Origin: Lacipirellulaceae bacterium
Lineage (GTDB): Bacteria; Planctomycetota; Planctomycetia; Pirellulales; Lacipirellulaceae
Reading direction: 5' to 3'
DNA length: 64,000 nucleotides
Assembly: GCA_040218535.1 (NCBI GenBank)
Contig: JAVJRG010000010.1
Location: 186,001 to 250,000, forward strand
The notes beneath the pieces were generated by a model. It had not been told where the DNA came from and made no database searches. It saw only the letters and a program-made list of their open reading frames with translations. Positions 1-64,000 of this stretch are shown here, in pieces; the first letter of the stretch is position 1, and every line of letters starts with the position of its first letter. The position numbers and the translations under genes were made by a program.

Positions 1-1
1 T

Positions 2-466
2 TTTCACGAACGAATGAAGCAAGGCGTGGTGGCTGGATTTCCCATCCAAAACGTCTGCGTCGAAGTCCATTACGGCAAAGACCATCCGGTCGACAGCAAC
101 GAGACCGCTTTCAAAACGGCAGCGAGCAAAGTGTTCGCCCAAGTCTTTAAGGAAGCCCGTCCAGCGATGCTCGAGCCGGTCGTTAATCTGCATGTCACTG
201 TGCCCGAAGACAATGTGGGGGATGTCTCAAGCGATCTCTCGGGGCGCCGTGGGCAAATGGTGGGCATGGAGCAAAACGGCGGCGGCATGACCACCGTTGA
301 GGCGAAAGCTCCGCTCGCCGAAGTGGCGACTTACGCCCGCACGCTCTCCTCCATGACAGGCGGCCAAGGAAGCTACACGATGGAGTTCTCGCACTATGAA
401 GTCGTGCCGGGGAACGTTCAGCAGGAGATCCTCAAACGCGCCAACGGGAGCGACGAAGAAGAGTAG
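2..466 (+). CDS. fusA: Elongation factor G, C-terminal part (5' end outside window)
   Basis: This is the last ~155 residues of translation elongation factor G, the GTPase that drives ribosomal translocation; the reading frame is open to the left edge, so the G domain and domains II-III lie outside. The visible part covers the end of domain IV and domain V. Typical EF-G features are the stretch GFPIQNVCVEVHYGKDHPVD, then the domain V motif SGRRGQMVGME and the closing GQGSYTMEFSHYEVVPGNVQ. It ends in an acidic tail (GSDEEE). It converges with the ABC permease gene, and a strong hairpin separates them. No neighbouring str-operon genes are visible downstream. Confidence 0.95.
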   Translation, partial: FHERMKQGVVAGFPIQNVCVEVHYGKDHPVDSNETAFKTAASKVFAQVFKEARPAMLEPVVNLHVTVPEDNVGDVSSDLSGRRGQMVGMEQNGGGMTTVEAKAPLAEVATYARTLSSMTGGQGSYTMEFSHYEVVPGNVQQEILKRANGSDEEE

Positions 467-482
467 CACCTAGCACGTTACT

Positions 483-500
483 CCCGCCGCTTGCGGCGGG
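483..500. terminator. GC-rich hairpin after fusA
   Basis: Inverted repeat CCCGCCGC / GCGGCGGG starts 16 bases after the fusA stop and is followed by CTTATCTCTT. It may act as a terminator for fusA, although there is no clean T-run. Confidence 0.45.
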
Positions 501-557
501 CTTATCTCTTGGCGTGAGGGCTGTGTTAGCACAGTAAGAAACCGTCTGAATTGAGCT

Positions 558-589
558 GGCGTGTTGGGCTGCAAAACGCCCAACACGCC
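558..589. terminator. Bidirectional terminator hairpin between fusA and the ABC permease
   Basis: A perfect 12-bp inverted repeat (GGCGTGTTGGGC at 558-569, complement at 578-589) encloses an 8-base loop. It lies between two convergent genes, 21 bases from the stop of the permease gene. The position and symmetry suit a shared terminator; T-runs are weak on both sides. Confidence 0.6.
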
Positions 590-609
590 CCTATTGCACC
601 TCGATCAGC

Positions 610-2427
610 TCAACGTCTTCCAATCGTGAGGTCAGCTCCATCATGGGCTCCGACCTTAGGTCTCCCATGGGTACGCCCAGCTATGCGTTCGAACTGCTCG
701 ACGATCGAACGCCACAGGACAAAGCTGGCGATGCCGTAACCGATAGTTCCCAGCATGTAAGAAATCACGAAGCGAAAAAATTGGTCACCCCCGGTGCCAA
801 CTTCATTCCACCATAACCCGAAGCTACTTGGGAAACCTAGAAGATATGGCATGCAAGGGGCGAGTGCGATGGTCATGAGCTGCTCGCCACCTTGGCCACC
901 TGTGACTCCAATGACGCCACAGCAGCAGAGCATGTAGCCGCCACCGACAACGATGAGCGTGGCAATCGTTGACGCCGACGCCTGGAGGGTCGTTTTCGAT
1001 CGGAGGGAGAAGTAGAGGCCGAGCATTGCTGCAAAGCTAGCACAGGCAATCGCCGTGAGCATGAAAGGGATCGCGGCTGCGAAATATCCTGGATTGAGGA
1101 AAGCAGCCAAAAGCCAAGCGAACGCCAGTGGCACGATGCCCCATCTCATGGCGTAGAAGCTCCCCAAGACTTTCCCAGCGAGTATCTCACTTCCGGTAAG
1201 TGGTGTCGCCAGCAGTGAGAGCCAGCAATCACTCTCTTTCTCCTGCGTGATTGAACCTGCAGCCCGCGAAGAGAGTGAGATCAATAATAATGACCCGACT
1301 GCGCCCACCAACCCAGCCATGAATCCAAAGTAATCTCTCTTCGACGAATAGCTTCGTTGATAGCCTAGCGATTCGACGAATGCATAAACCGTTAGTCCGA
1401 AAATCGTCAGCACGATCAACGTGCCTGTAATGAGCCCGAGCCAGCCAAACCGTGTTTTCGCCGTGCCCGCGAAGGCCTCTTTCCAAATCATCGGGCGGTC
1501 ACCTAAAGCGGGCCGCCAACCACGGCTTATCGTCTGAAAGAGGCTCAAACCGTCGCTCTGATCAGACTTTTCGCCCTTACTCGAAGCGCCCAGATGAACA
1601 CGCCGGACCGCCCAGGTCGCTAGCGTGATACAGGTAAGCGAAATCGCCAAGTGCCAACCGGCCATCTCTAAGAGGGGACTAAAATCGAACGTTGCCCCCG
1701 CGGCAAAGCGATTGCCCATGGCTTCCCCAAGCACATAGATTGGGTTGAGCGAGATCACTGCCTCTAAACTATCCTGAACGAAGTTGAGCCAAGGGGAACC
1801 GGCGACGTTGCGAAGCGCTCCCTGCGTAAAGACCAATAGAATCAAGGGGAGTAGAAAGAGTACTGCCATCAACAGATAAACCCGAATCATGGCATCGCGT
1901 GATTTGGGAGACCACACGGAAACCGCCACACTGATTGCGGTCACTAGCAACACGGTACTTCCACCAATGAGGAAGGATCCTGCAAGCAGATCCGCCGGGA
2001 TGCCTCCCAACATGCGGAAGAGAAACAGGATCGGCAGCGCCACCAGCAAGAACTTGCCGATCAGCGTTAAGCGAGCGAGCGTCTTCCCCAAGACAATTTC
2101 GAGGTTTGAGAGATCGCTCACGAACAAGTACTCAATAGTCCGCCGTTCCCGCTCAGTCGCGATCGTTCCTACAGCCATTGCCGGCGCAACGAGAAGAATC
2201 CCCAACAATTGAACCCAGCTAAATGAGATAAAGAACCCGGTCGCCATATGCGAGGCCTGCCGAATGGAGATCGGTTGGCCGGTCACCCGTCCGAACGACG
2301 TCATGGTGCTGTAGCTCATCCAGAGAATGAAAAAGAGTATCAGAGCGTAGATAACTCGCATCACGTAGTAGCGTGTGCGGCGTGAAACGCTGACGAGTTC
2401 GACGCGGTAGATCGGACCAGCAAGCAT
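610..2427 (-). CDS. ABC-2 type transporter permease, planctomycete type
   Basis: A polytopic membrane protein of 605 residues from this start, probably the permease part of an ABC-2 exporter. A first hydrophobic segment follows the amphipathic start MLAGPIYRVELVSVSRR. A cluster of four to five segments follows, then a hydrophilic stretch around residues 290-330, then a second set of six or so segments, which suggests two fused permease halves. The motif TIATERERRTIEYL resembles the cytoplasmic coupling region of ABC-2 permeases, and TQEKESDCWLSLLATPLTGSEI repeats that pattern in the second half. An upstream ATG at 2484 is possible, but its extension is not membrane-like and has no ribosome site. 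No ATP-binding subunit is adjacent, which is odd; the substrate is unknown. Confidence 0.75.
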   Translation of the reverse strand: MLAGPIYRVELVSVSRRTRYYVMRVIYALILFFILWMSYSTMTSFGRVTGQPISIRQASHMATGFFISFSWVQLLGILLVAPAMAVGTIATERERRTIEYLFVSDLSNLEIVLGKTLARLTLIGKFLLVALPILFLFRMLGGIPADLLAGSFLIGGSTVLLVTAISVAVSVWSPKSRDAMIRVYLLMAVLFLLPLILLVFTQGALRNVAGSPWLNFVQDSLEAVISLNPIYVLGEAMGNRFAAGATFDFSPLLEMAGWHLAISLTCITLATWAVRRVHLGASSKGEKSDQSDGLSLFQTISRGWRPALGDRPMIWKEAFAGTAKTRFGWLGLITGTLIVLTIFGLTVYAFVESLGYQRSYSSKRDYFGFMAGLVGAVGSLLLISLSSRAAGSITQEKESDCWLSLLATPLTGSEILAGKVLGSFYAMRWGIVPLAFAWLLAAFLNPGYFAAAIPFMLTAIACASFAAMLGLYFSLRSKTTLQASASTIATLIVVGGGYMLCCCGVIGVTGGQGGEQLMTIALAPCMPYLLGFPSSFGLWWNEVGTGGDQFFRFVISYMLGTIGYGIASFVLWRSIVEQFERIAGRTHGRPKVGAHDGADLTIGRR

Positions 2428-2519
2428 GAAGAGTCTATCCCGGTGCGAAAGTGCTGCCAGAAAGCGCAATGCGAGTAGCCGCATCGTACCGTGATTAGTG
2501 ACTCGGTGCCAGAGAACTG

Positions 2520-2643
2520 ACGGCTTCGGACCTCACGCTCCGGACTTCGGAGCTAGAAAAGATCTGCACGACAGCGTGAAGCCCGAGGCCTGAAACCTGA
2601 AGCCTTGTCAACAGCGCCACGCGAGGCATAGCTCGCGAGCTAG
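2520..2643. repeat. Dispersed intergenic repeat, copy 1 (core at 2620-2643)
   Basis: The gap between the ABC permease and the serine acetyltransferase gene holds short inverted segments, an AAAGATCT box, GAAGCC-type repeats and a terminal 24-base core beginning CGCGAGGCATAGCTCGCG. The same order of parts recurs at 28438-28536, and the core alone recurs at 26076-26099 in reverse. It is not coding. Confidence 0.6.
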
Positions 2644-2661
2644 CCTCTTGCCTTCGACCTA

Positions 2662-3591
2662 TTAAGCGTGAGACTCAGCCCGCAGCTTCAACTTCGGCTT
2701 CTCCAAGAGCACCGTCGTGTGCGGATCGACGCTGTAGGTAAGCCAAACACTAGAACCAATCACCGAGTCGTGCCCGACGACCGTGTTGCCACCGAGGATC
2801 GTGGCGTTCGCGTACACAACCACGCCGTCTTCGATTGTGGGGTGCCGCTTCTGATCGCGGACCAAGTTCCCCTCGCCATCGGTGGGGAAGCTCAACGCAC
2901 CGAGAGTGACACCCTGGTAGAGCTTGACATGGTCACCAATCTCGCAGGTTTCACCGACGACGACACCCGTGCCGTGATCGATGAAAAAGTACTTGCCAAT
3001 CGTAGCCCCGGGATGAATATCGATCCCCGTGCGCATGTGCGCCCATTCGCTCATCATGCGTGGGATGAAGGGAATCTCGAGTTGGTAAAGCAAGTTCGCC
3101 AAGCGATAAACCGTGATCGCTTCGAGCCCCGGATAGCAGAAGATCACCTCATCAGGCGTCTTGCAGGCCGGGTCGCCATCGTAGGCGGCTTGCACGTCAG
3201 TGGCGAGCAGTTCGCGGATGCGGGGCAACTCGTTCAAGAACTGCAACGTCTTCGCCTGGCCGAGCGCTTCGTAGTCGGTGTCCCCGTCGCATTCACTGGT
3301 GGCACCTGCTTCGTGCCGCAAGGCTCGTCCAATCTGACGCGTTAGCCGGTCATGCAATCGATCGAGAAGCTCGCCAACGTAGTATTGGACATTCCCATAG
3401 TGGAGTCCTTCGCGGCGACGGTAGCCTGGATAGAGAATCTCAGTGAGTTCTTTGACGGACTCGATCACTTCCTCATAATTCGGTAGCGGGCAATGATCGA
3501 GGTGATTAATCGTACCGAGTTCTTCGTACGTGCGAACGAGCCGCTCGGTGATGTCGGGGAGTTGATCCTTCAAACTAAAGTCAGTAGCCAT
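2662..3591 (-). CDS. cysE: Serine O-acetyltransferase (EpsC/CysE-like)
   Basis: Acetylates L-serine with acetyl-CoA to O-acetylserine, the first committed step of cysteine synthesis; cytoplasmic. The protein has 309 residues. The N-terminal half is helical. The C-terminal left-handed beta-helix (about 188-290) carries hexapeptide repeats, with the signature [19 protein letters not shown] (His193 and His206 are the likely catalytic and binding histidines) followed by [10 protein letters not shown] and [10 protein letters not shown]. The long N-terminal region fits the EpsC-type branch found in planctomycetes. It is transcribed alone; no cysK is adjacent. The start ATG gives a sensible N-terminus. 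Confidence 0.9.
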
Positions 3592-4077
3592 GTTTGCGAT
3601 TCCCTAGCGCTGATACTCACATCGATCCCTCGCGATGTGAAAGAAAGAAGCGTGATACCGAGCGAACCGCTAAAGGTTCACTTTGCGACGACACGTTAAC
3701 CCGGCCCTAGGCCGGGGTGGTACAGAGGCAGTCGAGGTGGGACATGTCAAACCGCTTGCGGCTAAGCCGCGTTAAAGATCGCCGCGTTGTAAACCGCCGC
3801 ATGGAGGATCGCGTACTCGAAAGACAAACGTACTGAGCTTAAGGTTCTCTGGGCAAGATTCTTCATCGGCGGTCTGCTTCTACCGAGTTTAACCATTTTA
3901 CCAGCAATAACACGTGGCGGCGTGATCGAATTGTTGTCATTGCTGAGAAAAAACCTCTCAAAATAAGCTACCAAGTCGACTTTTCTCCCCCAGATCGATG
4001 ATAACCTTCAAATAGAGTCCCCTGAAAAGCATGCCTGCAACTCAAGCTTTTCAGTCTTTTCTGAGAGATCCCCGATC
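3592..4077. other. Gene-free spacer between divergent cysE and a membrane protein gene
   Basis: I see no convincing gene here. It holds the promoter regions of both divergent genes, a GC palindrome (CCCGGCCCTAGGCCGGGG, 3701-3718) and a GCGGCTAAGCCGC palindrome near 3758-3770 that belongs to the GGCTAAGCC-type repeats seen elsewhere in the window. The 3800-4070 part is visibly A/T-richer. Confidence 0.5.
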
Positions 4078-4470
4078 GTGAACATCCCCACCCTCTTACT
4101 CGCCGCTGGCGGGATGGATCCCCAATGGATTCTGCTGGTGCTGGCCCCACTGGGTCTGGCGGCAGCAGCCTGGGCCCTCCGTCTAGCCTGTTCTTTCAGC
4201 CTCGTCGATCCACCCGGCTTTTTGCACGCGACGTATCTGGTAGCAACGCTGATTGTTGCAAACGTTGCCGTCAGATTCTTCCTGGAAGTTACCGGGACGC
4301 AGCCGGGGCTGAGTACCCGCTACGCAGTCCCGGCTATTATCAACGCGATCGTGCTGACCATTGGACTGCCGGTTAATCCGGTCTCAGCATTCATGGTGGC
4401 GGTGGCCCATGTGGTGATCTCTTGCCTGATGTACTTAGGCTGTGTCATCGTGGGCACGGCGCTATTTTGA
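4078..4470 (+). CDS. Small hypothetical integral membrane protein
   Basis: A 130-residue protein of unknown function, starting at GTG. It is almost wholly hydrophobic, with about four predicted membrane segments: residues ~16-40 (WILLVLAPLGLAAAAWALRL), 48-68, 82-100 and 104-128. No catalytic motif is visible. It stands alone, convergent with tatC, 50 bases away. The membrane pattern and the absence of a better frame support it as a real gene, but I recognise no family. Confidence 0.6.
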   Translation: MNIPTLLLAAGGMDPQWILLVLAPLGLAAAAWALRLACSFSLVDPPGFLHATYLVATLIVANVAVRFFLEVTGTQPGLSTRYAVPAIINAIVLTIGLPVNPVSAFMVAVAHVVISCLMYLGCVIVGTALF

Positions 4471-4523
4471 ACAGCACTGGTAGAGTCGCTCACTACTAGC
4501 GCGAAGCGCAGGTATTTCGAGGG

Positions 4524-5594
4524 CTATTTCGTACTCTCCCGTCGCCCCGGCATGAACCGACAAAGCCCAATCCCCAAGAAGTAGAGCACCACCAGCGGCA
4601 CTCCCATAACGATCATGCTCTGTGGGTCAGCCGGCGTGAGCACCATGGAGAGAATCGCAATGACAAGAATCGCGATACGCCACTTCGACAAGTAAGCTTC
4701 GACGGTAAACACGCCGATTCGCTCCAAGAGCAACATCACCAGTGGCAGTTGAAAGCTAATTCCAAAGCCCAGCGGCAGCAGCAAGACGAAGCTCATCCAT
4801 TCGCTCAGTTGCATGCTCGGGTCGGTTTCTGTCCAAGCGTAAAACTTAAAGAGAAACGCCAATACGTAGTCGAAAGCGACATAGAAGGCGAGTGCCGCGC
4901 CAGCTAAGAACAAGCCAAGACTAAACGGCAAATACAGGTAGATGTACTTGCGCTCGTGCCTGTACAAACCTGCGGCGACGAAGTCCCAAATGAAATAGAA
5001 GATCAATGGGCTAGCAAAAATCGCCCCCGCTACGAGAGAAGCCTTGATATAGACCATAAAGGGCTCGTGGGCCTGCAGGCCGATCACACGCACCCGAGGG
5101 TCATTCTCGACGGGACGATACAAGCGGATTTTGAGCAAGTCCTTACGCTCCGGAAGCTGGGAAGAGACTTCTCCCTTGGGTTTCGGCACGGCGTCCTCAT
5201 TGAGCAGCCCAGGGTTGAGCTTGGCAAGTTCCGCAGGATCGATCCAAACCTCTTGGGGGACTAAGCCGCGAGCAGCAAACTCTTTCGCGGCAGCGTCCAG
5301 ATCCTCAGGTACGGGCTCGCCCTCCGCTTTCAAGGCTTCGAGCCTTGCTAGCTCTTGGGCAGCGGCTTGCTCGCGATAATGTTCCACGAGCGCTTCTTTG
5401 AGCGGCGTCTGGATGTAGGCAACGATATCCCAACCAATGAACAGACCGAAAATCGTCCCCGTCAGCAGGGCGATCAATGCTTTGAAGAGCGCCGAACGCA
5501 ACTCTTCAAGATGTTGACCGAAGGACATCTTCGTATTCTCGAAGTCGTCTTCCTTGGCGGAATCTGAGGCGTCAGGTGGAGAGGTCTCAGGCAT
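4524..5594 (-). CDS. tatC: Sec-independent protein translocase TatC with enlarged periplasmic loop
   Basis: Core subunit of the Tat translocon, which recognises twin-arginine signal peptides and exports folded proteins across the cytoplasmic membrane. The N-terminal motif MSFGQHLEELR (residues 23-33) is the TatC hallmark and six membrane segments follow. At 356 residues it is about 100 longer than the E. coli protein: residues ~70-165, between segments 1 and 2, form a charged insert rich in Ala/Glu/Pro in the first periplasmic loop. Start chosen at the ATG at 5594; an upstream in-frame TTG at 5690 would add 32 unconserved residues. tatA/B are not in the window. Probable clients here include the RRDFLR-type oxidoreductase at 28.8 kb. 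Confidence 0.88.
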   Translation of the reverse strand: MPETSPPDASDSAKEDDFENTKMSFGQHLEELRSALFKALIALLTGTIFGLFIGWDIVAYIQTPLKEALVEHYREQAAAQELARLEALKAEGEPVPEDLDAAAKEFAARGLVPQEVWIDPAELAKLNPGLLNEDAVPKPKGEVSSQLPERKDLLKIRLYRPVENDPRVRVIGLQAHEPFMVYIKASLVAGAIFASPLIFYFIWDFVAAGLYRHERKYIYLYLPFSLGLFLAGAALAFYVAFDYVLAFLFKFYAWTETDPSMQLSEWMSFVLLLPLGFGISFQLPLVMLLLERIGVFTVEAYLSKWRIAILVIAILSMVLTPADPQSMIVMGVPLVVLYFLGIGLCRFMPGRRESTK

Positions 5595-5695
5595 CGACAA
5601 CTTCGGCGGGGCAGTCAGAAAGGTTGGTGGGTCAAACGGAGCGGGTTCATTGTGTAAGGCTCTTGCTCTATGGTACTTAGAGCCGGGCAACTGTT

Positions 5696-5726
5696 AAACC
5701 ACAAAGGGCACTAAGGGCAACAAGAG
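5696..5726. repeat. Spacer repeat of the ACCACAAAGGGCACTAAGGG type
   Basis: The stretch just ahead of the manA start is built of short near-direct repeats (ACAAAGGGCACTAAGGGCAA). It resembles widespread intergenic spacer repeats of the type AACCACGAAGGACACGAAGG known to me from many bacterial genomes. The related sequence GAACCACAACGAACAACGG occurs at 39564. Confidence 0.4.
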
Positions 5727-6713
5727 ATGGCAAGCTGTAATTACCCCTTGCGTTTCACTCCTCTATTCCGACGCTATCTCTGGGGCGGTCGTCGGTTGGC
5801 GACCATGCTCAACAAGCCCATCGGCGAGGGAGATGACTACGCGGAAAGTTGGGAGGTGGTCGATCATGGAGACGATCAAAGCGTTGTCGAGCATGGCTGG
5901 CTGGCCGGTGCGACTCTGAAGGAATTGGTTGAGTATCACGCGGGAGAACTCTTCGGCGGGTCCGCCTGCGGTGAGCAATTCCCGCTTTTGATGAAACTGC
6001 TCGACTGTAATCGCACGCTTTCAGTACAAGTCCACCCCAATGACGAGCAGGGGGCGAAGCTCGATCCGCCCGACCTCGGCAAGACCGAAGCCTGGGTCGT
6101 GCTGGCCGCCGAGCCGGGCAGCAAGATTTACGCAGGGCTTAAGCCGGGTGTGGGCCGCGAGGATTTGGCTGCTGCGCTTGTAGCCGGGGAGTGTGAGAAG
6201 TGCCTGCATGCTTTCGAGCCGAGTCCGGGCGATTGCGTGTTCATCCCGGCGGGCACGGTCCACGCGCTGGGCGCGGGGCTGGTGATTGCGGAGATCCAAC
6301 AAGCAAGCGACACAACGTTCCGGCTGTTCGACTGGAACCGAGTGGATGCCGACGGAAACCCTCGGCCTTTGCATATCGAGCAATCGCTGGAAGTGATCGA
6401 CTACGCGCGGGGACCTGTCGCTCCGCAGGAACTACTCGTCATCGAAGAAGGGTCGGACGGGCTAAGCCGCGAGCGGTTGGTTGAGTGTGACAAGTTTGTA
6501 CTGGATCGTGTTCGGGTATCCGGGAGCGCCGAACTGGGGGGTGACGATCGATTTCATTTGCTCTCCGTGATTGATGGCTCACTGCAAGTCGCTGGCGATC
6601 CAGCGGAAGCACCTTTGTCGCTGGGACAAACTGCTTTAGTCCCATCAGCGGCGGGCTCATTTGAGGTCGCGGCGAGCGGCGAAACGACTTTGCTCGATAT
6701 TCGGCTGCCTTAA
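5727..6713 (+). CDS. manA: Mannose-6-phosphate isomerase, class I
   Basis: Zinc enzyme interconverting mannose 6-phosphate and fructose 6-phosphate, linking glycolysis with GDP-mannose and cell-surface sugars; cytoplasmic. The 328-residue protein has the expected cupin zinc ligands: Gln101 and His103 in VQVHPND, Glu121 in GKTEAW and His179 in PAGTVHALG. The stretch AEIQQASDTTFRLFDWNR is the second signature and ends the catalytic part; a short C-terminal cupin-like domain follows. It is divergent from tatC with under 140 bases between starts. A repeat sequence forms its leader, so the ribosome site is poor (GAG 3 bases ahead of ATG). Confidence 0.92.
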   Translation: MASCNYPLRFTPLFRRYLWGGRRLATMLNKPIGEGDDYAESWEVVDHGDDQSVVEHGWLAGATLKELVEYHAGELFGGSACGEQFPLLMKLLDCNRTLSVQVHPNDEQGAKLDPPDLGKTEAWVVLAAEPGSKIYAGLKPGVGREDLAAALVAGECEKCLHAFEPSPGDCVFIPAGTVHALGAGLVIAEIQQASDTTFRLFDWNRVDADGNPRPLHIEQSLEVIDYARGPVAPQELLVIEEGSDGLSRERLVECDKFVLDRVRVSGSAELGGDDRFHLLSVIDGSLQVAGDPAEAPLSLGQTALVPSAAGSFEVAASGETTLLDIRLP

Positions 6714-6790
6714 ACTGCTAGCAACAACTCCACTGGGGCGAGTCCTCCCAGTCCGCTACACTCCGCACTCCACTTACCAGGAGCGGAGTG

Positions 6791-7126
6791 ATGACTAGCA
6801 CACGATTCTTTCAGTTCGCAGTCCTACTTGTTGCGGTATCGACTCTGCCAGCCTGCGGGCCTTCCATAGTGCGCCCTCAACTGGCCCACCCTGGACCAGC
6901 ACCCTTCCAACGTGCAAGGGCGGTACAGTTTGATCCCTATCCGCCAAACGATGTTGCTCCTGAAATCGTCGGCGGCCGTCCTGCCGGATACGTACGGCCA
7001 CCCAACGAAGTCGAGAGGTCGCGGCAGCATCAACCTTTTGGGCCTTGGTCGAATCCGACACCGGCGGTCGTAACGCCGGCACCAATTCCTAGTGGGCCAG
7101 TGCAAACCGGGCCACCCTTGTATTGA
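6791..7126 (+). CDS. Small proline-rich putative lipoprotein
   Basis: A 111-residue protein of unknown role. It begins with a lipoprotein signal peptide: hydrophobic FQFAVLLVAVSTL then the lipobox LPAC with the acceptor cysteine near residue 22. The mature part is rich in Pro and Gly (GPSIVRPQLAHPGPAPFQ, PTPAVVTPAPIPSGPV) with no recognised fold. The ATG at 6791 is preceded by AGGAG at a spacing of 7, so I prefer it to the adjoining GTG. It probably sits in a membrane as a short disordered lipoprotein. Confidence 0.65.
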   Translation: MTSTRFFQFAVLLVAVSTLPACGPSIVRPQLAHPGPAPFQRARAVQFDPYPPNDVAPEIVGGRPAGYVRPPNEVERSRQHQPFGPWSNPTPAVVTPAPIPSGPVQTGPPLY

Positions 7127-7147
7127 TCGCGCGATCAAAACGCTAGT

Positions 7148-7225
7148 GGGTGGCTGGGGACGAGCGCAGCGAGCCCCCAGATGTTTTCCAGCCTGGGGGC
7201 TCGCTGCGCTCGTCCCCAGCCACCC
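7148..7225. repeat. Large palindromic element, copy A (33-bp arms)
   Basis: The arms at 7148-7180 and 7193-7225 are perfect reverse complements of 33 bases, separated by a 12-base loop; the left arm begins GGGTGGCTGGGGACGAGCG. A diverged copy lies at 15289-15368. No transposase is nearby. It fits a REP/MITE-like mobile palindrome. It may also act as a terminator after the lipoprotein gene. Confidence 0.85.
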
Positions 7226-7321
7226 TCATGCTTTGGTGTACGCTTAAGGAGTTCTACTGCTAACCTGCTGAACAATTCCAGGCCCTGGGTTTCTTGCTCG
7301 TGCCGGTCTATGATAGGTGTC

Positions 7322-8341
7322 ATGGGTCGTCCACCTCGCAAGAAAACGAAGAAGCAACCAAACAAGCGGCGGCCCGCAAAAAAGGCAACGCCGGCTCGTC
7401 GTCGTACGGCTAAACGACCTCATTCGAAACTATCGAAGGCGAGCAATCTCCCTGGCGAACGGTTACAGAAAGTCCTCGCAGCGGCAGGAGTAGCGAGCCG
7501 CCGAGAGTCAGAAACGCTCATCACCGAAGGTCGCGTTCAAGTCGACGGTGAAGTCGTCAGCGAGCTTGGAACCCGCGTTGAGCAGGACCAAGAAATCCGC
7601 GTCGACGGCGAAATCATCACTCAAGCGAAGCGAGTCTACTACGCGGTCCACAAGCCGCCAGGCGTCGTGAGCACTGCCAGTGATCCTTCGGGTCGTCCCA
7701 GGGTGATCGACCTCATACCGCCTGAAGTTGGACGCGTGTTCAACGTCGGACGGCTCGATATGGCCAGCGAGGGGCTGATTCTGCTTACCAATGATGGCGA
7801 ACTGGCAAACCAACTCACGCACCCGCGGCACGGGGTAGAAAAAACCTACGAGGTCCAAGTCGCAGGCAACTGCGATCCGGAAGTCCTCCGACAGCTTCGC
7901 AAGGGCGTTTACCTTGCGGAAGGTTTCGCCAAGGTTGTGAACGTGAAGATCAAGTCCCGTCGGAAACAATCGACAGTACTCGAAATGGTTCTCGACGAAG
8001 GCCGCAACCGAGAGATTCGCCGCTTGTTTGCGCGCGTTGGGCACAAGGTCCAGAAGCTCACGCGAGTTGCCGTGGGGCCAGTCCGCTTAGGCGACCTGCC
8101 TCGCGGTGCCTATCGAGAGCTCACTTCGCAGGAAGTCAAAAAGCTCCGCGGTGCTGTGGACGCGCCCAAACGAGATCGTTCGAATTCCGAGCCTGCGGGC
8201 GTCGCTACTCAGCGAAAGAAGCCGTCAACACAGAAGAAAAAATCAGCCCCGAAAAGCAAAATTCGCAGCAAGACGCCTACGAAGGCGAACTCTAGGAAAC
8301 GCAAGCCGGGAAATAAACCTGGAAACCGAGGCTCTCGTTGA
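7322..8341 (+). CDS. rluB: RluB/RsuA-type rRNA pseudouridine synthase
   Basis: Isomerises a uridine in rRNA to pseudouridine; by family type this is 23S helix 93 (RluB) or a 16S site (RsuA). From the ATG at 7322 the protein has 339 residues. It has a very basic N-terminal tail (1-40), an S4 RNA-binding domain (~45-100, ERLQKVLAAAGVASRRESE), then the synthase domain with VHKPPGVVST and the catalytic GRLDMASEGLILLTNDGE (Asp146). A Lys/Arg/Ser-rich tail of about 70 residues follows, an extension common in planctomycetes. An open frame reaches back to 7181, but that part is encoded by the palindrome and is not credible protein. Its stop overlaps the leader of pyrK, so the two are probably coupled. 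Confidence 0.88.
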   Translation: MGRPPRKKTKKQPNKRRPAKKATPARRRTAKRPHSKLSKASNLPGERLQKVLAAAGVASRRESETLITEGRVQVDGEVVSELGTRVEQDQEIRVDGEIITQAKRVYYAVHKPPGVVSTASDPSGRPRVIDLIPPEVGRVFNVGRLDMASEGLILLTNDGELANQLTHPRHGVEKTYEVQVAGNCDPEVLRQLRKGVYLAEGFAKVVNVKIKSRRKQSTVLEMVLDEGRNREIRRLFARVGHKVQKLTRVAVGPVRLGDLPRGAYRELTSQEVKKLRGAVDAPKRDRSNSEPAGVATQRKKPSTQKKKSAPKSKIRSKTPTKANSRKRKPGNKPGNRGSR

Positions 8342-8343
8342 GT

Positions 8344-9258
8344 ATGACCAGCCCTTTTCCGACCGATTGCCAAGATCACGCTCTCTCGGCCACATTTTAT
8401 GCCGATACAGCGAAGCAGCGTGACGTGATGATCGCAGGCAATACGCCGCTGGCTCGCGATACTTATCGTCTTCGGCTCGCTTCACCAGACCTCGGCTCGA
8501 TGATTAAGCCCGGTCAGTTTGTGATGATTCGCCTAAAAGGAACAGATAATCCGCTGCTGGCGAGGCCGTTCGCCCTCTACGACACTTGGTGTGACGATTC
8601 TGGGATGCCAATTGGTTTCGACATTGGCTATTTGGTTGTCGGTAAAATGACCCAGAAGCTCAAAACTCTACGTACCGGAGATATGGTGGAAGTCTGGGGG
8701 CCGCTAGGGAATGGCTTCCAGCCGCGGAAAGCGGAACACCTGATCATGGTCGCTGGCGGGATTGGGCAAACGCCATTTCTTGCTTTAGGTCGGGAGGCCC
8801 TCGGGGGACGTCGCTATGGACGAAACTCACGTGAGGTGTCCTCCGTCGATCGTGTGACGCTTTGCTATGGAGTGCGTAGCAAAGCGTTCGCCGCTGGGTT
8901 GGATGATTTTCGATCCGCCGGAGTCACGGTCCGCTTGAGTACCGACGATGGCTCTGAGGGCCACCACGGTTACGTTACCGACCTATTGAAAGAGGTGCTG
9001 AGCATCGAGTCTCAGCAGAGTCGAATCGTTTGCTGCGGCCCTGAGCCGATGATGGCAGCAGTCGCAAACATTGCCCGAGAACATGAGGTTCCGTGTGAAG
9101 TCTCTCTTGAAACGCCCATGGCCTGCGGCATTGGGATCTGCTTTAGCTGCGTGACCAAGGTTCGACAAGAGGAGTTCGCCGAGGGTGAGCCCGAATGGGA
9201 CTACAAGAGAACGTGCGTCGATGGGCCGGTATTCGACGCGAAGAAGATCGTATTCTAA
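8344..9258 (+). CDS. pyrK: Dihydroorotate dehydrogenase electron transfer subunit (PyrK-like)
   Basis: Ferredoxin-reductase-type protein that passes electrons from dihydroorotate dehydrogenase to NAD+ in pyrimidine synthesis; cytoplasmic. It has an FAD-binding barrel (ARPFALYD near residue 77), a nucleotide-binding domain (VAGGIGQTPFLALG), and near the C-terminus the four cysteines of a [2Fe-2S] site, MACGIGICFSC then RTCVDGPVF. The ATG at 8344 follows the rluB stop by two bases; a TTG at 8338 is an alternative. No pyrD is adjacent, so another NAD(P)H-flavin reductase role cannot be excluded, but the cysteine pattern is that of PyrK. Confidence 0.85.
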   Translation: MTSPFPTDCQDHALSATFYADTAKQRDVMIAGNTPLARDTYRLRLASPDLGSMIKPGQFVMIRLKGTDNPLLARPFALYDTWCDDSGMPIGFDIGYLVVGKMTQKLKTLRTGDMVEVWGPLGNGFQPRKAEHLIMVAGGIGQTPFLALGREALGGRRYGRNSREVSSVDRVTLCYGVRSKAFAAGLDDFRSAGVTVRLSTDDGSEGHHGYVTDLLKEVLSIESQQSRIVCCGPEPMMAAVANIAREHEVPCEVSLETPMACGIGICFSCVTKVRQEEFAEGEPEWDYKRTCVDGPVFDAKKIVF

Positions 9259-9275
9259 AGCGATAAGCGATTGAT

Positions 9276-9328
9276 AAAGCCCTAAGCGTTAGCGCCGGGA
9301 TGATCCTGGCGCTAACGCTTAGGGCTTT
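9276..9328. terminator. Bidirectional terminator / GCGTTAGC repeat between pyrK and rpsT
   Basis: A perfect 21-bp inverted repeat (9276-9296 and 9308-9328; arm AAAGCCCTAAGCGTTAGCGCC) encloses an 11-base loop. It has A-runs on the left and T-runs on the right, so it can terminate both convergent genes. The arm sequence recurs almost unchanged after hemD at 12800-12865. Confidence 0.8.
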
Positions 9329-9344
9329 GCTGATCGCTTGAGGC

Positions 9345-9611
9345 CTACGACTTCGCTTCTTTAATCGCCTTCGACAGGCGGCTCTTGGTGCGAGCAGCGG
9401 CGTTGGGGTGAATGATGTTCTTCGAAGCTGCCTTGTCGAGTTTCTTAACCGCCAGCTTGAACTCCGCTTCGGAAGTCTCAACGTCCTCAGCGGCGATCGC
9501 TTTGCGGACTTTGCGAATCTGCGTACGAAGGGCCGATTTCACAGCTCGGTTCGCTTGGCGACGATCTTGGCTCTGACGAAGCGTCTTCTTAGCATTGGCG
9601 GAATTGGGCAT
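9345..9611 (-). CDS. rpsT: 30S ribosomal protein S20
   Basis: Binds 16S rRNA in the small subunit. The 88-residue, very basic helical protein has the S20 pattern: MPNSANAKKTLRQSQDRRQANRAVKS at the start (residues 1-26), then NIIHPNAAARTKSRLSKAI near the end. It is single-gene and convergent with pyrK. The length is normal for the family. The leader (9612-9705) is short and shared with the downstream end of the TPR gene. Confidence 0.95.
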   Translation of the reverse strand: MPNSANAKKTLRQSQDRRQANRAVKSALRTQIRKVRKAIAAEDVETSEAEFKLAVKKLDKAASKNIIHPNAAARTKSRLSKAIKEAKS

Positions 9612-9705
9612 CTTCGGACGATCTCTTAAGGTTCGGGAACTACTGGATCACGGTTAGTCACAAAGGAAGTACCGCCCACTGTACGGCCTCTCTTCGTGCG
9701 TCGAA

Positions 9706-11160
9706 TCAACTACTATCGCGTAATGAGGCGATCTTGTCTAGTCGCTCGGCCACATCGCGGTAGCCAAAATCAATTCCCGCCAGATCCGTCAGGTGCCTCT
9801 CGGCTCGGTCGAGTTCCCGCATACCGGTCGCCAGTACGCCTGCGCGATAAAGGGCTAGTTTTAGCGTTTCTGGGGCCGATTCGCCTGAATCCTCGCCGGC
9901 TGACACGACTGCTTGCTCATAATTGGAGAGGGCCAGCTTGTATTGCTCGATTTTCTGGAAGCACTCGCCAAGCCCCAATAACACGGTCGTTTTCTGTCGG
10001 GAATCGCCACGGGCAGCTTGCAGAACCGGGATCGCTTCGCGGATTTTCCCGGCCTTCTTGAGTCTGACGCCAAGCTCAAACTTTAGCCGCGTACTGCCCG
10101 GCTGACGGTCGCTACGAGCCGCATAAACCTCGAGCTCCGTCTGGTTGGCTTGCTGACGGAGTTGAGTGAGCAAACGGCTCGTCTCCTCGCTTGGTTGCTC
10201 CGCGGCTTGCTTTTCAGCAACTTCCACCTGGCGGCGTGCTCGTCGCAGTTGGACGTCCTCGCTGCGCTCAGTAACTGTCAGGTTGCCCCCTCCAGCGGCT
10301 TGATTTGCTCGCGACAGGATATCCTCCGCCTCGTCCAACTGATTCTTCTGGAGATAAAGGTCAGCCAGGCTAACGTACGCTTCGATGTCGGTTGGGTCAG
10401 CCGCGATGGCGTTTTGAAGTCGCTCCTCGAGTGGAACCCCTTCATCAGGATCAACCTCCTGCTTGGCGAGTCGCGAGACATTGAAGGACTTTTCCCCGTC
10501 GGCTGGCTCCTCGTTGCTCAGATCCTTCGAATCGTAACCGCCGACGTGGATTGTCTTTTCCACGGACAAGCGGGCAATCGCTTGGCGTGCTTCTTCATCA
10601 TCTGGCTTCGCCTCAGCAACACGCTGCCAGCAAGCAATCGCCTGATCAAACTGCCCCATCCGAGCAAGCTGCAGCGCCGCCCGCCGATTCACCGTGGGGT
10701 TCTTGGCATCGCTTCGCAAAGCCCACTTTAGGTAATAGAGTTGACACTCATCGATCCCCAATTCCTGACAGGCGTCCGCTAAAGCGATGAGCGTGGTAGC
10801 ATCATAGGGACTGAGTGCCAAAGCTTGGCAACCGGCGGTGAATGCCGCTGGCCAATCGCCTTTCGCGGCCGCTTTGGTGAGCGCGCTACGGTGACTCTTG
10901 ATCTTCAGACCGGCAATCTTACCCGGCTTTTTCTCGGCGTGCTTCTGCTCGAGGTTATCCAGAAAGGCTTGCAAATAGGTGATACTGGCAGGATCTTCGA
11001 CGACACATTGAGCATACAATTGGTTAGCGTAGTCGTAATCCTTTTTCGCAACACACCGACCACCGTGCTCGAAGACCTTCTGCAAGCGATGCCTCGCTGC
11101 CGCTGAGAGGGGCTTTGCCGCGGTTGGAGCCCCAACTCTATTTTCGGGTTCAGTAGTCAC
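9706..11160 (-). CDS. Tetratricopeptide-repeat protein
   Basis: A 484-residue cytoplasmic protein built of TPR-like helix pairs, probably a scaffold for protein contacts. Recognisable repeats include DYANQLYAQCVVEDPASITYL (45-65 region), AALQLARMGQFDQAIACWQRV (~160-180), VSLADLYLQKNQLDEAEDIL (~265), and YKLALSNYEQAV near the C-terminus. A hydrophilic middle (~195-245) separates two TPR blocks, and there is a coiled-coil-like part around 300-340. There is no signal peptide. The start is a GTG at 11160, facing the cobA-hemD gene divergently across 118 bases. The partner is unknown. Confidence 0.8.
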   Translation of the reverse strand: MTTEPENRVGAPTAAKPLSAAARHRLQKVFEHGGRCVAKKDYDYANQLYAQCVVEDPASITYLQAFLDNLEQKHAEKKPGKIAGLKIKSHRSALTKAAAKGDWPAAFTAGCQALALSPYDATTLIALADACQELGIDECQLYYLKWALRSDAKNPTVNRRAALQLARMGQFDQAIACWQRVAEAKPDDEEARQAIARLSVEKTIHVGGYDSKDLSNEEPADGEKSFNVSRLAKQEVDPDEGVPLEERLQNAIAADPTDIEAYVSLADLYLQKNQLDEAEDILSRANQAAGGGNLTVTERSEDVQLRRARRQVEVAEKQAAEQPSEETSRLLTQLRQQANQTELEVYAARSDRQPGSTRLKFELGVRLKKAGKIREAIPVLQAARGDSRQKTTVLLGLGECFQKIEQYKLALSNYEQAVVSAGEDSGESAPETLKLALYRAGVLATGMRELDRAERHLTDLAGIDFGYRDVAERLDKIASLRDSS

Positions 11161-11278
11161 AATGTCTCGCTGTGCGTCCTACAGGAGTGGAAAAGTTGGC
11201 CGCTACGCAGTGATACGACCTCAGGTTATTCTAGCAATAGTGCAACCGCACACAAATTCTACCGATTGTTGAGTCAAG

Positions 11279-12814
11279 ATGTCGAACCCACGCGGCAAAG
11301 TCTTTCTGGTAGGTGCTGGCCCCGGCGACCCTGGGTTGCTCACGCTGCGCGGACGAGATTTGCTGGCGATCGCTGATGTCGTATTGTACGACTATCTAGC
11401 GAACCCCCGCCTGCTACAACACGCGAGCGACGATGCTGAACTCTTATGCTTAGGCCGCCACGGACAGGCTCAAGGCAAAGGGCGGCTTATCGCTCAAGAG
11501 GAAGTCCACCGCCTGATGATTTCAGCAGCGCAAGCAGGAAAAAAAGTGGTTCGACTGAAGGGAGGCGATCCGTGCGTCTTCGGAAGACTTGGCGAAGAAG
11601 TTACCGCCCTTGAGCAGGCCGAAGTCGACTATGAGATTGTCCCCGGCGTGACTGCTGCGTTGGCAGCGAGTAGTTACAGCGGCGTTCCCTTGACGCATCG
11701 TGACCACGCTTCTTGCGTCGCTTTCATCACCGGACGAGAATGCTCGGACAAGTCGGGGGGAAAACTCGACATGGCAGGGCTTGCTCAGTTCCCTGGAACG
11801 CTGGTCTTCTACATGGGCGTCACCACGGCCCCCGACTGGGCTGCCGAACTGATCACGCACGGGAAACCGGAATCCACACCCGTCGCGATCATCCGCCATG
11901 CTTCGCTGCCAACACAGACGACAGCCGTCACGACGCTGGGTGAAGTTCCAACGGTCCTGGCACCGGGGAAACTACGCCCGCCCGCGATCATCGTCGTCGG
12001 CGACTCGGTCGCTGCGAAGTCGAACATCCAGTGGTTCACTTCCCGACCATTGTTTGGACGACGCATCTTGGTGACTCGGCCGGAACATCAGGCGGCAGAA
12101 CTAATTGAATCGCTGGAAGAATTAGGCGCGACAGTTCTCCTACAGCCGGCGATCGCGATTCGCGAAGTGGAAGATTTTACTCCCTTGGATGACGCTATCT
12201 CAAGATTAGACGAGTTTCATTGGCTTGTATTCTCAAGTGCTAACGGTGTCCACGCGTTCTTCAAGCGTTTGCTTTCAACGGAATGGGATAGACAAGCTCT
12301 CGCTAGGACACGAATCGCAGTCATCGGCCCCGCGACAGCAGAAGCACTCGCTGAGTATCACCTGAAGAGTGATATCCAACCCAAAGAGTACCGTGCTGAG
12401 GCGCTTGCTGAAGAACTGGTCAACGATGCCGGCGGCACCGCCGGGAAGCGGTATCTCCTCCTACGAGCAAGTCGCGGTCGTGAAGTCCTTGCCACCACGC
12501 TGCTAGCCTCCCGGGCAAAAGTCGAGCAAGTAGTCGTCTATCGCAGTGAGGATGTTGAAGTCCCAGATCCAGAGGTCGCCACTGCTCTTGAGCAAGGCGA
12601 AATCGATTGGATCACCGTCACCAGCTCAGCGATTGCACGTTCGCTTGTCGCAATGTTCGGTCACAGCCTTAAAAAGACTAAGTTGGCAGCGATCAGCCCG
12701 CTTACTGCTGGTGTTCTGAGCGAAGCAGGTTATGAGGCCGAGATTATCGCCGAAGATTACACGAGCGAAGGGCTCGTGGAAGCGATTCTCAAGTCTGGCA
12801 GCCCCAAGCGTTAG
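11279..12814 (+). CDS. cobA-hemD: Fused uroporphyrinogen-III C-methyltransferase / uroporphyrinogen-III synthase
   Basis: A bifunctional tetrapyrrole enzyme of 511 residues. Residues ~5-250 are SUMT (CobA), which methylates uroporphyrinogen III twice with SAM to precorrin-2: KVFLVGAGPGDPGLLTLRG, then GGDPCVFGRLGEE and VPGVTAALAAS. Residues ~262-505 are HemD, which closes hydroxymethylbilane to uroporphyrinogen III: RRILVTRPEHQAAEL, WLVFSSANGVHAFF, and DWITVTSSAIARSLV. The fusion is known in several phyla and directs the synthase product to siroheme or cobalamin. The last codons and stop lie inside a terminator-like repeat. Confidence 0.93.
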   Translation: MSNPRGKVFLVGAGPGDPGLLTLRGRDLLAIADVVLYDYLANPRLLQHASDDAELLCLGRHGQAQGKGRLIAQEEVHRLMISAAQAGKKVVRLKGGDPCVFGRLGEEVTALEQAEVDYEIVPGVTAALAASSYSGVPLTHRDHASCVAFITGRECSDKSGGKLDMAGLAQFPGTLVFYMGVTTAPDWAAELITHGKPESTPVAIIRHASLPTQTTAVTTLGEVPTVLAPGKLRPPAIIVVGDSVAAKSNIQWFTSRPLFGRRILVTRPEHQAAELIESLEELGATVLLQPAIAIREVEDFTPLDDAISRLDEFHWLVFSSANGVHAFFKRLLSTEWDRQALARTRIAVIGPATAEALAEYHLKSDIQPKEYRAEALAEELVNDAGGTAGKRYLLLRASRGREVLATTLLASRAKVEQVVVYRSEDVEVPDPEVATALEQGEIDWITVTSSAIARSLVAMFGHSLKKTKLAAISPLTAGVLSEAGYEAEIIAEDYTSEGLVEAILKSGSPKR

Positions 12815-12865
12815 CGAGGGGATCGATCCCCGGCGCTAATGATCCCCGCGCTGACGCTTGGGGCT
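12800..12865. terminator. Terminator-like GCGTTAGC repeat overlapping the hemD stop
   Basis: The arms AGCCCCAAGCGTTAGCG (12800-12816) and its near-complement (12849-12865, one G-T pair) enclose a perfect inner palindrome GGGGATCGATCCCC (12818-12831). A TTTT run follows. The left arm encodes the last residues SPKR and the stop codon of the CobA-HemD protein. It is the same repeat family as 9276-9328. Confidence 0.7.
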
Positions 12866-13049
12866 TTTGGCAAACTCTGCCGCTTGTTCCTGTCGCTCTT
12901 CTTAGGTCGTCCTTTTGGCGAAACGTCAGACGTTTGGGGTAAGGGCCTCAAGCGGTCCGATATCTGAAGTAACGACGAGCCGCGCCTCGCAATAGCTGGC
13001 GCAGTTTGCTCCGCACCAACGTATCGAATCGTTTGAGGAGATCACCCTA

Positions 13050-13283
13050 ATGAATAACCAGCCGAAAGTCCGCGCGACGATCTACTTGCCGGAAGATGTG
13101 CTTGACGAGGCCCGCAATGCGGCGGTCCATCTGGCTGGTTATCCGGCGAGACTCACGCTCACCAAGTTGGCAGAGAACGCGCTGCGTGCTGAGCTTCACC
13201 GCCTCAAGATTCTGTTCAACGACGGGAACGACTTTCCGCCTCGCGCGGAAGACCTCCGTGGCGGCCGACCCATTGCTGCCTGA
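13050..13283 (+). CDS. Small ribbon-helix-helix-like protein
   Basis: A 77-residue protein with the look of a ribbon-helix-helix DNA-binding protein: a short strand (RATIYLPEDVLDEARNAA) then two helices (LTKLAENALRAELHRL). I cannot name a family; a CopG/antitoxin-like or chromosome-partition-accessory role is possible. GAGGAG at 13035-13040 sits 9 bases ahead of the ATG, a strong site. It is the first gene of a closely spaced set with the next small gene (33 bases) and the protease gene. Confidence 0.65.
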   Translation: MNNQPKVRATIYLPEDVLDEARNAAVHLAGYPARLTLTKLAENALRAELHRLKILFNDGNDFPPRAEDLRGGRPIAA

Positions 13284-13316
13284 GTTTTCTTTGCCCTTTC
13301 CAAGAATCAGATTGTT

Positions 13317-13550
13317 ATGGATACGAACTCCCGAACTGCCAATTCTCCCAACTGGCTGCGATGGGGCCAGCCGGTCGCCGAGCCTGAATCGACTCGCGAT
13401 GAAAACTCGTCTGACGGCCCATCCAAGAACCGACTCGAACGAATTGATTCACCTCTCCCGGCAGAAGATCGCAATCAACTTCGAGACCGTCTTCTCAAGA
13501 TGATCGTTAGCACTGAACAAGCTCGCAAGACACACAGCTCGCCCCGTTGA
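13317..13550 (+). CDS. Small hypothetical protein
   Basis: 77 residues, hydrophilic, of unknown function, without signal peptide or membrane segment. The N-terminal half is Asn/Pro/Ser-rich (NSPNWLRWGQPV), and the C-terminal half has a helical stretch RNQLRDRLLKMIVSTEQA. There is no good ribosome site. The stop codon lies 11 bases before the ATG of the protease gene and overlaps an upstream TTG, suggesting translational coupling. I infer that it belongs with the protease. Confidence 0.5.
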   Translation: MDTNSRTANSPNWLRWGQPVAEPESTRDENSSDGPSKNRLERIDSPLPAEDRNQLRDRLLKMIVSTEQARKTHSSPR

Positions 13551-13561
13551 TCTCAAAACCG

Positions 13562-14626
13562 ATGGTAATCCTTTTGGCACTCTTGGCTGCGATTCGTCGC
13601 CTTCGTTTCGTTTTGATCGTAGCTGCCTTTGTGGTGACGGCGAAGACGCAAGCGGTGGGGCAAAGTGCTTCGCATCAAAGTCAGCGGCCCCACCCAGCGG
13701 TGGCTCGGATCATTGTTCCTGAAGGCGAGGCGACTTCTTTTGGCAGTGGAACGTTGGTCGATCTTCGCGATGACTACGGGCTTGTCATTACCAACTGGCA
13801 CGTTGTTCGTGATGCCCAGGGACCGATCGAAGTTCTCTTCCCAGATGGCTACCACTCAAAGGCCCGCGCACTGAAGATCGACTCCGATTGGGACCTCGCA
13901 GCGTTGGTCATCTGGCGACCTCAAGCAAAGCCGGTCCGTCTAGCTCAGCAGGCACCGCAACCTGGCGATCCGCTGACGATCTGCGGCTACGGACATGGCA
14001 TTTACCGCTCAGCCACGGGACGGTGTACTCAGTACTACGCTCCCGACGTGAATCTTCCGCGGCACATGGTTGAGCTCGACGTGCAAGCGCGTCAGGGCGA
14101 TTCGGGCGGACCGATTTTCAACGAGCAGGGCGAACTCGCTGGCGTGCTGTTTGGGGCAGGGCAGGGCACGACGCTGGGGAGCTTCGGGGGTCGAGTCGGC
14201 CAGTTCCTGGCAACGCTCGCTCCCGACATCGGCTACGGCGACGATCGATCCGTTGGCCTCGCCAAGCTCGCCGATGCGTCGGATGCTGCTGCAAACACGA
14301 ATCGAAGTGCCAAAGAGTCGTCGTCCTTAGCGAAGACGAAGAGTGCAGAACCCAAGTATGAGAAGACGGCAAGTGCTTCTTTGGAACCCGTCACCACGGA
14401 AGGAGCCGATCAGACACCTGCTCAGTTAGGTGAAACTCCGTGGAATACTTCCGATGAGAAGGTCGCCGCTCTCTGGAACAGACAGCAGCCTGCACCTAGT
14501 GAAGCGAATGCTACGCAAGCTCGTCCGCGAATTCGTCGCTCTGGCTGGTTCGACGAGGCAAAGACACTTTTGGCAGCAATCGGTGTGATCGCGATTGTCG
14601 CTCAAGCGTTGCGGGCTGCGAAATAG
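13562..14626 (+). CDS. Membrane-anchored trypsin-like serine protease
   Basis: A 354-residue S1-type protease, probably acting outside the cytoplasmic membrane. An N-terminal hydrophobic segment (about 3-27, RFVLIVAAFVVTA) acts as signal or anchor. The catalytic triad reads His80 in ITNWHVV, Asp111 in DSDWDLAAL and Ser181 in RQGDSGGPIF. A low-complexity linker (~235-320) and a C-terminal hydrophobic segment (LLAAIGVIAIVAQAL) follow, so it may be anchored at both ends. No PDZ domain is present, unlike DegP/HtrA. An alternative TTG start at 13547 overlaps the previous stop. The target is unknown. Confidence 0.8.
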   Translation: MVILLALLAAIRRLRFVLIVAAFVVTAKTQAVGQSASHQSQRPHPAVARIIVPEGEATSFGSGTLVDLRDDYGLVITNWHVVRDAQGPIEVLFPDGYHSKARALKIDSDWDLAALVIWRPQAKPVRLAQQAPQPGDPLTICGYGHGIYRSATGRCTQYYAPDVNLPRHMVELDVQARQGDSGGPIFNEQGELAGVLFGAGQGTTLGSFGGRVGQFLATLAPDIGYGDDRSVGLAKLADASDAAANTNRSAKESSSLAKTKSAEPKYEKTASASLEPVTTEGADQTPAQLGETPWNTSDEKVAALWNRQQPAPSEANATQARPRIRRSGWFDEAKTLLAAIGVIAIVAQALRAAK

Positions 14627-14709
14627 TTTGTAGCTACGTTCGCCAGAACGTGGATTCAAGCCTTTCAGAGTACTCCACCGTCTGGCGACGGTTGCTACGT
14701 GAAGCTAGG

Positions 14710-15195
14710 CTAGCCGAGCTTTTTGCGCAACGGTTGCACGACAACCTCTGGTACAAAGCGGGCCAGTTCCTCATCGCCAGCAAGATTGGTGATTTGCTTG
14801 ATCAGCGAACTTGAGACGTGCGAAAACTCATCGTCGGCCATGAGGAACACCGTCTCGATGCCCGGGTCGAGTTTGCGATTGGCGAGAGTCATTGTGAACT
14901 CCGTTTCCATATCGGTCAGCGAACGGACACCCCGGATAATGACGACGGCCTCGCATTCTCGGACGAACGAGACGGCAAGTCCTGTAAACGTCTCGACACG
15001 GACGTTTTCGATGTGGCTGCAAGCCTTCTGAATCAGTTCGACGCGCTCTTCGGGAGTGAACAACGATTGCTTATCGATGTTGATGCCCACGCCAACGATT
15101 AGCTCATCAACAAGGCGGCTGCTCCGCTCGATCACATTCAGGTGACCAAGCGTGATGGGGTCGAAAGAACCAGTGTAAACAGCACGGCGGGACAT
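14710..15195 (-). CDS. coaD: Pantetheine-phosphate adenylyltransferase
   Basis: Transfers AMP from ATP to 4'-phosphopantetheine, giving dephospho-CoA, the penultimate step of coenzyme A synthesis; cytoplasmic hexamer by family. The 161-residue protein has all expected motifs: YTGSFDPITLGHLNVIERS (with the GH of the nucleotidyltransferase motif), IIRGVRSLTDMETE, FLMADDEFSHVSSSLIKQI. The length is standard. It is a single gene. Repeat sequences sit directly upstream at 15221-15250. Confidence 0.95.
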   Translation of the reverse strand: MSRRAVYTGSFDPITLGHLNVIERSSRLVDELIVGVGINIDKQSLFTPEERVELIQKACSHIENVRVETFTGLAVSFVRECEAVVIIRGVRSLTDMETEFTMTLANRKLDPGIETVFLMADDEFSHVSSSLIKQITNLAGDEELARFVPEVVVQPLRKKLG

Positions 15196-15220
15196 GGCTT
15201 GCGTCGCAGTAAGGAGAAGG

Positions 15221-15250
15221 AACCACGGATGAACACAGATTAACGCAGAT
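15221..15250. repeat. Spacer repeat of the ACCACGGATGAACACAGAT type
   Basis: Begins AACCACGGATGAACACAGAT and continues with a TAACGCAGAT unit. This short repetitive spacer type is found between genes in many bacteria and planctomycetes, as far as I recall. It sits 39 bases from the large palindrome copy, so two unrelated repeats share one gap. Confidence 0.5.
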
Positions 15251-15288
15251 GCTGACTTCTAGCGAGAGGATCGTCGCGATTCACGATG

Positions 15289-15368
15289 GGGTGGCTGAGG
15301 ACGAGCGTAGCGAGCCCCCAGTTCGTGCGAGGAAACTGGGGGCTCGCGGGGCTCGTCCCCAGCCACCC
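15289..15368. repeat. Large palindromic element, copy B
   Basis: The arms at 15289-15321 and 15336-15368 match those of the 7148-7225 element with a few changes (GGGTGGCTGAGGACGAGCG). The loop has different sequence. It lies just beyond the 3' end of the aminotransferase gene (stop side at 15380) and may double as its terminator. Confidence 0.8.
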
Positions 15369-15379
15369 GTCGTCCCTCT

Positions 15380-16531
15380 TCAGAAGTTCTCAATAGCACG
15401 CATCAACTTCTCGACATCCTGCTCATCATTGTACCCATGCAAGCTTATCCTTAGCCGCCCTGAGCGACACGCCAGTGCTACGCCATTCTTCAAACAATGC
15501 TTGCGGAACTCGACTGGGTCGATGCCAGGAAGAGAGAAGGAAATGATTCCCGAGCGATTCTCACCCTCGCGAGGCGTATGAAGTTCCGCACCTTTTGTCT
15601 TGAGGGCCTCACACGCATCGTCGGTGATTTCTAGGATCGACTCGGAAATTCGCTCAACACCGATTTCATTTAGAAGCATTAGGCTCTTGGACAGCCCAAT
15701 CAGCCCCGCCATATTCTGCGAGCCTCCTTCGTAACGTGCTGCGTTTGGCTTCAACTCGAGTTGGACATTCGCGAAGTCAGCCGCGTTGACCACACTGTTC
15801 CAGCCAACGCCGGTCGCCCGCAGCAAAGGCAAACGGTCGTTTCGAATGTAGGCAAAGCCAGCGCCCTCGGGTCCAAGCTGCCACTTATGACCATCGGCGG
15901 CCAAAAAGTCGATCGGCGTCTTACGCACATCCAGAGGAAAGGCACCGATGCCTTGGATGGCATCGACAAACAGCAGCGCGTTCTTCTCACGAGCGATCCG
16001 GCTGATCGTCTCCAGATCGCGACGGACGCCGTTTTTATACCCGACCCAACTGACCGTGATCAGTCGAGTTCTCTCATCAAAGTATTCGGCCAGCTTTTCG
16101 TAATTGACGCGGCCATTGTTGGTTGGCACCTGGCGGGTCTCGACTCCGCGATCCGCCAAGTGCATCCAAGGGTAAAGGTTCGAAGGAAACTCATCGTCGA
16201 GCGTCACCAGATTGTCTCCTGGGTTCCAGTCGAGCCCCTCAGCAACAATGTTGATGCCTGCGGTCGTGCTGGTGATCAGGGCAATCTCTTCGGTCTTCGC
16301 ATTGATCAGCTTAGCCGCTTCTTTGCGAGCCTGCTGGACTTGGGCCGACCAGTCGAGCCAGACGGTGTCCCCCTCCTCGGTTGCTTGCTGCAGCCACTTT
16401 CCGATTGCCTCGGAAGTCGGTCGGGGCAGCGGGCTCACAGCCGCGTGATCCATATAAGCCCACTTTTCCGTCACGGGCATCTGGTCGCGAAGTTGCTGGC
16501 GGGCTGTGGTGATCTCTGGGCTTAGGCTCAT
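15380..16531 (-). CDS. Class V aminotransferase (cysteine-desulfurase-like)
   Basis: A PLP enzyme of 383 residues of the class V fold. Typical motifs are LITSTTAGINIVAEGL (cofactor phosphate region), LFVDAIQGIGAFPLDV (the PLP-ring Asp), and LAADGHKWQLGPEGAGFAYI, with the lysine that forms the Schiff base. SufS- and isopenicillin-N-epimerase-like enzymes share this layout. There is no clear active-site cysteine loop of IscS type (near the C-terminus, HCLKNGVALACRSGRLRIS), so desulfurase activity is uncertain. It is transcribed alone, divergent from the exported methyltransferase gene. Confidence 0.82.
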   Translation of the reverse strand: MSLSPEITTARQQLRDQMPVTEKWAYMDHAAVSPLPRPTSEAIGKWLQQATEEGDTVWLDWSAQVQQARKEAAKLINAKTEEIALITSTTAGINIVAEGLDWNPGDNLVTLDDEFPSNLYPWMHLADRGVETRQVPTNNGRVNYEKLAEYFDERTRLITVSWVGYKNGVRRDLETISRIAREKNALLFVDAIQGIGAFPLDVRKTPIDFLAADGHKWQLGPEGAGFAYIRNDRLPLLRATGVGWNSVVNAADFANVQLELKPNAARYEGGSQNMAGLIGLSKSLMLLNEIGVERISESILEITDDACEALKTKGAELHTPREGENRSGIISFSLPGIDPVEFRKHCLKNGVALACRSGRLRISLHGYNDEQDVEKLMRAIENF

Positions 16532-16593
16532 TCGGGGTATGATAGGGTTAGCGATGAATATCGAACGATGAGTGATGAATGGTTGGTTAGTCT

Positions 16594-17811
16594 GTGATCA
16601 AGCGAATCTGTTTACTTTTGGCTTGCCTTGTTGCAGCGGCTTTGTTGGTTCGTCCAACCATTGCTGCCGACTTTGCTGCGCGGCGTGAAGCGATGGTTGC
16701 TCGCGAAATCGAAGCCGCTGGCGTGACCAATCCTCAGGTACTGGCGGTGATGCGTTCCACTCCACGGCACGAATTTGTGCCCGCGGGTTTTCGTGACCAA
16801 GCGTACCTCGATGCGGCACTGCCCATCGGCGACCGGCAAACGATTTCGCCACCGTTTGTTGTCGCTTACATGACCGAGCAACTCAACCCGCAAAGTACCG
16901 ATAAGGTTTTGGAAATCGGCACCGGGAGCGGTTATCAAGCAGCCGTGTTAAGTCCGCTGGTCAAGGAAGTCTATACGATTGAAATCGTCGAGCGACTTGG
17001 CAATCGCGCACGTCGTACTCTCAATCGTCTCGGCTACGAAAACGTTCATGTTCGCACGGGCGACGGTTTTGCTGGATGGCCTGAAGCAGCGCCCTTCAAC
17101 AAGATCATTGTCACCTGCTCGCCGGAAGACATCCCGCAGCCCTTGGTTGATCAACTCGCTGAAGGCGGACAGATGGTCATTCCGGTTGGCGAGCGTTATC
17201 AGCAAAACTTGTTTCGCATGACCAAGCGCGAGGGAAAGCTTGTTCGCGAACCGCTGCGTGCTACCTTGTTTGTCCCTATGACGGGAACGGCAGAAGACAA
17301 TCGTGATGTCCTGCCAAATCCCAAAGAGCCAAGCATCGTCAACGGCAGTTTCGAGCAAGCAATCCAAGAAACAAAATCGCCCGAAGGCTGGCACTATCTG
17401 CGCGGAGCATCGCTTTCCTCGGGCAGACAAGTCCCCGACGGCAAACACTTTCTAACCTTCAAGAGTCGCCGAGCCGGCGACCCGAGTCGCGCTTTGCAGG
17501 GACTGGCAATCGACGGGCGGCATGTCTCGCGAGTGAAACTTTCCGCCGACATCGGTGCGAAGAACTTGAGCGCGGGGCATACTCCCCAGCAACAGGCGGC
17601 AATCATCATCACTTTCTACGACTCGCGGAGGGCCGTGATTGCTCACGATCGGCTCGGGCCGTTCTCGGGGAGCTTCACCTGGAAGAACGTCAGCCGCGAC
17701 ATCATCGTGCCGCTCGCAGCCCGCGAGGCAATCGTCCGTCTCGGGCTGCACGGGGGACAAGGGGAGCTGGATGTTGACAATTTGCAACTCGTTCCCCTGG
17801 CGACTGAGTGA
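16594..17811 (+). CDS. pcm: Exported protein-L-isoaspartate O-methyltransferase with C-terminal jelly-roll-like domain
   Basis: PIMT repairs isoaspartyl residues in aged proteins using SAM. The catalytic part (~28-245) carries VMRSTPRHEFVP, RQTISPPFVVAYMTEQL and the SAM motif VLEIGTGSGYQAA (105-117). Unlike cytosolic PIMT, it begins with a signal peptide (KRICLLLACLVAAALLVRPTIAA, cleavage near residue 24), so it should act in the periplasm. After it, ~255-400 form a second domain (SIVNGSFEQ at the start, ELDVDNLQLVPL at the end) resembling CBM4/9-like carbohydrate-binding modules. A GTG start is chosen because the signal peptide follows directly. Total 405 residues, nearly twice normal PIMT. 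A SAM source outside the cytoplasm is not obvious. Confidence 0.85.
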   Translation: MIKRICLLLACLVAAALLVRPTIAADFAARREAMVAREIEAAGVTNPQVLAVMRSTPRHEFVPAGFRDQAYLDAALPIGDRQTISPPFVVAYMTEQLNPQSTDKVLEIGTGSGYQAAVLSPLVKEVYTIEIVERLGNRARRTLNRLGYENVHVRTGDGFAGWPEAAPFNKIIVTCSPEDIPQPLVDQLAEGGQMVIPVGERYQQNLFRMTKREGKLVREPLRATLFVPMTGTAEDNRDVLPNPKEPSIVNGSFEQAIQETKSPEGWHYLRGASLSSGRQVPDGKHFLTFKSRRAGDPSRALQGLAIDGRHVSRVKLSADIGAKNLSAGHTPQQQAAIIITFYDSRRAVIAHDRLGPFSGSFTWKNVSRDIIVPLAAREAIVRLGLHGGQGELDVDNLQLVPLATE

Positions 17812-18003
17812 CAGCGATGCCTGAAGGCAACGCCCCCTAGCCTGCCTGCGGTCAAAATTCCTCCCAATCGTCAAAAAACGGCAATTTTGCCCAGATTCCT
17901 TGAATTGCGGTGCGGGCCTGCTATCTTGTCAAAGAATGCGGGGAGCCGTGCGAGCTGCTCGCGAAAGTATGGACCCACACGATTTGAAGGGGAGACAACT
18001 AAG

Positions 18004-19053
18004 ATGAAATCAATTGGAACGACACGGATGGCCTCGTTCGCTGTAGCGATCGCTCTCGTGGCTTGGATGGCGACCGACGCCTCGGCCTTCTCGCGTGGCC
18101 GCTTTGGTTCAGGCGGTAGCTATGGTAGCGCTTCGGCTGGTAGCTACGCATCCTCTGGCAGCTACGGCTCGGCATCGGCTGGTAGTTATTCAACCAGCTA
18201 CTATGCTTCGAGCGGCAGCTATGGCTCGGCTTCTTCGGGAAGCTATGGGTCTGCGTCTTCAGGTCGTCAAGGTTTGTTCGCTCGCTGGCACGCCCGTAAG
18301 GAAGCACGTCGCGCTGCTCGCGCAAGTAGTGGCTCCTACGGTTCCGCTGGTAGCTACGCTAGTTACGGTTCGGCTGGGAGCTATGCCGTTTCCTACGCAC
18401 CCGTGTCTTACGCTTCCTCGGGCAGCTACGGTGCAAGCTACAGTACTCCAGTGTACAGTGCTCCCGTCGAATACCACGCTCCAGTGGAAGCCGAATGTGC
18501 AACCTGCTCGACCTCGACCAGTGATGTTGGCACTATTTACGCCAGCGTTCCCGAAGATGCGAAGATCTTCGTCAACGATTCGCTCACAACTAGTACCGGC
18601 AGCGAGAGAACCTTCGCTTCGAGTGGCCTGAAGGCTGGCAAGAGTTACGCCTACGACTTCCGCATCGTCTACACCGTCGATGGCGAAGAAGTTGTTCGTG
18701 AAAAGACGATCCAACTTCAAGCCGGTCAGGATGTTCGTCTCTCATTGGATGGCGACACTCCTGTGGTTGCAAAGGCTGAGCCTGTGAAAACAGAGCTTAC
18801 GCTTGCCGTTCCAGCCGACGCGAAAGTATTCCTCGCAGGTGCTGAGACTCGCCAAACGGGTGAGACCCGTACCTTTGCCAGCACTCGCCTCAAGTCAGGC
18901 CAAACCTGGGAGGACTACACAGTGCGTGTCGTCCTTGAGCGCGATGGTCAAACGCTGGTCAAAGAGAAGTCGATGAACCTTGCTGGTGGTGAAAGCTACG
19001 AGCTAAGCTTCGATTTTGACGAGACGGCTAACCAACTCGCCTTGGCTGACTGA
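18004..19053 (+). CDS. Exported Gly-Ser-Tyr-rich protein with two TIGR03000-type domains
   Basis: A 349-residue planctomycete-type protein. The signal peptide (about 1-28, ends ATDASA) is followed by a repetitive region (~30-155) of GSYGSAS units with a short basic island (ARWHARKEARRAARA), then two copies of a ~75-residue domain: TIYASVPEDAKIFVNDS..., and LTLAVPADAKVFLAGAE.... These match what I remember of TIGR03000, a domain confined to planctomycetes. The region TSTGSERTFASSGL recurs as RQTGETRTFASTRL. It probably sits at the cell surface. The ATG at 18004 has a purine-rich GGGGAGAC site; the frame extends to 17887 upstream, but that part is not signal-like. A strong terminator follows. 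Confidence 0.82.
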   Translation: MKSIGTTRMASFAVAIALVAWMATDASAFSRGRFGSGGSYGSASAGSYASSGSYGSASAGSYSTSYYASSGSYGSASSGSYGSASSGRQGLFARWHARKEARRAARASSGSYGSAGSYASYGSAGSYAVSYAPVSYASSGSYGASYSTPVYSAPVEYHAPVEAECATCSTSTSDVGTIYASVPEDAKIFVNDSLTTSTGSERTFASSGLKAGKSYAYDFRIVYTVDGEEVVREKTIQLQAGQDVRLSLDGDTPVVAKAEPVKTELTLAVPADAKVFLAGAETRQTGETRTFASTRLKSGQTWEDYTVRVVLERDGQTLVKEKSMNLAGGESYELSFDFDETANQLALAD

Positions 19054-19098
19054 TAGTTGAACTCAAAAAGGCCGCAATTTCTGCGGTTTTTCGGAGAC

Positions 19099-19135
19099 AA
19101 CCCCCGCATCGGCGTTGACCGCTGCGGGGGTTTTT
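19099..19135 (+). terminator. Rho-independent terminator
   Basis: The stem AACCCCCGCA (19099-19108) pairs with TGCGGGGGTT (19123-19132), and the T-run TTTTT overlaps its end. A smaller CCGCA/TGCGG hairpin followed by TTTTT lies just before at about 19072-19091. Both follow the Gly-Ser-Tyr protein gene. Confidence 0.85.
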
Positions 19136-19153
19136 CGTTTGATAGGGGCCTGG

Positions 19154-19180
19154 AGCTATCGGCTGTCAGCTATCAGCTAT
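19154..19180. repeat. AGCTATCGGCTGTCAGCTATC-type spacer repeat
   Basis: A run of imperfect AGCTATCRGCT units between the terminator and the next gene. Such AGCTGTCAGCTATCAGCT-like strings are frequent in intergenic DNA of several bacterial groups. It has no coding value. Confidence 0.45.
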
Positions 19181-19238
19181 TCATAGGCAATTTCATTCTG
19201 CCCTCGCTATTTCTCACCCCGAACTCGGCTCCCTTACC

Positions 19239-20087
19239 ATGGCTGCTGCGAAACCTAGGCCGAAGCATAAGCAGCATGGGGGCACGCAATCGCAAGGCTC
19301 ATCTCAGTCCGAAGAGCCTGCGAAAAAGAAACCACCCAAGACTCCCAAACCGCCACGCACCGTCGATCCCAATATGCCCTGGAGGCCTTGGCTTCGCTGC
19401 TTGCTGAGCCTGGCAATCGTGTGGCATGTGACTGCCGTCTTTGCAGCTCCATGGATATTGCAATTCCGAAGTGTTTTTCATCGTGACATGCCACTCAGTG
19501 AAATCCTTAGCCGTGAAGAATTGGCCGCTGCTGACGATCCGAAACATCCCTTACAGGTAGCGATCGATGCGAAAGCGCGTCCGTTCTTGTCCTCACTAAA
19601 CCGACTGTACCGTCCTTATCTCAACCTCACCTACTTGAATCACGGCTACGACTTTTTTACTCCTAATCCGACAGGAAGTTATCTTTTAGGTTGCGTTGCT
19701 TATGACGCACAAGGTGAGGTGATCGCCGAAGAAGTTTATCCTGATATCAAGACGCAATTCCCGCGGCTCTATTATCATCGGCACCTGATGCTGGCTGCTC
19801 AGGGAAGCGAATTCGGCGACGATTGGTCGAATCTCTACGGCCAGCATCTAATAAGAAAGCATGATGCAGCACGTGTTGTTTTGACTCTTGCATACCATCG
19901 CGTACTGCCTCCTAAGCAAGTTCTCGATGGCACGGTGATCGACGCATCAACGACCTACGAAGAACGCGACAGCGTGACGGTCTATCCCGAGGAAGAGCGA
20001 AGCCAAGAGTCAGGCAACAACGAATCACGCCCGTTGGCCCCCGTCCGACGCTCTAGCCCCACCCGCATTCCTGGGGTGGGTCCATGA
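19239..20087 (+). CDS. Membrane protein partner of HTTM protein
   Basis: A 282-residue protein with a very basic, Lys/Pro-rich N-terminal tail (1-45) and one membrane segment (~51-72, LLSLAIVWHVTAVFAAPW), followed by a large domain outside or inside the membrane. That domain contains YLNHGYDFFTPNPTGSYLLGCVAYDA, a pattern that recurs in planctomycete proteins encoded next to HTTM proteins. No enzyme motif is visible. The stop overlaps the start of the HTTM gene by four bases (ATGA), so the two are translated together and probably act together. Confidence 0.7.
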   Translation: MAAAKPRPKHKQHGGTQSQGSSQSEEPAKKKPPKTPKPPRTVDPNMPWRPWLRCLLSLAIVWHVTAVFAAPWILQFRSVFHRDMPLSEILSREELAAADDPKHPLQVAIDAKARPFLSSLNRLYRPYLNLTYLNHGYDFFTPNPTGSYLLGCVAYDAQGEVIAEEVYPDIKTQFPRLYYHRHLMLAAQGSEFGDDWSNLYGQHLIRKHDAARVVLTLAYHRVLPPKQVLDGTVIDASTTYEERDSVTVYPEEERSQESGNNESRPLAPVRRSSPTRIPGVGP

Positions 20088-21076
20088 CCGGTATCTATAC
20101 AGCAACACGAAACTACTTAGCTGAGCTGTGGCAGGCGTGGAATCACTTCTGGTTTGCCCCAACGGACCCAGCGACGCTTTCTCTCATTCGCGTCCTTGCA
20201 GGCTGGATGTTGCTCTACACGCACCTCGTCTGGTCGTTCGATTTGGCGGCATTTATCGGACCCGAAGGTTGGGTGCCAGTTGAGTATTTGCGAAACAATA
20301 CTTTCCTTGATCTTGTTACAGAGAAACCGCAGTGGCACGTTTGGAGCATTTTCTTCTGGATCAAATCCACGGGGCTATTGTGGGTTGTTCACGTGTTCGC
20401 GCTCTTGGTCTTCGCCTGCTTGATGCTGGGGCTGTTCAGCCGAGTGGTGGCAGTCCTGGCGTGGCTGCTGGCAATTTCCTACGCAACGCGCGTGACACCG
20501 GGAGCTTACTTCGGACTCGACAAAGCGAACGTGATGCTCGCTACCTACGTCATGCTGGGTCCGTGTGGAGCGAGATACTCGCTCGACCGCCTGTGGCGGA
20601 TTCGTCGGGGAAAAGACGTCAGTTCGACGGAAAGTCCCTCGGCGAACCTTGCTATTCGGCTGCTGCAGATTCACTTATGCATCGTTTATCTGTTTTCTGG
20701 GCTCGCTAAAGCACAAGGTGAAACTTGGCAGACGGGCACGGCCGTGTGGTATGCGATGGCAAGTCTCGAATACCAATCGTTCGACATGACTTGGCTGGCG
20801 GGCTGGCCGCGTCTGGTTGCGTTGCTAACCCATGTCACCGTGTTTTGGGAAATCTTTTATATCGCCTTAGTTTGGAATCGCTTCACGCGACCAATCGTCC
20901 TGTGGATCGCACTGGCCGTTCATGGCGGAATCGCCCTCTTCATGGGCATGATCACATTCGGCTCCGCGATGTTGATTGCGAACCTTGCTTTCATTTCCCC
21001 TGAAATGGTCCGCCGTTGGATCGACCCGATTGCCCGACGCATCTCTCTGGCACTCGTGGGGCAAAAGGTCGAATAG
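20084..21076 (+). CDS. HTTM domain membrane protein (vitamin K-dependent carboxylase-like)
   Basis: A 330-residue protein with about seven to eight membrane segments. Motifs of the HTTM family seen here: PATLSLIRVLAGWMLLYTH near the start, GLFSRVVAVLAWLLAISYATR, the helix pair LLQIHLCIVYLFSGLAKAQGE, then EIFYIALVWNRFTRPIVLW. HTTM proteins are distant relatives of gamma-glutamyl carboxylase; the bacterial function is mostly unknown. It is coupled by a four-base overlap to the upstream membrane protein gene. Confidence 0.8.
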   Translation: MTGIYTATRNYLAELWQAWNHFWFAPTDPATLSLIRVLAGWMLLYTHLVWSFDLAAFIGPEGWVPVEYLRNNTFLDLVTEKPQWHVWSIFFWIKSTGLLWVVHVFALLVFACLMLGLFSRVVAVLAWLLAISYATRVTPGAYFGLDKANVMLATYVMLGPCGARYSLDRLWRIRRGKDVSSTESPSANLAIRLLQIHLCIVYLFSGLAKAQGETWQTGTAVWYAMASLEYQSFDMTWLAGWPRLVALLTHVTVFWEIFYIALVWNRFTRPIVLWIALAVHGGIALFMGMITFGSAMLIANLAFISPEMVRRWIDPIARRISLALVGQKVE

Positions 21077-21231
21077 CGCACTGCTATTGGGCTCATTGCG
21101 AATCTTGGCAACCTTTGCGGGCTAATCTGCTCCGGCGAAGCACGCAGATGCAGCAGAACCGATACAACGCGTATTCGAGCATCTCGTTTTGCTCGACTAC
21201 TCCGCCCTATTATTCCGAGTTCTGAATCGTC

Positions 21232-22356
21232 ATGCGTCTGTCTCTAGCTGGTTGCTTTGTCGTTTGCCTTGCTTGCATTGCTAGCACTTCCTCGCAAGCC
21301 CACGCCCAACGTCACCGCGCGGTCGTCCCCGGCACCGGGACAAAGATTGACTACGTCGGTGACGACTTTGAGGGCGAGGGGTGGAACTTTATTCACAACC
21401 ACCCAAAGAGCTCCCGCGAGCAAGATGATCGCGTCCGCTCGCCCCGTGGCAGTGCCACCAATGGTCGTTGGAATGAAGGCCCCGAACGGGGACAGCCTGA
21501 CCAAATTCAGATCGTTGACACCCCTGCTGGTGGCTTGGCTGGCAGCAACAAAGCGTTGATGTTGCGTACGCTACGGTCAGGCATTCCTGGCTACAACTCA
21601 CGCGACGTCCAACAAGACGACCTGATCGCGAACCTGCCCAATCGCCTCGGTGGCAGCATCCCCGTGGGCGAGACCCCGAGCTTCGTCGTTCGCGTTTATC
21701 TTCCCCCGGCGGAGCAGTGGGAGAACCGCTCCGGACCGCACTTCGGCATCCGCGGCAGCACGACGACGATGACGACCGAGCAGAAAAGTTTCGGCCTGTT
21801 CGGTAGTCGTAGCGAAACGAAGGCTGAGCCTTATTGGCCCGGCATGTGGATCCACTTCCGCAGCGAAACGAGCCGCAAAAACGAGAAGGATTCCGCCTAC
21901 ATCGCTATTCGTGGCGATCACATGGGGCGAGATTATCGCGCGAAAGAGATTGAGCAGTTCGGCTGGTGGACCTTCGGCATGAGCTTCACCCCCGACGGCT
22001 CGGTCCATTACTACGCAAAGCCCGGCATCGAGGACCTGACCGCCGCTGATCATTTGGATTCCAAATACCCGTACAGCTATCACGCCCGCAGCTTCCGCAC
22101 GTTCTTCTTCAACTCTTGCAACTACAACGATGGCAAGACTTGGTCCACGCCGTTCATCATCGACGACCCCACGCTGTACGTGGTGAACTCGCGTCGCGTG
22201 GAGTCAATCGTTGCCCGTAAGAAGGTTGCCGAAGAGAAACGGATTGCCGCCCAAAAGCGGATGGAAGAACGCCGTGCAGCAGCGAAGCAGAAAGCACAAG
22301 AAAAATGGGCGGCGGCGCAGGCACGCAAGCAACAGGGCCGTACTAACCGGAAGTAA
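21232..22356 (+). CDS. Secreted hypothetical protein with Ala/Lys/Arg-rich tail
   Basis: 374 residues, unknown function. The signal peptide (about 1-26, ending SSQAHA) is followed by a globular region (30-320) that may be a lectin-like beta sandwich: it has DYVGDDFEGEGWNF at the start, which resembles the opening of family-16/jelly-roll folds, and PYWPGMWIHFRSE and WWTFGMSFTPDGSVHYYAK in the middle. The C-terminal 50 residues are a charged helix (RKKVAEEKRIAAQKRMEERR). The 3' end overlaps that of the convergent phosphopantetheinyl transferase by 14 bases. Confidence 0.7.
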   Translation: MRLSLAGCFVVCLACIASTSSQAHAQRHRAVVPGTGTKIDYVGDDFEGEGWNFIHNHPKSSREQDDRVRSPRGSATNGRWNEGPERGQPDQIQIVDTPAGGLAGSNKALMLRTLRSGIPGYNSRDVQQDDLIANLPNRLGGSIPVGETPSFVVRVYLPPAEQWENRSGPHFGIRGSTTTMTTEQKSFGLFGSRSETKAEPYWPGMWIHFRSETSRKNEKDSAYIAIRGDHMGRDYRAKEIEQFGWWTFGMSFTPDGSVHYYAKPGIEDLTAADHLDSKYPYSYHARSFRTFFFNSCNYNDGKTWSTPFIIDDPTLYVVNSRRVESIVARKKVAEEKRIAAQKRMEERRAAAKQKAQEKWAAAQARKQQGRTNRK

Positions 22357-23056
22357 AATCAAACTTCTGGAAGATGACCTCTGGAAGATCGGAGCACTTG
22401 CCAAGGGCGAGCGAAACAAAGTAGCAGTCGAGGTGCGAGAAGGTTTGCAGTGCCCAAGGATTCGCATCCATTATCGGACCGCTCGGCGCGTCCAACAGCA
22501 GTCGCCCGCCATCCTCTTTGACGCTCAATTTCGTCATCGGCGTGGAAAGTCCAACACCCGTCGCTTTGAGACAAGCTTCTTTCTGAGTCCATTTGCGGAA
22601 GAGATGCTCAGGTCGCAACTCTTCAGTTTCATTCAACCACTTCTCGAGTTCTTCCTGACAGAAGACCGTCCGGGCCAGGGAGTCGAGATTGTTGACCTGC
22701 CGTAGCCTCTCGATGTCGACGCCGAGGACTTCAAAGGGGCCAATCGCCACCATTGCCCAGTCGCCAGAATGTGAAACATTGAAACCAAGCCCACAGGTCG
22801 CGGGTTCAGCCAGGTACGGCTTGTCATATTCACCGTAGCGAAAGTGGATGCCGAGCGGCTTGCATTCGAGCCTCTCAGCAAGCTTCGCTCTCAGTGCCCA
22901 GCGCGCGAGCACAAACGCACGACGAGCGGGCTCGACCTTGTATCGGTCGGCTTTCGCCCTCTCTTTTGCCGGCAGCGATTCGTAGCATTGTTCGACAATC
23001 TCGACGGGTTGGTCGAGCGAAATCGTCCAGACAACAATCTTTTCTTCACTGTCCAT
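22343..23056 (-). CDS. 4'-phosphopantetheinyl transferase, Sfp type
   Basis: Activates carrier proteins of fatty-acid, polyketide or peptide synthases by attaching the phosphopantetheine arm of CoA. The 237-residue protein has the expected motifs: FNVSHSGDWAMVAI, then LGVDIERLR (metal-binding Asp/Glu) and RKWTQKEACLKATG (the WxxKEA motif). The length suits the two-lobed Sfp class. No synthase genes are adjacent, so the client is unknown. ATG start at 23056. Confidence 0.87.
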   Translation of the reverse strand: MDSEEKIVVWTISLDQPVEIVEQCYESLPAKERAKADRYKVEPARRAFVLARWALRAKLAERLECKPLGIHFRYGEYDKPYLAEPATCGLGFNVSHSGDWAMVAIGPFEVLGVDIERLRQVNNLDSLARTVFCQEELEKWLNETEELRPEHLFRKWTQKEACLKATGVGLSTPMTKLSVKEDGGRLLLDAPSGPIMDANPWALQTFSHLDCYFVSLALGKCSDLPEVIFQKFDFTSG

Positions 23057-23247
23057 ACTCCCACCGATCCTGAATCAGCGAGCCTTCCGCGTCAATCGGC
23101 TGGCCGAAACGAGCTAGATTTCGCCCATCGCCAAGGCGAACCTGGGGCACTAAAATGGAGCCTTTCAAATTTGAGTAGTGGAGTCCCTCTACCGCCCGCC
23201 GCAACCTCCGTCTGCAGCAGACCATGGCAATCAAGGCATTTCGAGCG

Positions 23248-24345
23248 ATGAAAAACCAACGTGTCTATAATTTCTCAGCCGGTCCTGCCGTGATGCCGCT
23301 ACCCGTGCTGGAAAAGATTCAGGAGGAAATGCTCTGTTTGCCAGGGGTCGGTGCCTCGGTCATGGAGATCAGCCATCGGAGCGAGGCCTTCAAGGCAATC
23401 CTCGCTTCGGCCCAAGCGAATCTCCGCTCGCTGCTCGCGATTCCTGACACTTACGAAGTTTTGTTCTTGCAGGGGGGGTCGCGACTGCAGTTCTCCATGA
23501 TTCCGATGAACCTGCTCAGCCCCGAGCAACCCTCGGCGGACTATCTGGTGACTGGCTCTTGGGGTAAGCACGCGCTGGCGGAAGCCAACAAGCATGGCGA
23601 CATGAAGTGCGTATGGACCGGCGCGGAAACCAACTTTGATCGCCTTCCAGAGCCGGCCAAAATCAAGCACACGCCTAACGCCGCGTATTTGCATTACACG
23701 TCGAATGAAACGATCCAAGGCGTGCAGTTCCCTGAGCCGGTCGACGCGGGCGAGACGCCGTTGGTTTGCGATGTGTCGAGTGACTTCTTGCATCGTCCGA
23801 TTGACGTTTCCAAGTTCGGCTTGCTCTACGCCTGTGCCCAAAAGAACGCCGGCCCCGCGGGCGTCACGGTCGTGATCGTTCGCAAAGACTTGATTGACGA
23901 CGTGAATGAAGACCTCCCCGGTTACTTGCGTTACGAGAATCACGCGGCTGCCGACTCGATGATGAACACCCCGCCGACGTTCGCTATCTACGCGCTGAAG
24001 CTCATCACTGACTGGATCAAGAAAGACATGGGCGGCCTAGCGAAGTTGCACGAATTGAACTGCGGCCAAGCAAAGCTGCTGTACGATGTGCTCGACGCGA
24101 ATCCTGAATTCTATGAGGGCCACGCCCAACCCGACTGCCGTTCGCTGATGAACGTCACCTTTCGTTTGCCAAGCAAAGAACTGACGCAGAAGTTCATCGC
24201 TGAAGCCGCGAAGAAGGAGCTCACAGCGCTCGCCGGACATCGCTCGGTCGGTGGGATCCGTGCTTCGATTTACAACGCGATGCCGACTTCGGGCGTCGAG
24301 TGCCTCCGCGACTTCATGGAAGACTTTTGCAAGGCCAATGCCTAA
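23248..24345 (+). CDS. serC: Phosphoserine aminotransferase
   Basis: PLP enzyme converting 3-phosphohydroxypyruvate and glutamate to phosphoserine; second step of serine synthesis. About 365 residues from the ATG at 23248, which gives the usual N-terminus MKNQRVYNFSAGPAVMP; an ATG at 23224 would add eight residues. Motifs: VLFLQGGSRLQF, ETIQGVQFP, CDVSSDFLHRP, and the PLP lysine in ACAQKNAGPAG. It lies 68 bases upstream of serA, so the two adjacent steps form an operon. Confidence 0.93.
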   Translation: MKNQRVYNFSAGPAVMPLPVLEKIQEEMLCLPGVGASVMEISHRSEAFKAILASAQANLRSLLAIPDTYEVLFLQGGSRLQFSMIPMNLLSPEQPSADYLVTGSWGKHALAEANKHGDMKCVWTGAETNFDRLPEPAKIKHTPNAAYLHYTSNETIQGVQFPEPVDAGETPLVCDVSSDFLHRPIDVSKFGLLYACAQKNAGPAGVTVVIVRKDLIDDVNEDLPGYLRYENHAAADSMMNTPPTFAIYALKLITDWIKKDMGGLAKLHELNCGQAKLLYDVLDANPEFYEGHAQPDCRSLMNVTFRLPSKELTQKFIAEAAKKELTALAGHRSVGGIRASIYNAMPTSGVECLRDFMEDFCKANA

Positions 24346-24412
24346 GCCTGCGAGCGGCCTCTTCCCTCGCAATATTCCAATAATTAAAGACTCTGCAGAA
24401 TAAAGAATCAGT

Positions 24413-26044
24413 ATGCTACGCGTTATCGTTCTCGACAACTTGGCTCAAGAAGGACTCGATCTACTCGGCAGTGCGGAAGGGATCGAGTACGAAGTTCGAA
24501 CAGGACTCAAAGGGGATGAGCTGCGGGAAGCACTCGCCGAATTCGATGGAGCCATCTGTCGTAGTGGCGTGAAGATCACCCCCGAATCGCTCGAAGGAAA
24601 TCGCCGACTGAAGGCCATCGTGCGGGCGGGCGTTGGCACGGATAACATCGACAAGCCGGCCGCGACGCGTGCGGGGGTCGTCGTGATGAACACCCCTGCG
24701 GGCAACACGCTTAGCACGGCTGAACACGCGGTCGCCTTGATGCTTGCCATGTCACGCAACGTCGCCCCGGCCAACCAGGGACTCGTCGAAGGGCGTTGGG
24801 ATCGCAAGAAGTACATGGGCACCCAAGTGGCGGGGAAGACGCTCGGCGTGGTTGGCTTGGGGCGGATCGGCTTGGCGGTTGCTTCACGTGCCCAAGCACT
24901 GGAAATGAACATTCTGGGTTATGACCCGTTCATGTCGAAGGAACGTGCCGCCGACCTGGGCATCGAGCTCGTGGAAACGGTCGACGACATGCTGCCGCGG
25001 ATCGACTACCTGACGGTTCACACACCGTTGACCGAAGAAACACGAAACCTAATCGACATGGAGCAGCTTGAAATCATCAAGCCGGGAGCACGTTTGGTCA
25101 ACGCCGCCCGGGGTGGCATCTACAACGAACAGGCGCTGGTTGAAGGGCTTAAGAGCGGCAAGCTTGCCGGTGTGGCTCTGGATGTCTACGGCGAGGAACC
25201 CTGCACCGATAGTCCGCTATTCGGAATGGAGGGCGTCGTCTGCACACCGCACCTAGGAGCCAGCACTGAGGAAGCCCAGACAAACGTCGCGGTCGAAGCC
25301 GTTGAATTGCTGACCGATTACCTCCTGAACGGTCAAATTAAGAACGCGGTGAACGTCGCTTCGCTCGACGCCAAGACGCTTGCTTCGTTGCGAGGCTATC
25401 TCGATGTTGCCTATCGCCTTGGACGCTTAGCCGCTGGCTTGGTTCCCAGCGGCATTTCGAAGTGTAAACTCACCGCCCGTGGTGAGATCTCTGGGAAGGA
25501 CACCAAGCTCCTTACTTCTGCCTTCTCGACGGGTCTTCTCGAAGGTGCTTTCGAGGAAGAGGTCAATCTCATTAATGCCCAGATGCTGCTGGAGGATCGC
25601 GGCATCGACCTTACCACGGAGTCGCAAAGCACAGGGATCGCTTTTAAGTCTTCGCTCACCGCTGAAGTGGAATCCTCGCAAGGCGTCATGCACAAAGTTG
25701 TCGGCACGCTGTTTGGCGAAGCGATGCCACGTCTGGTGGCGCTGGATGGCTACCGATTGGAAGCGTATCTTGACGGCTGCCTGTTGGTCTTCACCCATCA
25801 AGACGTGCCGGGCATCATCGGCGGCGTCGGGAATATCTTTGGCGAACATGGCGTGAACATCGCTCAGATGGCTGTGGGCCGTGCTGGAGATCATCCTGGC
25901 GGCGAGGCTGTGGGCATTCTCAATCTCGACGCGGAGCCTTCCGCTGAAGCGCTCGAAGCAGTCCGAGATCTTCCCGCGATCAGCGGTGCTTGCGTGATTC
26001 ATCTGCCTAAGGCGGGTGATTTGCCTTCTTGGTTGCAGGATTGA
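24413..26044 (+). CDS. serA: D-3-phosphoglycerate dehydrogenase, long form
   Basis: Oxidises 3-phosphoglycerate to phosphohydroxypyruvate, first step of serine synthesis. 543 residues: substrate and NAD domains (~1-310, with GVVGLGRIGLAVAS at ~145-158 and RGGIYNEQALVEGL), an intervening ASB-type domain (~315-455) and a C-terminal ACT domain (~460-535, FTHQDVPGIIGGVGNIFGEH) that binds serine as feedback inhibitor in related enzymes. The catalytic His lies in CTPHLGASTEEAQ. Downstream of serC, same strand. Confidence 0.94.
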   Translation: MLRVIVLDNLAQEGLDLLGSAEGIEYEVRTGLKGDELREALAEFDGAICRSGVKITPESLEGNRRLKAIVRAGVGTDNIDKPAATRAGVVVMNTPAGNTLSTAEHAVALMLAMSRNVAPANQGLVEGRWDRKKYMGTQVAGKTLGVVGLGRIGLAVASRAQALEMNILGYDPFMSKERAADLGIELVETVDDMLPRIDYLTVHTPLTEETRNLIDMEQLEIIKPGARLVNAARGGIYNEQALVEGLKSGKLAGVALDVYGEEPCTDSPLFGMEGVVCTPHLGASTEEAQTNVAVEAVELLTDYLLNGQIKNAVNVASLDAKTLASLRGYLDVAYRLGRLAAGLVPSGISKCKLTARGEISGKDTKLLTSAFSTGLLEGAFEEEVNLINAQMLLEDRGIDLTTESQSTGIAFKSSLTAEVESSQGVMHKVVGTLFGEAMPRLVALDGYRLEAYLDGCLLVFTHQDVPGIIGGVGNIFGEHGVNIAQMAVGRAGDHPGGEAVGILNLDAEPSAEALEAVRDLPAISGACVIHLPKAGDLPSWLQD

Positions 26045-26075
26045 ATCGTTACGCGCTTCTTTCGCAGGATCTTCC

Positions 26076-26099
26076 CTAGCCCGCGAGCTACGCCTCGCG
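26076..26099 (-). repeat. CGCGAGGCGTAGCTCGCG core repeat (reverse orientation)
   Basis: The 24-base core seen at 2620-2643 and 28513-28536 lies here in the opposite orientation, 31 bases after the serA stop, followed by a GGCTAAGCC string. The pattern suggests a dispersed palindrome and possibly a transcription terminator of the serC-serA operon. Confidence 0.55.
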
Positions 26100-26308
26100 C
26101 GGGAGTAGCGGCTAAGCCGACGAGCGGCGGCGCAATCGTCATGGTCGGCGCGATTGGGCACCTTACAGCGGAAAACTTGCTTGCAATCGGCAAGATCGAC
26201 CGCTTAGGAGTCAATTGTCACCAATATTTTGATAGCCCTGTTTGACTCAATCAGTCGATTGCTAGGGCCGCCGCTATCGAATCTCTCCCCACACGCCGAG
26301 GCTCTCTC

Positions 26309-26557
26309 ATGCCAACTGCCACGCTGCCCGCCGCTGTCGCTCAATCCAAAAAGTGTGCACTCACTCAGCAGGTTGAAGGAGCGATTCGCCAGAGCCCCTA
26401 TCTCTCCGACCGCGAGATGCGGATCCAAGCACTCAACGGCGTGATCAAGCTTGAGGGACAGGTGAACAGCTTCTTTCAGAAGCAGATGGCACAAGAGCTA
26501 CTTCGTCGCGTCGACGGAGTGCAGCGAGTTGACAATCGACTTCGCGTTGAGCGCTAA
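26309..26557 (+). CDS. Small BON domain protein
   Basis: 82 residues. Almost the whole protein is one BON domain: VEGAIRQSPYLSDREMRIQ, then ALNGVIKLEGQVNSFFQKQMAQ, and VDGVQRVDNRLRVE, with the conserved glycines of this fold. BON domains bind membranes or phospholipids in OsmY-like proteins, but here no signal peptide is seen. It is a single gene, convergent with the phosphatase gene. Confidence 0.75.
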   Translation: MPTATLPAAVAQSKKCALTQQVEGAIRQSPYLSDREMRIQALNGVIKLEGQVNSFFQKQMAQELLRRVDGVQRVDNRLRVER

Positions 26558-26562
26558 TCATC

Positions 26563-26616
26563 AGCCGGAGGGCGTTAGCCCCCGGTTACCCAGAGAACCG
26601 GACGCTAACGCGTGGC
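26563..26616. repeat. GCGTTAGC-type hairpin after BON gene
   Basis: An imperfect palindrome with the core GGCGTTAGCCCCCGGTT and the partner AACCGGACGCTAACGC, enclosing ACCCAGAG. It belongs with the 9276 and 12800 repeats by its GCGTTAGC/GCTAACGC core. It lies between two convergent genes and may terminate both. Confidence 0.6.
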
Positions 26617-26628
26617 GGCTAGTTTTCT

Positions 26629-28302
26629 CTATTCTCGCCCAAAGCAGACAAGACACATATCATCACTCTGCGGGAAATCTCCCGCAAACTGCCGTACCTT
26701 TTTCAAGAGGTGCGGGCCGAGTTCTTCTGAAGCAACGCTCGTGTCTTCGAGTGTCTCCTGCAAGCGTTCGATACCAAATAGGTCACGTCGGGAATTCATC
26801 GCTTCGCTGAACCCATCAGTAAAGATCGTGAGGAAATCGCCCGAGTCGAGCGTCCGGCGGTAGGCTTCGAATTCAAAGTCATCAATCACACCTAGTGGCA
26901 CGCCAGCTTGATCGCCGCCCACTTCCTGAACCTTGCCCTGGACATCCCGCAACATCGGCGGCATGTGCCCCGCGTTGACGAGAATCAGCTCGTGGGTTGC
27001 TGGGTCACCTACGGCAACGACCATCGTGACAAAGCGATCATCCCAGCCGTGGCGAGAGAATGCTTGATTGATCTTACTGAGAGCTTTGGCAGGATCGGGT
27101 TCGGTTGCCAACCAGAATCGCACATCGCTGGAAAGCTTTGCCATCAGGATCGCCGCGGAAACGCCTTTACCAGCCACATCGCCTACAACGGCAGCAAAGC
27201 GTCCCTCGGGTAGCTGGATATAGTCGTAGTAATCGCCCCCCACCTGCAAGGCAGATTGGTAATACTGGAAGAAGTGGTAACCTTCGGCTTCAGGAGCGTG
27301 CTCTGGAAGGAGGGCTTGCTGCATCTCGTGAGCGACTTCGAGATCGCGTTGTAGGGCACGCTGTTTGACCGCTTCCTCATGCATGCTTGCATTATCAATC
27401 GCGATCGCCGCCTGATTCGCCACCCCGGCCAGCACTTGCAGGTCTTGATCCGTGAAACGACTCCGTTGATCGCGCGTGTCGATCTGGATCACGCCGAGCG
27501 CCTCTCCTTCACTGCTGACCATCGGTGCACACAACAATGAGCGAATGGAAAAGTCAGCAATCGATTGGGCCATGTTAAAACGTTCGTCCGCAGCAGCATC
27601 AGCGGAGAGCAACGCCTGCTGCGTTTGCATCGCTTGCTCAACGACCGTTTTGCTTATCTGCATGTCCGTTGAGTCGTCACCGCGGCGGGCTTTCGAAGCG
27701 ACCGTGGCAAGCGGTCCTTCAGGATCGGGGCGTTGTATGACAAACCCGCGGTCCGCTTGCGGGAAAATTTTGAAGAGGCTGTCCAGCACTCGCGGCAAGA
27801 TCTCTTTCACGGAAAGCGTCTTGCTTAGGTTATTCGAGATTTCCAGAATCGCTTGCAGTTGCGTCTCTGGCTTCGCCGAAACCTGCCACATCGATGAGGC
27901 ACCACGGCTCACGTCGAGTGTTGCCAAGACGCTCGAACCGGGATCATCGGTACCCGCGGCAAGTGGACCGAGCAGTGAACCTTTCATCTGTGGGCTTGAA
28001 TCGGAAGCAGGCACCGGTTGTCGGAATTCGAAGACAACGTCGCAGATCACCATCTGATCGCCATCGCGAAGTTGCGCCCGCTCGACCACACGACTGCCGT
28101 TAACGTAGGTGCCGTTGCGGCTGCCCATGTCGCGGACAAAAACGCTGTCGCCGTTGTTTTCAATCACGGCATGCCGGCGACTGACCGCCGCCACATCGAC
28201 CACCACGTCCGACTCGGGACTGCGGCCTACGCTCGACTCGCCCGCCTTCAGCTGAAACTGACGCCCGACGTCGCCTCCTTGAATAATGGTAAGTTCACTC
28301 AT
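26629..28302 (-). CDS. FHA-GAF-PP2C (SpoIIE/RsbU-type) phosphatase
   Basis: 557 residues in three domains. FHA (~1-95) has the phosphothreonine-reading motif GRSPESDVVVD, SRRH and GSRNGTYVNG. GAF (~145-310) has LLCAPMVSSEGEALGVIQIDT. PP2C/SpoIIE phosphatase (~325-555) has the metal sites QVGGDYYDYIQL, GDVAGKGVSAAILMA, LVNAGHMPPML and FTDGFSEAMNSR. Such proteins dephosphorylate anti-sigma-antagonist or similar targets, with GAF as sensor and FHA linking it to Ser/Thr kinase signalling. No anti-sigma factor or kinase is adjacent. Confidence 0.88.
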   Translation of the reverse strand: MSELTIIQGGDVGRQFQLKAGESSVGRSPESDVVVDVAAVSRRHAVIENNGDSVFVRDMGSRNGTYVNGSRVVERAQLRDGDQMVICDVVFEFRQPVPASDSSPQMKGSLLGPLAAGTDDPGSSVLATLDVSRGASSMWQVSAKPETQLQAILEISNNLSKTLSVKEILPRVLDSLFKIFPQADRGFVIQRPDPEGPLATVASKARRGDDSTDMQISKTVVEQAMQTQQALLSADAAADERFNMAQSIADFSIRSLLCAPMVSSEGEALGVIQIDTRDQRSRFTDQDLQVLAGVANQAAIAIDNASMHEEAVKQRALQRDLEVAHEMQQALLPEHAPEAEGYHFFQYYQSALQVGGDYYDYIQLPEGRFAAVVGDVAGKGVSAAILMAKLSSDVRFWLATEPDPAKALSKINQAFSRHGWDDRFVTMVVAVGDPATHELILVNAGHMPPMLRDVQGKVQEVGGDQAGVPLGVIDDFEFEAYRRTLDSGDFLTIFTDGFSEAMNSRRDLFGIERLQETLEDTSVASEELGPHLLKKVRQFAGDFPQSDDMCLVCFGRE

Positions 28303-28647
28303 CTCGTTAGTTGGCCCGACTTAAGGTTGTTTTGCTTGTTATTCCCTGCAAAACCAATCATCGCTTAAGACTGCAATCCTACTTTCCGGTGGTCGGAACG
28401 GCAAGTTGGCGGGTCCACCTACCTGATACTTCTGGGCTTCAGTCCTCAGGCTTCGGGCACTAGGGCTCGAAAGATCTCGGCAGTGAGGACTGAAGTTTTC
28501 CCTCGAGCCCCGCGCGAGACGTAGCTCGCGGGCTAGTCTGCTTTCTTTCTTCCCACATCCCCCGCCGACTGCCCACTACTCGGAAGTAAGCATTCAGGCT
28601 AAAATCAAGAACATCGCCAAGGGCGTCATGCATCGCCCGCTTCTTCA
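28303..28647. other. Gene-free spacer with dispersed repeat
   Basis: It contains the phosphatase gene promoter, a repeat copy (28438-28536) and the upstream region of the tRNA gene. I see no protein-coding gene. Confidence 0.5.
28438..28536. repeat. Dispersed intergenic repeat, copy 2
   Basis: A 12-bp inverted repeat (CTTCAGTCCTCA at 28438-28449, complement at 28484-28495) flanks an AAAGATCT box, followed at 28513-28536 by the core CGCGAGACGTAGCTCGCG. The order of parts matches the 2520-2643 copy. Confidence 0.6.
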
Positions 28648-28719
28648 TGCCTCGTGGTGTAATTGGCAACACAGCGGATTCTGATTCCGTCGTTCTAGGT
28701 TCAAGTCCTAGCGAGGCAG
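28648..28719 (+). tRNA. tRNA-Gln (anticodon CTG)
   Basis: A full cloverleaf can be drawn: acceptor TGCCTCG with CGAGGCA, D stem GTGT/ACAC, anticodon stem GCGGA/TCCGT with loop TTCTGAT (anticodon CTG at 28681-28683), variable loop of four, T stem CTAGG/CCTAG with loop TTCAAGT, and discriminator G. The U1-A72 pair suits glutamine tRNA. CCA is not encoded. Confidence 0.93.
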
Positions 28720-28816
28720 CTTCTTTCTCAGGCCGGGTTTTTGCCGACGAATACTTACTCCGTCTGCCAAGGGATTCTGGCTTTCTCTAATACTCATAAA
28801 GAACGAGAGCACAATC

Positions 28817-30226
28817 TTGAATAAGCAAAACACATCGCGACGCGATTTTCTTCGCACTTCAGCAACTCTGGGAGCCGGCTTCTATGCTGGCAGTCATCTC
28901 TCGCCCGTCCAGGCGGCTTCCGTCTCTAACAAGCTGCAGTACGCCGCCATTGGGGTTGGCATCCGCGGCTCGGGAATCAACGGCGACGCGGCTAATTTTG
29001 CGGAGTGCCTGGCGATTTGCGATGTCGATTCGCGGCAGATTACCAAGGCCAAAGAAAAACTTGCCAAGAAACTTCAAGATGCCAACCGGACGACGATGTC
29101 ACCCACGGACTGTGCAGACTACCGCGAGGTACTCGATCGGGACGACATTGACTTCGTCGTCATCGGCACGCCTGATCACTGGCACGCAAAGATTGCCATC
29201 GAAGCGATGCTCGCGGGCAAGGATGTCTATTGCGAAAAGCCGATGACTTTGACCATTGCTGAAGGACGTCAGATTGTGGACGTTCAGAAGCAGACCGGGC
29301 GAGTATTCCAAGTCGGAACGCAGCAACGCTCGGGAAAACGATTTCAACAAGCGGTCGCCCTCCAAAGAGAAGGGCGAGTCGGCAAGATGAAGCGGGTCAC
29401 TTGTGGCTTGGGCGGCGCGCCCAAGTCGAAGGTTCTTCCCGTCTGCGAGGTGCCCGCGGAACTCGACTGGAACCAGTGGCTTGGCCCCGCCCCAATGGTC
29501 GATTTCCGGCAAGCTGCCGAACCGGCCAAGTTTGGCTACGGCAGCGAGTTCCCACACGGTCGCGCTCACGCTCACTTCCGCTGGTGGTACGAATACTCCG
29601 GCGGAAAGCTCACCGACTGGGGTGCCCATCACGTTGACATCGCGATGTGGGCGCTCAATAAATCCGACGCAAAAGTTGGCCGCTTCACGATCGATCCCCT
29701 GATGGTCGAACACCCGGTTGAGTTTGAGAATGGCATGCCAACCGTCGACGATCAGTTCAACACGGCCACGAAGTTCCATATTCGTGTCACGTTTGCCGAT
29801 GGCGTGGAACTCGACATGCGCCACAACGCCACTGAAGACCTCAAGTTCGGCAACGGCATCATGTTCCAAGGTGAGGGGGGGCGCTTCTTCGTGAATCGCT
29901 CGAAGCTGACCGGTAAACCTGTCGAAGAATTAGCCGACCGACTAATCGCCGAGGACACCTATGAGTCGATTTACCCCGGATTGCCCGACAGAGGCCTCTG
30001 GCAAATGAGCAACTTCATCGACTGCGTGCGCTCTCGCGCGACACCGATCTCCGACGTTACGTCTCATCACCGTCACCTCACGGTCTGCCACGCCGCAAAC
30101 ATCGCCATTCGCCTGGGACGCAAGCTGACGTTCGATCCGGCGACGGAGCGGTTTGTGGATGATGAGCAAGCGAATGAGTTTCTTGGGCGGGAGGCTCGTG
30201 AAGGGTTTGAGACGGTGGTGGCTTAG
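28817..30226 (+). CDS. Tat-exported Gfo/Idh/MocA family oxidoreductase
   Basis: 469 residues. The N-terminus carries a twin-arginine signal (SRRDFLRTSATLGAGFYAGS), so the folded NAD(P)-enzyme is exported by Tat. The Rossmann domain follows with GVGIRGSGINGDAA; the motif YCEKPMTLTIAEGRQ (EKP motif) and the second domain (~190-430) with TDWGAHHVDIAMWALNKS are characteristic. These planctomycete enzymes probably act on sugars or sugar derivatives of algal polysaccharides; the substrate cannot be read. The start is a TTG chosen because the Tat signal follows directly. It is a single gene downstream of the tRNA. Confidence 0.88.
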   Translation: MNKQNTSRRDFLRTSATLGAGFYAGSHLSPVQAASVSNKLQYAAIGVGIRGSGINGDAANFAECLAICDVDSRQITKAKEKLAKKLQDANRTTMSPTDCADYREVLDRDDIDFVVIGTPDHWHAKIAIEAMLAGKDVYCEKPMTLTIAEGRQIVDVQKQTGRVFQVGTQQRSGKRFQQAVALQREGRVGKMKRVTCGLGGAPKSKVLPVCEVPAELDWNQWLGPAPMVDFRQAAEPAKFGYGSEFPHGRAHAHFRWWYEYSGGKLTDWGAHHVDIAMWALNKSDAKVGRFTIDPLMVEHPVEFENGMPTVDDQFNTATKFHIRVTFADGVELDMRHNATEDLKFGNGIMFQGEGGRFFVNRSKLTGKPVEELADRLIAEDTYESIYPGLPDRGLWQMSNFIDCVRSRATPISDVTSHHRHLTVCHAANIAIRLGRKLTFDPATERFVDDEQANEFLGREAREGFETVVA

Positions 30227-30425
30227 GATTACTTAAAAGGTTCCTGACACTTCTTTCCATTTCCTGCTTAGAGCAAGAACCTTTAACGAAGTAGAGGCAT
30301 CATGTAATGCGTCAAGCCTGGAACTGTAGGGCTTACGAATTCTGTGCAAAATGATCTCGATCCGTATCTGACTTTAGACCTAGAATAACTGACTTCAAAC
30401 TTTTACTCGATTCAAGGATGTTTCG

Positions 30426-32126
30426 ATGGTAGCCAAATACCCAGGTATTATATGTGGCCAAAACTTTGTAGCTAAATGCTTAGTAACGGTTACCTGGTGC
30501 ATTAGTCTGTCGTCGTCAAATGCGTATGGCACTACTGAGGGCGTTGAGCTATCAGCCATCGTCTACAGCGGTAATCTTGCTCCCGGCAACGCGGGCGCTC
30601 AATTCACACAGTTCAACGCCCCAATTGTCAACGCAAACGGGTTAGTTGCCTTCTCAGCCTCCATCTCAGACCGTGACACGCGAGAGGATAGCGGCGTCTG
30701 GACCTACGACGGTTCCGAAGTGACGAAAGTAGTCATTGCGGGCGACACGGCACCGGGCACCAGTGGCGATCAATTCAGCTACGCCAGTATCAAGGCCGTT
30801 TCCGACGAGGGCCATCTACTTTTCAGTGGTCGATTGCAGAGTGATCCAACGGCTATCGAGGCCGGCCTCTGGCGTGCAGACCCCAACGGCATCGAGAACG
30901 TAGCCCTCATTGGCGATCCCGCACCGGGCATCAATGGCGACGTGGTCTTTCGCTCTCGTTTTGAAAACGAGCTTATGAATTCTTCTGGAACTGTCGCTTT
31001 TAGTGGTTTCTTTGAAGGAGAAGGATTTGACGAAGCTGCAAGAGCAAGTGGCATTTGGGTCGGCGAGCCCGGCGCGATGCAGCTTGTTGCTGGCACAGGA
31101 ACCCCATCGGAGCTTGGAAGTTTCTTGCCTTTTGCTACTCCCGGCCGCACATACTTAGCACTCAATGACAATAATCAAGTTGCGTTCACGGCCAGGGTCG
31201 GTGGGGAGCCAAATGGCGGCTTTTCCTATACATCAACATGGGTTGGTGACCATACCGATCTCTCGCTTGTTAGCTGGTCCGAGAGTCCTACAGTGAGCCT
31301 TGAGGAGTTTGGCCGACTTCGTTCTGTATCACCAGTGTCCTTTAACAACAATAACGAAATCGCTTTCTTCGCGCGTACGAGGAGCGGCTCAAGAGATCCC
31401 ATAGCCGGGTTCGGCACAGCTGGGAGCTTAGAAACCTTGCATGTAGAGGGCGAAACACCGCCATACTTAAATCTGATTCCTGGGATTACAACGACCACTT
31501 TTGATGGGAAACCCTTAGTTTCTGTGGGAAGCGGTGCTAACACAATTCTCACGGCTGCTGACGAAATAATTTTTTTCCTAACATTGGATGCTGGCAGTCA
31601 AGACTCCAGGGAGGACTATCGGCAAAGCTTATTGATTCGCGGTAGGCCCGAGGCACCGCAGGTAGTCATGCAATTCGGCACCCAGGCACCCGATCTACCG
31701 GAGGGTGTTAGGTTCTCCGAAAACTACGGGGACTTGAGAGGTTTGGAAGCAAACGAGGCGGGAGAAATTGCCTTCCGAATTCGACTAGCTGGCGATGATG
31801 TGACGCTCGATAACGACTATGCGATTTTCTTCGTCGATCAAGCTGCTCACATGCACCTCGTTGCTAGAGAAGGTGACGAGATTACCTTTGACGACGGAAC
31901 GACTCGCATTATTGAAGGCTTTGCCAACAATACACAAACCGGAGGCGCAGATGGTCGGCCGAGTAGCATCGCTTCAGCAGATGGCAGGTACTTTTTTACC
32001 GCGTTGTTTACAGATGGTAGTTTCGCGATCGTCCAGGCGAGCATAACGGCTATCCCAGAACCGGCTTCTTTGGTTCTTGTCATGCTATGCGGGATGACGA
32101 TGCTCAGTCGGCGCGCGACTTCCTGA
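30426..32126 (+). CDS. PEP-CTERM exported protein with NxxGxxAF-type tandem repeats
   Basis: 566 residues. The start is MVAKYPGIICGQNFVAKCLV, a weak signal-like region. The body carries spaced repeats of the pattern NANGLVAFSA, NSSGTVAFSG, NDNNQVAFTA, NNNNEIAFFA, NEAGEIAFRI (about every 50-80 residues), interleaved with AGDTAPGT and GDPAPGI segments. The C-terminus IPEPASLVLVMLCGMTMLS-RR is a PEP-CTERM sorting signal, with the proline-glutamate-proline motif, a membrane helix and basic residues. It should be cut by an exosortase-type protease and moved to the cell surface. The base content looks lower in GC than neighbours. Function unknown. Confidence 0.82.
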   Translation: MVAKYPGIICGQNFVAKCLVTVTWCISLSSSNAYGTTEGVELSAIVYSGNLAPGNAGAQFTQFNAPIVNANGLVAFSASISDRDTREDSGVWTYDGSEVTKVVIAGDTAPGTSGDQFSYASIKAVSDEGHLLFSGRLQSDPTAIEAGLWRADPNGIENVALIGDPAPGINGDVVFRSRFENELMNSSGTVAFSGFFEGEGFDEAARASGIWVGEPGAMQLVAGTGTPSELGSFLPFATPGRTYLALNDNNQVAFTARVGGEPNGGFSYTSTWVGDHTDLSLVSWSESPTVSLEEFGRLRSVSPVSFNNNNEIAFFARTRSGSRDPIAGFGTAGSLETLHVEGETPPYLNLIPGITTTTFDGKPLVSVGSGANTILTAADEIIFFLTLDAGSQDSREDYRQSLLIRGRPEAPQVVMQFGTQAPDLPEGVRFSENYGDLRGLEANEAGEIAFRIRLAGDDVTLDNDYAIFFVDQAAHMHLVAREGDEITFDDGTTRIIEGFANNTQTGGADGRPSSIASADGRYFFTALFTDGSFAIVQASITAIPEPASLVLVMLCGMTMLSRRATS

Positions 32127-32299
32127 CACGAATCTGACGTATTGTTGGCTAACCAAGCCCAACGCATCTTCTCTCCTATTGCCATAGACTTGATAAGTGA
32201 AGGAGCAGTTTCCCGGGCGATTCCACACAAGAGTCCACCAACTGCAATACCTTTGCCATGTATGGTTGCTAGATTTAAGCCCTAGCAAGTCGGATAAGC

Positions 32300-33928
32300 A
32301 TGACCCCGCTATTAGTTCAAGAACTTCTACTCATTCTCGCCGCCGGTTTGCTCGCTGGCGTGATTTGTCGTCGGCTATCGATTTCGATGTTGATTGGCTA
32401 TCTCCTGGCAGGCGTGTTGCTTGGGGATGGGGTTCTTGGCTGGATTAGCGATGACGATCATCAGCTTGAGCATTTCGCTGAGGTGGGCGTTTTCCTCTTG
32501 CTATTTTCCATCGGCTTGGAATTCTCGATTGAAGACTTGAAACGGTTGGGCAGCAAGCTGTTTATTGCTGGGGCAACGCAGATGGCGGCGGTTGCCCTGC
32601 CCGCGATGCTTTTGCTCAAGTCCCGCGGGATGGACTGGCAAACGGCGATCCTGATCGCGACGGCGGTGGCGTTTAGCTCGACGGTCTTGGTGTTTAAGGC
32701 GCTCTCCGAATGGGGGCAGGCGTCTCGCCCGCATGGGCGGCGAGCCATTGGGATTCTCTTGTTTCAAGATGCCGCTTTGGTGCCGCTGCTATTGCTCGTT
32801 CCTTTGCTCACCGATAGCGAGGAGCCGGTCAGGTGGTATGACTTCGCCCTCTTGGCTGCCTTCTCGACGCTGTTCATCGTCGCCATTTTTGCGCTCCGGC
32901 ACCTCTTAGCACGCTGGCTGATTCCGTTCTTCACAAGCTATCGCGTTCCAGAACTGGTGATTCTCTTCACGGTAGTTTGCCTGGGCGGAATTACACTGGC
33001 AGCTTATTCGATCGGCCTGCCGGCGGCCGTGGGTGCTTTTGCCGCCGGTTTGGTTTTCAATGGTAATCGCTGGAGTCATCAGATCGATGCGATCGTTTTA
33101 TCGTTTCGCGAAACTTTCGCTGCTGTCTTCTTTGTTAGCCTTGGTTTGATTTTCGACCCGCGGCTGCTAGTTAGCGAGCCGTTATTCTTCGTGCTTGCCC
33201 TACTCGGACTGATCCTGCTAAAAGCTGGTGCGGCAACCCTGGCACTCCGACTGACGGGGCTCTCGCTAGCCACTTCGTTCGGCGCAGCGATCGGCTTGGC
33301 TCACGTGGGTGAGTTTGCGTTTGTGCTCATCTTGCTTGGCTGGGAGTCGGGGATCGTCCCTGATCTCGACTACCAGAAGTTTGTCGGGGTCGCCGTCGGA
33401 TCACTCATCCTGACGCCCGCATTGATGAAGCTCGGCCTGCGATTAGTCCGCCACGAAGAGGAGTCTGAAGAGGACCGCAAAGAACCACGTCCCCAACCGA
33501 GCGACCTACAGGGAGCAACGGTTATCGGTGCGGGTCCGATCGGTAAGGCTGTCGCTTCGCAGTTGGAAACCATCGGTAAGCAAGTCTGCCTGATCGACCG
33601 GAGCCCGTTAAACTTGCACCCGTTCGCGTTAGCCGGTTTTCAGACCATTGCGGGCGATGCGACCGACAGCGACATTCTTCTGTTCGCCAATATCGAAGAT
33701 TCATCGACGGTCGTCGTCTGCATCAGCGATGATGCCGCAGCGCTGCGAATTGTGAAAGTCGTTAAGAAACTCAACAAGAGCGCACATATCATCGTGCGAT
33801 CTCGCTATCAGGTGAGCGTCAAGGACTTGCTCGAGTCAGGCGCGGACCGCGTCATCAGCGATGAGTCGGAAGCGTCGGTGGCGATTCTGCGAGCGATCGA
33901 ATCGGCTACTTCCGATGCAGGCGAGTGA
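32300..33928 (+). CDS. Kef-type monovalent cation:proton antiporter (CPA2) with TrkA-N domain
   Basis: 542 residues. Residues 1-390 form about 12 membrane helices with CPA2 features such as LIGYLLAGVLLGDGVLGW, SIGLEFSIEDLKRLG and ATAVAFSSTVLVFKALSE. Residues ~405-540 are a cytoplasmic RCK/TrkA-N domain with the nucleotide motif VIGAGPIGKAVASQLE and GDATDSDIL. It should exchange K+ or Na+ for protons, gated by NAD(H) or glutathione-type ligands. No regulator subunit is adjacent. Confidence 0.88.
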   Translation: MTPLLVQELLLILAAGLLAGVICRRLSISMLIGYLLAGVLLGDGVLGWISDDDHQLEHFAEVGVFLLLFSIGLEFSIEDLKRLGSKLFIAGATQMAAVALPAMLLLKSRGMDWQTAILIATAVAFSSTVLVFKALSEWGQASRPHGRRAIGILLFQDAALVPLLLLVPLLTDSEEPVRWYDFALLAAFSTLFIVAIFALRHLLARWLIPFFTSYRVPELVILFTVVCLGGITLAAYSIGLPAAVGAFAAGLVFNGNRWSHQIDAIVLSFRETFAAVFFVSLGLIFDPRLLVSEPLFFVLALLGLILLKAGAATLALRLTGLSLATSFGAAIGLAHVGEFAFVLILLGWESGIVPDLDYQKFVGVAVGSLILTPALMKLGLRLVRHEEESEEDRKEPRPQPSDLQGATVIGAGPIGKAVASQLETIGKQVCLIDRSPLNLHPFALAGFQTIAGDATDSDILLFANIEDSSTVVVCISDDAAALRIVKVVKKLNKSAHIIVRSRYQVSVKDLLESGADRVISDESEASVAILRAIESATSDAGE

Positions 33929-34062
33929 CAAGACGTGGAATAGAAAGCTATCCGCCCGCACTACTCATAATCGGGCGATGAAAATGAAAGCCTATGCCGC
34001 TCAATCGGGTTATTCTCAACCAGTAGCAAACGCCACCCGGCTAGTGTCTAATCTACCCATCT

Positions 34063-35550
34063 ATGAACGCTCCTCTCGCGACGCATCAACGCTATTGGCT
34101 GGTCTTCCTGCTGTTTCTGCACACGGTCAATACCTACATGGACCGGGTGTGTATCTCCGCGGCCAAGGGATCGATGCAGGAGGATATTTCTGGGCTCGAC
34201 GACCAGATGATGGGGTACGTGTTTGGCATCTTTGCGGTCGGCTACGCGCTGTTTCAAATCCCTGCGGGTTGGTTTAGCGATCGAGCCGGGCCGCGGCATG
34301 CGCTGACGATCGTCGTCATCATTTGGAGCATCTTCACCGCCTTGACCGGGGCAGTTGGGACGGCGATTAGTTTACTGATCGTGCGGTTTCTCTTCGGCGT
34401 CGGCGAGGCAGGCGCTTACCCAGGCGCAACGCGGGCGCTGTACAGCTGGTTGCCAGCGAAAGAGCGCGGGTTAGGGCAGGGGATTTTTCATTCGGGCGCA
34501 CGTGTCGGAGCGGCCGCTTCGCTTGTCGTGATGCCGTGGTTGATCGGCCTGATTGGTTGGCGGATGACCTTCGTGGCGAACGCGGGGCTCGGGCTCGTCT
34601 GGGGAATCATTTGGTGGGTCTGGTACCGAAACGATCCGGCGGAACACCCAGCAACGAATGACGAGGAAGTGCAGCTCATCCAGCAGGGAATTGCCGAGGA
34701 AGCGGCGACCGAGTCGAAGGTTCCCTACATCCAAGTCGTCACTTCGGCCAACGTCCTGCTCGCGATGTTCCAATACGCGGCCAGCAACATCACGTTCTTC
34801 ATCAGCATTACTTGGTTACAACCGTACATTGAGGAGACGTGGGGCGAAAAGTACAAGACGCTCGCTTCGGTGCCGCTACTATGCGGCGCAGTGGCATTGT
34901 GGGTGTCAGGCTACACGGTCACGGCTTTGCATCGTCGAGAAAGCTTGGTGCTTTCACGTCGTTTGCCCGCGATGCTGGGGTTCACATTAGCGGCCATCGG
35001 CTTGCTGCTTTGCACGCAGATCACGGGAGAAACCTCCGTCTGGGTATTCATCGCCTGTTTCTCGCTGGCGATTTTTGGTGTGGAAATGACGCTCAGCCCG
35101 AGTTGGGCGTTTTGCATGGACGTGGGCGGCTCGCGCTCGGGGGCCGTCTCCGCGGCGATGAACATGGTGGGGAACATGGGCGCGGCGGTTAGCGCAGTGG
35201 CGTTTCCATTCTTCGTGGCTTCTGTCACCGTGCCTTACATTGCTGAAGAGGCCGGCACGGCCAACTCGTTCTTCCTGTTTGCCGCGGTAATGAATGTGTT
35301 AGCGGCGGTGGCTTGGATGTTCATGAACCCGCGTCGCGAATTGAAGGAGATATCCAAAGCGGCACTACAGCGGCGGTTGCTGTTCTTTCTGGGGCTGATC
35401 GTGCTGGTGATCTCGGCTTTGATCTACACAAAGTTTCTTCTGCCGCGCAAAGAGAAAGAAAGCCCTGGTGAAGAAAGCAAAGAAACTGAGGTCGCTCTCT
35501 TCGAACCAAGCCATGAAGCACCTTGGCGAAGCGGCGGGAGGTTCGCGTGA
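34063..35550 (+). CDS. MFS transporter, probable acid-sugar (hexuronate-type) importer
   Basis: 495 residues, about 12 membrane segments. The start region LVFLLFLHTVNTYMDRVCIS matches the anion:cation symporter (ACS) branch; GWFSDRAGPRHALT is the MFS signature loop, and GVGEAGAYPGATRALYSWLPAKERGLGQGIFHSG is typical of GarP/ExuT-like carriers. It begins the acid-sugar gene set; its stop overlaps the GTG start of the oxidoreductase gene (GTGA). The likely substrate is a sugar acid, inferred from context. Confidence 0.85.
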   Translation: MNAPLATHQRYWLVFLLFLHTVNTYMDRVCISAAKGSMQEDISGLDDQMMGYVFGIFAVGYALFQIPAGWFSDRAGPRHALTIVVIIWSIFTALTGAVGTAISLLIVRFLFGVGEAGAYPGATRALYSWLPAKERGLGQGIFHSGARVGAAASLVVMPWLIGLIGWRMTFVANAGLGLVWGIIWWVWYRNDPAEHPATNDEEVQLIQQGIAEEAATESKVPYIQVVTSANVLLAMFQYAASNITFFISITWLQPYIEETWGEKYKTLASVPLLCGAVALWVSGYTVTALHRRESLVLSRRLPAMLGFTLAAIGLLLCTQITGETSVWVFIACFSLAIFGVEMTLSPSWAFCMDVGGSRSGAVSAAMNMVGNMGAAVSAVAFPFFVASVTVPYIAEEAGTANSFFLFAAVMNVLAAVAWMFMNPRRELKEISKAALQRRLLFFLGLIVLVISALIYTKFLLPRKEKESPGEESKETEVALFEPSHEAPWRSGGRFA

Positions 35551-36599
35551 AGTCGCTCAGAGGCGTAGCCATCGGTGCGGGCTATTTCAGCCAGTTCCAC
35601 TTCGATGCGTGGTCGCGGATCGAAGGGGCTGAACTGGCTGCCGTTTGCGATCTCGATGCGGCTGTCAGTAAAGCGGCTGCACAGAAGTATGACATCGGAG
35701 CGAGTTACACCAACGTGAACGAAATGCTCGACGAAGTGAAACCCGACTTTGTCGACATTATCACGCGGCCCGATTCGCATTTCGAACTTGTTCGCGAGGC
35801 GGCTACTCGCGGTATTCCGATCATTTGCCAGAAGGCACTAGCTCCAAGTTTTGAGGAAGCGCAAGAGATCGTCGGCGTCGCTGCAGACGCGGGCGTGCCG
35901 TTGATGGTGCACGAGAATTTTCGCTTCCAGCCCTGGTATCGCGAGATCAAACGGCTGATCAACGAAGGGGCGATTGGAGAAAAGCTGCACGCCGTTTCAT
36001 TCCGCTGCCGGACGGGAGATGGTTGGCAAGAGGATGCGTACCTTGCTCGTCAGCCGTACTTTCGCGAGATGCCGCGGCTGTTGATCTTTGAGACGGGTGT
36101 GCATTTCGTTGACACGTTCCGCTATTTGGCGGGAGAGATCGCCGGCGTCTACGCAACACTCACTGAGCATAACGCCGACATCCGAGGTGAAGATGCCGCT
36201 ACGGTAATGTTCGAGTTCGCCAGCGGCACCGCGGGGCTGTGGGATGGGAATCGCTACAACGAGCCTGTCTCCAAAGACGCACGGCTGACGTTTGGCGAGG
36301 CGCTGATCGAAGGCAACGGGGGGTCTATCCGGCTTTATGGGAATGGCAAGTTGACGCTGCAACAACTCGGCGAACCAGAAGCTGAAGTCGAATACTCGTT
36401 CGAGAATCGCAACTTCGCCGGTGATTGTGTCTTGGCGACACAGCAACACTTCGTGGATTGTTTGCGTAGCGGAGCCTCGTTTGAAACTAGCGGACATGAG
36501 TACTTGAAGACGCTCGGCGTGGTCGAAGCGATTTACCAGTCAGCAGAGCAAAAGGCTCCAGTGCGTGGACTGTCGGAGGCAAGCAATGCGAGTGATTGA
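35547..36599 (+). CDS. Gfo/Idh/MocA family oxidoreductase
   Basis: 350 residues, cytoplasmic, with no signal peptide. The Rossmann N-terminus KSLRGVAIGAGYFSQFHFDAW, QKALAPSFEEAQEIV (the EKP-like motif reads QKA here) and the second domain with HENFRFQPWYREIKR are family features. The GTG at 35547 sits 5-6 bases after GGGAG and overlaps the MFS stop; an upstream TTG at 35523 is less likely. It probably oxidises the imported acid sugar or its derivative. Confidence 0.87.
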   Translation: MKSLRGVAIGAGYFSQFHFDAWSRIEGAELAAVCDLDAAVSKAAAQKYDIGASYTNVNEMLDEVKPDFVDIITRPDSHFELVREAATRGIPIICQKALAPSFEEAQEIVGVAADAGVPLMVHENFRFQPWYREIKRLINEGAIGEKLHAVSFRCRTGDGWQEDAYLARQPYFREMPRLLIFETGVHFVDTFRYLAGEIAGVYATLTEHNADIRGEDAATVMFEFASGTAGLWDGNRYNEPVSKDARLTFGEALIEGNGGSIRLYGNGKLTLQQLGEPEAEVEYSFENRNFAGDCVLATQQHFVDCLRSGASFETSGHEYLKTLGVVEAIYQSAEQKAPVRGLSEASNASD

Positions 36600-37215
36600 C
36601 CTGAGCTTGCCAGCTAATAACGAAATGCCGGGCGTCGACATCACCACCGCCAAGCGGCTAGAAGTCGAAGGCTGGAACGCCACCACGCTCGCGCTCTATT
36701 CGCACAGCGGCACCCACATGGATGCGCCGTGTCACTTTCTCCCTGGCGGGGCAACACTCGACGAGCAAGATCTGTCCGTTTGCGTTGGAGAAGCAATCAT
36801 TGTTGATTTGACGCCAGTCGAACCGAAGCAGTTGATTGAAGTCGCCGACTTGGGCTCGCTCGCCGAAACCATTGCGCCCGGGGCACGAATCCTTTTTCGC
36901 ACCGACTGGCACAAGCGGTACGGTACCTCAGAGTATCGCGATGAGTTGCCGCGGATATCAATGCCCTTGGCGGAGTGGTTCGTCGAGAAAGAAGTCGCCA
37001 TGATTGGCGTCGAGCCCCCCTCAATCGCGGACGTGAACAACCTCGAAGAAGTGACCGCCATCCATCAAACACTGTTCCGCGGCAATGTGATGATTGTCGA
37101 AGGGCTGGCGCACTTGGACATAATTGAATCAAGCACGATTCAGTTCATCGCCTTACCCTTGAAGATCGAAGGCGGGGATGGTTGCCCCGTGCGCGCGATC
37201 GGAATCGAGGTGTGA
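36586..37215 (+). CDS. Cyclase family protein (kynurenine-formamidase-like metal hydrolase)
   Basis: 209 residues. The motif HSGTHMDAPCHFLPGGATLDE (residues ~44-64) is the HxGTHxDxPxHF metal-binding signature of the cyclase/KynB family. The ATG at 36586 has CGGAGG seven bases upstream and overlaps the previous gene by 14 bases. In this context, it may open a lactone ring or act on a sugar-acid intermediate; the assignment is inferred. Confidence 0.83.
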   Translation: MRVIDLSLPANNEMPGVDITTAKRLEVEGWNATTLALYSHSGTHMDAPCHFLPGGATLDEQDLSVCVGEAIIVDLTPVEPKQLIEVADLGSLAETIAPGARILFRTDWHKRYGTSEYRDELPRISMPLAEWFVEKEVAMIGVEPPSIADVNNLEEVTAIHQTLFRGNVMIVEGLAHLDIIESSTIQFIALPLKIEGGDGCPVRAIGIEV

Positions 37216-37216
37216 G

Positions 37217-38515
37217 ATGAGCAGCAATCAAGCAAGGTCCTTCCTTGGCTGCATTGCCGATGATGTCACGGGGGCGACCGACCTGGCAATCAATCTCGTC
37301 CAAGGCGGGATGCGTGTCGTACAAGTCTTAGGCGTGCCGACCCAAGAGAGTCTCACCGAGCTTCGCGATGTCGAGGCAATCGTCGTTGCTCTCAAGACGC
37401 GATCAATTCCCAAGAACGAAGCGATTGCCCAATCCCTTGCCGCCTTAACCGCTTTGCAAAACGCTGGCGCACAGCGGTACTATTTCAAGTACTGCTCGAC
37501 GTTTGACTCCACCGATGAAGGCAACATCGGCCCGGTAGCCGCAGCACTGCTGGAGGAACTGAGGGCGGAGAAAACGATTTTCTGCCCAGCGTTCCCGCAA
37601 GCCGGTCGAACCGTTTATCAGGGGCATCTGTTCGTTCACGATAAACTGCTCAACGAATCGGGCATGGAGAATCATCCGCTGAACCCGATGCGTGATGCGA
37701 ACCTGCTGCGTGTGTTGGCGAAGCAAAGCACGGAGAAGATCGGCTTGCTTGCCTGCAAGAGCTACGCGGGCAGCATAGCAGCAATTCGCGATGAGCTAAG
37801 ACGCCTGGCAGCCGAGGGCCAGCGTTTCGTGGTCACCGATGCGTGCGACGATTCGCACCTCGCACAGCTTGCGAAAGCGGTCGTTGAGATGCCGCTCGTA
37901 ACGGGCGGGTCGGGGCTTGCGCGATTTCTGCCAGAAGCCTATCGTGACGCTGGCTTCATGCGCGCGGAGTCGTTTCAGCCGGAAATGCCACAAGTCTCTG
38001 GTCGACGCGCGATCCTCGCGGGAAGTTGCTCGACGGCAACCCAGGGGCAAGTCAAGCACATGCAGGGGCGTTGCCCGATCTGGCATGTGGACGTGCCGGG
38101 TCTTATGGCTGATGCGGAGGCAGAGCTTGAACGCTTTCGCAAGTGGGCAGCTTCAACGGGTGAGAACGAGACCCTGCTGGTCGCTTCGACTTCACCACCT
38201 GAAGCGATCACCAAATTACAAGAACTCTACGGTGCGGATTCCACTGCGAAAAGTATCGAGCGTTTTTTGGCCGCAAGCGCAAAGCTGTTGGTTGAAAAGT
38301 TTGGCGTGCGGAGACTCGTCCTGGCAGGTGGAGAAACCTCCGGGGCAATCGTTGCAGCACTGGAGATTCCAGCGTTGAGGATCGGCCCAGAAATCTGCAC
38401 TGGCGTTCCTTGGACGGAAACGCTCGGGACGGAACCACGTTTGGCATTGGCACTCAAGTCGGGAAACTTTGGTGATGAGCAGTTCTTCGAGACCGCACTG
38501 GAGATGCTGCCATGA
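37217..38515 (+). CDS. Four-carbon acid sugar kinase (DUF1537, OtnK-like)
   Basis: 432 residues. DUF1537 kinases phosphorylate 3-oxo-tetronates, such as 3-oxo-D-threonate, using ATP. The N-terminal signature is GCIADDVTGATDLAINLV (from residue 11) and the C-terminal nucleotide motif LVLAGGETSGAIVAAL. The start ATG is one base after the cyclase stop, with CGAGG as ribosome site. The gene partners the class II aldolase (ATGA overlap), as in otn-type operons. Confidence 0.87.
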   Translation: MSSNQARSFLGCIADDVTGATDLAINLVQGGMRVVQVLGVPTQESLTELRDVEAIVVALKTRSIPKNEAIAQSLAALTALQNAGAQRYYFKYCSTFDSTDEGNIGPVAAALLEELRAEKTIFCPAFPQAGRTVYQGHLFVHDKLLNESGMENHPLNPMRDANLLRVLAKQSTEKIGLLACKSYAGSIAAIRDELRRLAAEGQRFVVTDACDDSHLAQLAKAVVEMPLVTGGSGLARFLPEAYRDAGFMRAESFQPEMPQVSGRRAILAGSCSTATQGQVKHMQGRCPIWHVDVPGLMADAEAELERFRKWAASTGENETLLVASTSPPEAITKLQELYGADSTAKSIERFLAASAKLLVEKFGVRRLVLAGGETSGAIVAALEIPALRIGPEICTGVPWTETLGTEPRLALALKSGNFGDEQFFETALEMLP

Positions 38516-39144
38516 ATGAACGTGAGCTGCGTGAACGCATCGCCCAGCATGGCAAGTCGTTGTTTGACCGTGGCCTGACGGCGGGGAGTTCAGGGAACAT
38601 CAGCGTGCGGCTGCCTGACGGGATGCTCGTGACGCCGACGAATAGCTGCCTGGGGAACCTTGATCCCGAACGAATCGCGAAACTCGACTGCCAAGGCAAT
38701 CTTCTTGAGGGGGACAAGCCGTCGAAGGAGGCATTCCTACATCACTCGATGTATGAAGCCCGCGACAGCGAACAGGCGATTGTCCACTTGCACTCGACCT
38801 ATTCGGTAGCCGTGTCGTGTTTGGCGGAGGTCGACCCCGCCGATGTTCTGCCGCCGATTACCGCCTACTACGTCATGCGGGTTGGCAAGCTGCCACTGGT
38901 TCCTTACTTTGCCCCTGGGGATGAAAAGCTAGCGGAGGCGGTTGAGCGAGCAGCCAAAGCTTCACGGGCGGTGCTGCTTTCCAACCACGGTCCGGTTGTC
39001 GCTGGGAAAAGCCTCGACGCTGCCGTGTATGCCACCGAGGAATTGGAAGAGACAGCCAAGCTGTTCCTCATGCTAAGAAACGAAAAGACGCGGTTTCTTA
39101 CTGCAGAGCAAGTTACCGATTTGCAGAAACGATTCTCGAATTAA
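38512..39144 (+). CDS. Class II aldolase/adducin family, probable 3-oxo-tetronate 4-phosphate decarboxylase (OtnC-like)
   Basis: 210 residues. The zinc ligands are visible: SSGNISVRLPDGMLVTPT, Glu73 in KEAF, His92 and His94 in VHLHST, and His159 in LLSNHGPVVAGK. By context with DUF1537 kinases it probably decarboxylates phosphorylated 3-oxo-tetronate to dihydroxyacetone phosphate plus CO2. The start overlaps the kinase stop by four bases (ATGA), so translation is coupled. Confidence 0.88.
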   Translation: MNERELRERIAQHGKSLFDRGLTAGSSGNISVRLPDGMLVTPTNSCLGNLDPERIAKLDCQGNLLEGDKPSKEAFLHHSMYEARDSEQAIVHLHSTYSVAVSCLAEVDPADVLPPITAYYVMRVGKLPLVPYFAPGDEKLAEAVERAAKASRAVLLSNHGPVVAGKSLDAAVYATEELEETAKLFLMLRNEKTRFLTAEQVTDLQKRFSN

Positions 39145-39150
39145 GAATTG

Positions 39151-39218
39151 GACAGGATTTACAGGATGAACAGGATCATATTTTGAATCTTAATCCAGTC
39201 GATCCTGTAAATCCTGTC
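39151..39218. repeat. Inverted repeat of GACAGGATTTACAGGAT elements
   Basis: The left arm GACAGGATTTACAGGATG (39151-39168, extended by GAACAGGAT) pairs with GATCCTGTAAATCCTGTC (39201-39218). CAGGATT-ACAGGAT strings are widespread intergenic repeats in many bacterial phyla. Here it sits between the aldolase gene and the ABM gene, breaking the otherwise tight operon. Confidence 0.75.
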
Positions 39219-39253
39219 GAAATTGAAACGCAACCGAACGCAAGAGTATCAAC

Positions 39254-39544
39254 ATGTATATCGTCACCGTCACTTTTGAAATTGCCGCGGATCACCTCGA
39301 GGAGTTTCGCACCGCGATGCATCAGCAGGCTGAGAATTCGCTTCAGCTCGAGGCGGCTTGTCGGCAGTTTGATGTTTGCTTTTGCACGGACTCCCCCGTC
39401 CACTGTTTTCTCTATGAGAAGTACGACGATAAAGCGGCATTCCAAGCTCACCTGGAAAGTGATCACTTCAAAGCCTTTGATGCGCTCGTCGGACCTTGGA
39501 TTGTCAGCAAAACGGTGAATACCTGGAATCTGTCCATTAACTAG
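39254..39544 (+). CDS. Small antibiotic-biosynthesis-monooxygenase (ABM) domain protein
   Basis: 96 residues forming a dimeric alpha-beta barrel of the ABM type: MYIVTVTFEIAADHLEEFRTA, then FDVCFCTDSPVHCFLYEKYDD and KAAFQAHLESDHFKAF. The middle region resembles LsrG-like proteins. In this gene set it may process a sugar-acid intermediate, but monooxygenase activity cannot be read from sequence. ATG start. Confidence 0.75.
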   Translation: MYIVTVTFEIAADHLEEFRTAMHQQAENSLQLEAACRQFDVCFCTDSPVHCFLYEKYDDKAAFQAHLESDHFKAFDALVGPWIVSKTVNTWNLSIN

Positions 39545-39563
39545 AGATAAAGGGTGAGAATCT

Positions 39564-39728
39564 GAACCACAACGAACAACGGACACGACGAATGTCAATC
39601 TCTTTTAGATGACAAGAGCTGTCCCCGAATCTGACATAGCCTCAGTTATCTAAAGGGTTTATGAGGCACAACTTTCTAAACTTCTTTCTTCTTGCCTATC
39701 TATTAGCTCGTCGTGTCGTTGTGGTTAA
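39564..39728. repeat. Inverted pair of ACCACAACGA...ACACGACG spacer repeats
   Basis: GAACCACAACGAACAACGGA...CACGACG (39564-39590) recurs inverted at 39709-39728 (CGTCGTGTCGTTGTGGTTAA), with an eight-base insertion in the first. It flanks a small A/T-rich stretch without a gene, between the ABM and the dehydrogenase genes. Confidence 0.5.
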
Positions 39729-39770
39729 ACCTAACACTGGACTGAATATATCTTTCAGAAGAATTAGACT

Positions 39771-40859
39771 ATGACTTCCTACAGAATCGCATTACTCCCC
39801 GGTGACGGCATTGGCCCTGAGTGCATGGACGCCACGCGTCTGGTGCTGGACCGTCTTCTCAGTCAGACACCTGAACTTGATCTGTCCTTCACTTCCCACC
39901 GCGCTGGGGCGGAGCTTTATCGCGAGACGGGCGAGACACTCCCGGGTGCCGTGCTGGAAGATTGCTTGGATGCGGACGCGGTGTTGCTGTCGGCCATCGG
40001 TTTGCCTGACGTTCGCCAGCCGGATGGGACCGAAGTCCAACCCACAATGATGGTTGGCCTGCGACGGGCGCTGAACGTTCATTCGGCGGTGCGGCCCGTG
40101 AAGCTCTATCCAGGTTCTCCTTGCGTCCTGAAAGATACTGGACCAGGGATCGACTTTATTGTGATCCGCGAGAATCTCGAAGGCCTGTTCGCTTCGTTCG
40201 GTGGCGGCGGGAGAGTGGGCGATGAAGTCGCCAGCGACACACTGATTGTTACCCGCAAGGGAACGTCACAAGTCGCGGACTTTGCGTTTCGTCTTGCCGG
40301 GCGGCGCAACGGACGGCCCAGCGATGGTCAAAAGAAAGTCACCTGTGTTGATAAGGCGAACGTCTTTCGCAGCATGGCGTTCTTTCGTGATGTGTTTTTC
40401 GATGTGGCTAAAAACTACCCAGACATCGCCAGCGATGCCGTCTATGTCGATGCGATGAGCCTCTACATGGTGCAGAACCCGTGGGACTTCGACGTACTGG
40501 TGATGGAAAACCAATTCGGCGACATTCTCAGCGACTTGGGCGCGGGGATCGTCGGCGGCTTGGGCCTCGGCCCGTCCGCAGAAATCGGCGAGCAGCACGC
40601 CCTCTTCCAACCCTCCCACGGCACCGCCCCGCAACTCGCCGGCAAGAACGTCGCGAACCCACTGGCGACGATTCTCTCCGCCGCAATGATGCTCGACTGG
40701 CTGGGGGACCGGCACAATGACGAGGCTTGCCTTACAGCGGCGGTGAATCTCGAAAAGGCAGTCGCAGACGTTCTCGAAGCGGGGGAAGTTCGTACTGCCG
40801 ATCTTGGCGGGAAGGCTTCGACGACTGAGATTGCTGAGGCGGTGGCGACCGAGTTGTGA
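39771..40859 (+). CDS. Isocitrate/isopropylmalate-type dehydrogenase (probable tartrate/malate/sugar-acid dehydrogenase)
   Basis: 362 residues. Family motifs: IALLPGDGIGPECMDAT at the start, ALNVHSAVRPVKLYPG, VIRENLEGLFASFGGGG, and the metal/NAD part NQFGDILSDLGAGIVGGLGLGPSAEIG and SHGTAPQLAGKNVANPLA. It oxidises and decarboxylates 2-hydroxy acids; LeuB itself or tartrate dehydrogenase are the nearest enzymes. The neighbourhood favours a tartrate- or threonate-type role over leucine synthesis, but no leuC/leuD are present to test it. Confidence 0.82.
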   Translation: MTSYRIALLPGDGIGPECMDATRLVLDRLLSQTPELDLSFTSHRAGAELYRETGETLPGAVLEDCLDADAVLLSAIGLPDVRQPDGTEVQPTMMVGLRRALNVHSAVRPVKLYPGSPCVLKDTGPGIDFIVIRENLEGLFASFGGGGRVGDEVASDTLIVTRKGTSQVADFAFRLAGRRNGRPSDGQKKVTCVDKANVFRSMAFFRDVFFDVAKNYPDIASDAVYVDAMSLYMVQNPWDFDVLVMENQFGDILSDLGAGIVGGLGLGPSAEIGEQHALFQPSHGTAPQLAGKNVANPLATILSAAMMLDWLGDRHNDEACLTAAVNLEKAVADVLEAGEVRTADLGGKASTTEIAEAVATEL

Positions 40860-41002
40860 TGTTGGCTTAGCGTTTCACGCTGAATGCACTATGCCTTCGG
40901 AGCGCATCTTTAGTCGGGCATCAAAACGGAACTAGTATGTGCATGGTGGGTGCAGCTCGGAAGCACCGCCTCAGAACACGCGTGATGAGAGGGCCGTACC
41001 AT

Positions 41003-41431
41003 ATGACCGACGAAGAATTTGCTCAATGGAACGCTGAGAAACGTAGTACTATTGCAGCCTATCTAGAACAGCAGAGCATTGGATCCCCAAACATCGGAGA
41101 ATGGCCTGCGTGGGAGATGGCCCCCCACTTTGGCATCTGGTGTATTGAGTCGCAGAAGCAGCCAGGAAAGATAGGCTGGTGGGCTTTTGCCGGGGACTGC
41201 CCAACTGATTATGTTTCAGAGAGCGGTGCTTGTCATCCGCGTTCTGCTCTGCGCGAACTGGTCTGGAACTGGGAAGGATACGTAGCTCACATGAAGGAGG
41301 GTCGCCAACCACCCGATACGACATTTCATACAGCACGCCATGACCTAGACGAAGTCGCAGGACTACTTGAGAGCCGCGTTGGTGTGTTAAAGGACTGGCT
41401 CGCGGAAGATGGACTGTGGGAAGACCGTTAG
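41003..41431 (+). CDS. DUF4826-like hypothetical protein
   Basis: 142 residues from the ATG at 41003; in-frame starts at 40937 and 40985 would give up to 164. It has EFAQWNAEKRSTIAAYLEQQ, GEWPAWEMAPHFGIWCIESQ and GWWAFAGDCPTDYVSE, which by memory resembles the DUF4826 family. It has many Trp and acidic residues and no signal peptide. Function is unknown, and no neighbour clarifies it. Confidence 0.6.
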   Translation: MTDEEFAQWNAEKRSTIAAYLEQQSIGSPNIGEWPAWEMAPHFGIWCIESQKQPGKIGWWAFAGDCPTDYVSESGACHPRSALRELVWNWEGYVAHMKEGRQPPDTTFHTARHDLDEVAGLLESRVGVLKDWLAEDGLWEDR

Positions 41432-41520
41432 TACTCGGAAAATGCGTTCACCTTCATCGACTGAACCGCTCGACAAGCAAGTGGACTTCTAATCCTGGTG
41501 CCTTCCTCTGCAACGATCAC

Positions 41521-43896
41521 TCAATCTCCACGAAACGCCTCGCTCACGCTAATCTCGGCAATCAAATCCGCAAACCCGCCCCGTTTACGTTTGTGCCTCT
41601 TCACAATCTTGTCGATGGCGATTCGTTCTTTTACGGTCGTGGGGTGGCCGACGGCATGAGCTAAGAGCTTGGCGGTCAGCGCGTGGGTGAAACGGTCTTT
41701 TTGGCTCAGGAGGATGTCCTTCATCTCAAGCACGCCATTGAACTGTGGACCGTTGTAGATTTTGCCTGACGCGTCGATTGGCTTCTGTTTTCTGCCGTAG
41801 GTGTCGCGCCAGGCGCCGATGGCGTTGAAGTTTTCCAGGCCGAAACCCCACGGGTCGATGCGGCGGTGGCATTCGTTGCAGGTTTCGATGTCGCGGTGTT
41901 TGGCGAGCATTTGGCGGATGGTTTTCGCACCGCGGACGTCGGGTTCGATTGGCTCGACATCGGCGGGCGGTGGTGATGGGGGCGAGTCGAGCAGGTTCTC
42001 CAGAATCCACACGCCGCGGACCACCGGCGAGGTGCGTGTGCCGTTGGACGTGATCGTCAGCATGCTGGCATGGCCGAGCAACCCGCCGCGGGGGCTGCCG
42101 CTGGGGAGTGAGACGCGACGGAACTCTGAACCTTCGACTCCGTCGATGCCGTAGTGGCGAGCCAAGCGCTCGTTGAGCATCGCGAAGTCGGGCGAGAGGA
42201 AATCGCTGACCGGAAGATTCTCGCGCAGCACTTCGCGAAAAAGTGCTTCACTCTCTGATCGCATCGACTTTTCTAAGGCCAGATCATAATCAGGGTAAAG
42301 CTTCGGATCGGGCGGCATGGCACCCACCTTACGCAGCCCCAGCCACTGGCCAGCGAAATCGAGAATGAAGCCCTCGGACTTTTCGTCGGCAATCATCCGT
42401 TGGACCTGTGCCTTGAGTACGTCGCGACGGGCCAGCGTGCCTTCAGAGGCAAGGTGCATCAGTTCTTCGTCGGGCATCGTGTTCCAAAGGAAGTACGACA
42501 GACGACTCGCCAGAGGCCAATCTCGGTGTTCGTCAGTTGGCTCGCGATTGTAGAGAAAGCGTGGCGAGCAGAGCACCGCTTCAACCAGTTGTCGAAGTGC
42601 TTGCTCGGGCGACTGCCCCGCCTTGACGGCGTCGACTAAGGCCTTGAAATAGAGATACGTGACCTCCTTATCGACTTCGTCTCGAAAGGCCCGGCTGAGG
42701 AAGGTCTGCAACTCCTCACGCGAGATCTTCCCTTCTTTGCTGAGCAACCGTTGTTGCAACGGGGGAGGCCAAGACTCTAAAAGTGGCCCCTCGATCTTGA
42801 TACTTCGCAGGTGCATCAGTTCGCCAGCGAGTATTTCTTTCCCTTGAAACTTGATGTACGGTGGATCTTGCAGTTGCTGGCAATCGGCGGCGTGGATGAA
42901 AAAGCTTTCGCCCTCCTCAAGTTCGCAATCGACTTCGTACCACGACATCGTCGGCTTCATTTCCACGAGGCCGACCATCCGCCCACCGGTCGTGCCATCG
43001 TAGGCACTTTCGATCGGCGCCTCCATCGCCATGATCGCCACGTTCCGAGTCCGCTCTTGTGGCAGGCGACTTTCTAGCAGCTTCAAGCGGAAGTTGTTGG
43101 CGTTCTTCGCCTTGATCCAATTGTAGTTCTTCACCTGCTGGTCAAGTTTGTAACGGTTGTCGGTTTGGTAGCCCTCGAACGCGATGCGATACACTCCGGT
43201 ACGCGGCGCGACGAACTTCTTCGGCCAGGAGACAACCGACCGGTTTCGACAACTCCAGGTGACATAGCGATCCCCCTCGCGAATGACTTCCTTGCCGGGC
43301 TGAATTTCGTGGAGCCGAAGTTTGAGATCGACCCGCGGGTCGCGTCCTTCGACGATCGTCTCGCCGGCAATGCGTCGGGCGTTTCGCTGGAGAACGTCCA
43401 TGAATTCGCCGGACTGACCCAGCGTTGAGGCCATGTTGTCGAAGCCAGCGACTTCGGGATCAGGCGGAAGTCCTGGGGTGATACTCAGGTGTGTCCCCAG
43501 CAGGTCGCGAACGCTATTCTCCAGAGCCGTATGACTTAGGCGGCGTAGTCGTAACGTATCATTGGAACGGCTGATCTCCGCGACGCGACGTAGTTCGTCC
43601 TGGACCGCCCGCATGAAGATTTGCAACTCTTGCTTGGTGGGGCGAGGCTGCTCTTCAGGTGGCATTTCACCGAGCGTCACAAGGTCGAGCGCATCTTGCC
43701 AAGCGACGGCGACCGCAGGATCAGTGAGATCGCGCGAGAGCGTGTCGATCCGGAAGTCGCCCTTCTCTTCACGGCGGTCGTGGCAGACGATGCAGTGCCG
43801 TTTCGTAAAGGCATCGACGGCGCGGACATACTGGCGCTGCCCGTGTGCGCAGCGGCAGGATAGAAGTGCGATAACGAAGGTTAGAAGGTATCTCAT
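41521..43896 (-). CDS. DUF1592-type planctomycete protein with heme c-binding N-terminus
   Basis: 791 residues with signal peptide (MRYLLTFVIALLSCRCAHG). It carries an N-terminal CxxCH heme c site (CIVCH at 35-39), then the DUF1587, DUF1592, DUF1588 and DUF1585 region order typical of planctomycete proteins: LRRLSHTALENSVRDLLGTH (DUF1587), RLSYFLWNTMPDEELM (DUF1592), GLLGHASMLTITSNGTRTSPV (DUF1588) and HRRIDPWGFGLENFNAIG (DUF1585). The activity is unknown. The DUF1552 gene lies 60 bases upstream on the same strand. Confidence 0.85.
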   Translation of the reverse strand: MRYLLTFVIALLSCRCAHGQRQYVRAVDAFTKRHCIVCHDRREEKGDFRIDTLSRDLTDPAVAVAWQDALDLVTLGEMPPEEQPRPTKQELQIFMRAVQDELRRVAEISRSNDTLRLRRLSHTALENSVRDLLGTHLSITPGLPPDPEVAGFDNMASTLGQSGEFMDVLQRNARRIAGETIVEGRDPRVDLKLRLHEIQPGKEVIREGDRYVTWSCRNRSVVSWPKKFVAPRTGVYRIAFEGYQTDNRYKLDQQVKNYNWIKAKNANNFRLKLLESRLPQERTRNVAIMAMEAPIESAYDGTTGGRMVGLVEMKPTMSWYEVDCELEEGESFFIHAADCQQLQDPPYIKFQGKEILAGELMHLRSIKIEGPLLESWPPPLQQRLLSKEGKISREELQTFLSRAFRDEVDKEVTYLYFKALVDAVKAGQSPEQALRQLVEAVLCSPRFLYNREPTDEHRDWPLASRLSYFLWNTMPDEELMHLASEGTLARRDVLKAQVQRMIADEKSEGFILDFAGQWLGLRKVGAMPPDPKLYPDYDLALEKSMRSESEALFREVLRENLPVSDFLSPDFAMLNERLARHYGIDGVEGSEFRRVSLPSGSPRGGLLGHASMLTITSNGTRTSPVVRGVWILENLLDSPPSPPPADVEPIEPDVRGAKTIRQMLAKHRDIETCNECHRRIDPWGFGLENFNAIGAWRDTYGRKQKPIDASGKIYNGPQFNGVLEMKDILLSQKDRFTHALTAKLLAHAVGHPTTVKERIAIDKIVKRHKRKRGGFADLIAEISVSEAFRGD

Positions 43897-43956
43897 ATAA
43901 TAGACGCTACCATCGGCAGGCTTACGCCTCGCGGTTCTGGGGCGCGTGGTTGGTGG

Positions 43957-45285
43957 TTACGACTTGAGGAATTCGTTGACGTTGCCGTTACTGCCGGCAA
44001 ACGACTCGATTTCGAGGCCCGATTGTTGGAGCATGGTGACGAACAGATTCGTCAGCGGGGTACCCTCTTGCAAACGGATGTGCTGGCCGTGCTTGAGGCC
44101 GCCGCCGGCTAGTAAGACGGGAAGGTCGCGATTGGAGTGCGAGCTGCCGTTGCCCAGTCCGCTGCCAAACAGCACTTGCGTTTCATCCAGCAGGGTGCCG
44201 TCGCCAGCAGGGATGGACTTGAGCTTCTTGAGAAATCTCGCCAGCGACTTCGTATGAAGCGTTTCAATGGCGATCAACTCTTCGACCACCTTAGGATCTT
44301 TGCCGTGGTGCGATTGGCCGTGGTAGTTACCAATGCGTCGCCCATTGGCGCGGATGGGCATGCCGCCACCGGGGATATTCACGGTGACGACCCGGGTTGA
44401 ATCCGTTTGCAAGGCGAGGGCGGTTAGGTCGAGAACGAGATCGAGGTTTTCGTGGTAGCTGGTTGCTCGCTCAGTCAACTTAGGAACGCGTGGTTTGGGC
44501 GTATTTAACCACTCGAGTTGGCGACCGATGCCTTGCTCCACGTCGCGGACCGAAGTCATGTATTGGTCCATCTGCTGGCGATCAGAATTCGAGAGCTTCC
44601 CAGAAAGCAGTTTGGCGTCCTCGTTCACCAAATCGAGAATGCTCCGACCGGCTTGCATCGAGCGGGCGGTCTTCTTGGGATGGGGATCGTTCACGAACAG
44701 CTTGCGAAAGATATCCAGCGGATCGGCCATCGCCTGCAGGGCTATGCCTTTGTCGTTCCAAGACATCGCATCGGCCGGGCCTGCCTCAGCAGCACCAAAT
44801 TGCAAAGACTGAAAGCGTGTGTCTGAGCCAACGGACTTAGCGACGACTTGATCAATGGTAATTTGATTCCGAATAATCACCGACTGGCCCACACGTTCGG
44901 GCTGATAAACGCCGGACAAGAACGCAGGCGTCCCCTTGTGACCGCCGTTCACGCCGGGGTGATCGGCATTGGAAATCAGCGTGAAGTCGTTGCGCAACTC
45001 TTCCAGCGGTTTGATCAGCCGCGGGGCATTGTAGTTGCGGCCCGTTTCCTTGGGGTTCCACTCACCGGGATACATACTGAGCGAAACGCCCATGCAGACA
45101 AGCCGCGGGGCAGCGATGGCGGGTCCTAGTGTTGCACCCTTCGCAGCAAACACTTTGGATGCCGTGCCGAGCGACTCAAGAAACGGCAAAGAGAGGCTCG
45201 CACCAACGGCTGCGAGACACTGCCGACGATTCAGTCTGGGGGTCTTCGATTGCGGGATCATCTTCTCGTTCTCTGGGCCTGCCAT
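43957..45285 (-). CDS. DUF1552 domain protein
   Basis: 442 residues. It has an N-terminal signal-like region with LNRRQCLAAVGASLSLPFLES, a twin-Arg-like motif and hydrophobic stretch, so export is likely. The DUF1552 fold is recognised from KGTPAFLSGVYQ, SMQAGRSILDLVNED and LLDETQVLFGSGLGNGSSHSNRDLPVLLAGG (C-terminal; read at 43957-44200 region). A start at residue 9 is equally possible. The pairing with DUF1592 proteins is typical of planctomycetes. It has no assigned function. Confidence 0.85.
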   Translation of the reverse strand: MAGPENEKMIPQSKTPRLNRRQCLAAVGASLSLPFLESLGTASKVFAAKGATLGPAIAAPRLVCMGVSLSMYPGEWNPKETGRNYNAPRLIKPLEELRNDFTLISNADHPGVNGGHKGTPAFLSGVYQPERVGQSVIIRNQITIDQVVAKSVGSDTRFQSLQFGAAEAGPADAMSWNDKGIALQAMADPLDIFRKLFVNDPHPKKTARSMQAGRSILDLVNEDAKLLSGKLSNSDRQQMDQYMTSVRDVEQGIGRQLEWLNTPKPRVPKLTERATSYHENLDLVLDLTALALQTDSTRVVTVNIPGGGMPIRANGRRIGNYHGQSHHGKDPKVVEELIAIETLHTKSLARFLKKLKSIPAGDGTLLDETQVLFGSGLGNGSSHSNRDLPVLLAGGGLKHGQHIRLQEGTPLTNLFVTMLQQSGLEIESFAGSNGNVNEFLKS

Positions 45286-45468
45286 GACTTCAGGGCCTAT
45301 TCAGCTGCCTAACTAAATTGTACACAATTTCAGAGTTGCACGAGACCGCACGTTCAATAAGTGGGCAAATACCACTGTAATTCTAGGGTTTATTGTCGTT
45401 CGATCGCTTATCACCACTCGCGATAATTCCGGAGACTAGGTTCCAGAGACCGGGTTCCAGAAACTGGG

Positions 45469-46989
45469 CTAGCGGGACCAACGCAACCACCAACCCATAA
45501 TGTTCTTCACCAGCGGCGTCAGCCGGGTCTTGTTGTACTGATCTCCCAGCTTGCGAATGGCGTCGGCTTGCGTGGGATAAGGGTGAATCACGTTAGCAAG
45601 GCTACCCAGGCCGACGCCGTTTTCCATGGCGAGCGTGACTTCGCTGATGAGATCACCGGCGTGGGACGCGACGATCGTCGCGCCAAGAATCTTTCCTTTG
45701 CCGCGCTCGGTGTGCACGCGAACGAAGCCTTCGGGGTGACCGTCAAGAATCGCCCGATCCAGATCCTCGAATGATTGCTCGTAAGTGTCTATTTCGATGC
45801 CTTGCTGCTTTGCTTCCCTCGGATAGAGGCCGACATGAGCAACTTCGGGTGAGGTGTAAGTGCACCAGGGAATCGTTAGCGCGCTCGCCTTTGCACGCCC
45901 GAGGAATAACGCGTTGCGAATCACCAGTCGTGCCATGAAGTCGGCAGCGTGAGTGAATTGGTACTGCGAGCAGACGTCGCCCGCGGCGAAGACGTTAGCG
46001 TTGGTTGTACGTAGGCGATCGTCGACGATCACTCCCTTCTTCACATCGTACTTGATGCCTGCCTCTTCCAGGCCCAGGCCTTCGACATTCGGTTTACGTC
46101 CCGCGGCAACGAGGAGTTTATCGACCGTTTTATCGTAGTGTTCGCCGTGGGAGTCGACTTGTAGTCGCACGCCGCCACCGTCGGCTGAAGAAAGTTGCAA
46201 CTCTTTTCCACAACAGAGTAGTTGTACGCCGTCATCGAGCATCGCTCGTTTTACGATCTCCGCGGCATCAGGGTTTTCACGCGGAAGAATCTCGTGCGAG
46301 GCTTCGACGAGTAAAACTTCGCTGCCAAAATTTGCGAAGGCTTGCGCCATTTCGCAGCCGATTGGCCCAGCCCCGATCACGGCAAGTCGCTTGGGGAGTT
46401 CGGTTAAGGAGAAAAGTGTCTCGTTGGTGAGATACTCCACATCCTTGAGCCCGTTGATTGGTGGTGCCGAGGCTCTGGCACCAGTGCAAATCACAGCTTT
46501 TTTGAACTGAAGCCGTTGGCCGGCGACTTCGATTGCTGACTTGCTGGTAAACTTTGCTTCGCCGAGAAAAACGTCGACGCCTAGATCCCGGAAGCGTGCG
46601 GCTGAGTCGACGTGACTGATCGAGGCACGGAGTCGACGCATACGCTGCATAACAGCAGAGAAGTCAACGGTCGGCGAGCCAGCGCTGACGCCCCAAGCTC
46701 CCGCTTTCCTAACACTGCGTGCTGCTCGTGCTGAGGCAATCAAGGCTTTCGAGGGAACACAGCCGACGTTCAAACAATCGCCACCCATGAGATCGCGTTC
46801 GACGAGCGCGACTTTTGCTCCTAGCCCCGCCGCCCCCGCAGCAGTCACGAGCCCCGCCGTTCCCGCACCAATGACAACCAAGTTGTACCGACCGCTGGGC
46901 TTGGGATTTGTCCAGTCGGGCGGGTGGACGTTTTGCTCGAGACGCTTGTTGTGCTCGTCGTGAGGTTGGAGTGCTGCGATTCCTGACAT
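45469..46989 (-). CDS. Mercuric-reductase-like FAD-dependent disulfide oxidoreductase
   Basis: 506 residues. FAD site VVIGAGTAGLVTAAGAAGLG (residues 38-57), redox disulfide GDCLNVGCVPSK (Cys72, Cys77), NAD motif VIGAGPIGCEMAQAFA and the C-terminal HPYPTQADAIRKL. There is no N-terminal heavy-metal (HMA) domain and no C-terminal Cys pair, so true mercuric reductase is doubtful. It follows the TVP38 gene by 5 bases in one operon, a pair known in other bacteria. Redox control or detoxification at the membrane is a fair guess. Confidence 0.85.
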   Translation of the reverse strand: MSGIAALQPHDEHNKRLEQNVHPPDWTNPKPSGRYNLVVIGAGTAGLVTAAGAAGLGAKVALVERDLMGGDCLNVGCVPSKALIASARAARSVRKAGAWGVSAGSPTVDFSAVMQRMRRLRASISHVDSAARFRDLGVDVFLGEAKFTSKSAIEVAGQRLQFKKAVICTGARASAPPINGLKDVEYLTNETLFSLTELPKRLAVIGAGPIGCEMAQAFANFGSEVLLVEASHEILPRENPDAAEIVKRAMLDDGVQLLCCGKELQLSSADGGGVRLQVDSHGEHYDKTVDKLLVAAGRKPNVEGLGLEEAGIKYDVKKGVIVDDRLRTTNANVFAAGDVCSQYQFTHAADFMARLVIRNALFLGRAKASALTIPWCTYTSPEVAHVGLYPREAKQQGIEIDTYEQSFEDLDRAILDGHPEGFVRVHTERGKGKILGATIVASHAGDLISEVTLAMENGVGLGSLANVIHPYPTQADAIRKLGDQYNKTRLTPLVKNIMGWWLRWSR

Positions 46990-46994
46990 ACTTA

Positions 46995-47720
46995 TTAGTT
47001 CTCATCAATGCGATCGCGGATGGCTTTTCGGGCGAGCTTTGTGACGTAGAACGTTACGCCAATCGTCACGAGCAAGCCGGCAACCAGAAATAACTTCTCA
47101 GCAGTGCCACCTTCGTACTTTCCCCGTGCTAAGTCGGCCAAGTTTTTTGCCAAGGTACCAAAGTAGACGTACATGATCGTCCCTGGGAACATGCCGATCC
47201 AGCTTGCCAGGAAGTAATCACGAAGCTTCACATTCGTGACACCGAACAAATAGTTTAGGGCGTTGAAGGGAAACAATGGTGAGAGACGTGTCAGGAGCAC
47301 CATCTTGAAGCCTGCATCCTCCACGGCTCGATCCACGGCTGCGAATTTGGGATAGTCCTGAGCCTTCTGCTCAACAAAGCCGCGAGCGAAGTATCGACCA
47401 ACCACAAAAGCAAGCACCGCCCCCAGTACGCTGCTGAGAGAAATCAGAATAGTGCCACGAAGCAAGCCAAACACAAACCCAGCACCTAGAGTGAGAATCA
47501 ATCCCGGCACCATGAGCACAGTTGCCGCCACATAGACGACCAGGAACAACGCGTAACCGAGAAACTCTAGTGCCCGCACGTATTCCAAAAAGTCGGTCAA
47601 ATACTTTCCGATTGGCAGAAAACGTGTGGCGACGAACAGCGCGATCAGGATAACTGCAAACGTAGCGATACGGAGCAGGTGACGCGGCTTGGTTTGGCGT
47701 ACTGTTCGTTCGTCTTTCAT
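46995..47720 (-). CDS. TVP38/TMEM64 family (VTT domain) membrane protein
   Basis: 241 residues with about six membrane segments and the VTT signature TLGAGFVFGLLRGTILISLSS plus GRYFARGFVEQKAQDYPKF, and the conserved FPFNALNYLFGVTNVKLRDY. DedA-like scramblases are related by structure. It is the first gene of a two-gene operon with the flavoprotein. The substrate is unknown. Confidence 0.85.
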   Translation of the reverse strand: MKDERTVRQTKPRHLLRIATFAVILIALFVATRFLPIGKYLTDFLEYVRALEFLGYALFLVVYVAATVLMVPGLILTLGAGFVFGLLRGTILISLSSVLGAVLAFVVGRYFARGFVEQKAQDYPKFAAVDRAVEDAGFKMVLLTRLSPLFPFNALNYLFGVTNVKLRDYFLASWIGMFPGTIMYVYFGTLAKNLADLARGKYEGGTAEKLFLVAGLLVTIGVTFYVTKLARKAIRDRIDEN

Positions 47721-47828
47721 GCCTTGCCCCGCCTACGCGGGGCCTTCTTTTACCTAGAACTTCCTCATAGGTGCCTCGAAAGTTATTCTAATGCACTCCA
47801 CAAGTAAATTAGTGATGAAATTACTACT

Positions 47829-48929
47829 ATGGCTTCGGTTTCGCTCCAGGACCTGACAAGAGTTTACGCCACGGACACGAAGGCGGTCGATGCGGTCAAC
47901 CTGCAGATTGAGGACGGAGAGTTCCTCGTGCTAGTAGGGCCTTCGGGCTGCGGAAAGACCACGACTTTGCGTATGATTGCCGGGCTGGAGACGATCACCT
48001 CCGGCACTCTGAAGATCGGCGATCGGGTCGTCAACGAGATGCATCCCAAAGACCGCGACATTGCGATGGTTTTTCAGAACTACGCCCTGTATCCGCACAT
48101 GACGGTGCGACAGAACATGGCGTTCGCCTTGAAGATGCGAAAGAGGCCCAAAGCAGAGATTGCCGAACGTATTGAGTGGGCAGCTAAGCTGTTGGGGCTC
48201 GAGACGTTGCTGGATCGCAAACCGAAGGCCCTCTCCGGCGGTCAGCGGCAGCGTGTTGCCCTCGGACGCGCGATTGTGCGAAAGCCGGCAGTGTTTTTGT
48301 TTGATGAACCACTTTCGAATCTGGATGCGAAACTTCGAGTTGAGATGCGAGCGGAACTGAAACGCCTGCATCGAGAATTAAAGACGACCACCGTCTACGT
48401 CACTCACGATCAAGAGGAGGCGATGACCCTCGGCGATCGCGTCGTGGTGATGAATGAAGGTGTCGTCCAACAATGCGCGTCCCCATTGGAAATATATAAC
48501 CAACCGTCCAATCGCTTCGTGGCAGGGTTCTTGGGGATGCCGCCGATGAACTTTTTTGAAGGTCAGTTGGATCAAGCGGCCTCGAGTGTCTTCTTTACAT
48601 TCCCTGCCGGCACGTTGCCTGTGGATGGCGGGGCAGGAGAGTTGCTTGCCGGAGGAAAATCGCGAACCGTTGTGGCTGGGGTTCGACCTGAGGCGTTTTC
48701 GATTGAGCCCGAAAGCGGAGATCATGGACTAGCTGCCACAGTCTCAGTCGTTGAGCCCTTGGGCAGCACCATGGACGTTTACTTGCGTTTGGAGAACGAG
48801 CAAATGGTTGCTTGTCGAGTAGCAGCGAGCGAACTTTCTGAGGAAACGCGAGTGAGGGTCTGCGTTGATTCTTCCCAAGTGTATTTGTTCGATGACGACG
48901 ACCAGGGCCTGAACCTAACTAGGAAGTAG
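47829..48929 (+). CDS. Orphan MalK/UgpC-type ABC transporter ATP-binding protein
   Basis: 366 residues, the ATPase of a sugar-type ABC importer. Walker [12 protein letters not shown] (37-47), Q-loop [13 protein letters not shown], signature [15 protein letters not shown], Walker [13 protein letters not shown] and H-loop [11 protein letters not shown] are all intact, followed by a C-terminal TOBE/regulatory domain (~240-366). No permease or binding protein is adjacent, so it may serve several importers encoded elsewhere, as MsmK does. It is divergent from the TVP38 operon. Confidence 0.9.
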
Positions 48930-48952
48930 CCGGCGAGCTAAGCCTCGCCAGG
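48930..48952. repeat. Variant of the CGCGAGGCGTAGCTCGCG repeat
   Basis: CCGGCGAGCTAAGCCTCGCC lies right after the ATPase gene and is followed by a GACGGCTAAGCCGCGAGC string that runs to the end of the convergent hydrolase gene. It resembles the core at 26076 and 28513 with several changes. Confidence 0.45.
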
Positions 48953-48987
48953 GATTATTCTTCGTGGGACGGCTAAGCCGCGAGCGG

Positions 48988-49890
48988 TTAGTTTGGGACC
49001 GTTAGCCCACGCAGCCTTAGCCACTCGACTGCACGATCCGGCCACGTGTGAATCACTGAGCCGTTTCGGGGGCGCGTTCCATAACCGTGGCCTCCAGTTG
49101 TGTAGACGTGCAGCTCGCCGGGGACATTACTTTTCTTCAAAGCCGAGTAGAAGAGAACCGCCCCGAGCGAGGTCGACTTATCATCGTGAGTATGAACGAT
49201 AAAAGTAGGTGGCGTACCCTCGTCAGGTACGATCTCGGGAATTAGTCGGTCCGTTTTCTTGTCGTACATCTGCCACGGGTAGATCAGGAGAGCGAAATTA
49301 GCCGCTGCGCTCGCTTCGTCAATCGCGTCGATCGGTTCGTAGGCCTTTATTTCATTAGTCAGGTGAATCGCCGCGAGTTGCCCACCTGCCGAGAACCCAA
49401 CAAGGCCAAGTTTCGCTGGATCAAGTTTCCATTCTGCGGCACGTGAACGAATCACTCGCATCGCACGGCGTGAATCGGCAAGTGGCCGCTTCCAATGCGG
49501 TCCCTCCTTGGTGTTCTTTGTGCGATAGTTCAACACGAACGCCGTGATGCCTTGCTCATTGAGCTTGGTCGCTAATTCCGAGCCTTCCAGATTTGGCACG
49601 ACGTAGTTGTATCCTCCGCCGGGAAGTATTAGGACTGCTGCGCCGCTCGATTTACCTTCCGGCAAGAAGACCTCCATCTTTGGCGAGGTGACATCTTTCA
49701 GGCGAACAATCGGTGGGTCGCTCTTCCCGTCAGCCGGCATCGGCACGCCAACCTGCTTGGTGGTTTCGCCAGGAGCAAGGTCGGGCCAGATGAGGAAAGT
49801 TTCGCCTGCGGGTGCCAAGCTGGGGCAAATCAATGTTGAGGGCAGCCAAAGCAATAAAACTAAGGCAATTCTTGTTTTCGTTTCGAGCAT
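48988..49890 (-). CDS. Exported alpha/beta-hydrolase (esterase)
   Basis: 300 residues with a signal peptide (LETKTRIALVLLLWLPSTLICP). The oxyanion motif LPGGGYNYVV, the nucleophile GFSAGGQLAAIH (Ser), an acid in IVHTHDDKST and the last His in TGGHGYGTRP give a complete BD-FAE/lipase-like triad. The enzyme probably deacetylates sugars or xylan. Start taken at the ATG at 49890; another at 49914 adds eight residues. Six bases separate the longer form from the POT gene's end, so they may share a transcript. Confidence 0.83.
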   Translation of the reverse strand: MLETKTRIALVLLLWLPSTLICPSLAPAGETFLIWPDLAPGETTKQVGVPMPADGKSDPPIVRLKDVTSPKMEVFLPEGKSSGAAVLILPGGGYNYVVPNLEGSELATKLNEQGITAFVLNYRTKNTKEGPHWKRPLADSRRAMRVIRSRAAEWKLDPAKLGLVGFSAGGQLAAIHLTNEIKAYEPIDAIDEASAAANFALLIYPWQMYDKKTDRLIPEIVPDEGTPPTFIVHTHDDKSTSLGAVLFYSALKKSNVPGELHVYTTGGHGYGTRPRNGSVIHTWPDRAVEWLRLRGLTVPN

Positions 49891-49919
49891 GGTTATTCCG
49901 AGCTTTGGTTCCATGGTGG

Positions 49920-51350
49920 CTAGGCTTGCTCTTCGCCTTGGATATAAGTCTTGCCCTCGAATCGTATTGCTGCGAATACATACGCAATTGCCCCAACAAG
50001 CATGACTCCTGCAAAGAACCAGTAATAACTGGCCCCTTCGAGTTTTGTGCTTCCATCTTCATTTTGGATAACGGCGTTGACGACTGCGGTAAATTCGTTG
50101 CCTAGTGCAATACTCAATAAGAAAACCGACATAATGAACGACTTCAGACTGTTGGGGGCTTGGGTATAGCTGAGTTCGAAGCAACTGATGCTAATCAGCA
50201 CTTCGGCAGCGGTGAGAACCAAGTAGGCGAGCATCTGCCAACCAACGCTCGGGGTACCACCTTGATCGATGTCAATTTGGATTAAGGCACTGATCACGAA
50301 TACCGGCACGGCGAGAAACATGCCTATGCCTATCTTGCGCAAGAGTGTGAGCGGTACGATTCGATCGAGAACGGGATAGATCAAGTATGAAAACAGCGGA
50401 ACAAGAATGAGGATAAATGCAGGGTTAGCTAGCTGAAGCTGACTAGGGCTCCAGGAGTACCCCATCCATGTCTGGTTCATCTTCTCGGCTTGCAGAACCC
50501 ATGCGCTGCCAGTTTGGTCGAAAAGGCACCAGAAAGCTGCAACACAGATATAGATTGGTACGAGCCGTTTAATCGCCGAGATGCTCTCTGCGGAAAAGGC
50601 CTCCTCTAGAAACTCCTTTCCACGAGGAGGAACATGAATGAATCGATGTCGACCAAGCCAGAACACGAAAGTGGCAATGGCCATCAGTATTCCAGGAAGT
50701 CCGAAAGCCAAGGATGGTCCAGGCTCAAGTCCGATGGAGATTAGTTGCTCTCCGAAATTGCCGAAAGTCTCACGAAACTTGTCCGGATCCAACAGGATTG
50801 GAGTAAGGAACGAAGAAAGCACTGCTCCTAGGTTGATCGAAAGGTAGAACCACCCGAACACCCGGCTCATCAGATGCTTGTTCTTTGAGCCAAATTGATC
50901 GCCGACGTGGGCAGTCACGCAGGGCTTGATGGCGCCCATGCCCACGGCAATGAGAATCAGTCCCGTGAAGAGACCGACACGAGTTTCATCTAATGCCAAA
51001 GCAAGATGCCCTAAACAATAGACGACACTGAGGGCAAGAATTGTTGGATATTTACCAAATAGCCAATCGGAGGCGATAGCTCCTACTAGGGGGAATGTAT
51101 AACCGGCAACGATAAAAGTGTGATACCAGTACTTCGCGTCTTCCTCGCTCATTGGTGCGAGGGCACCGCTAGAGTCGAGCAAATACTTCGTCATGAAAAC
51201 TGTCAGAATAGTTCTCATGCCATAGAAACTAAACCTCTCTGCCACCTCATTCCCGATGATGTAAGGTATCCCGCCCGGCATCTTGTCGCTTGGCGGAGGG
51301 CTCGTGAGGTAGCCTGAAGATTCGGAATCGTTGCTAGCGGCATCAGACAT
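49920..51350 (-). CDS. POT/PTR2 family proton-coupled peptide transporter
   Basis: 476 residues with about 14 membrane segments. It carries the family motif GNEVAERFSFYGMRTILTVFMTKYL (from ~residue 34), with the ExxERF proton-coupling residues, and later WFYLSINLGAVLSSFLTPIL. It moves di- and tripeptides with protons into the cell. The start is set at the ATG at 51350 (MSDAASNDSESSGY); an open frame extends to 51602 but its N-terminus overlaps a repeat and is not credible. Base use looks lower in GC than the neighbours. Confidence 0.87.
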   Translation of the reverse strand: MSDAASNDSESSGYLTSPPPSDKMPGGIPYIIGNEVAERFSFYGMRTILTVFMTKYLLDSSGALAPMSEEDAKYWYHTFIVAGYTFPLVGAIASDWLFGKYPTILALSVVYCLGHLALALDETRVGLFTGLILIAVGMGAIKPCVTAHVGDQFGSKNKHLMSRVFGWFYLSINLGAVLSSFLTPILLDPDKFRETFGNFGEQLISIGLEPGPSLAFGLPGILMAIATFVFWLGRHRFIHVPPRGKEFLEEAFSAESISAIKRLVPIYICVAAFWCLFDQTGSAWVLQAEKMNQTWMGYSWSPSQLQLANPAFILILVPLFSYLIYPVLDRIVPLTLLRKIGIGMFLAVPVFVISALIQIDIDQGGTPSVGWQMLAYLVLTAAEVLISISCFELSYTQAPNSLKSFIMSVFLLSIALGNEFTAVVNAVIQNEDGSTKLEGASYYWFFAGVMLVGAIAYVFAAIRFEGKTYIQGEEQA

Positions 51351-51756
51351 GCATTGGGCCCGGAGAGTAAGTTCAGCCAAAGTTGTTGGCCAGTCTAACC
51401 CAAACTGCCTCATCACCCTACGGTAACCGGTTGCTGAAACGGAGAAGTCAGCAGAAGCTACGCATAAAAAGTGCCTCCCGAGGAGCGGGGCAGGCGCCCC
51501 TCGGAAGGCGAACAGACGAGCCAGAGGCTCGCCTGCTGGGCTCAGAAAGAAGCTAGGAGAGTAGACCTTTCCCCTAGATACCTCACATATCGACACTAGC
51601 AATGACAGCAGATTGTAGGGGGAAGCCCGATAACTGGTGTTTCTATTGGTGGTCAGCCACGGGATTGCTATCCTTCGCCCGTTCTCGACTTGCAGTCCTT
51701 CCTATTAATGAAGTTTGATCCCCACCGAAGTCAACCAAGGCACTCGCTCAGCACTC
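51351..51756. other. Gene-free region with double hairpin between POT and NarL-type regulator
   Basis: It contains two GC-rich hairpins at ~51477-51503 and ~51517-51531 (stem CGAGCC/GGCTCG), then an A/T-richer stretch. It is the divergent promoter region of two genes. No gene is seen. Confidence 0.5.
51477..51540. repeat. Tandem GC-rich hairpins
   Basis: CCGAGG...CCTCGG encloses GGGGCAGGCGCCCC, then CGAGCCAGAGGCTCG forms a second stem. Neither belongs to the other repeat families in the window. A role in leader folding for the POT gene is possible. Confidence 0.5.
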
Positions 51757-52443
51757 ATGACCAGACGCACCCAGATAGCCATCGTTGACGACCACAGCCT
51801 AATCCGCAAAGGCATCATTCAGGTGCTCTCAGGACGAGACGATCTCGCTGTGGCAGGAGAAGCAGACAATTTATCCAATGCTCTCGAACTGTTCCGCACC
51901 CGCCACTTTGATCTCGCCATCATTGATCTCACACTACGTGAGAGCAGCGGTGTGCAACTGATTAAAGAGACGCGACGCCGCTTTCCTAACATGCGGATCC
52001 TAGTCGTCTCGATGGAAGATGAGGCGATCTTCAAGTCTCGGGCGCTAAAAGCGGGCGCCCACGGCTACTCGGAGAAAAAGGCTCCAAATAGCCAGTTTCT
52101 TACCCGCATTGACGAAGTCCTCGGCCTTAAAGAAGCCGAAGATCCGCTAGAAGCTTTAGTAAACGAATCCTCTGATCCGCAGCCGTTGGAGGTGCTCTCG
52201 GATCGTGAGATGGAAGTGTTCCAAGCCATCGGCGAGGGTCTTTCAACGCGCCTTATCGCTGAGCGAATGCATCGGAGTGTGAAAACCGTTGAATCGTTCC
52301 GGGCGCGCATCAAGAAAAAGCTCGACATCTCCGACAGCAACGAGCTGATGCAACGCGCAGTCCAGTGGCGTTGCCTACGTTTCGGTCAGCAAACCGGTGA
52401 AGATTCAACCGTCCTTCGAATTGAGACAGCACGGGTTGCGTAA
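51757..52443 (+). CDS. NarL/FixJ-family response regulator
   Basis: 228 residues. Receiver (~5-120) with acidic pair in IVDDHSLIRKG, phosphate-accepting Asp in LAIIDLTLRES, and Lys in YSEKKAPN. C-terminal LuxR-type HTH (~150-215): LSDREMEVFQAIGEGLSTRLIAERMHRSVKTVES. It binds DNA when phosphorylated. An in-frame TTG at 51715 is less likely. It opens the signalling island; its kinase is not coded next to it, but the two CheB-CheR kinases nearby are candidates. Confidence 0.88.
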   Translation: MTRRTQIAIVDDHSLIRKGIIQVLSGRDDLAVAGEADNLSNALELFRTRHFDLAIIDLTLRESSGVQLIKETRRRFPNMRILVVSMEDEAIFKSRALKAGAHGYSEKKAPNSQFLTRIDEVLGLKEAEDPLEALVNESSDPQPLEVLSDREMEVFQAIGEGLSTRLIAERMHRSVKTVESFRARIKKKLDISDSNELMQRAVQWRCLRFGQQTGEDSTVLRIETARVA

Positions 52444-52889
52444 CTGGTGTGATCACCCCAAGTCATTCCGTGCGGCAGTCTGTATCCCGGTGCGGGTTAT
52501 CGAAATTGCTTCTTTTTTAGGGAATTCCGCTGAGTTGGGCTTGTTGCTCGCCCCCCCTGCAGCGTAGCTTGGTTCCGATGTGAAACACTTATCTTAATCG
52601 CAGTAAGAACGAGCTCAGGCCTTGCACATGACTTGCGGGGCCCATCAAGACTGACAACTAGATAGATTTGCGACAGGGACGTCACGCTCCATGATCGCTA
52701 GGGATGAACCTTAGCGGAGCGTCACAACAACCGGAAAATCGCCTCGGTAACTGATCAACCGAGCATGCAGCATAGGAAGCAAGGCTGACTTGCCTCCAGA
52801 TACGTCCCACTAAGTCCATTTACGGATATCGAACCCCTTGAACGCTCCTTACTAGGAGCTGTCACGGGCCGTGGTAGGAGAACCGCGCC
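52444..52889. other. Gene-free leader region ahead of csrA-REC 1
   Basis: I see no protein-coding gene in these ~450 bases. The end holds two AGGAG boxes (52854-52858 and 52876-52880) before the GTG start of the CsrA-receiver gene. The remainder has several inverted fragments but no strong structure that I can read. Confidence 0.5.
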
Positions 52890-52892
52890 GTG
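52854..52892 (+). promoter_or_regulatory. Paired AGGAG motifs in leader of csrA-REC 1
   Basis: AGGAG at 52854-52858 and again at 52876-52880, the second in Shine-Dalgarno position nine bases from GTG. CsrA dimers bind ANGGA pairs of this spacing in known leaders, so CsrA-type control of its own gene is possible. Binding is inferred. Confidence 0.45.
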
Positions 52893-53702
52893 CTAGTCTT
52901 ATCGCGTCGTCGCAACGACAAAATACTTTTCCCCAATTTGGGGATCACGATCGAGATCCTGAAACTCGATGGCCGTTCTGTCCGTGTTGGAATCAAAGCT
53001 CCCAAGCAGATAGATATCCGGCGGCATGAGCTCGATGATCGTGGTGAAGCTGTTCCCGAAAAGTCGCTTCCTGAGCTCATTGACTTAAGTGCGAAAGAAT
53101 CAGGCTCGGAAATTGACTCGCTGAGCGTCGCTGAACGAGATCGCCAGTTGCGGGAGCGGGTGCATCTCGCAGCACTCTCTTTGACAGAGTTGAACTCTCG
53201 ATTAGAGGTAGACCAGTATCCTGAGCTTGAAGATGCCATGTTCAAGATGTTCTTTGAGCTCAAGGCACTCGACGAAGAAATTGATCGCCGACAGAAATCG
53301 TTGCCACCGGCTGAGGAACCACCGAAGCGAACCGCCCTTTTGGTAGAAGACAACGTTAACGAATGCCGCCTGTTGGCAGGGTACTTGCGTTGTCGCGAGT
53401 TCAATGTATCGGTCGCTCACGAAGGAGAGGCGGCGCTCTCTTATCTCGAAGACAACGAGCAGCCCGATGTGGTCCTCCTGGACATGAATATGCCTGGGGT
53501 CGATGGACCTAGCACCGTTCGAGAGATTCGCCAGCGAAAAGAGCTCGACGGCTTGACGATCCTGGCAGTGAGTGGCGAAGACCCAGCCCACTATGGGGTA
53601 GAAGTCGGCCCCCAAGGGGTCGATGGCTGGTTCCCAAAGCCACTTGACCCCGAGTCGCTCGTATTCCGATTGGCGGTAGGTGCTGAAAAGAAGCCAGCCT
53701 AG
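52890..53702 (+). CDS. CsrA-receiver fusion protein 1 (CsrA-REC)
   Basis: 270 residues. Residues 1-~50 are a full CsrA/RsmA RNA-binding domain (MLVLSRRRNDKILFP..., KAPKQIDIRRHEL), with Arg6, Arg7 and the conserved C-terminal Arg at residue 45 that binds GGA. Residues ~75-140 are a charged two-helix linker. Residues ~148-266 are a CheY-like receiver: Glu153/Asp154, phosphate-accepting Asp198 in VVLLDMNMPG, Ser228 and Lys250. This domain combination is not one I know from the literature. The GTG has TAGGAG upstream. It converges with the Rcp1-like regulator, nine bases apart. I infer an mRNA-binding protein regulated by phosphorylation. Confidence 0.85.
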   Translation: MLVLSRRRNDKILFPNLGITIEILKLDGRSVRVGIKAPKQIDIRRHELDDRGEAVPEKSLPELIDLSAKESGSEIDSLSVAERDRQLRERVHLAALSLTELNSRLEVDQYPELEDAMFKMFFELKALDEEIDRRQKSLPPAEEPPKRTALLVEDNVNECRLLAGYLRCREFNVSVAHEGEAALSYLEDNEQPDVVLLDMNMPGVDGPSTVREIRQRKELDGLTILAVSGEDPAHYGVEVGPQGVDGWFPKPLDPESLVFRLAVGAEKKPA

Positions 53703-53711
53703 TTGAGCTAA

Positions 53712-54173
53712 TCACTTCCTGAAGTCATCATGCTCAGGCGGGAGCTCAACGACGCGCCAGTAGTGATCAAGCATCCCAATGAGATTGACGAAATCTTCAC
53801 CCGCCTTTGACTTGACGATATAACCGGCAACTTGGCTCTCGTAGGCCTGCAGCTTGTCTTGATCGTCATCCGAAGTGGTCAAGACAAAAACTACACTGTC
53901 GCGCAGTTGCTCATCGCGTCGCATCTGCTTCAGGAACTCAATGCCATTCATGCGGGGCATATTGAGGTCGAGCAGGATCAGGTAGGGCCGCTGAAGCGGC
54001 TGCTTGCCATTGGAGCCCTGAAGAAGTTCCAAAGCCTCAAGACCGTCCTGAACGTGCTCTATCGGGTTGGCAATTCGTGCTTTTCGAAACGCTCGACGGA
54101 TAGCCTCAGCATCAATTTCATCATCTTCGACCAAGAGCATCGTGACGGTTTCGCCGATGGAATCAGTCAACAT
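53712..54173 (-). CDS. Single-domain Rcp1-like response regulator
   Basis: 153 residues, only a receiver domain. LLVEDDEIDAEAIRRAF has the acidic pair, LILLDLNMPRMNG the phosphate-accepting Asp, and VLTTSDDDQDKLQAYESQVAGYIVKSKAG the Thr and Lys. This form is characteristic of Rcp1 regulators that pair with phytochrome-type kinases. It starts 370 bases upstream of, and divergent to, the kinase with a phytochrome-like H-box, so the two are probably cognate. There is no output domain. Confidence 0.88.
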   Translation of the reverse strand: MLTDSIGETVTMLLVEDDEIDAEAIRRAFRKARIANPIEHVQDGLEALELLQGSNGKQPLQRPYLILLDLNMPRMNGIEFLKQMRRDEQLRDSVVFVLTTSDDDQDKLQAYESQVAGYIVKSKAGEDFVNLIGMLDHYWRVVELPPEHDDFRK

Positions 54174-54543
54174 TAAGTACTCCGGTGCTAATTGATTTAG
54201 GGTAAGCCGCTCAATCTCGCGGTAGCGTCTGTTGGTTCATTACGCCTTTTGACCAACATTAATCATTATTAGTGGCCAACCACCAACCAAAGCAGGTAAC
54301 TTACAACTATTTGGCAGTCGAGATGGGCCTAAACCCAAGACGGAAAACAGCCAACAAGAATCTTGCTCCAGCTGGACACGATGGATTTGATCTTCGGCCC
54401 GCAGATCTCGAAGTTATTCTCAGCAGTTCTGTAGCCTACTATGTTTCAAACTACCTTGTATCAGCCTATCATATCACAGCTAACTCATTGATGGACTGCC
54501 TTGCCTCCACGGTTACTTTTCCTCTCAGAATTTGCAAGACCAC
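54174..54543. other. Divergent promoter region between Rcp1-like regulator and CheB-CheR kinase 1
   Basis: A/T-rich spacer (AACATTAATCATTATTAGTG and others). A short open frame overlapping the kinase start has no protein character. It is the likely promoter region for both genes; no motif is strong enough to call. Confidence 0.5.
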
Positions 54544-57500
54544 ATGTCCGAAGAATCCGAAACTAATGAAGAAGTGCTCGCTGCTGAAGAGAATGAGGCT
54601 GTTGAGCGTAATTCGCCGACAGGTGATTCGGCTGGGATTCAATTCCCCATCGTTGGGATTGGTGCCTCAGCTGGTGGCTTAGAGGCAATCGAGCGATTCT
54701 TTGACAATACGCCGCCTGATACTGGGATGGCATTCATCATCGTTCAACATTTGTCGCCTGACTTTAAGAGCCTGATGGACGAGCTCCTAGCGCGACATAC
54801 GGAGATGCCCATTCACAAGGTCGAAAACGGGATGGCCATTGAGCCCAATGGCATCTACTTGATTCCGCCCAAGAAAAACATGGTCCTCTCGGACGGCAAG
54901 CTGTTGCTAACCGACCAAGATGCTTCGGGCGGGCTAAATCTTCCCATTGATATCCTGTTCCGCTCGATGGCACGTGATGCGGGCAAGCGTTGCATTGCTG
55001 TTGTCCTATCTGGCACAGGAAGCGATGGCTCGCGCGGATTAGATGACATTCATCACGCAGGCGGTTTGGTCGTTGTTCAAGACGCCGATTCGGCAGCCTT
55101 CGACGGCATGCCTCGCAACGCGATCGCTACGGGACTCGTTGATGTCGTTGCTAGGGCTGAGCGCATACCGGAACGCATCATGCAGTATGCGGCTGCGCCC
55201 GAGGAGTTTATTCGTGGTGAAGCAGGACATGAGGAACTTGAGCAAGAAGACGAGATGGCAAGCCTATTTCGCATCTTCCGAAACAGGTTTGGCTTAGACT
55301 TCCGCACCTACAAGCCGACAACCATTAATCGTCGTCTTGAGCGCCGCATGACCATGAGCGACTGCAGTAGTTTGCGTGCATACGTTGACCTGCTGGAATC
55401 GGACGTTGATGAGCTTGAGGCGCTCTATCGTGATCTTTTGGTTGAGGTGACTCACTTCTTTCGAGACCCTGAGGCTTACGGCGTTATCGAAAAGGAAGTA
55501 CTTCCCAAGATCATCGAGAACACTCCCGAAGGAGGGCAAATCCGAGTATGGGCTCCTGGGTGTGCTACGGGCGAGGAAGCCTATTCTATTGCGATGCTCC
55601 TGCATGAACAAATTGGAGCGAATGAACGCAATCTCAATGTTAAAGTATTTGCCACTGACGTTCACGCCCGCTCGCTTGAGACGGCTAGCCTCGGAACCTA
55701 TTCCGCCGACTCAGTTTCTCGGCTGAAGCCTGAACGAAAAGACCGCTACTTTACTCAGCACGGATCCCTTTTTCATGTCTCTCAAGAGTTGAGAAAGATG
55801 GTGATCTTTGCTCCTCACGACATCACAAAAGATCCCCCTTTCACGAAACTCGATTTGCTGGTGTGCCGTAATGTGCTTATTTACCTTGAGCAACCGATCC
55901 AGCAGAAGATCGTGGCGATGTATCACTTTGGGCTCAAGGTAAACGGTTACTTATGGCTGGGTCCTAGTGAAACCGTGCGGCCATTCGAGAGAGAGTTCGA
56001 CACACTTGATCAGCATTGGAAGGTGTTCCGAAAGCTTCGGGACATTCGACTCCGCGACACGGTTGGAATGTCCATGATGCCGCCGCTGAGCATGCCTGTG
56101 CGCGCTCATATATCCCCACTAGCGGCACCAGCCCCCGGTAAAGATTGGGCGGTTCCCAAGGCTTTTGAGTCATTGTTGGCGAAGTATGTTCCCCCCAGTT
56201 TGCTTGTCAATGAGCATTTTGAGTTAGAGCACACTTTTGGCGAGGCAAGAAAGTACCTCACTCAGCCAGCTGGTCGCCCTTCCTTAGAAGTCCTCAAGAT
56301 GATGGACGGCGACCTGCGCATGGCCCTCAGTGCCGCGCTCCACCGAGCAGCTCGCCAGAATTCCATCGTCGTTTATCGAGGGGTTAAGGCCCAAGTTGGT
56401 GACCAGGAAGAATTGGTCAAGCTAACTATTGAGCCTCATAGCCCTGGCAACAAAAAATACTACCTAATTGGCATCGAAGAGCTTGATACACCCAAGCGTT
56501 CGCCCGAAGAGCAAGACGCCTACGAGCAAGATTTCGATCCCCATGGTGAATCGGCTGAACGGATCACCGACCTTGAGCGAGAGCTGAATTTCACCAAAGA
56601 GTCGCTACAAAGCACCGTTGAAGAACTAGAAACCAGCAACGAAGAACTCCAAGCGACCAACGAGGAACTCGTCGCTTCGAATGAGGAACTGCAAAGTACC
56701 AATGAAGAACTGCACTCGGTGAACGAAGAGCTTTACACGGTCAATGCCGAACACCAGCGGAAGATCAGCGAGCTGACGGAAGTCACTTCTGACATGGACA
56801 ATCTGCTGCAAGGCACGCAGATAGGAACGATCTTCCTCGACCGCGAATTGAAGATTCGCAAGTTCACGCCCTCAATTGCTTCGGCGTTTCATGTGCTTGA
56901 CCAAGACGTTGGCCGCCCGATCGAGCACATCGCTTACAACCTCGATAATCCTGAGTTGCTGCAGGATATCGAAACGGTAATCCAGGGAACCGAAATCGTT
57001 GAGCGGAAAGTCAAGAGTAGGAATGGCCGCCCTTTCTTTCAACGGATAACCCCCTACCTGCTTCCTGATGGTGAGATCGGAGGCGTCATTCTGACGTTCA
57101 CTGATGTCACTGCCATCGAAGAAGCAAGCCGCGAGGCGGAACGACGAGCCGAAGACTTGGAGCGGTCGAACCTTGAACTTATCGAATTCGCCTATGCCGT
57201 CTCACACGATCTCCAGTCGCCGTTACGGCACATTAACGATCACGGTCGTATACTGGCAGAGGAAGCGAAGGAATCGCTGAACGATCAGGCACGAAGATCC
57301 TTGAGCGTCATGACCAAAGGGGCGACTCAACTGAGTAGCATGATTGACGCATTGCTTGCTTATTCAAGAATTCATACGCGAGGGGAACCACCTGAGCTCG
57401 TCGATTGCCATGAATTGCTTGACGAGGTCAAAACACAGCTCAAAGACCAAATCGAATACGATGGAGCGACGATCACCCACGACACGCTCCCCAAGGTCTA

Positions 57501-57894
57501 CGCAGACCGCAATCAACTGAAAACGGTATTTACTCATTTGATCGATAATGCGATGCGTTATCGTCGCGATGAGGATCCCAAGATCCATATCGAAGTCCGT
57601 CGCCACGAGGATGAGTGGCAGTTCTCCTTTGAGGACAATGGCATGGGCATGGAGCCACGCTGCTTCGACCGCATCTTTGTGATCTTCCAACGTCTGTACC
57701 GCGACGAGGAAATTCCCGGCGAAGGCGTTGGCCTAGCGCTCTGCAAGCGAATTGTCGAACGGCATGGCGGACGAATCTGGCTGACCTCACGACCGGGACG
57801 CGGATCAACTTTTTACTTCACACTCGCTAGCGAAGAGGTTGGCCAGCCGGTCCAAAACAGACTCACACTCCCTTCTCGAAAAACGCCTCGCTGA
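54544..57894 (+). CDS. CheB-CheR-PAS-histidine kinase 1
   Basis: 1116 residues, no membrane segments. CheB methylesterase (~33-215): Ser42 in GIGASAGG, His69 in VQHLSPD, Asp161 in [10 protein letters not shown]; no receiver precedes it. CheR methyltransferase (~235-495): [14 protein letters not shown] motif [29 protein letters not shown]-like region (~540-640), then a NEEL-rich coiled coil (~675-745) with seven-residue repeats, then PAS (~750-860). The kinase has a phytochrome-like H-box (His888 in [13 protein letters not shown]), N-box Asn1002, DNGMG at 1031-1035 and [10 protein letters not shown]. CheB and CheR side by side are usually for receptor methylation; here the target may be another protein. 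Start at ATG 54544, a TTG four codons upstream less likely. Confidence 0.88.
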
Positions 57895-58003
57895 CTGATG
57901 TCTTGAGGCGAATGTGACTTTTTCAAGTCTTACTGCTTTCATTCACCCTACTTGCGAACCGATCTCTTTCCATTGATTGACGTCAACTTGGCAGGATACA
58001 AGC

Positions 58004-61000
58004 ATGTCTAATGATGCATCTTCTACTCACGAATCAGACGAAACCTCTGCTCCTATATCTGGCAGAGACGCTCTCTTCATTTCTGGGATCGGTGCGTCTG
58101 CCGGCGGGCTCGAAGCTTTGGAGCAATTCTTCCGCAGTACGCAGTCAGAATCGGGCATGGCGTACGTCGTGGTTCAGCACCTCTCGCCTGACTTCGACAG
58201 CCTGATGGATAAACTTCTGGCACGGGAGACAAACCTGCCAATCAAGTTGATCGAAGATGGCATGTTGGTCGAAGCGGACACAGTCTACCTGTTACCACCA
58301 GGCAAAGAAGTAATTATTTCCGACGGGCGACTACTCTTGGCCTCGCGGGCTCGTGGGAAGGACTTGTCCTACCCGATCGACAGTTTTTTCCGTTCACTAG
58401 CTCAAGACCTTGGGCCTCGCGCAATTGCTGTTGTCCTCTCGGGAACCGGTTCAGATGGCTCAAGGGGTATCCGTGACATTCATTCTGCCGGCGGACTGGT
58501 AATTGCGCAGACAGAGTCGTCCGCCAAGTTTGATGGCATGCCCCGAGCGGCAGTCGATACCGGCATTGTCGACATGCTACTGGATGCTAGTGATATCCCT
58601 GACGCTTTGGTTCGTTATCTTTCCAACCCCTTGATGAAGAAGAAAACAGCAGGAACGAAGACCCTGCAGACAATGGAAGGGCCCATCTACCGGATCCTCT
58701 CGCTGCTAAAGAAGCGTTACAAGATTGACTTCACCGAGTACAAAACAACAACCATCAGCCGCCGCATTGAGCGACGAATTATGCTTAGCGGCTCCGTCGA
58801 TCTTGATCGGTATGCGGAGCGTCTGCGTGAAGACCCCGCTGAGCTCGACTCGCTCTACAAAGACTTGCTTATCGGAGTGACTGGCTTCTTCCGTGACCGC
58901 AATGTGTTCGATTACCTAGAGTCCGACGCGATTCCTGAATTGATCGCCAAGCTCGAACCCAATCAAGAATTCCGAGCCTGGGTCGTTGGCACAGCCACTG
59001 GTGAGGAGGCTTTCTCACTGGCGATTCTCATTCACGAAGCGATTGAAAAGATGGAGTGGCCTGGCACCTTCAAGATTTTCGCTTCGGATGTCCACCCTGA
59101 GTCCCTCGAGTTTGCCAGTCACGGTATTTATCCACCGGAAAGTGTTTCCGGACTAACGCCAGCCAGGCTTGAACGCTATTTCACGGAAACGAATGGAGAA
59201 TACCATGTGCTTCCGGAGCTGCGTCGCACAGTGGTTTTCGTGCCGCACAATGTCATTCGCGACGCTCCGTTTACCAATCTCGACTTGGTTACCTGTCGCA
59301 ACGTCTTTATTTACTTCACACCCGCGACGCAGAAAAAGGTTCTCTCGCTCTTTCACTTCGGCCTAAAGACCGGAGGGATTATGTGTCTCGGCTCAAGCGA
59401 AACGCCAGGGGAATTAGCGGACGAATTTGAGCCGATGAGCGAGTCGCTGCGTGTCTATCGCAAGCATCGCGACACCCAACTACCTGCCAGTATGCGCATG
59501 CCGGTCGCACCGCTAACTCCTACGACGACTCGGACCCAAAAGCGAGAGATAGGGGCACTCTCTTCGGTCGTCCCCGCACGAGACCTACTTGCCACCTACG
59601 ATTACTTACTCGACGAGTTCATGCCTGCTTGCTTCCTCGTAAGCGAAACAGGGGAACTACTTCATACTTTCGGAGATTCCAACGAGTACCTGCGGCATCG
59701 TCGTGGTCGGCCTTCGATTGACATTCTGGAACTCATTGACCCAGGGCTACGCAATACGCTATCCGCTGCTCTCCGTCGCTGCGCTAAGAATGGCACGGCA
59801 GTAAGTTATTCAGGCGTTCACCTGGAAGGGAGTGACAATAAGGAGTCGTTGCGACTCTCAGTCCGTCCCTTGCGCGAATCGACGCAGTTGATGATCGTTT
59901 CGATTGAACCTACACAAGCAATCGAAAGATCCATCGAGTACGAAACGTTAGAGCTTTCGGCGAGCGAGCTCTCGAGCCGTGAATTCGATGCCCTAGAACG
60001 GGAACTGCAGGAAACCAAAGCCAGCCTTCAGTCAACGATCGAAGAGTCGCAGACGACCAATGAAGAACTCCAAGCCGCCAATGAGCAGCTCACCGCGTCG
60101 AACGAAGAACTGCAAAGCACCAACGAAGAACTGCATTCGGTCAACGAGGAACTATATACCGTAAACGCCGAGTACCAGCGGAAGATCGACGAGCTAACTG
60201 AGCTCACCGACGATATGGACAATTTGCTCAATAGCACGAATGTTCACACGATCTTTCTCGACGCAGAACTATGTATTCGACGATTTACCCCCGGCATTCG
60301 CGAAACTTTTAACCTGATTGCTCAAGATATCGGTCGAAGATTCGACTCTTTTACCTACAACATTGACTACGAAGAGCTTCCCACCGATGTGAAACGCGTG
60401 TTGGCGGACCGCACCCCCTGCGAGCGTGAAGTCCAGGACCGATCTGGTAGTTGGTTTCTTCTGCGCGTCTTGCCCTATCTCTCTCAGGGCAAAACGGATG
60501 GCGCCGTCATTACCTTGGTCGACATCACTTCGCTGAAACAAGCCGAAGCAACTCTTGCTGAGCTTTCGGAAATCGTTGAACACTCCCAAGATGCTGTCTT
60601 CCGCTGCGATCTGGATGGCACGATTCGAACTTGGAATCGAGGAGCTGAAAACCTTTTTGGCTACTCTGCAAAAGAAATCATAGGACAGCATGTCAAGTTG
60701 CTAAATCTAACGGAATCAGATCGCGACCTTGATGTGACCCTCTCCCAGATCGCTGAAGGTAGAACGATTGATCGACTTCAGTCGACCCCCCAGCGCCGCG
60801 ACGATTCAATCTTCCATGTCGCCCTCACATGGTCGCCGATTAGTGACGAAAACGACCGAGTCGTAGGAGCCTCAGCCATCGCTCGAGATATGACCAGCGA
60901 AAAACGGGCCGAGGCGGAAGTTCGCGAAGCGATCAAGCGGCGCGATCAGTTTATGGCAATGCTCTCACATGAACTTCGCAACCCGTTGGCTGCCGTTCTC

Positions 61001-62044
61001 AACGCGACCACCCTACTCAATGAGAACCAGCTTGATGAAGAAACTGACGCAGAAGCCCGTAATGTAATCGAACACAATGTTCGTCATGTCGCCCGGATGC
61101 TTGATGACTTATTGGACGTGGCCCGTATTACTAACGACAAAATCAATCTGCATAAGGAAGTTGTCGATCTCAATTCGCTGCTAGTCGATGCCGTAGAATG
61201 CGTGCAGCATCGCATTGATGAGAAGCAGCAGGAACTGCACCTTAGTTCTCCTGAGACTCCGATCTATGTCGAAGGTGACGTCGGACGGTTGCAGCAATCC
61301 CAAGTCAACCTATTGGTGAATGCTTCAAAGTACACGCCCGAAGGAGGTAAGATTCATTACTCTTTGGGTCAACAAGACGGCTTCGCGGTACTACGTGTGA
61401 AAGATAACGGTGACGGAATTCCTCCCGACCTCATTGACCGCATCTTTGAGCCTTTCCTTCAATCGGATGAAACCTTGGACCGATCCCAAGGGGGCATGGG
61501 TCTTGGGCTAACCGTGGTGCAGAAAGTCATGGAAGGACATGGCGGAATCGTCGAAGCACTGAGCGACGGCACCTCCCAAGGGAGCGAGTTCGTCTGCAGA
61601 ATCCCACTCACTGAGAAACGTCCTCGACGCGTGGTCGAACTGCCAGAGACAATCGTCGAAGGAACAAAACTTCTAGTCGTCGAGGACAATGATGGCGTTC
61701 GACGCATGTTGCTTCGGGCTATGAAACTCAAGGGATTTGAAGTTCAAGCGGCATCAGGGGGCGAAGAAGCACTCGAACTTCTGGAAGAGTACACTCCCGA
61801 AGTCGCGGTCATCGATATCGGACTTCCAGATATTGACGGCTACGAACTGGCTCGTCGAATCCGGTACGAAGCACGGTTTCGTGGACTCATGCTTGTCGCG
61901 CTTACCGGATACGGACGTGAACGTGACAAGCGTCGCGCAGAGGAAGCTGGATTCGATTTGCATCTTGTGAAGCCTCTTGATCCCAACGAACTTGTCCGAG
62001 CAATCTGTGCTGCCAATACACCCCAGCCCCTAGCAGGCACCTAA
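58004..62044 (+). CDS. CheB-CheR-PAS-hybrid histidine kinase 2
   Basis: 1346 residues, soluble. CheB (~20-205) with Ser32, His59, Asp151; CheR (~225-490) with [23 protein letters not shown] and [11 protein letters not shown]; a PAS-like region (~530-640); a NEEL-type coiled coil (~665-735); PAS (~740-845) and a second PAS (~850-965). The kinase core has the H-box [15 protein letters not shown] (His989), Asn1106 and DNGDG. It ends in a receiver (~1220-1340; Glu1227/Asp1228, Asp1271 in AVIDIGLPD, Lys1323). It is a tandem paralogue of kinase 1, 109 bases apart. An ATG with GCAGGATAC seven bases upstream is chosen. Phosphate from this hybrid would need an Hpt step. Confidence 0.88.
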
Positions 62045-62446
62045 ACAACCCAAACTGCGCACTGTTGCGCAATTGTTCCAAGTCAAACGAAAGAGTGAAT
62101 TGGTATCTTTTTGGCGATGCAGATTTCCCAAAATCTGCTTGACTTTAGTCACTCAAAGCGAGACATTAAGATACATGGGTCGATGCTAGTACTAATGGAG
62201 GTGTCGGCCACCTTCCGGAAGCTGGGAGCTTTCTGAGTTGCTTGGGAATATGTTGCAAATAGCAAAGTAGGGCAACGGAAATCCACGGTAGAGAAAGCCA
62301 GGGATAGCGCGGGGCATGAGAATGCCGTTTCCAGACGCACCGTAACCCAGATGTCCATGTCGACGCCTACTTCCACGTGAGGTAGTCTCCTTCCCTGCGA
62401 AGGAGTTGCGACGCTCAGAGCAACCTATCCAAGGAGGGACCTCATC
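62045..62446. other. Long leader/promoter region of csrA-REC 2
   Basis: Roughly 400 bases without a gene. It has a GCAGATT/AATCTGC hairpin (~62120-62138), scattered GGA motifs (for example TAATGGAGGTG near 62195) and the paired AGGAG boxes near the start codon. The terminator for kinase 2 is not clear. Confidence 0.5.
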
Positions 62447-62449
62447 ATG
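62401..62449 (+). promoter_or_regulatory. Paired AGGAG motifs in leader of csrA-REC 2
   Basis: AGGAG at 62401-62405 and AAGGAGGG at 62431-62438, the second nine bases before ATG. This doubled motif mirrors the leader of csrA-REC 1. It suggests CsrA-type autoregulation; inferred only. Confidence 0.45.
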
Positions 62450-63277
62450 CTGGTCCTGTCACGACGCTCGAAAGAGAAGCTGTCATTCCCCGAGTTGGGA
62501 ATTACCGTCCATTTTCTACGAATCCAGTCAGGTGCCGTCAAAGTGGGGGTCGACGCTCCACCTTCCATTAAGATTGTCCGCGATGAAATTGCCGGTTCCG
62601 GGAAGCAGGCTGAGGAAACTCGCCGACAACTCCTACGACTGCCCCGTGAGGTTCGCCACGATATCCGCAACGAACTTCACTCGATCAGCATTGGCTTGCA
62701 TCTCTACCAAGAGCAGATGCGTGTCGGCGACGCCAAGGATGCTCAGGAAACCTTCGATGAGATCATGGCGGCGGTGCGTCGGCTTGATGAGAATGACGTA
62801 TTGCAGCGCAAGCCTGAATCAAAAAAACCGATTTATCCTCGACTGAGCCAATTACCTGACGGCGAGGAATCCTCCTCCAACGATCGGAGCGTGGACAAGT
62901 CAGCGAATCCCCGCATCCTGCTGGCCGAAGACGATGAGAATGAGCGAGAAATGCTAGCCGGATTCCTGCGGCTTGGTGGACTTGATGTCGACACCGTTGG
63001 TGATGGCGAACAAGCCGTCAACTACCTCAGCCAGAATCAACGTCCTGGACTTCTACTACTGGACATGAAAATGCCACTCTGCGATGGACCAGAAGTAGTA
63101 CGCTTTGTCAGGTCTCACGAGCAGCATCGCGATCTAACCATCTTCGGCGTCAGTGGCTCAACGCCCGAAGAAAATAATGTTGCGGTCGGGTCGCAGGGCG
63201 TTGATCGCTGGATCAGCAAGCCTCTCGACCCGCCAGGCCTGCTCAAGGCCGTACAAGAAACTGTGGTTAGCTGCTAG
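62447..63277 (+). CDS. CsrA-receiver fusion protein 2 with H-box-like linker
   Basis: 276 residues. The CsrA domain (1-~50; MLVLSRRSKEKLSFPELG, then DAPPSIKIVRDEIAG) keeps Arg6, Arg7 and the conserved Arg at 45. The linker (~55-120) has two helices; the first contains HDIRNELHSI (His71), which looks like the H-box of histidine kinases (HELRNPL). There is no ATP-binding domain. The receiver (~154-272) has Glu161/Asp162, Asp206 in LLLLDMKMPL, Ser236 and Lys258. It lies downstream of kinase 2 on the same strand, 403 bases away. Possible phosphorelay: hybrid kinase receiver, linker His, own receiver. This is inference. Confidence 0.85.
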   Translation: MLVLSRRSKEKLSFPELGITVHFLRIQSGAVKVGVDAPPSIKIVRDEIAGSGKQAEETRRQLLRLPREVRHDIRNELHSISIGLHLYQEQMRVGDAKDAQETFDEIMAAVRRLDENDVLQRKPESKKPIYPRLSQLPDGEESSSNDRSVDKSANPRILLAEDDENEREMLAGFLRLGGLDVDTVGDGEQAVNYLSQNQRPGLLLLDMKMPLCDGPEVVRFVRSHEQHRDLTIFGVSGSTPEENNVAVGSQGVDRWISKPLDPPGLLKAVQETVVSC

Positions 63278-63495
63278 GCTTCCGCTGCATTGCCTGCTCA
63301 GTCCCAGGCTTCGCTCTGCGGATACCTCAGCTCTCTGCTCTCAAGCTTCATCCGAACCGAATGTCGGTGACTCTCCTCAGGTTTCGGAACTTGTAGCAGC
63401 TACAGGGCTGCCAGGAGTTGGTGTGACTCGTTAAACTGGTTTTCTAGTTTAATCGGCCAATTCCTCCGCGATTTCCGACTTGAGAGAAGCACTCT

Positions 63496-64000
63496 ATGGC
63501 AAGCCCTACGCTGCTAACCGATCCGTTTTCTGCACGCGATACTTTTGACACTGGCTCCGGCCAAGCGGGGATTTACCGCCTCTCGAAGCTTGAAGACGCA
63601 GGCCTTGCAGAGATCGCTAAGCTGCCTTTCTCAATCCGTGTCCTGCTGGAATCGTGCCTGCGGAATTGCGATGGTTACGTTGTCCGCGAAGACGACGTCA
63701 AAAACCTAGCAGCATGGAGCCCGTCCTCCGCAGCGAGCGGCGAGGTAGAAGTTCCCTTCAAGCCAGCCCGCGTCGTCCTTCAGGACTTTACAGGTGTCCC
63801 TGCGGTCGTAGACTTGGCGGCCATGCGTTCGGCCATGCAGCGGCTGGGGGGCGATCCCAAGAAAATCAACCCGCTGGTCCCTGCGGATCTCGTGATCGAC
63901 CATTCGGTTCAGGTGGATCACTTCGCCAGCGATTCGGCCCTCGACCTGAACATCGAGCTGGAATTCTCTCGCAATCAAGAGCGTTACGAATTTCTCCGCT
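63496..64000 (+). CDS. acnA: Aconitate hydratase A, N-terminal part (runs off right edge)
   Basis: Converts citrate to isocitrate in the TCA cycle. About 168 residues are visible. The N-terminus has [28 protein letters not shown] and further on [19 protein letters not shown] and [16 protein letters not shown], the start of an AcnA/IRP-type aconitase; the Fe-S cysteines lie beyond the window. ATG at 63496; the 218-base gap to csrA-REC 2 holds its promoter. Confidence 0.92.

Follow-up and report, generated by a model that had tools for sequence, protein, structure and literature searches.

The window analysed here, a stretch of 64,000 nt from contig JAVJRG010000010.1 of a Lacipirellulaceae bacterium in whose numbering all coordinates are given, contains an open reading frame at positions 52890-53702 of the forward strand that begins with a GTG codon, has an AGGAG sequence 10-13 nt upstream and is predicted to encode a protein of 270 residues, with a CsrA domain at its N-terminus and a response-regulator receiver (REC) at its C-terminus. 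The initial annotation of this DNA had recognized these two domains and their key residues and had treated the protein as a single oddity. The domains and residues hold, but that description omitted a middle region of ~95 residues, a helical hairpin, that separates the CsrA domain from the receiver, as well as a second copy of the gene 9 kb away and the kinase genes that lie between the two copies. The protein is in fact one of two diverged types of fusion (a and b) that belong to a conserved kinase locus, whose features in the window are as follows.

52890..53702, + strand: CsrA-hairpin-REC protein, 270 aa, type a, without the H-box His (the target of this study)
52890..53042, + strand: CsrA domain, residues 1-51, with Leu4, Arg6 and Arg45 (equivalent to E. 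coli Arg44); from Pfam, alignment to solved CsrA and conservation
53127..53300, + strand: helical hairpin, putatively derived from a DHp-like linker, H-box His absent, residues 80-137; from AlphaFold2 helices and hhalign (probability 96.6)
53328..53690, + strand: receiver domain, residues 147-267, with Asp154, Asp198, Ser228 and Lys250
53712..54173, - strand: stand-alone receiver protein, 153 aa; from Pfam, also found beside type a in genomes G102, G123 and G200
54532..57894, + strand: CheB-CheR-PAS-HisKA-HATPase sensor kinase, non-hybrid, no C-terminal receiver; from Pfam, conserved beside type-a fusions
57977..62044, + strand: CheB-CheR-PAS-PAS-HisKA-HATPase-REC hybrid sensor kinase; from Pfam, conserved beside type-b fusions
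62447..63277, + strand: second CsrA-DHp-REC protein, 276 aa, type b, H-box HDIRNELH
62645..62791, + strand: DHp-like hairpin of the type-b protein, residues 67-115, with His71 at 62657-62659

Both end domains of the target score above their Pfam cut-offs, CsrA (PF02599) at residues 2-50 (E 1e-11, 45 bits versus a cut-off of 27, profile positions 2-49 of 53) and Response_reg at residues 150-259 (E 5.1e-19), and the same architecture recurs in 130 homologous fusions, so that the conserved-domain search bears out the fusion first proposed from the sequence. Since these homologues come from many assemblies, a chance open reading frame or an artificial joining of two genes can be ruled out. The target scores below the cut-offs of the NCBIfam csrA equivalogs and is thus not an orthologue of stand-alone CsrA. 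Its residues 1-54 match solved CsrA and RsmE chains in phmmer searches (E 2e-6) with none of the strands missing, which agrees with the intact CsrA core described initially. An insertion of one residue in the beta2-beta3 region (FPNLG in the target, FPxLG in general form) makes Arg45, with which E. coli Arg44 aligns, the equivalent of that residue.

Residue conservation was examined in the 130 full-length fusions. Leu2, Gly34 and Ala37 are each present in 129 of them and Pro38 in 127, and residue 7 is variable (R 82, K 20, G 14, H 5, S 4), so that of the three arginines that the initial annotation had taken as marks of the core, Arg6 and Arg45 are family constants but Arg7 is not. This variability would fit the idea that the CsrA domain binds no RNA and is a mere dimerisation module, the receiver protein acting through protein contacts while the seven other CsrA genes of the same genome do the RNA work. 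We consider that idea improbable: the RNA-contact residues Leu4, Arg6 and Arg45, all present in the target, are conserved in 109, 129 and 128 of the 130 fusions, even where the receiver has decayed, and a review gives Leu4 and Arg44 an especially critical part in RNA binding by CsrA (PMC7652899). In its whole CsrA fold region and in these three residues the target resembles the CsrA/RsmA family (E. coli CsrA, P. fluorescens RsmE), which provided the best matches among solved structures. The known members of that family, which bind GGA RNA as strand-swapped homodimers, are stand-alone proteins of ~60-75 residues that are controlled by sRNAs, FliW or CesT, whereas the domain described here contains the FPxLG insertion and heads a protein of 270 residues in which it is followed by a hairpin of putative DHp origin and by a receiver.

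The receiver of the target has a complete active site (E153, D154, D198, S228 and K250), with Asp198, Ser228 and Lys250 just where they had been placed initially, and Foldseek assigns it a CheY-like fold. Among the 130 fusions, Asp154 is kept in 126, Asp198 in 128, a Ser or Thr at position 228 in 126 and Lys250 in 124. By features that can be tested in its sequence, the target belongs both to the CsrA domain family and to the response regulators, as a variant of each.

Across the 130 fusions, ~60-100 residues separate the CsrA domain from the receiver. AlphaFold2 monomer models fold this region into a hairpin in both proteins of the window, with helices at residues 80-106 and 111-137 of the target (mean pLDDT 83) and at residues 67-93 and 96-115 of the type-b protein (62447-63277); in a structure search the best 50 matches were mostly to receivers, with nothing on the hairpin or the CsrA part. 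Most members of the family carry the motif H-x-x-R-N-x-L-N on the first helix and some retain the His without the RN. As scored by alignment column (with manual corrections for L210_10488 and L088), the H-box His is retained in at least 111 of the 130 fusions, and His71 of the type-b protein is invariant in alignment A4. The acidic residue that follows the H-box His in true kinases is, by contrast, not conserved in the fusions. Pfam places HisKA matches at the H-box of several members (E 0.005-0.035, below the cut-off), among them residues 68-114 of the type-b protein (E 0.0053, also sub-threshold). When the H-box linkers were compared by hhalign with the HisKA segments of kinases from the same loci, the two aligned at the H-box with a score of 39.7 (probability 91.7), versus a best score of 17.1 among 40 column-shuffled profiles, which rules out a featureless linker for the members with an H-box. 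The linker of the target matches the H-box linkers (probability 96.6) and has no direct match to HisKA; the phospho-acceptor-type His is missing from it, with RQLRERVHLAAL where relatives have HDLRNQLNTAHL. These profile comparisons suggest that the middle region is a helical hairpin akin to the DHp of histidine kinases, whose His has been kept in most members and lost in the clade of the target. It resembles Spo0B/HPt proteins and HisKA DHp domains in that the type-b linker can be matched to HisKA segments at the H-box and no ATPase domain is attached, and differs from them in that the similarity is weak and below Pfam thresholds, in its location between CsrA and REC, and in the loss of the His from the target's clade. 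The hairpin is absent altogether from two shorter fusions of 186-190 residues (L074:14348-14920 and L075:5752-6312), in which CsrA leads directly into the receiver.

A maximum-likelihood tree of 56 fusions places the target among eight His-less proteins that form one clade (support 100/98) and the type-b copy of the window in a separate, almost wholly His-bearing clade of ten (support 100/99); a quick tree was used for the set of 130. The two types flank a conserved locus in the order type a, CheB-CheR-PAS-HK, often a kinase-less CheB-CheR-PAS protein, CheB-CheR-PAS-HK-REC and type b, which is found in the window and in G102, G123, G200 and G219, in part in G039 and rearranged in G153 and G170. 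Many single-copy fusions adjoin a hybrid kinase, either of the CheB-CheR type or a PAS-HK-REC protein of 500-550 residues. The kinases at 54532-57894 and 57977-62044 recur across genera; they bear CheB and CheR domains and seem to act on an RNA-binding output. A third fusion of 261 residues lies elsewhere in the same genome, on another contig (L011:8676-9461); identity to the target is 37% for the second copy and 42% for the third. A histidine kinase gene occurs within 1.5 kb of 93 of the 130 fusions, where a few per cent would be expected by chance (given the 29 kinase-type ATPases in the 5.36 Mb of the target's own genome), and the third copy, along with about a quarter of the family, has no kinase within that distance. 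From the conservation of the receiver active site in 130 proteins and the proximity of kinase genes we infer, with good support, that the CsrA domain is under the control of phosphorylation, and to this extent the same suggestion in the initial annotation is upheld.

The presence of the H-box His covaries with the type of neighbouring kinase. For His-bearing fusions, the nearest kinase was a hybrid in 75 of 76 cases at a gap of ≤700 bp and in 78 of 84 at 1.5 kb; for His-less fusions, it was non-hybrid in 4 of 5 and 8 of 9 cases, respectively (Fisher p 1.5e-5 at 700 bp and 2.5e-7 at 1.5 kb, values that ignore relatedness). In the first set of genomes, from the order, a hybrid kinase was nearest to 31 of 32 His-bearing fusions and 1 of 9 His-less fusions within 1.5 kb, a non-hybrid one being nearest to the other 8. 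The hybrid pairing of His-bearing members was repeated in a second set (74 fusions, from 75 new loci found in the class search), and the final scoring pooled the two. Among the cases that depart from this pattern are a decayed copy (L085), two loci in which the hybrid kinase is second-nearest (L080 and L233) and one in which the fusion gene and the ORF of the kinase overlap and no receiver was found in frame (L209). Few independent events underlie the covariation, since the His-less, non-hybrid pairings come mostly from one clade, type a. In addition, the receiver is complete in all 111 His-bearing fusions, and its catalytic residues have been lost in 7 of the 19 His-less ones (p 5e-7).

These observations bear on two other readings of the protein. 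The hairpin might be a DHp-descended element for dimerisation and signal transmission in a phospho-regulated CsrA, with a His that carries no phosphate or serves as a phosphatase site. Such a role would suit the facts that DHp domains are dimerisation hairpins, that type a and the two short fusions keep both end domains without the His or the entire hairpin, and that an Asn is conserved (111 of 130) at +4 from the His, which in HisKA proteins is a site associated with the phosphatase function. We nevertheless regard it as unlikely, in that the His has been kept while neighbouring H-box positions drift, and in that it tracks hybrid kinases and intact receivers, for which a plain spacer does not account. 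The receiver might, alternatively, be constitutive or structural and the protein an ordinary CsrA with a tail, free of phosphorylation control. The losses among the His-less members suggest that some copies are phosphorylation-independent or decaying, but the receiver is intact in the target and complete in 123 of the 130 fusions, and the strong linkage of the fusions to kinase genes also makes this explanation highly improbable. In L084, L086, L087, L088, L251 and L252 the catalytic residues of the receiver are damaged and the H-box His is lost (in L086, H to Q beside a non-hybrid kinase), and Arg6 and Arg45 are kept; these are possibly phosphorylation-independent CsrA proteins.

We favour, with a probability of roughly 0.65, the reading that the fusions are CsrA-output response regulators fed by adjacent kinases, with type b served by a His-Asp-His-Asp phosphorelay and type a phosphorylated directly on Asp198. 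The CheB-CheR-PAS-HisKA-HATPase sensor kinases would control phosphorylation of the receiver, which would act via the hairpin, itself expected to dimerise, to alter the binding of mRNA by the CsrA dimer; altered geometry or stability of that dimer, brought about through the hairpin, is a reasonable guess for the effect on RNA binding. Hybrid kinases have a receiver as their last domain and, as a rule, depend on a His phosphotransfer domain for onward transfer of the phosphate. In type b, the DHp His would accept the phosphate from the hybrid kinase's receiver and hand it to the receiver Asp of the same protein. In type a, where the His is lost, the partner kinase is non-hybrid and the His would thus not be needed; phosphorylation would most likely occur directly on Asp198. 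Against a direct pairing in type a stands the gene for the stand-alone receiver (53712-54173), which lies between the type-a gene and the kinase in the window, is convergent with the target and has a counterpart near the fusion in G004; its product could be the true partner of one of the kinases. What we observe is the architecture, conservation and locus of the fusions and the way in which the His goes together with hybrid kinases and with intact receivers; RNA binding, dimerisation and the route of phosphotransfer are predictions. More tentatively, and at slightly less than even odds, the locus might work as two branches, in which the hybrid kinase signals to CsrA-DHp-REC by a full His-Asp-His-Asp relay with the phosphotransfer domain inside the CsrA protein, its non-hybrid sister signals directly to CsrA-REC, and both CsrA proteins, possibly as mixed dimers, integrate the inputs on mRNA without an sRNA or FliW.

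A profile built from the three copies of the target's own genome detected the fusion in 44 of the 247 genomes searched from the order, and a wider profile did so in 104 of 398 sampled from the class of the window (Planctomycetia-like); in a sample of the phylum it was found in 17 of 392 genomes, all within that class. Among its carriers are two Planctomycetota MAGs (L097 and the genome of L098). There was no fusion in 26 genomes from other phyla, nor, among the best 10-13 candidates scored per genome, in 195 genomes grouped around one from Verrucomicrobia or 249 grouped around a gammaproteobacterial one, and its absence outside the phylum is thus provisional, for ~470 sampled genomes. A search of plasmids returned no true fusion among the matches listed. 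The genome of the target has ten CsrA domains, of which three head long proteins, and 60 relatives have from 3 to 14 CsrA genes each. In several relatives, CsrA domains lie within longer open frames, as for example one of 387 residues (G037:C31:37681). A receiver protein with a related C-terminal half and no CsrA domain (L089:9552-10403) may represent an outgroup or a form that has lost CsrA.

A description of the fusion was not found in our searches of the open-access literature on CsrA, the coverage of which is incomplete, and this agrees with the initial annotation, which knew of no described family; domain databases may list the architecture and we claim no priority for it. The censuses that we consulted do not mention CsrA. 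E. coli CsrA has no receiver. It is listed as an 'orphan RR' in a 2025 review (PMC12471899). The fusions share with the ANTAR response regulators (AmiR, EutV, PdtaR) a two-component output that is predicted to act on RNA instead of DNA, but ANTAR is a C-terminal three-helix antitermination domain, for which the target has no match in Pfam, whereas the output domain here is the N-terminal, beta-rich CsrA. With the BarA-UvrY-CsrB/C-CsrA system (GacS-GacA-Rsm) they share the predicted coupling of a hybrid sensor kinase to CsrA activity. There, however, the regulator transcribes sRNAs that sequester CsrA, while here the receiver and CsrA form one polypeptide, which would shorten such a route to a single protein.

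To our knowledge, CsrA has so far been seen to be controlled by titrating RNAs or antagonist proteins. If our reading is true, this widespread family would place CsrA directly under the control of phosphorylation and give two-component systems, besides ANTAR, a second class of RNA-binding output. The paired types amount to a natural experiment, in which a single locus holds a fusion with and a fusion without the relay histidine. The presence of CsrA in response regulators beside sensor kinases, in about a quarter of the sampled genomes of the class, predicts phosphorylation-switched control of mRNAs in these bacteria, which would help to explain the many CsrA genes of planctomycetes and makes their expansion testable.
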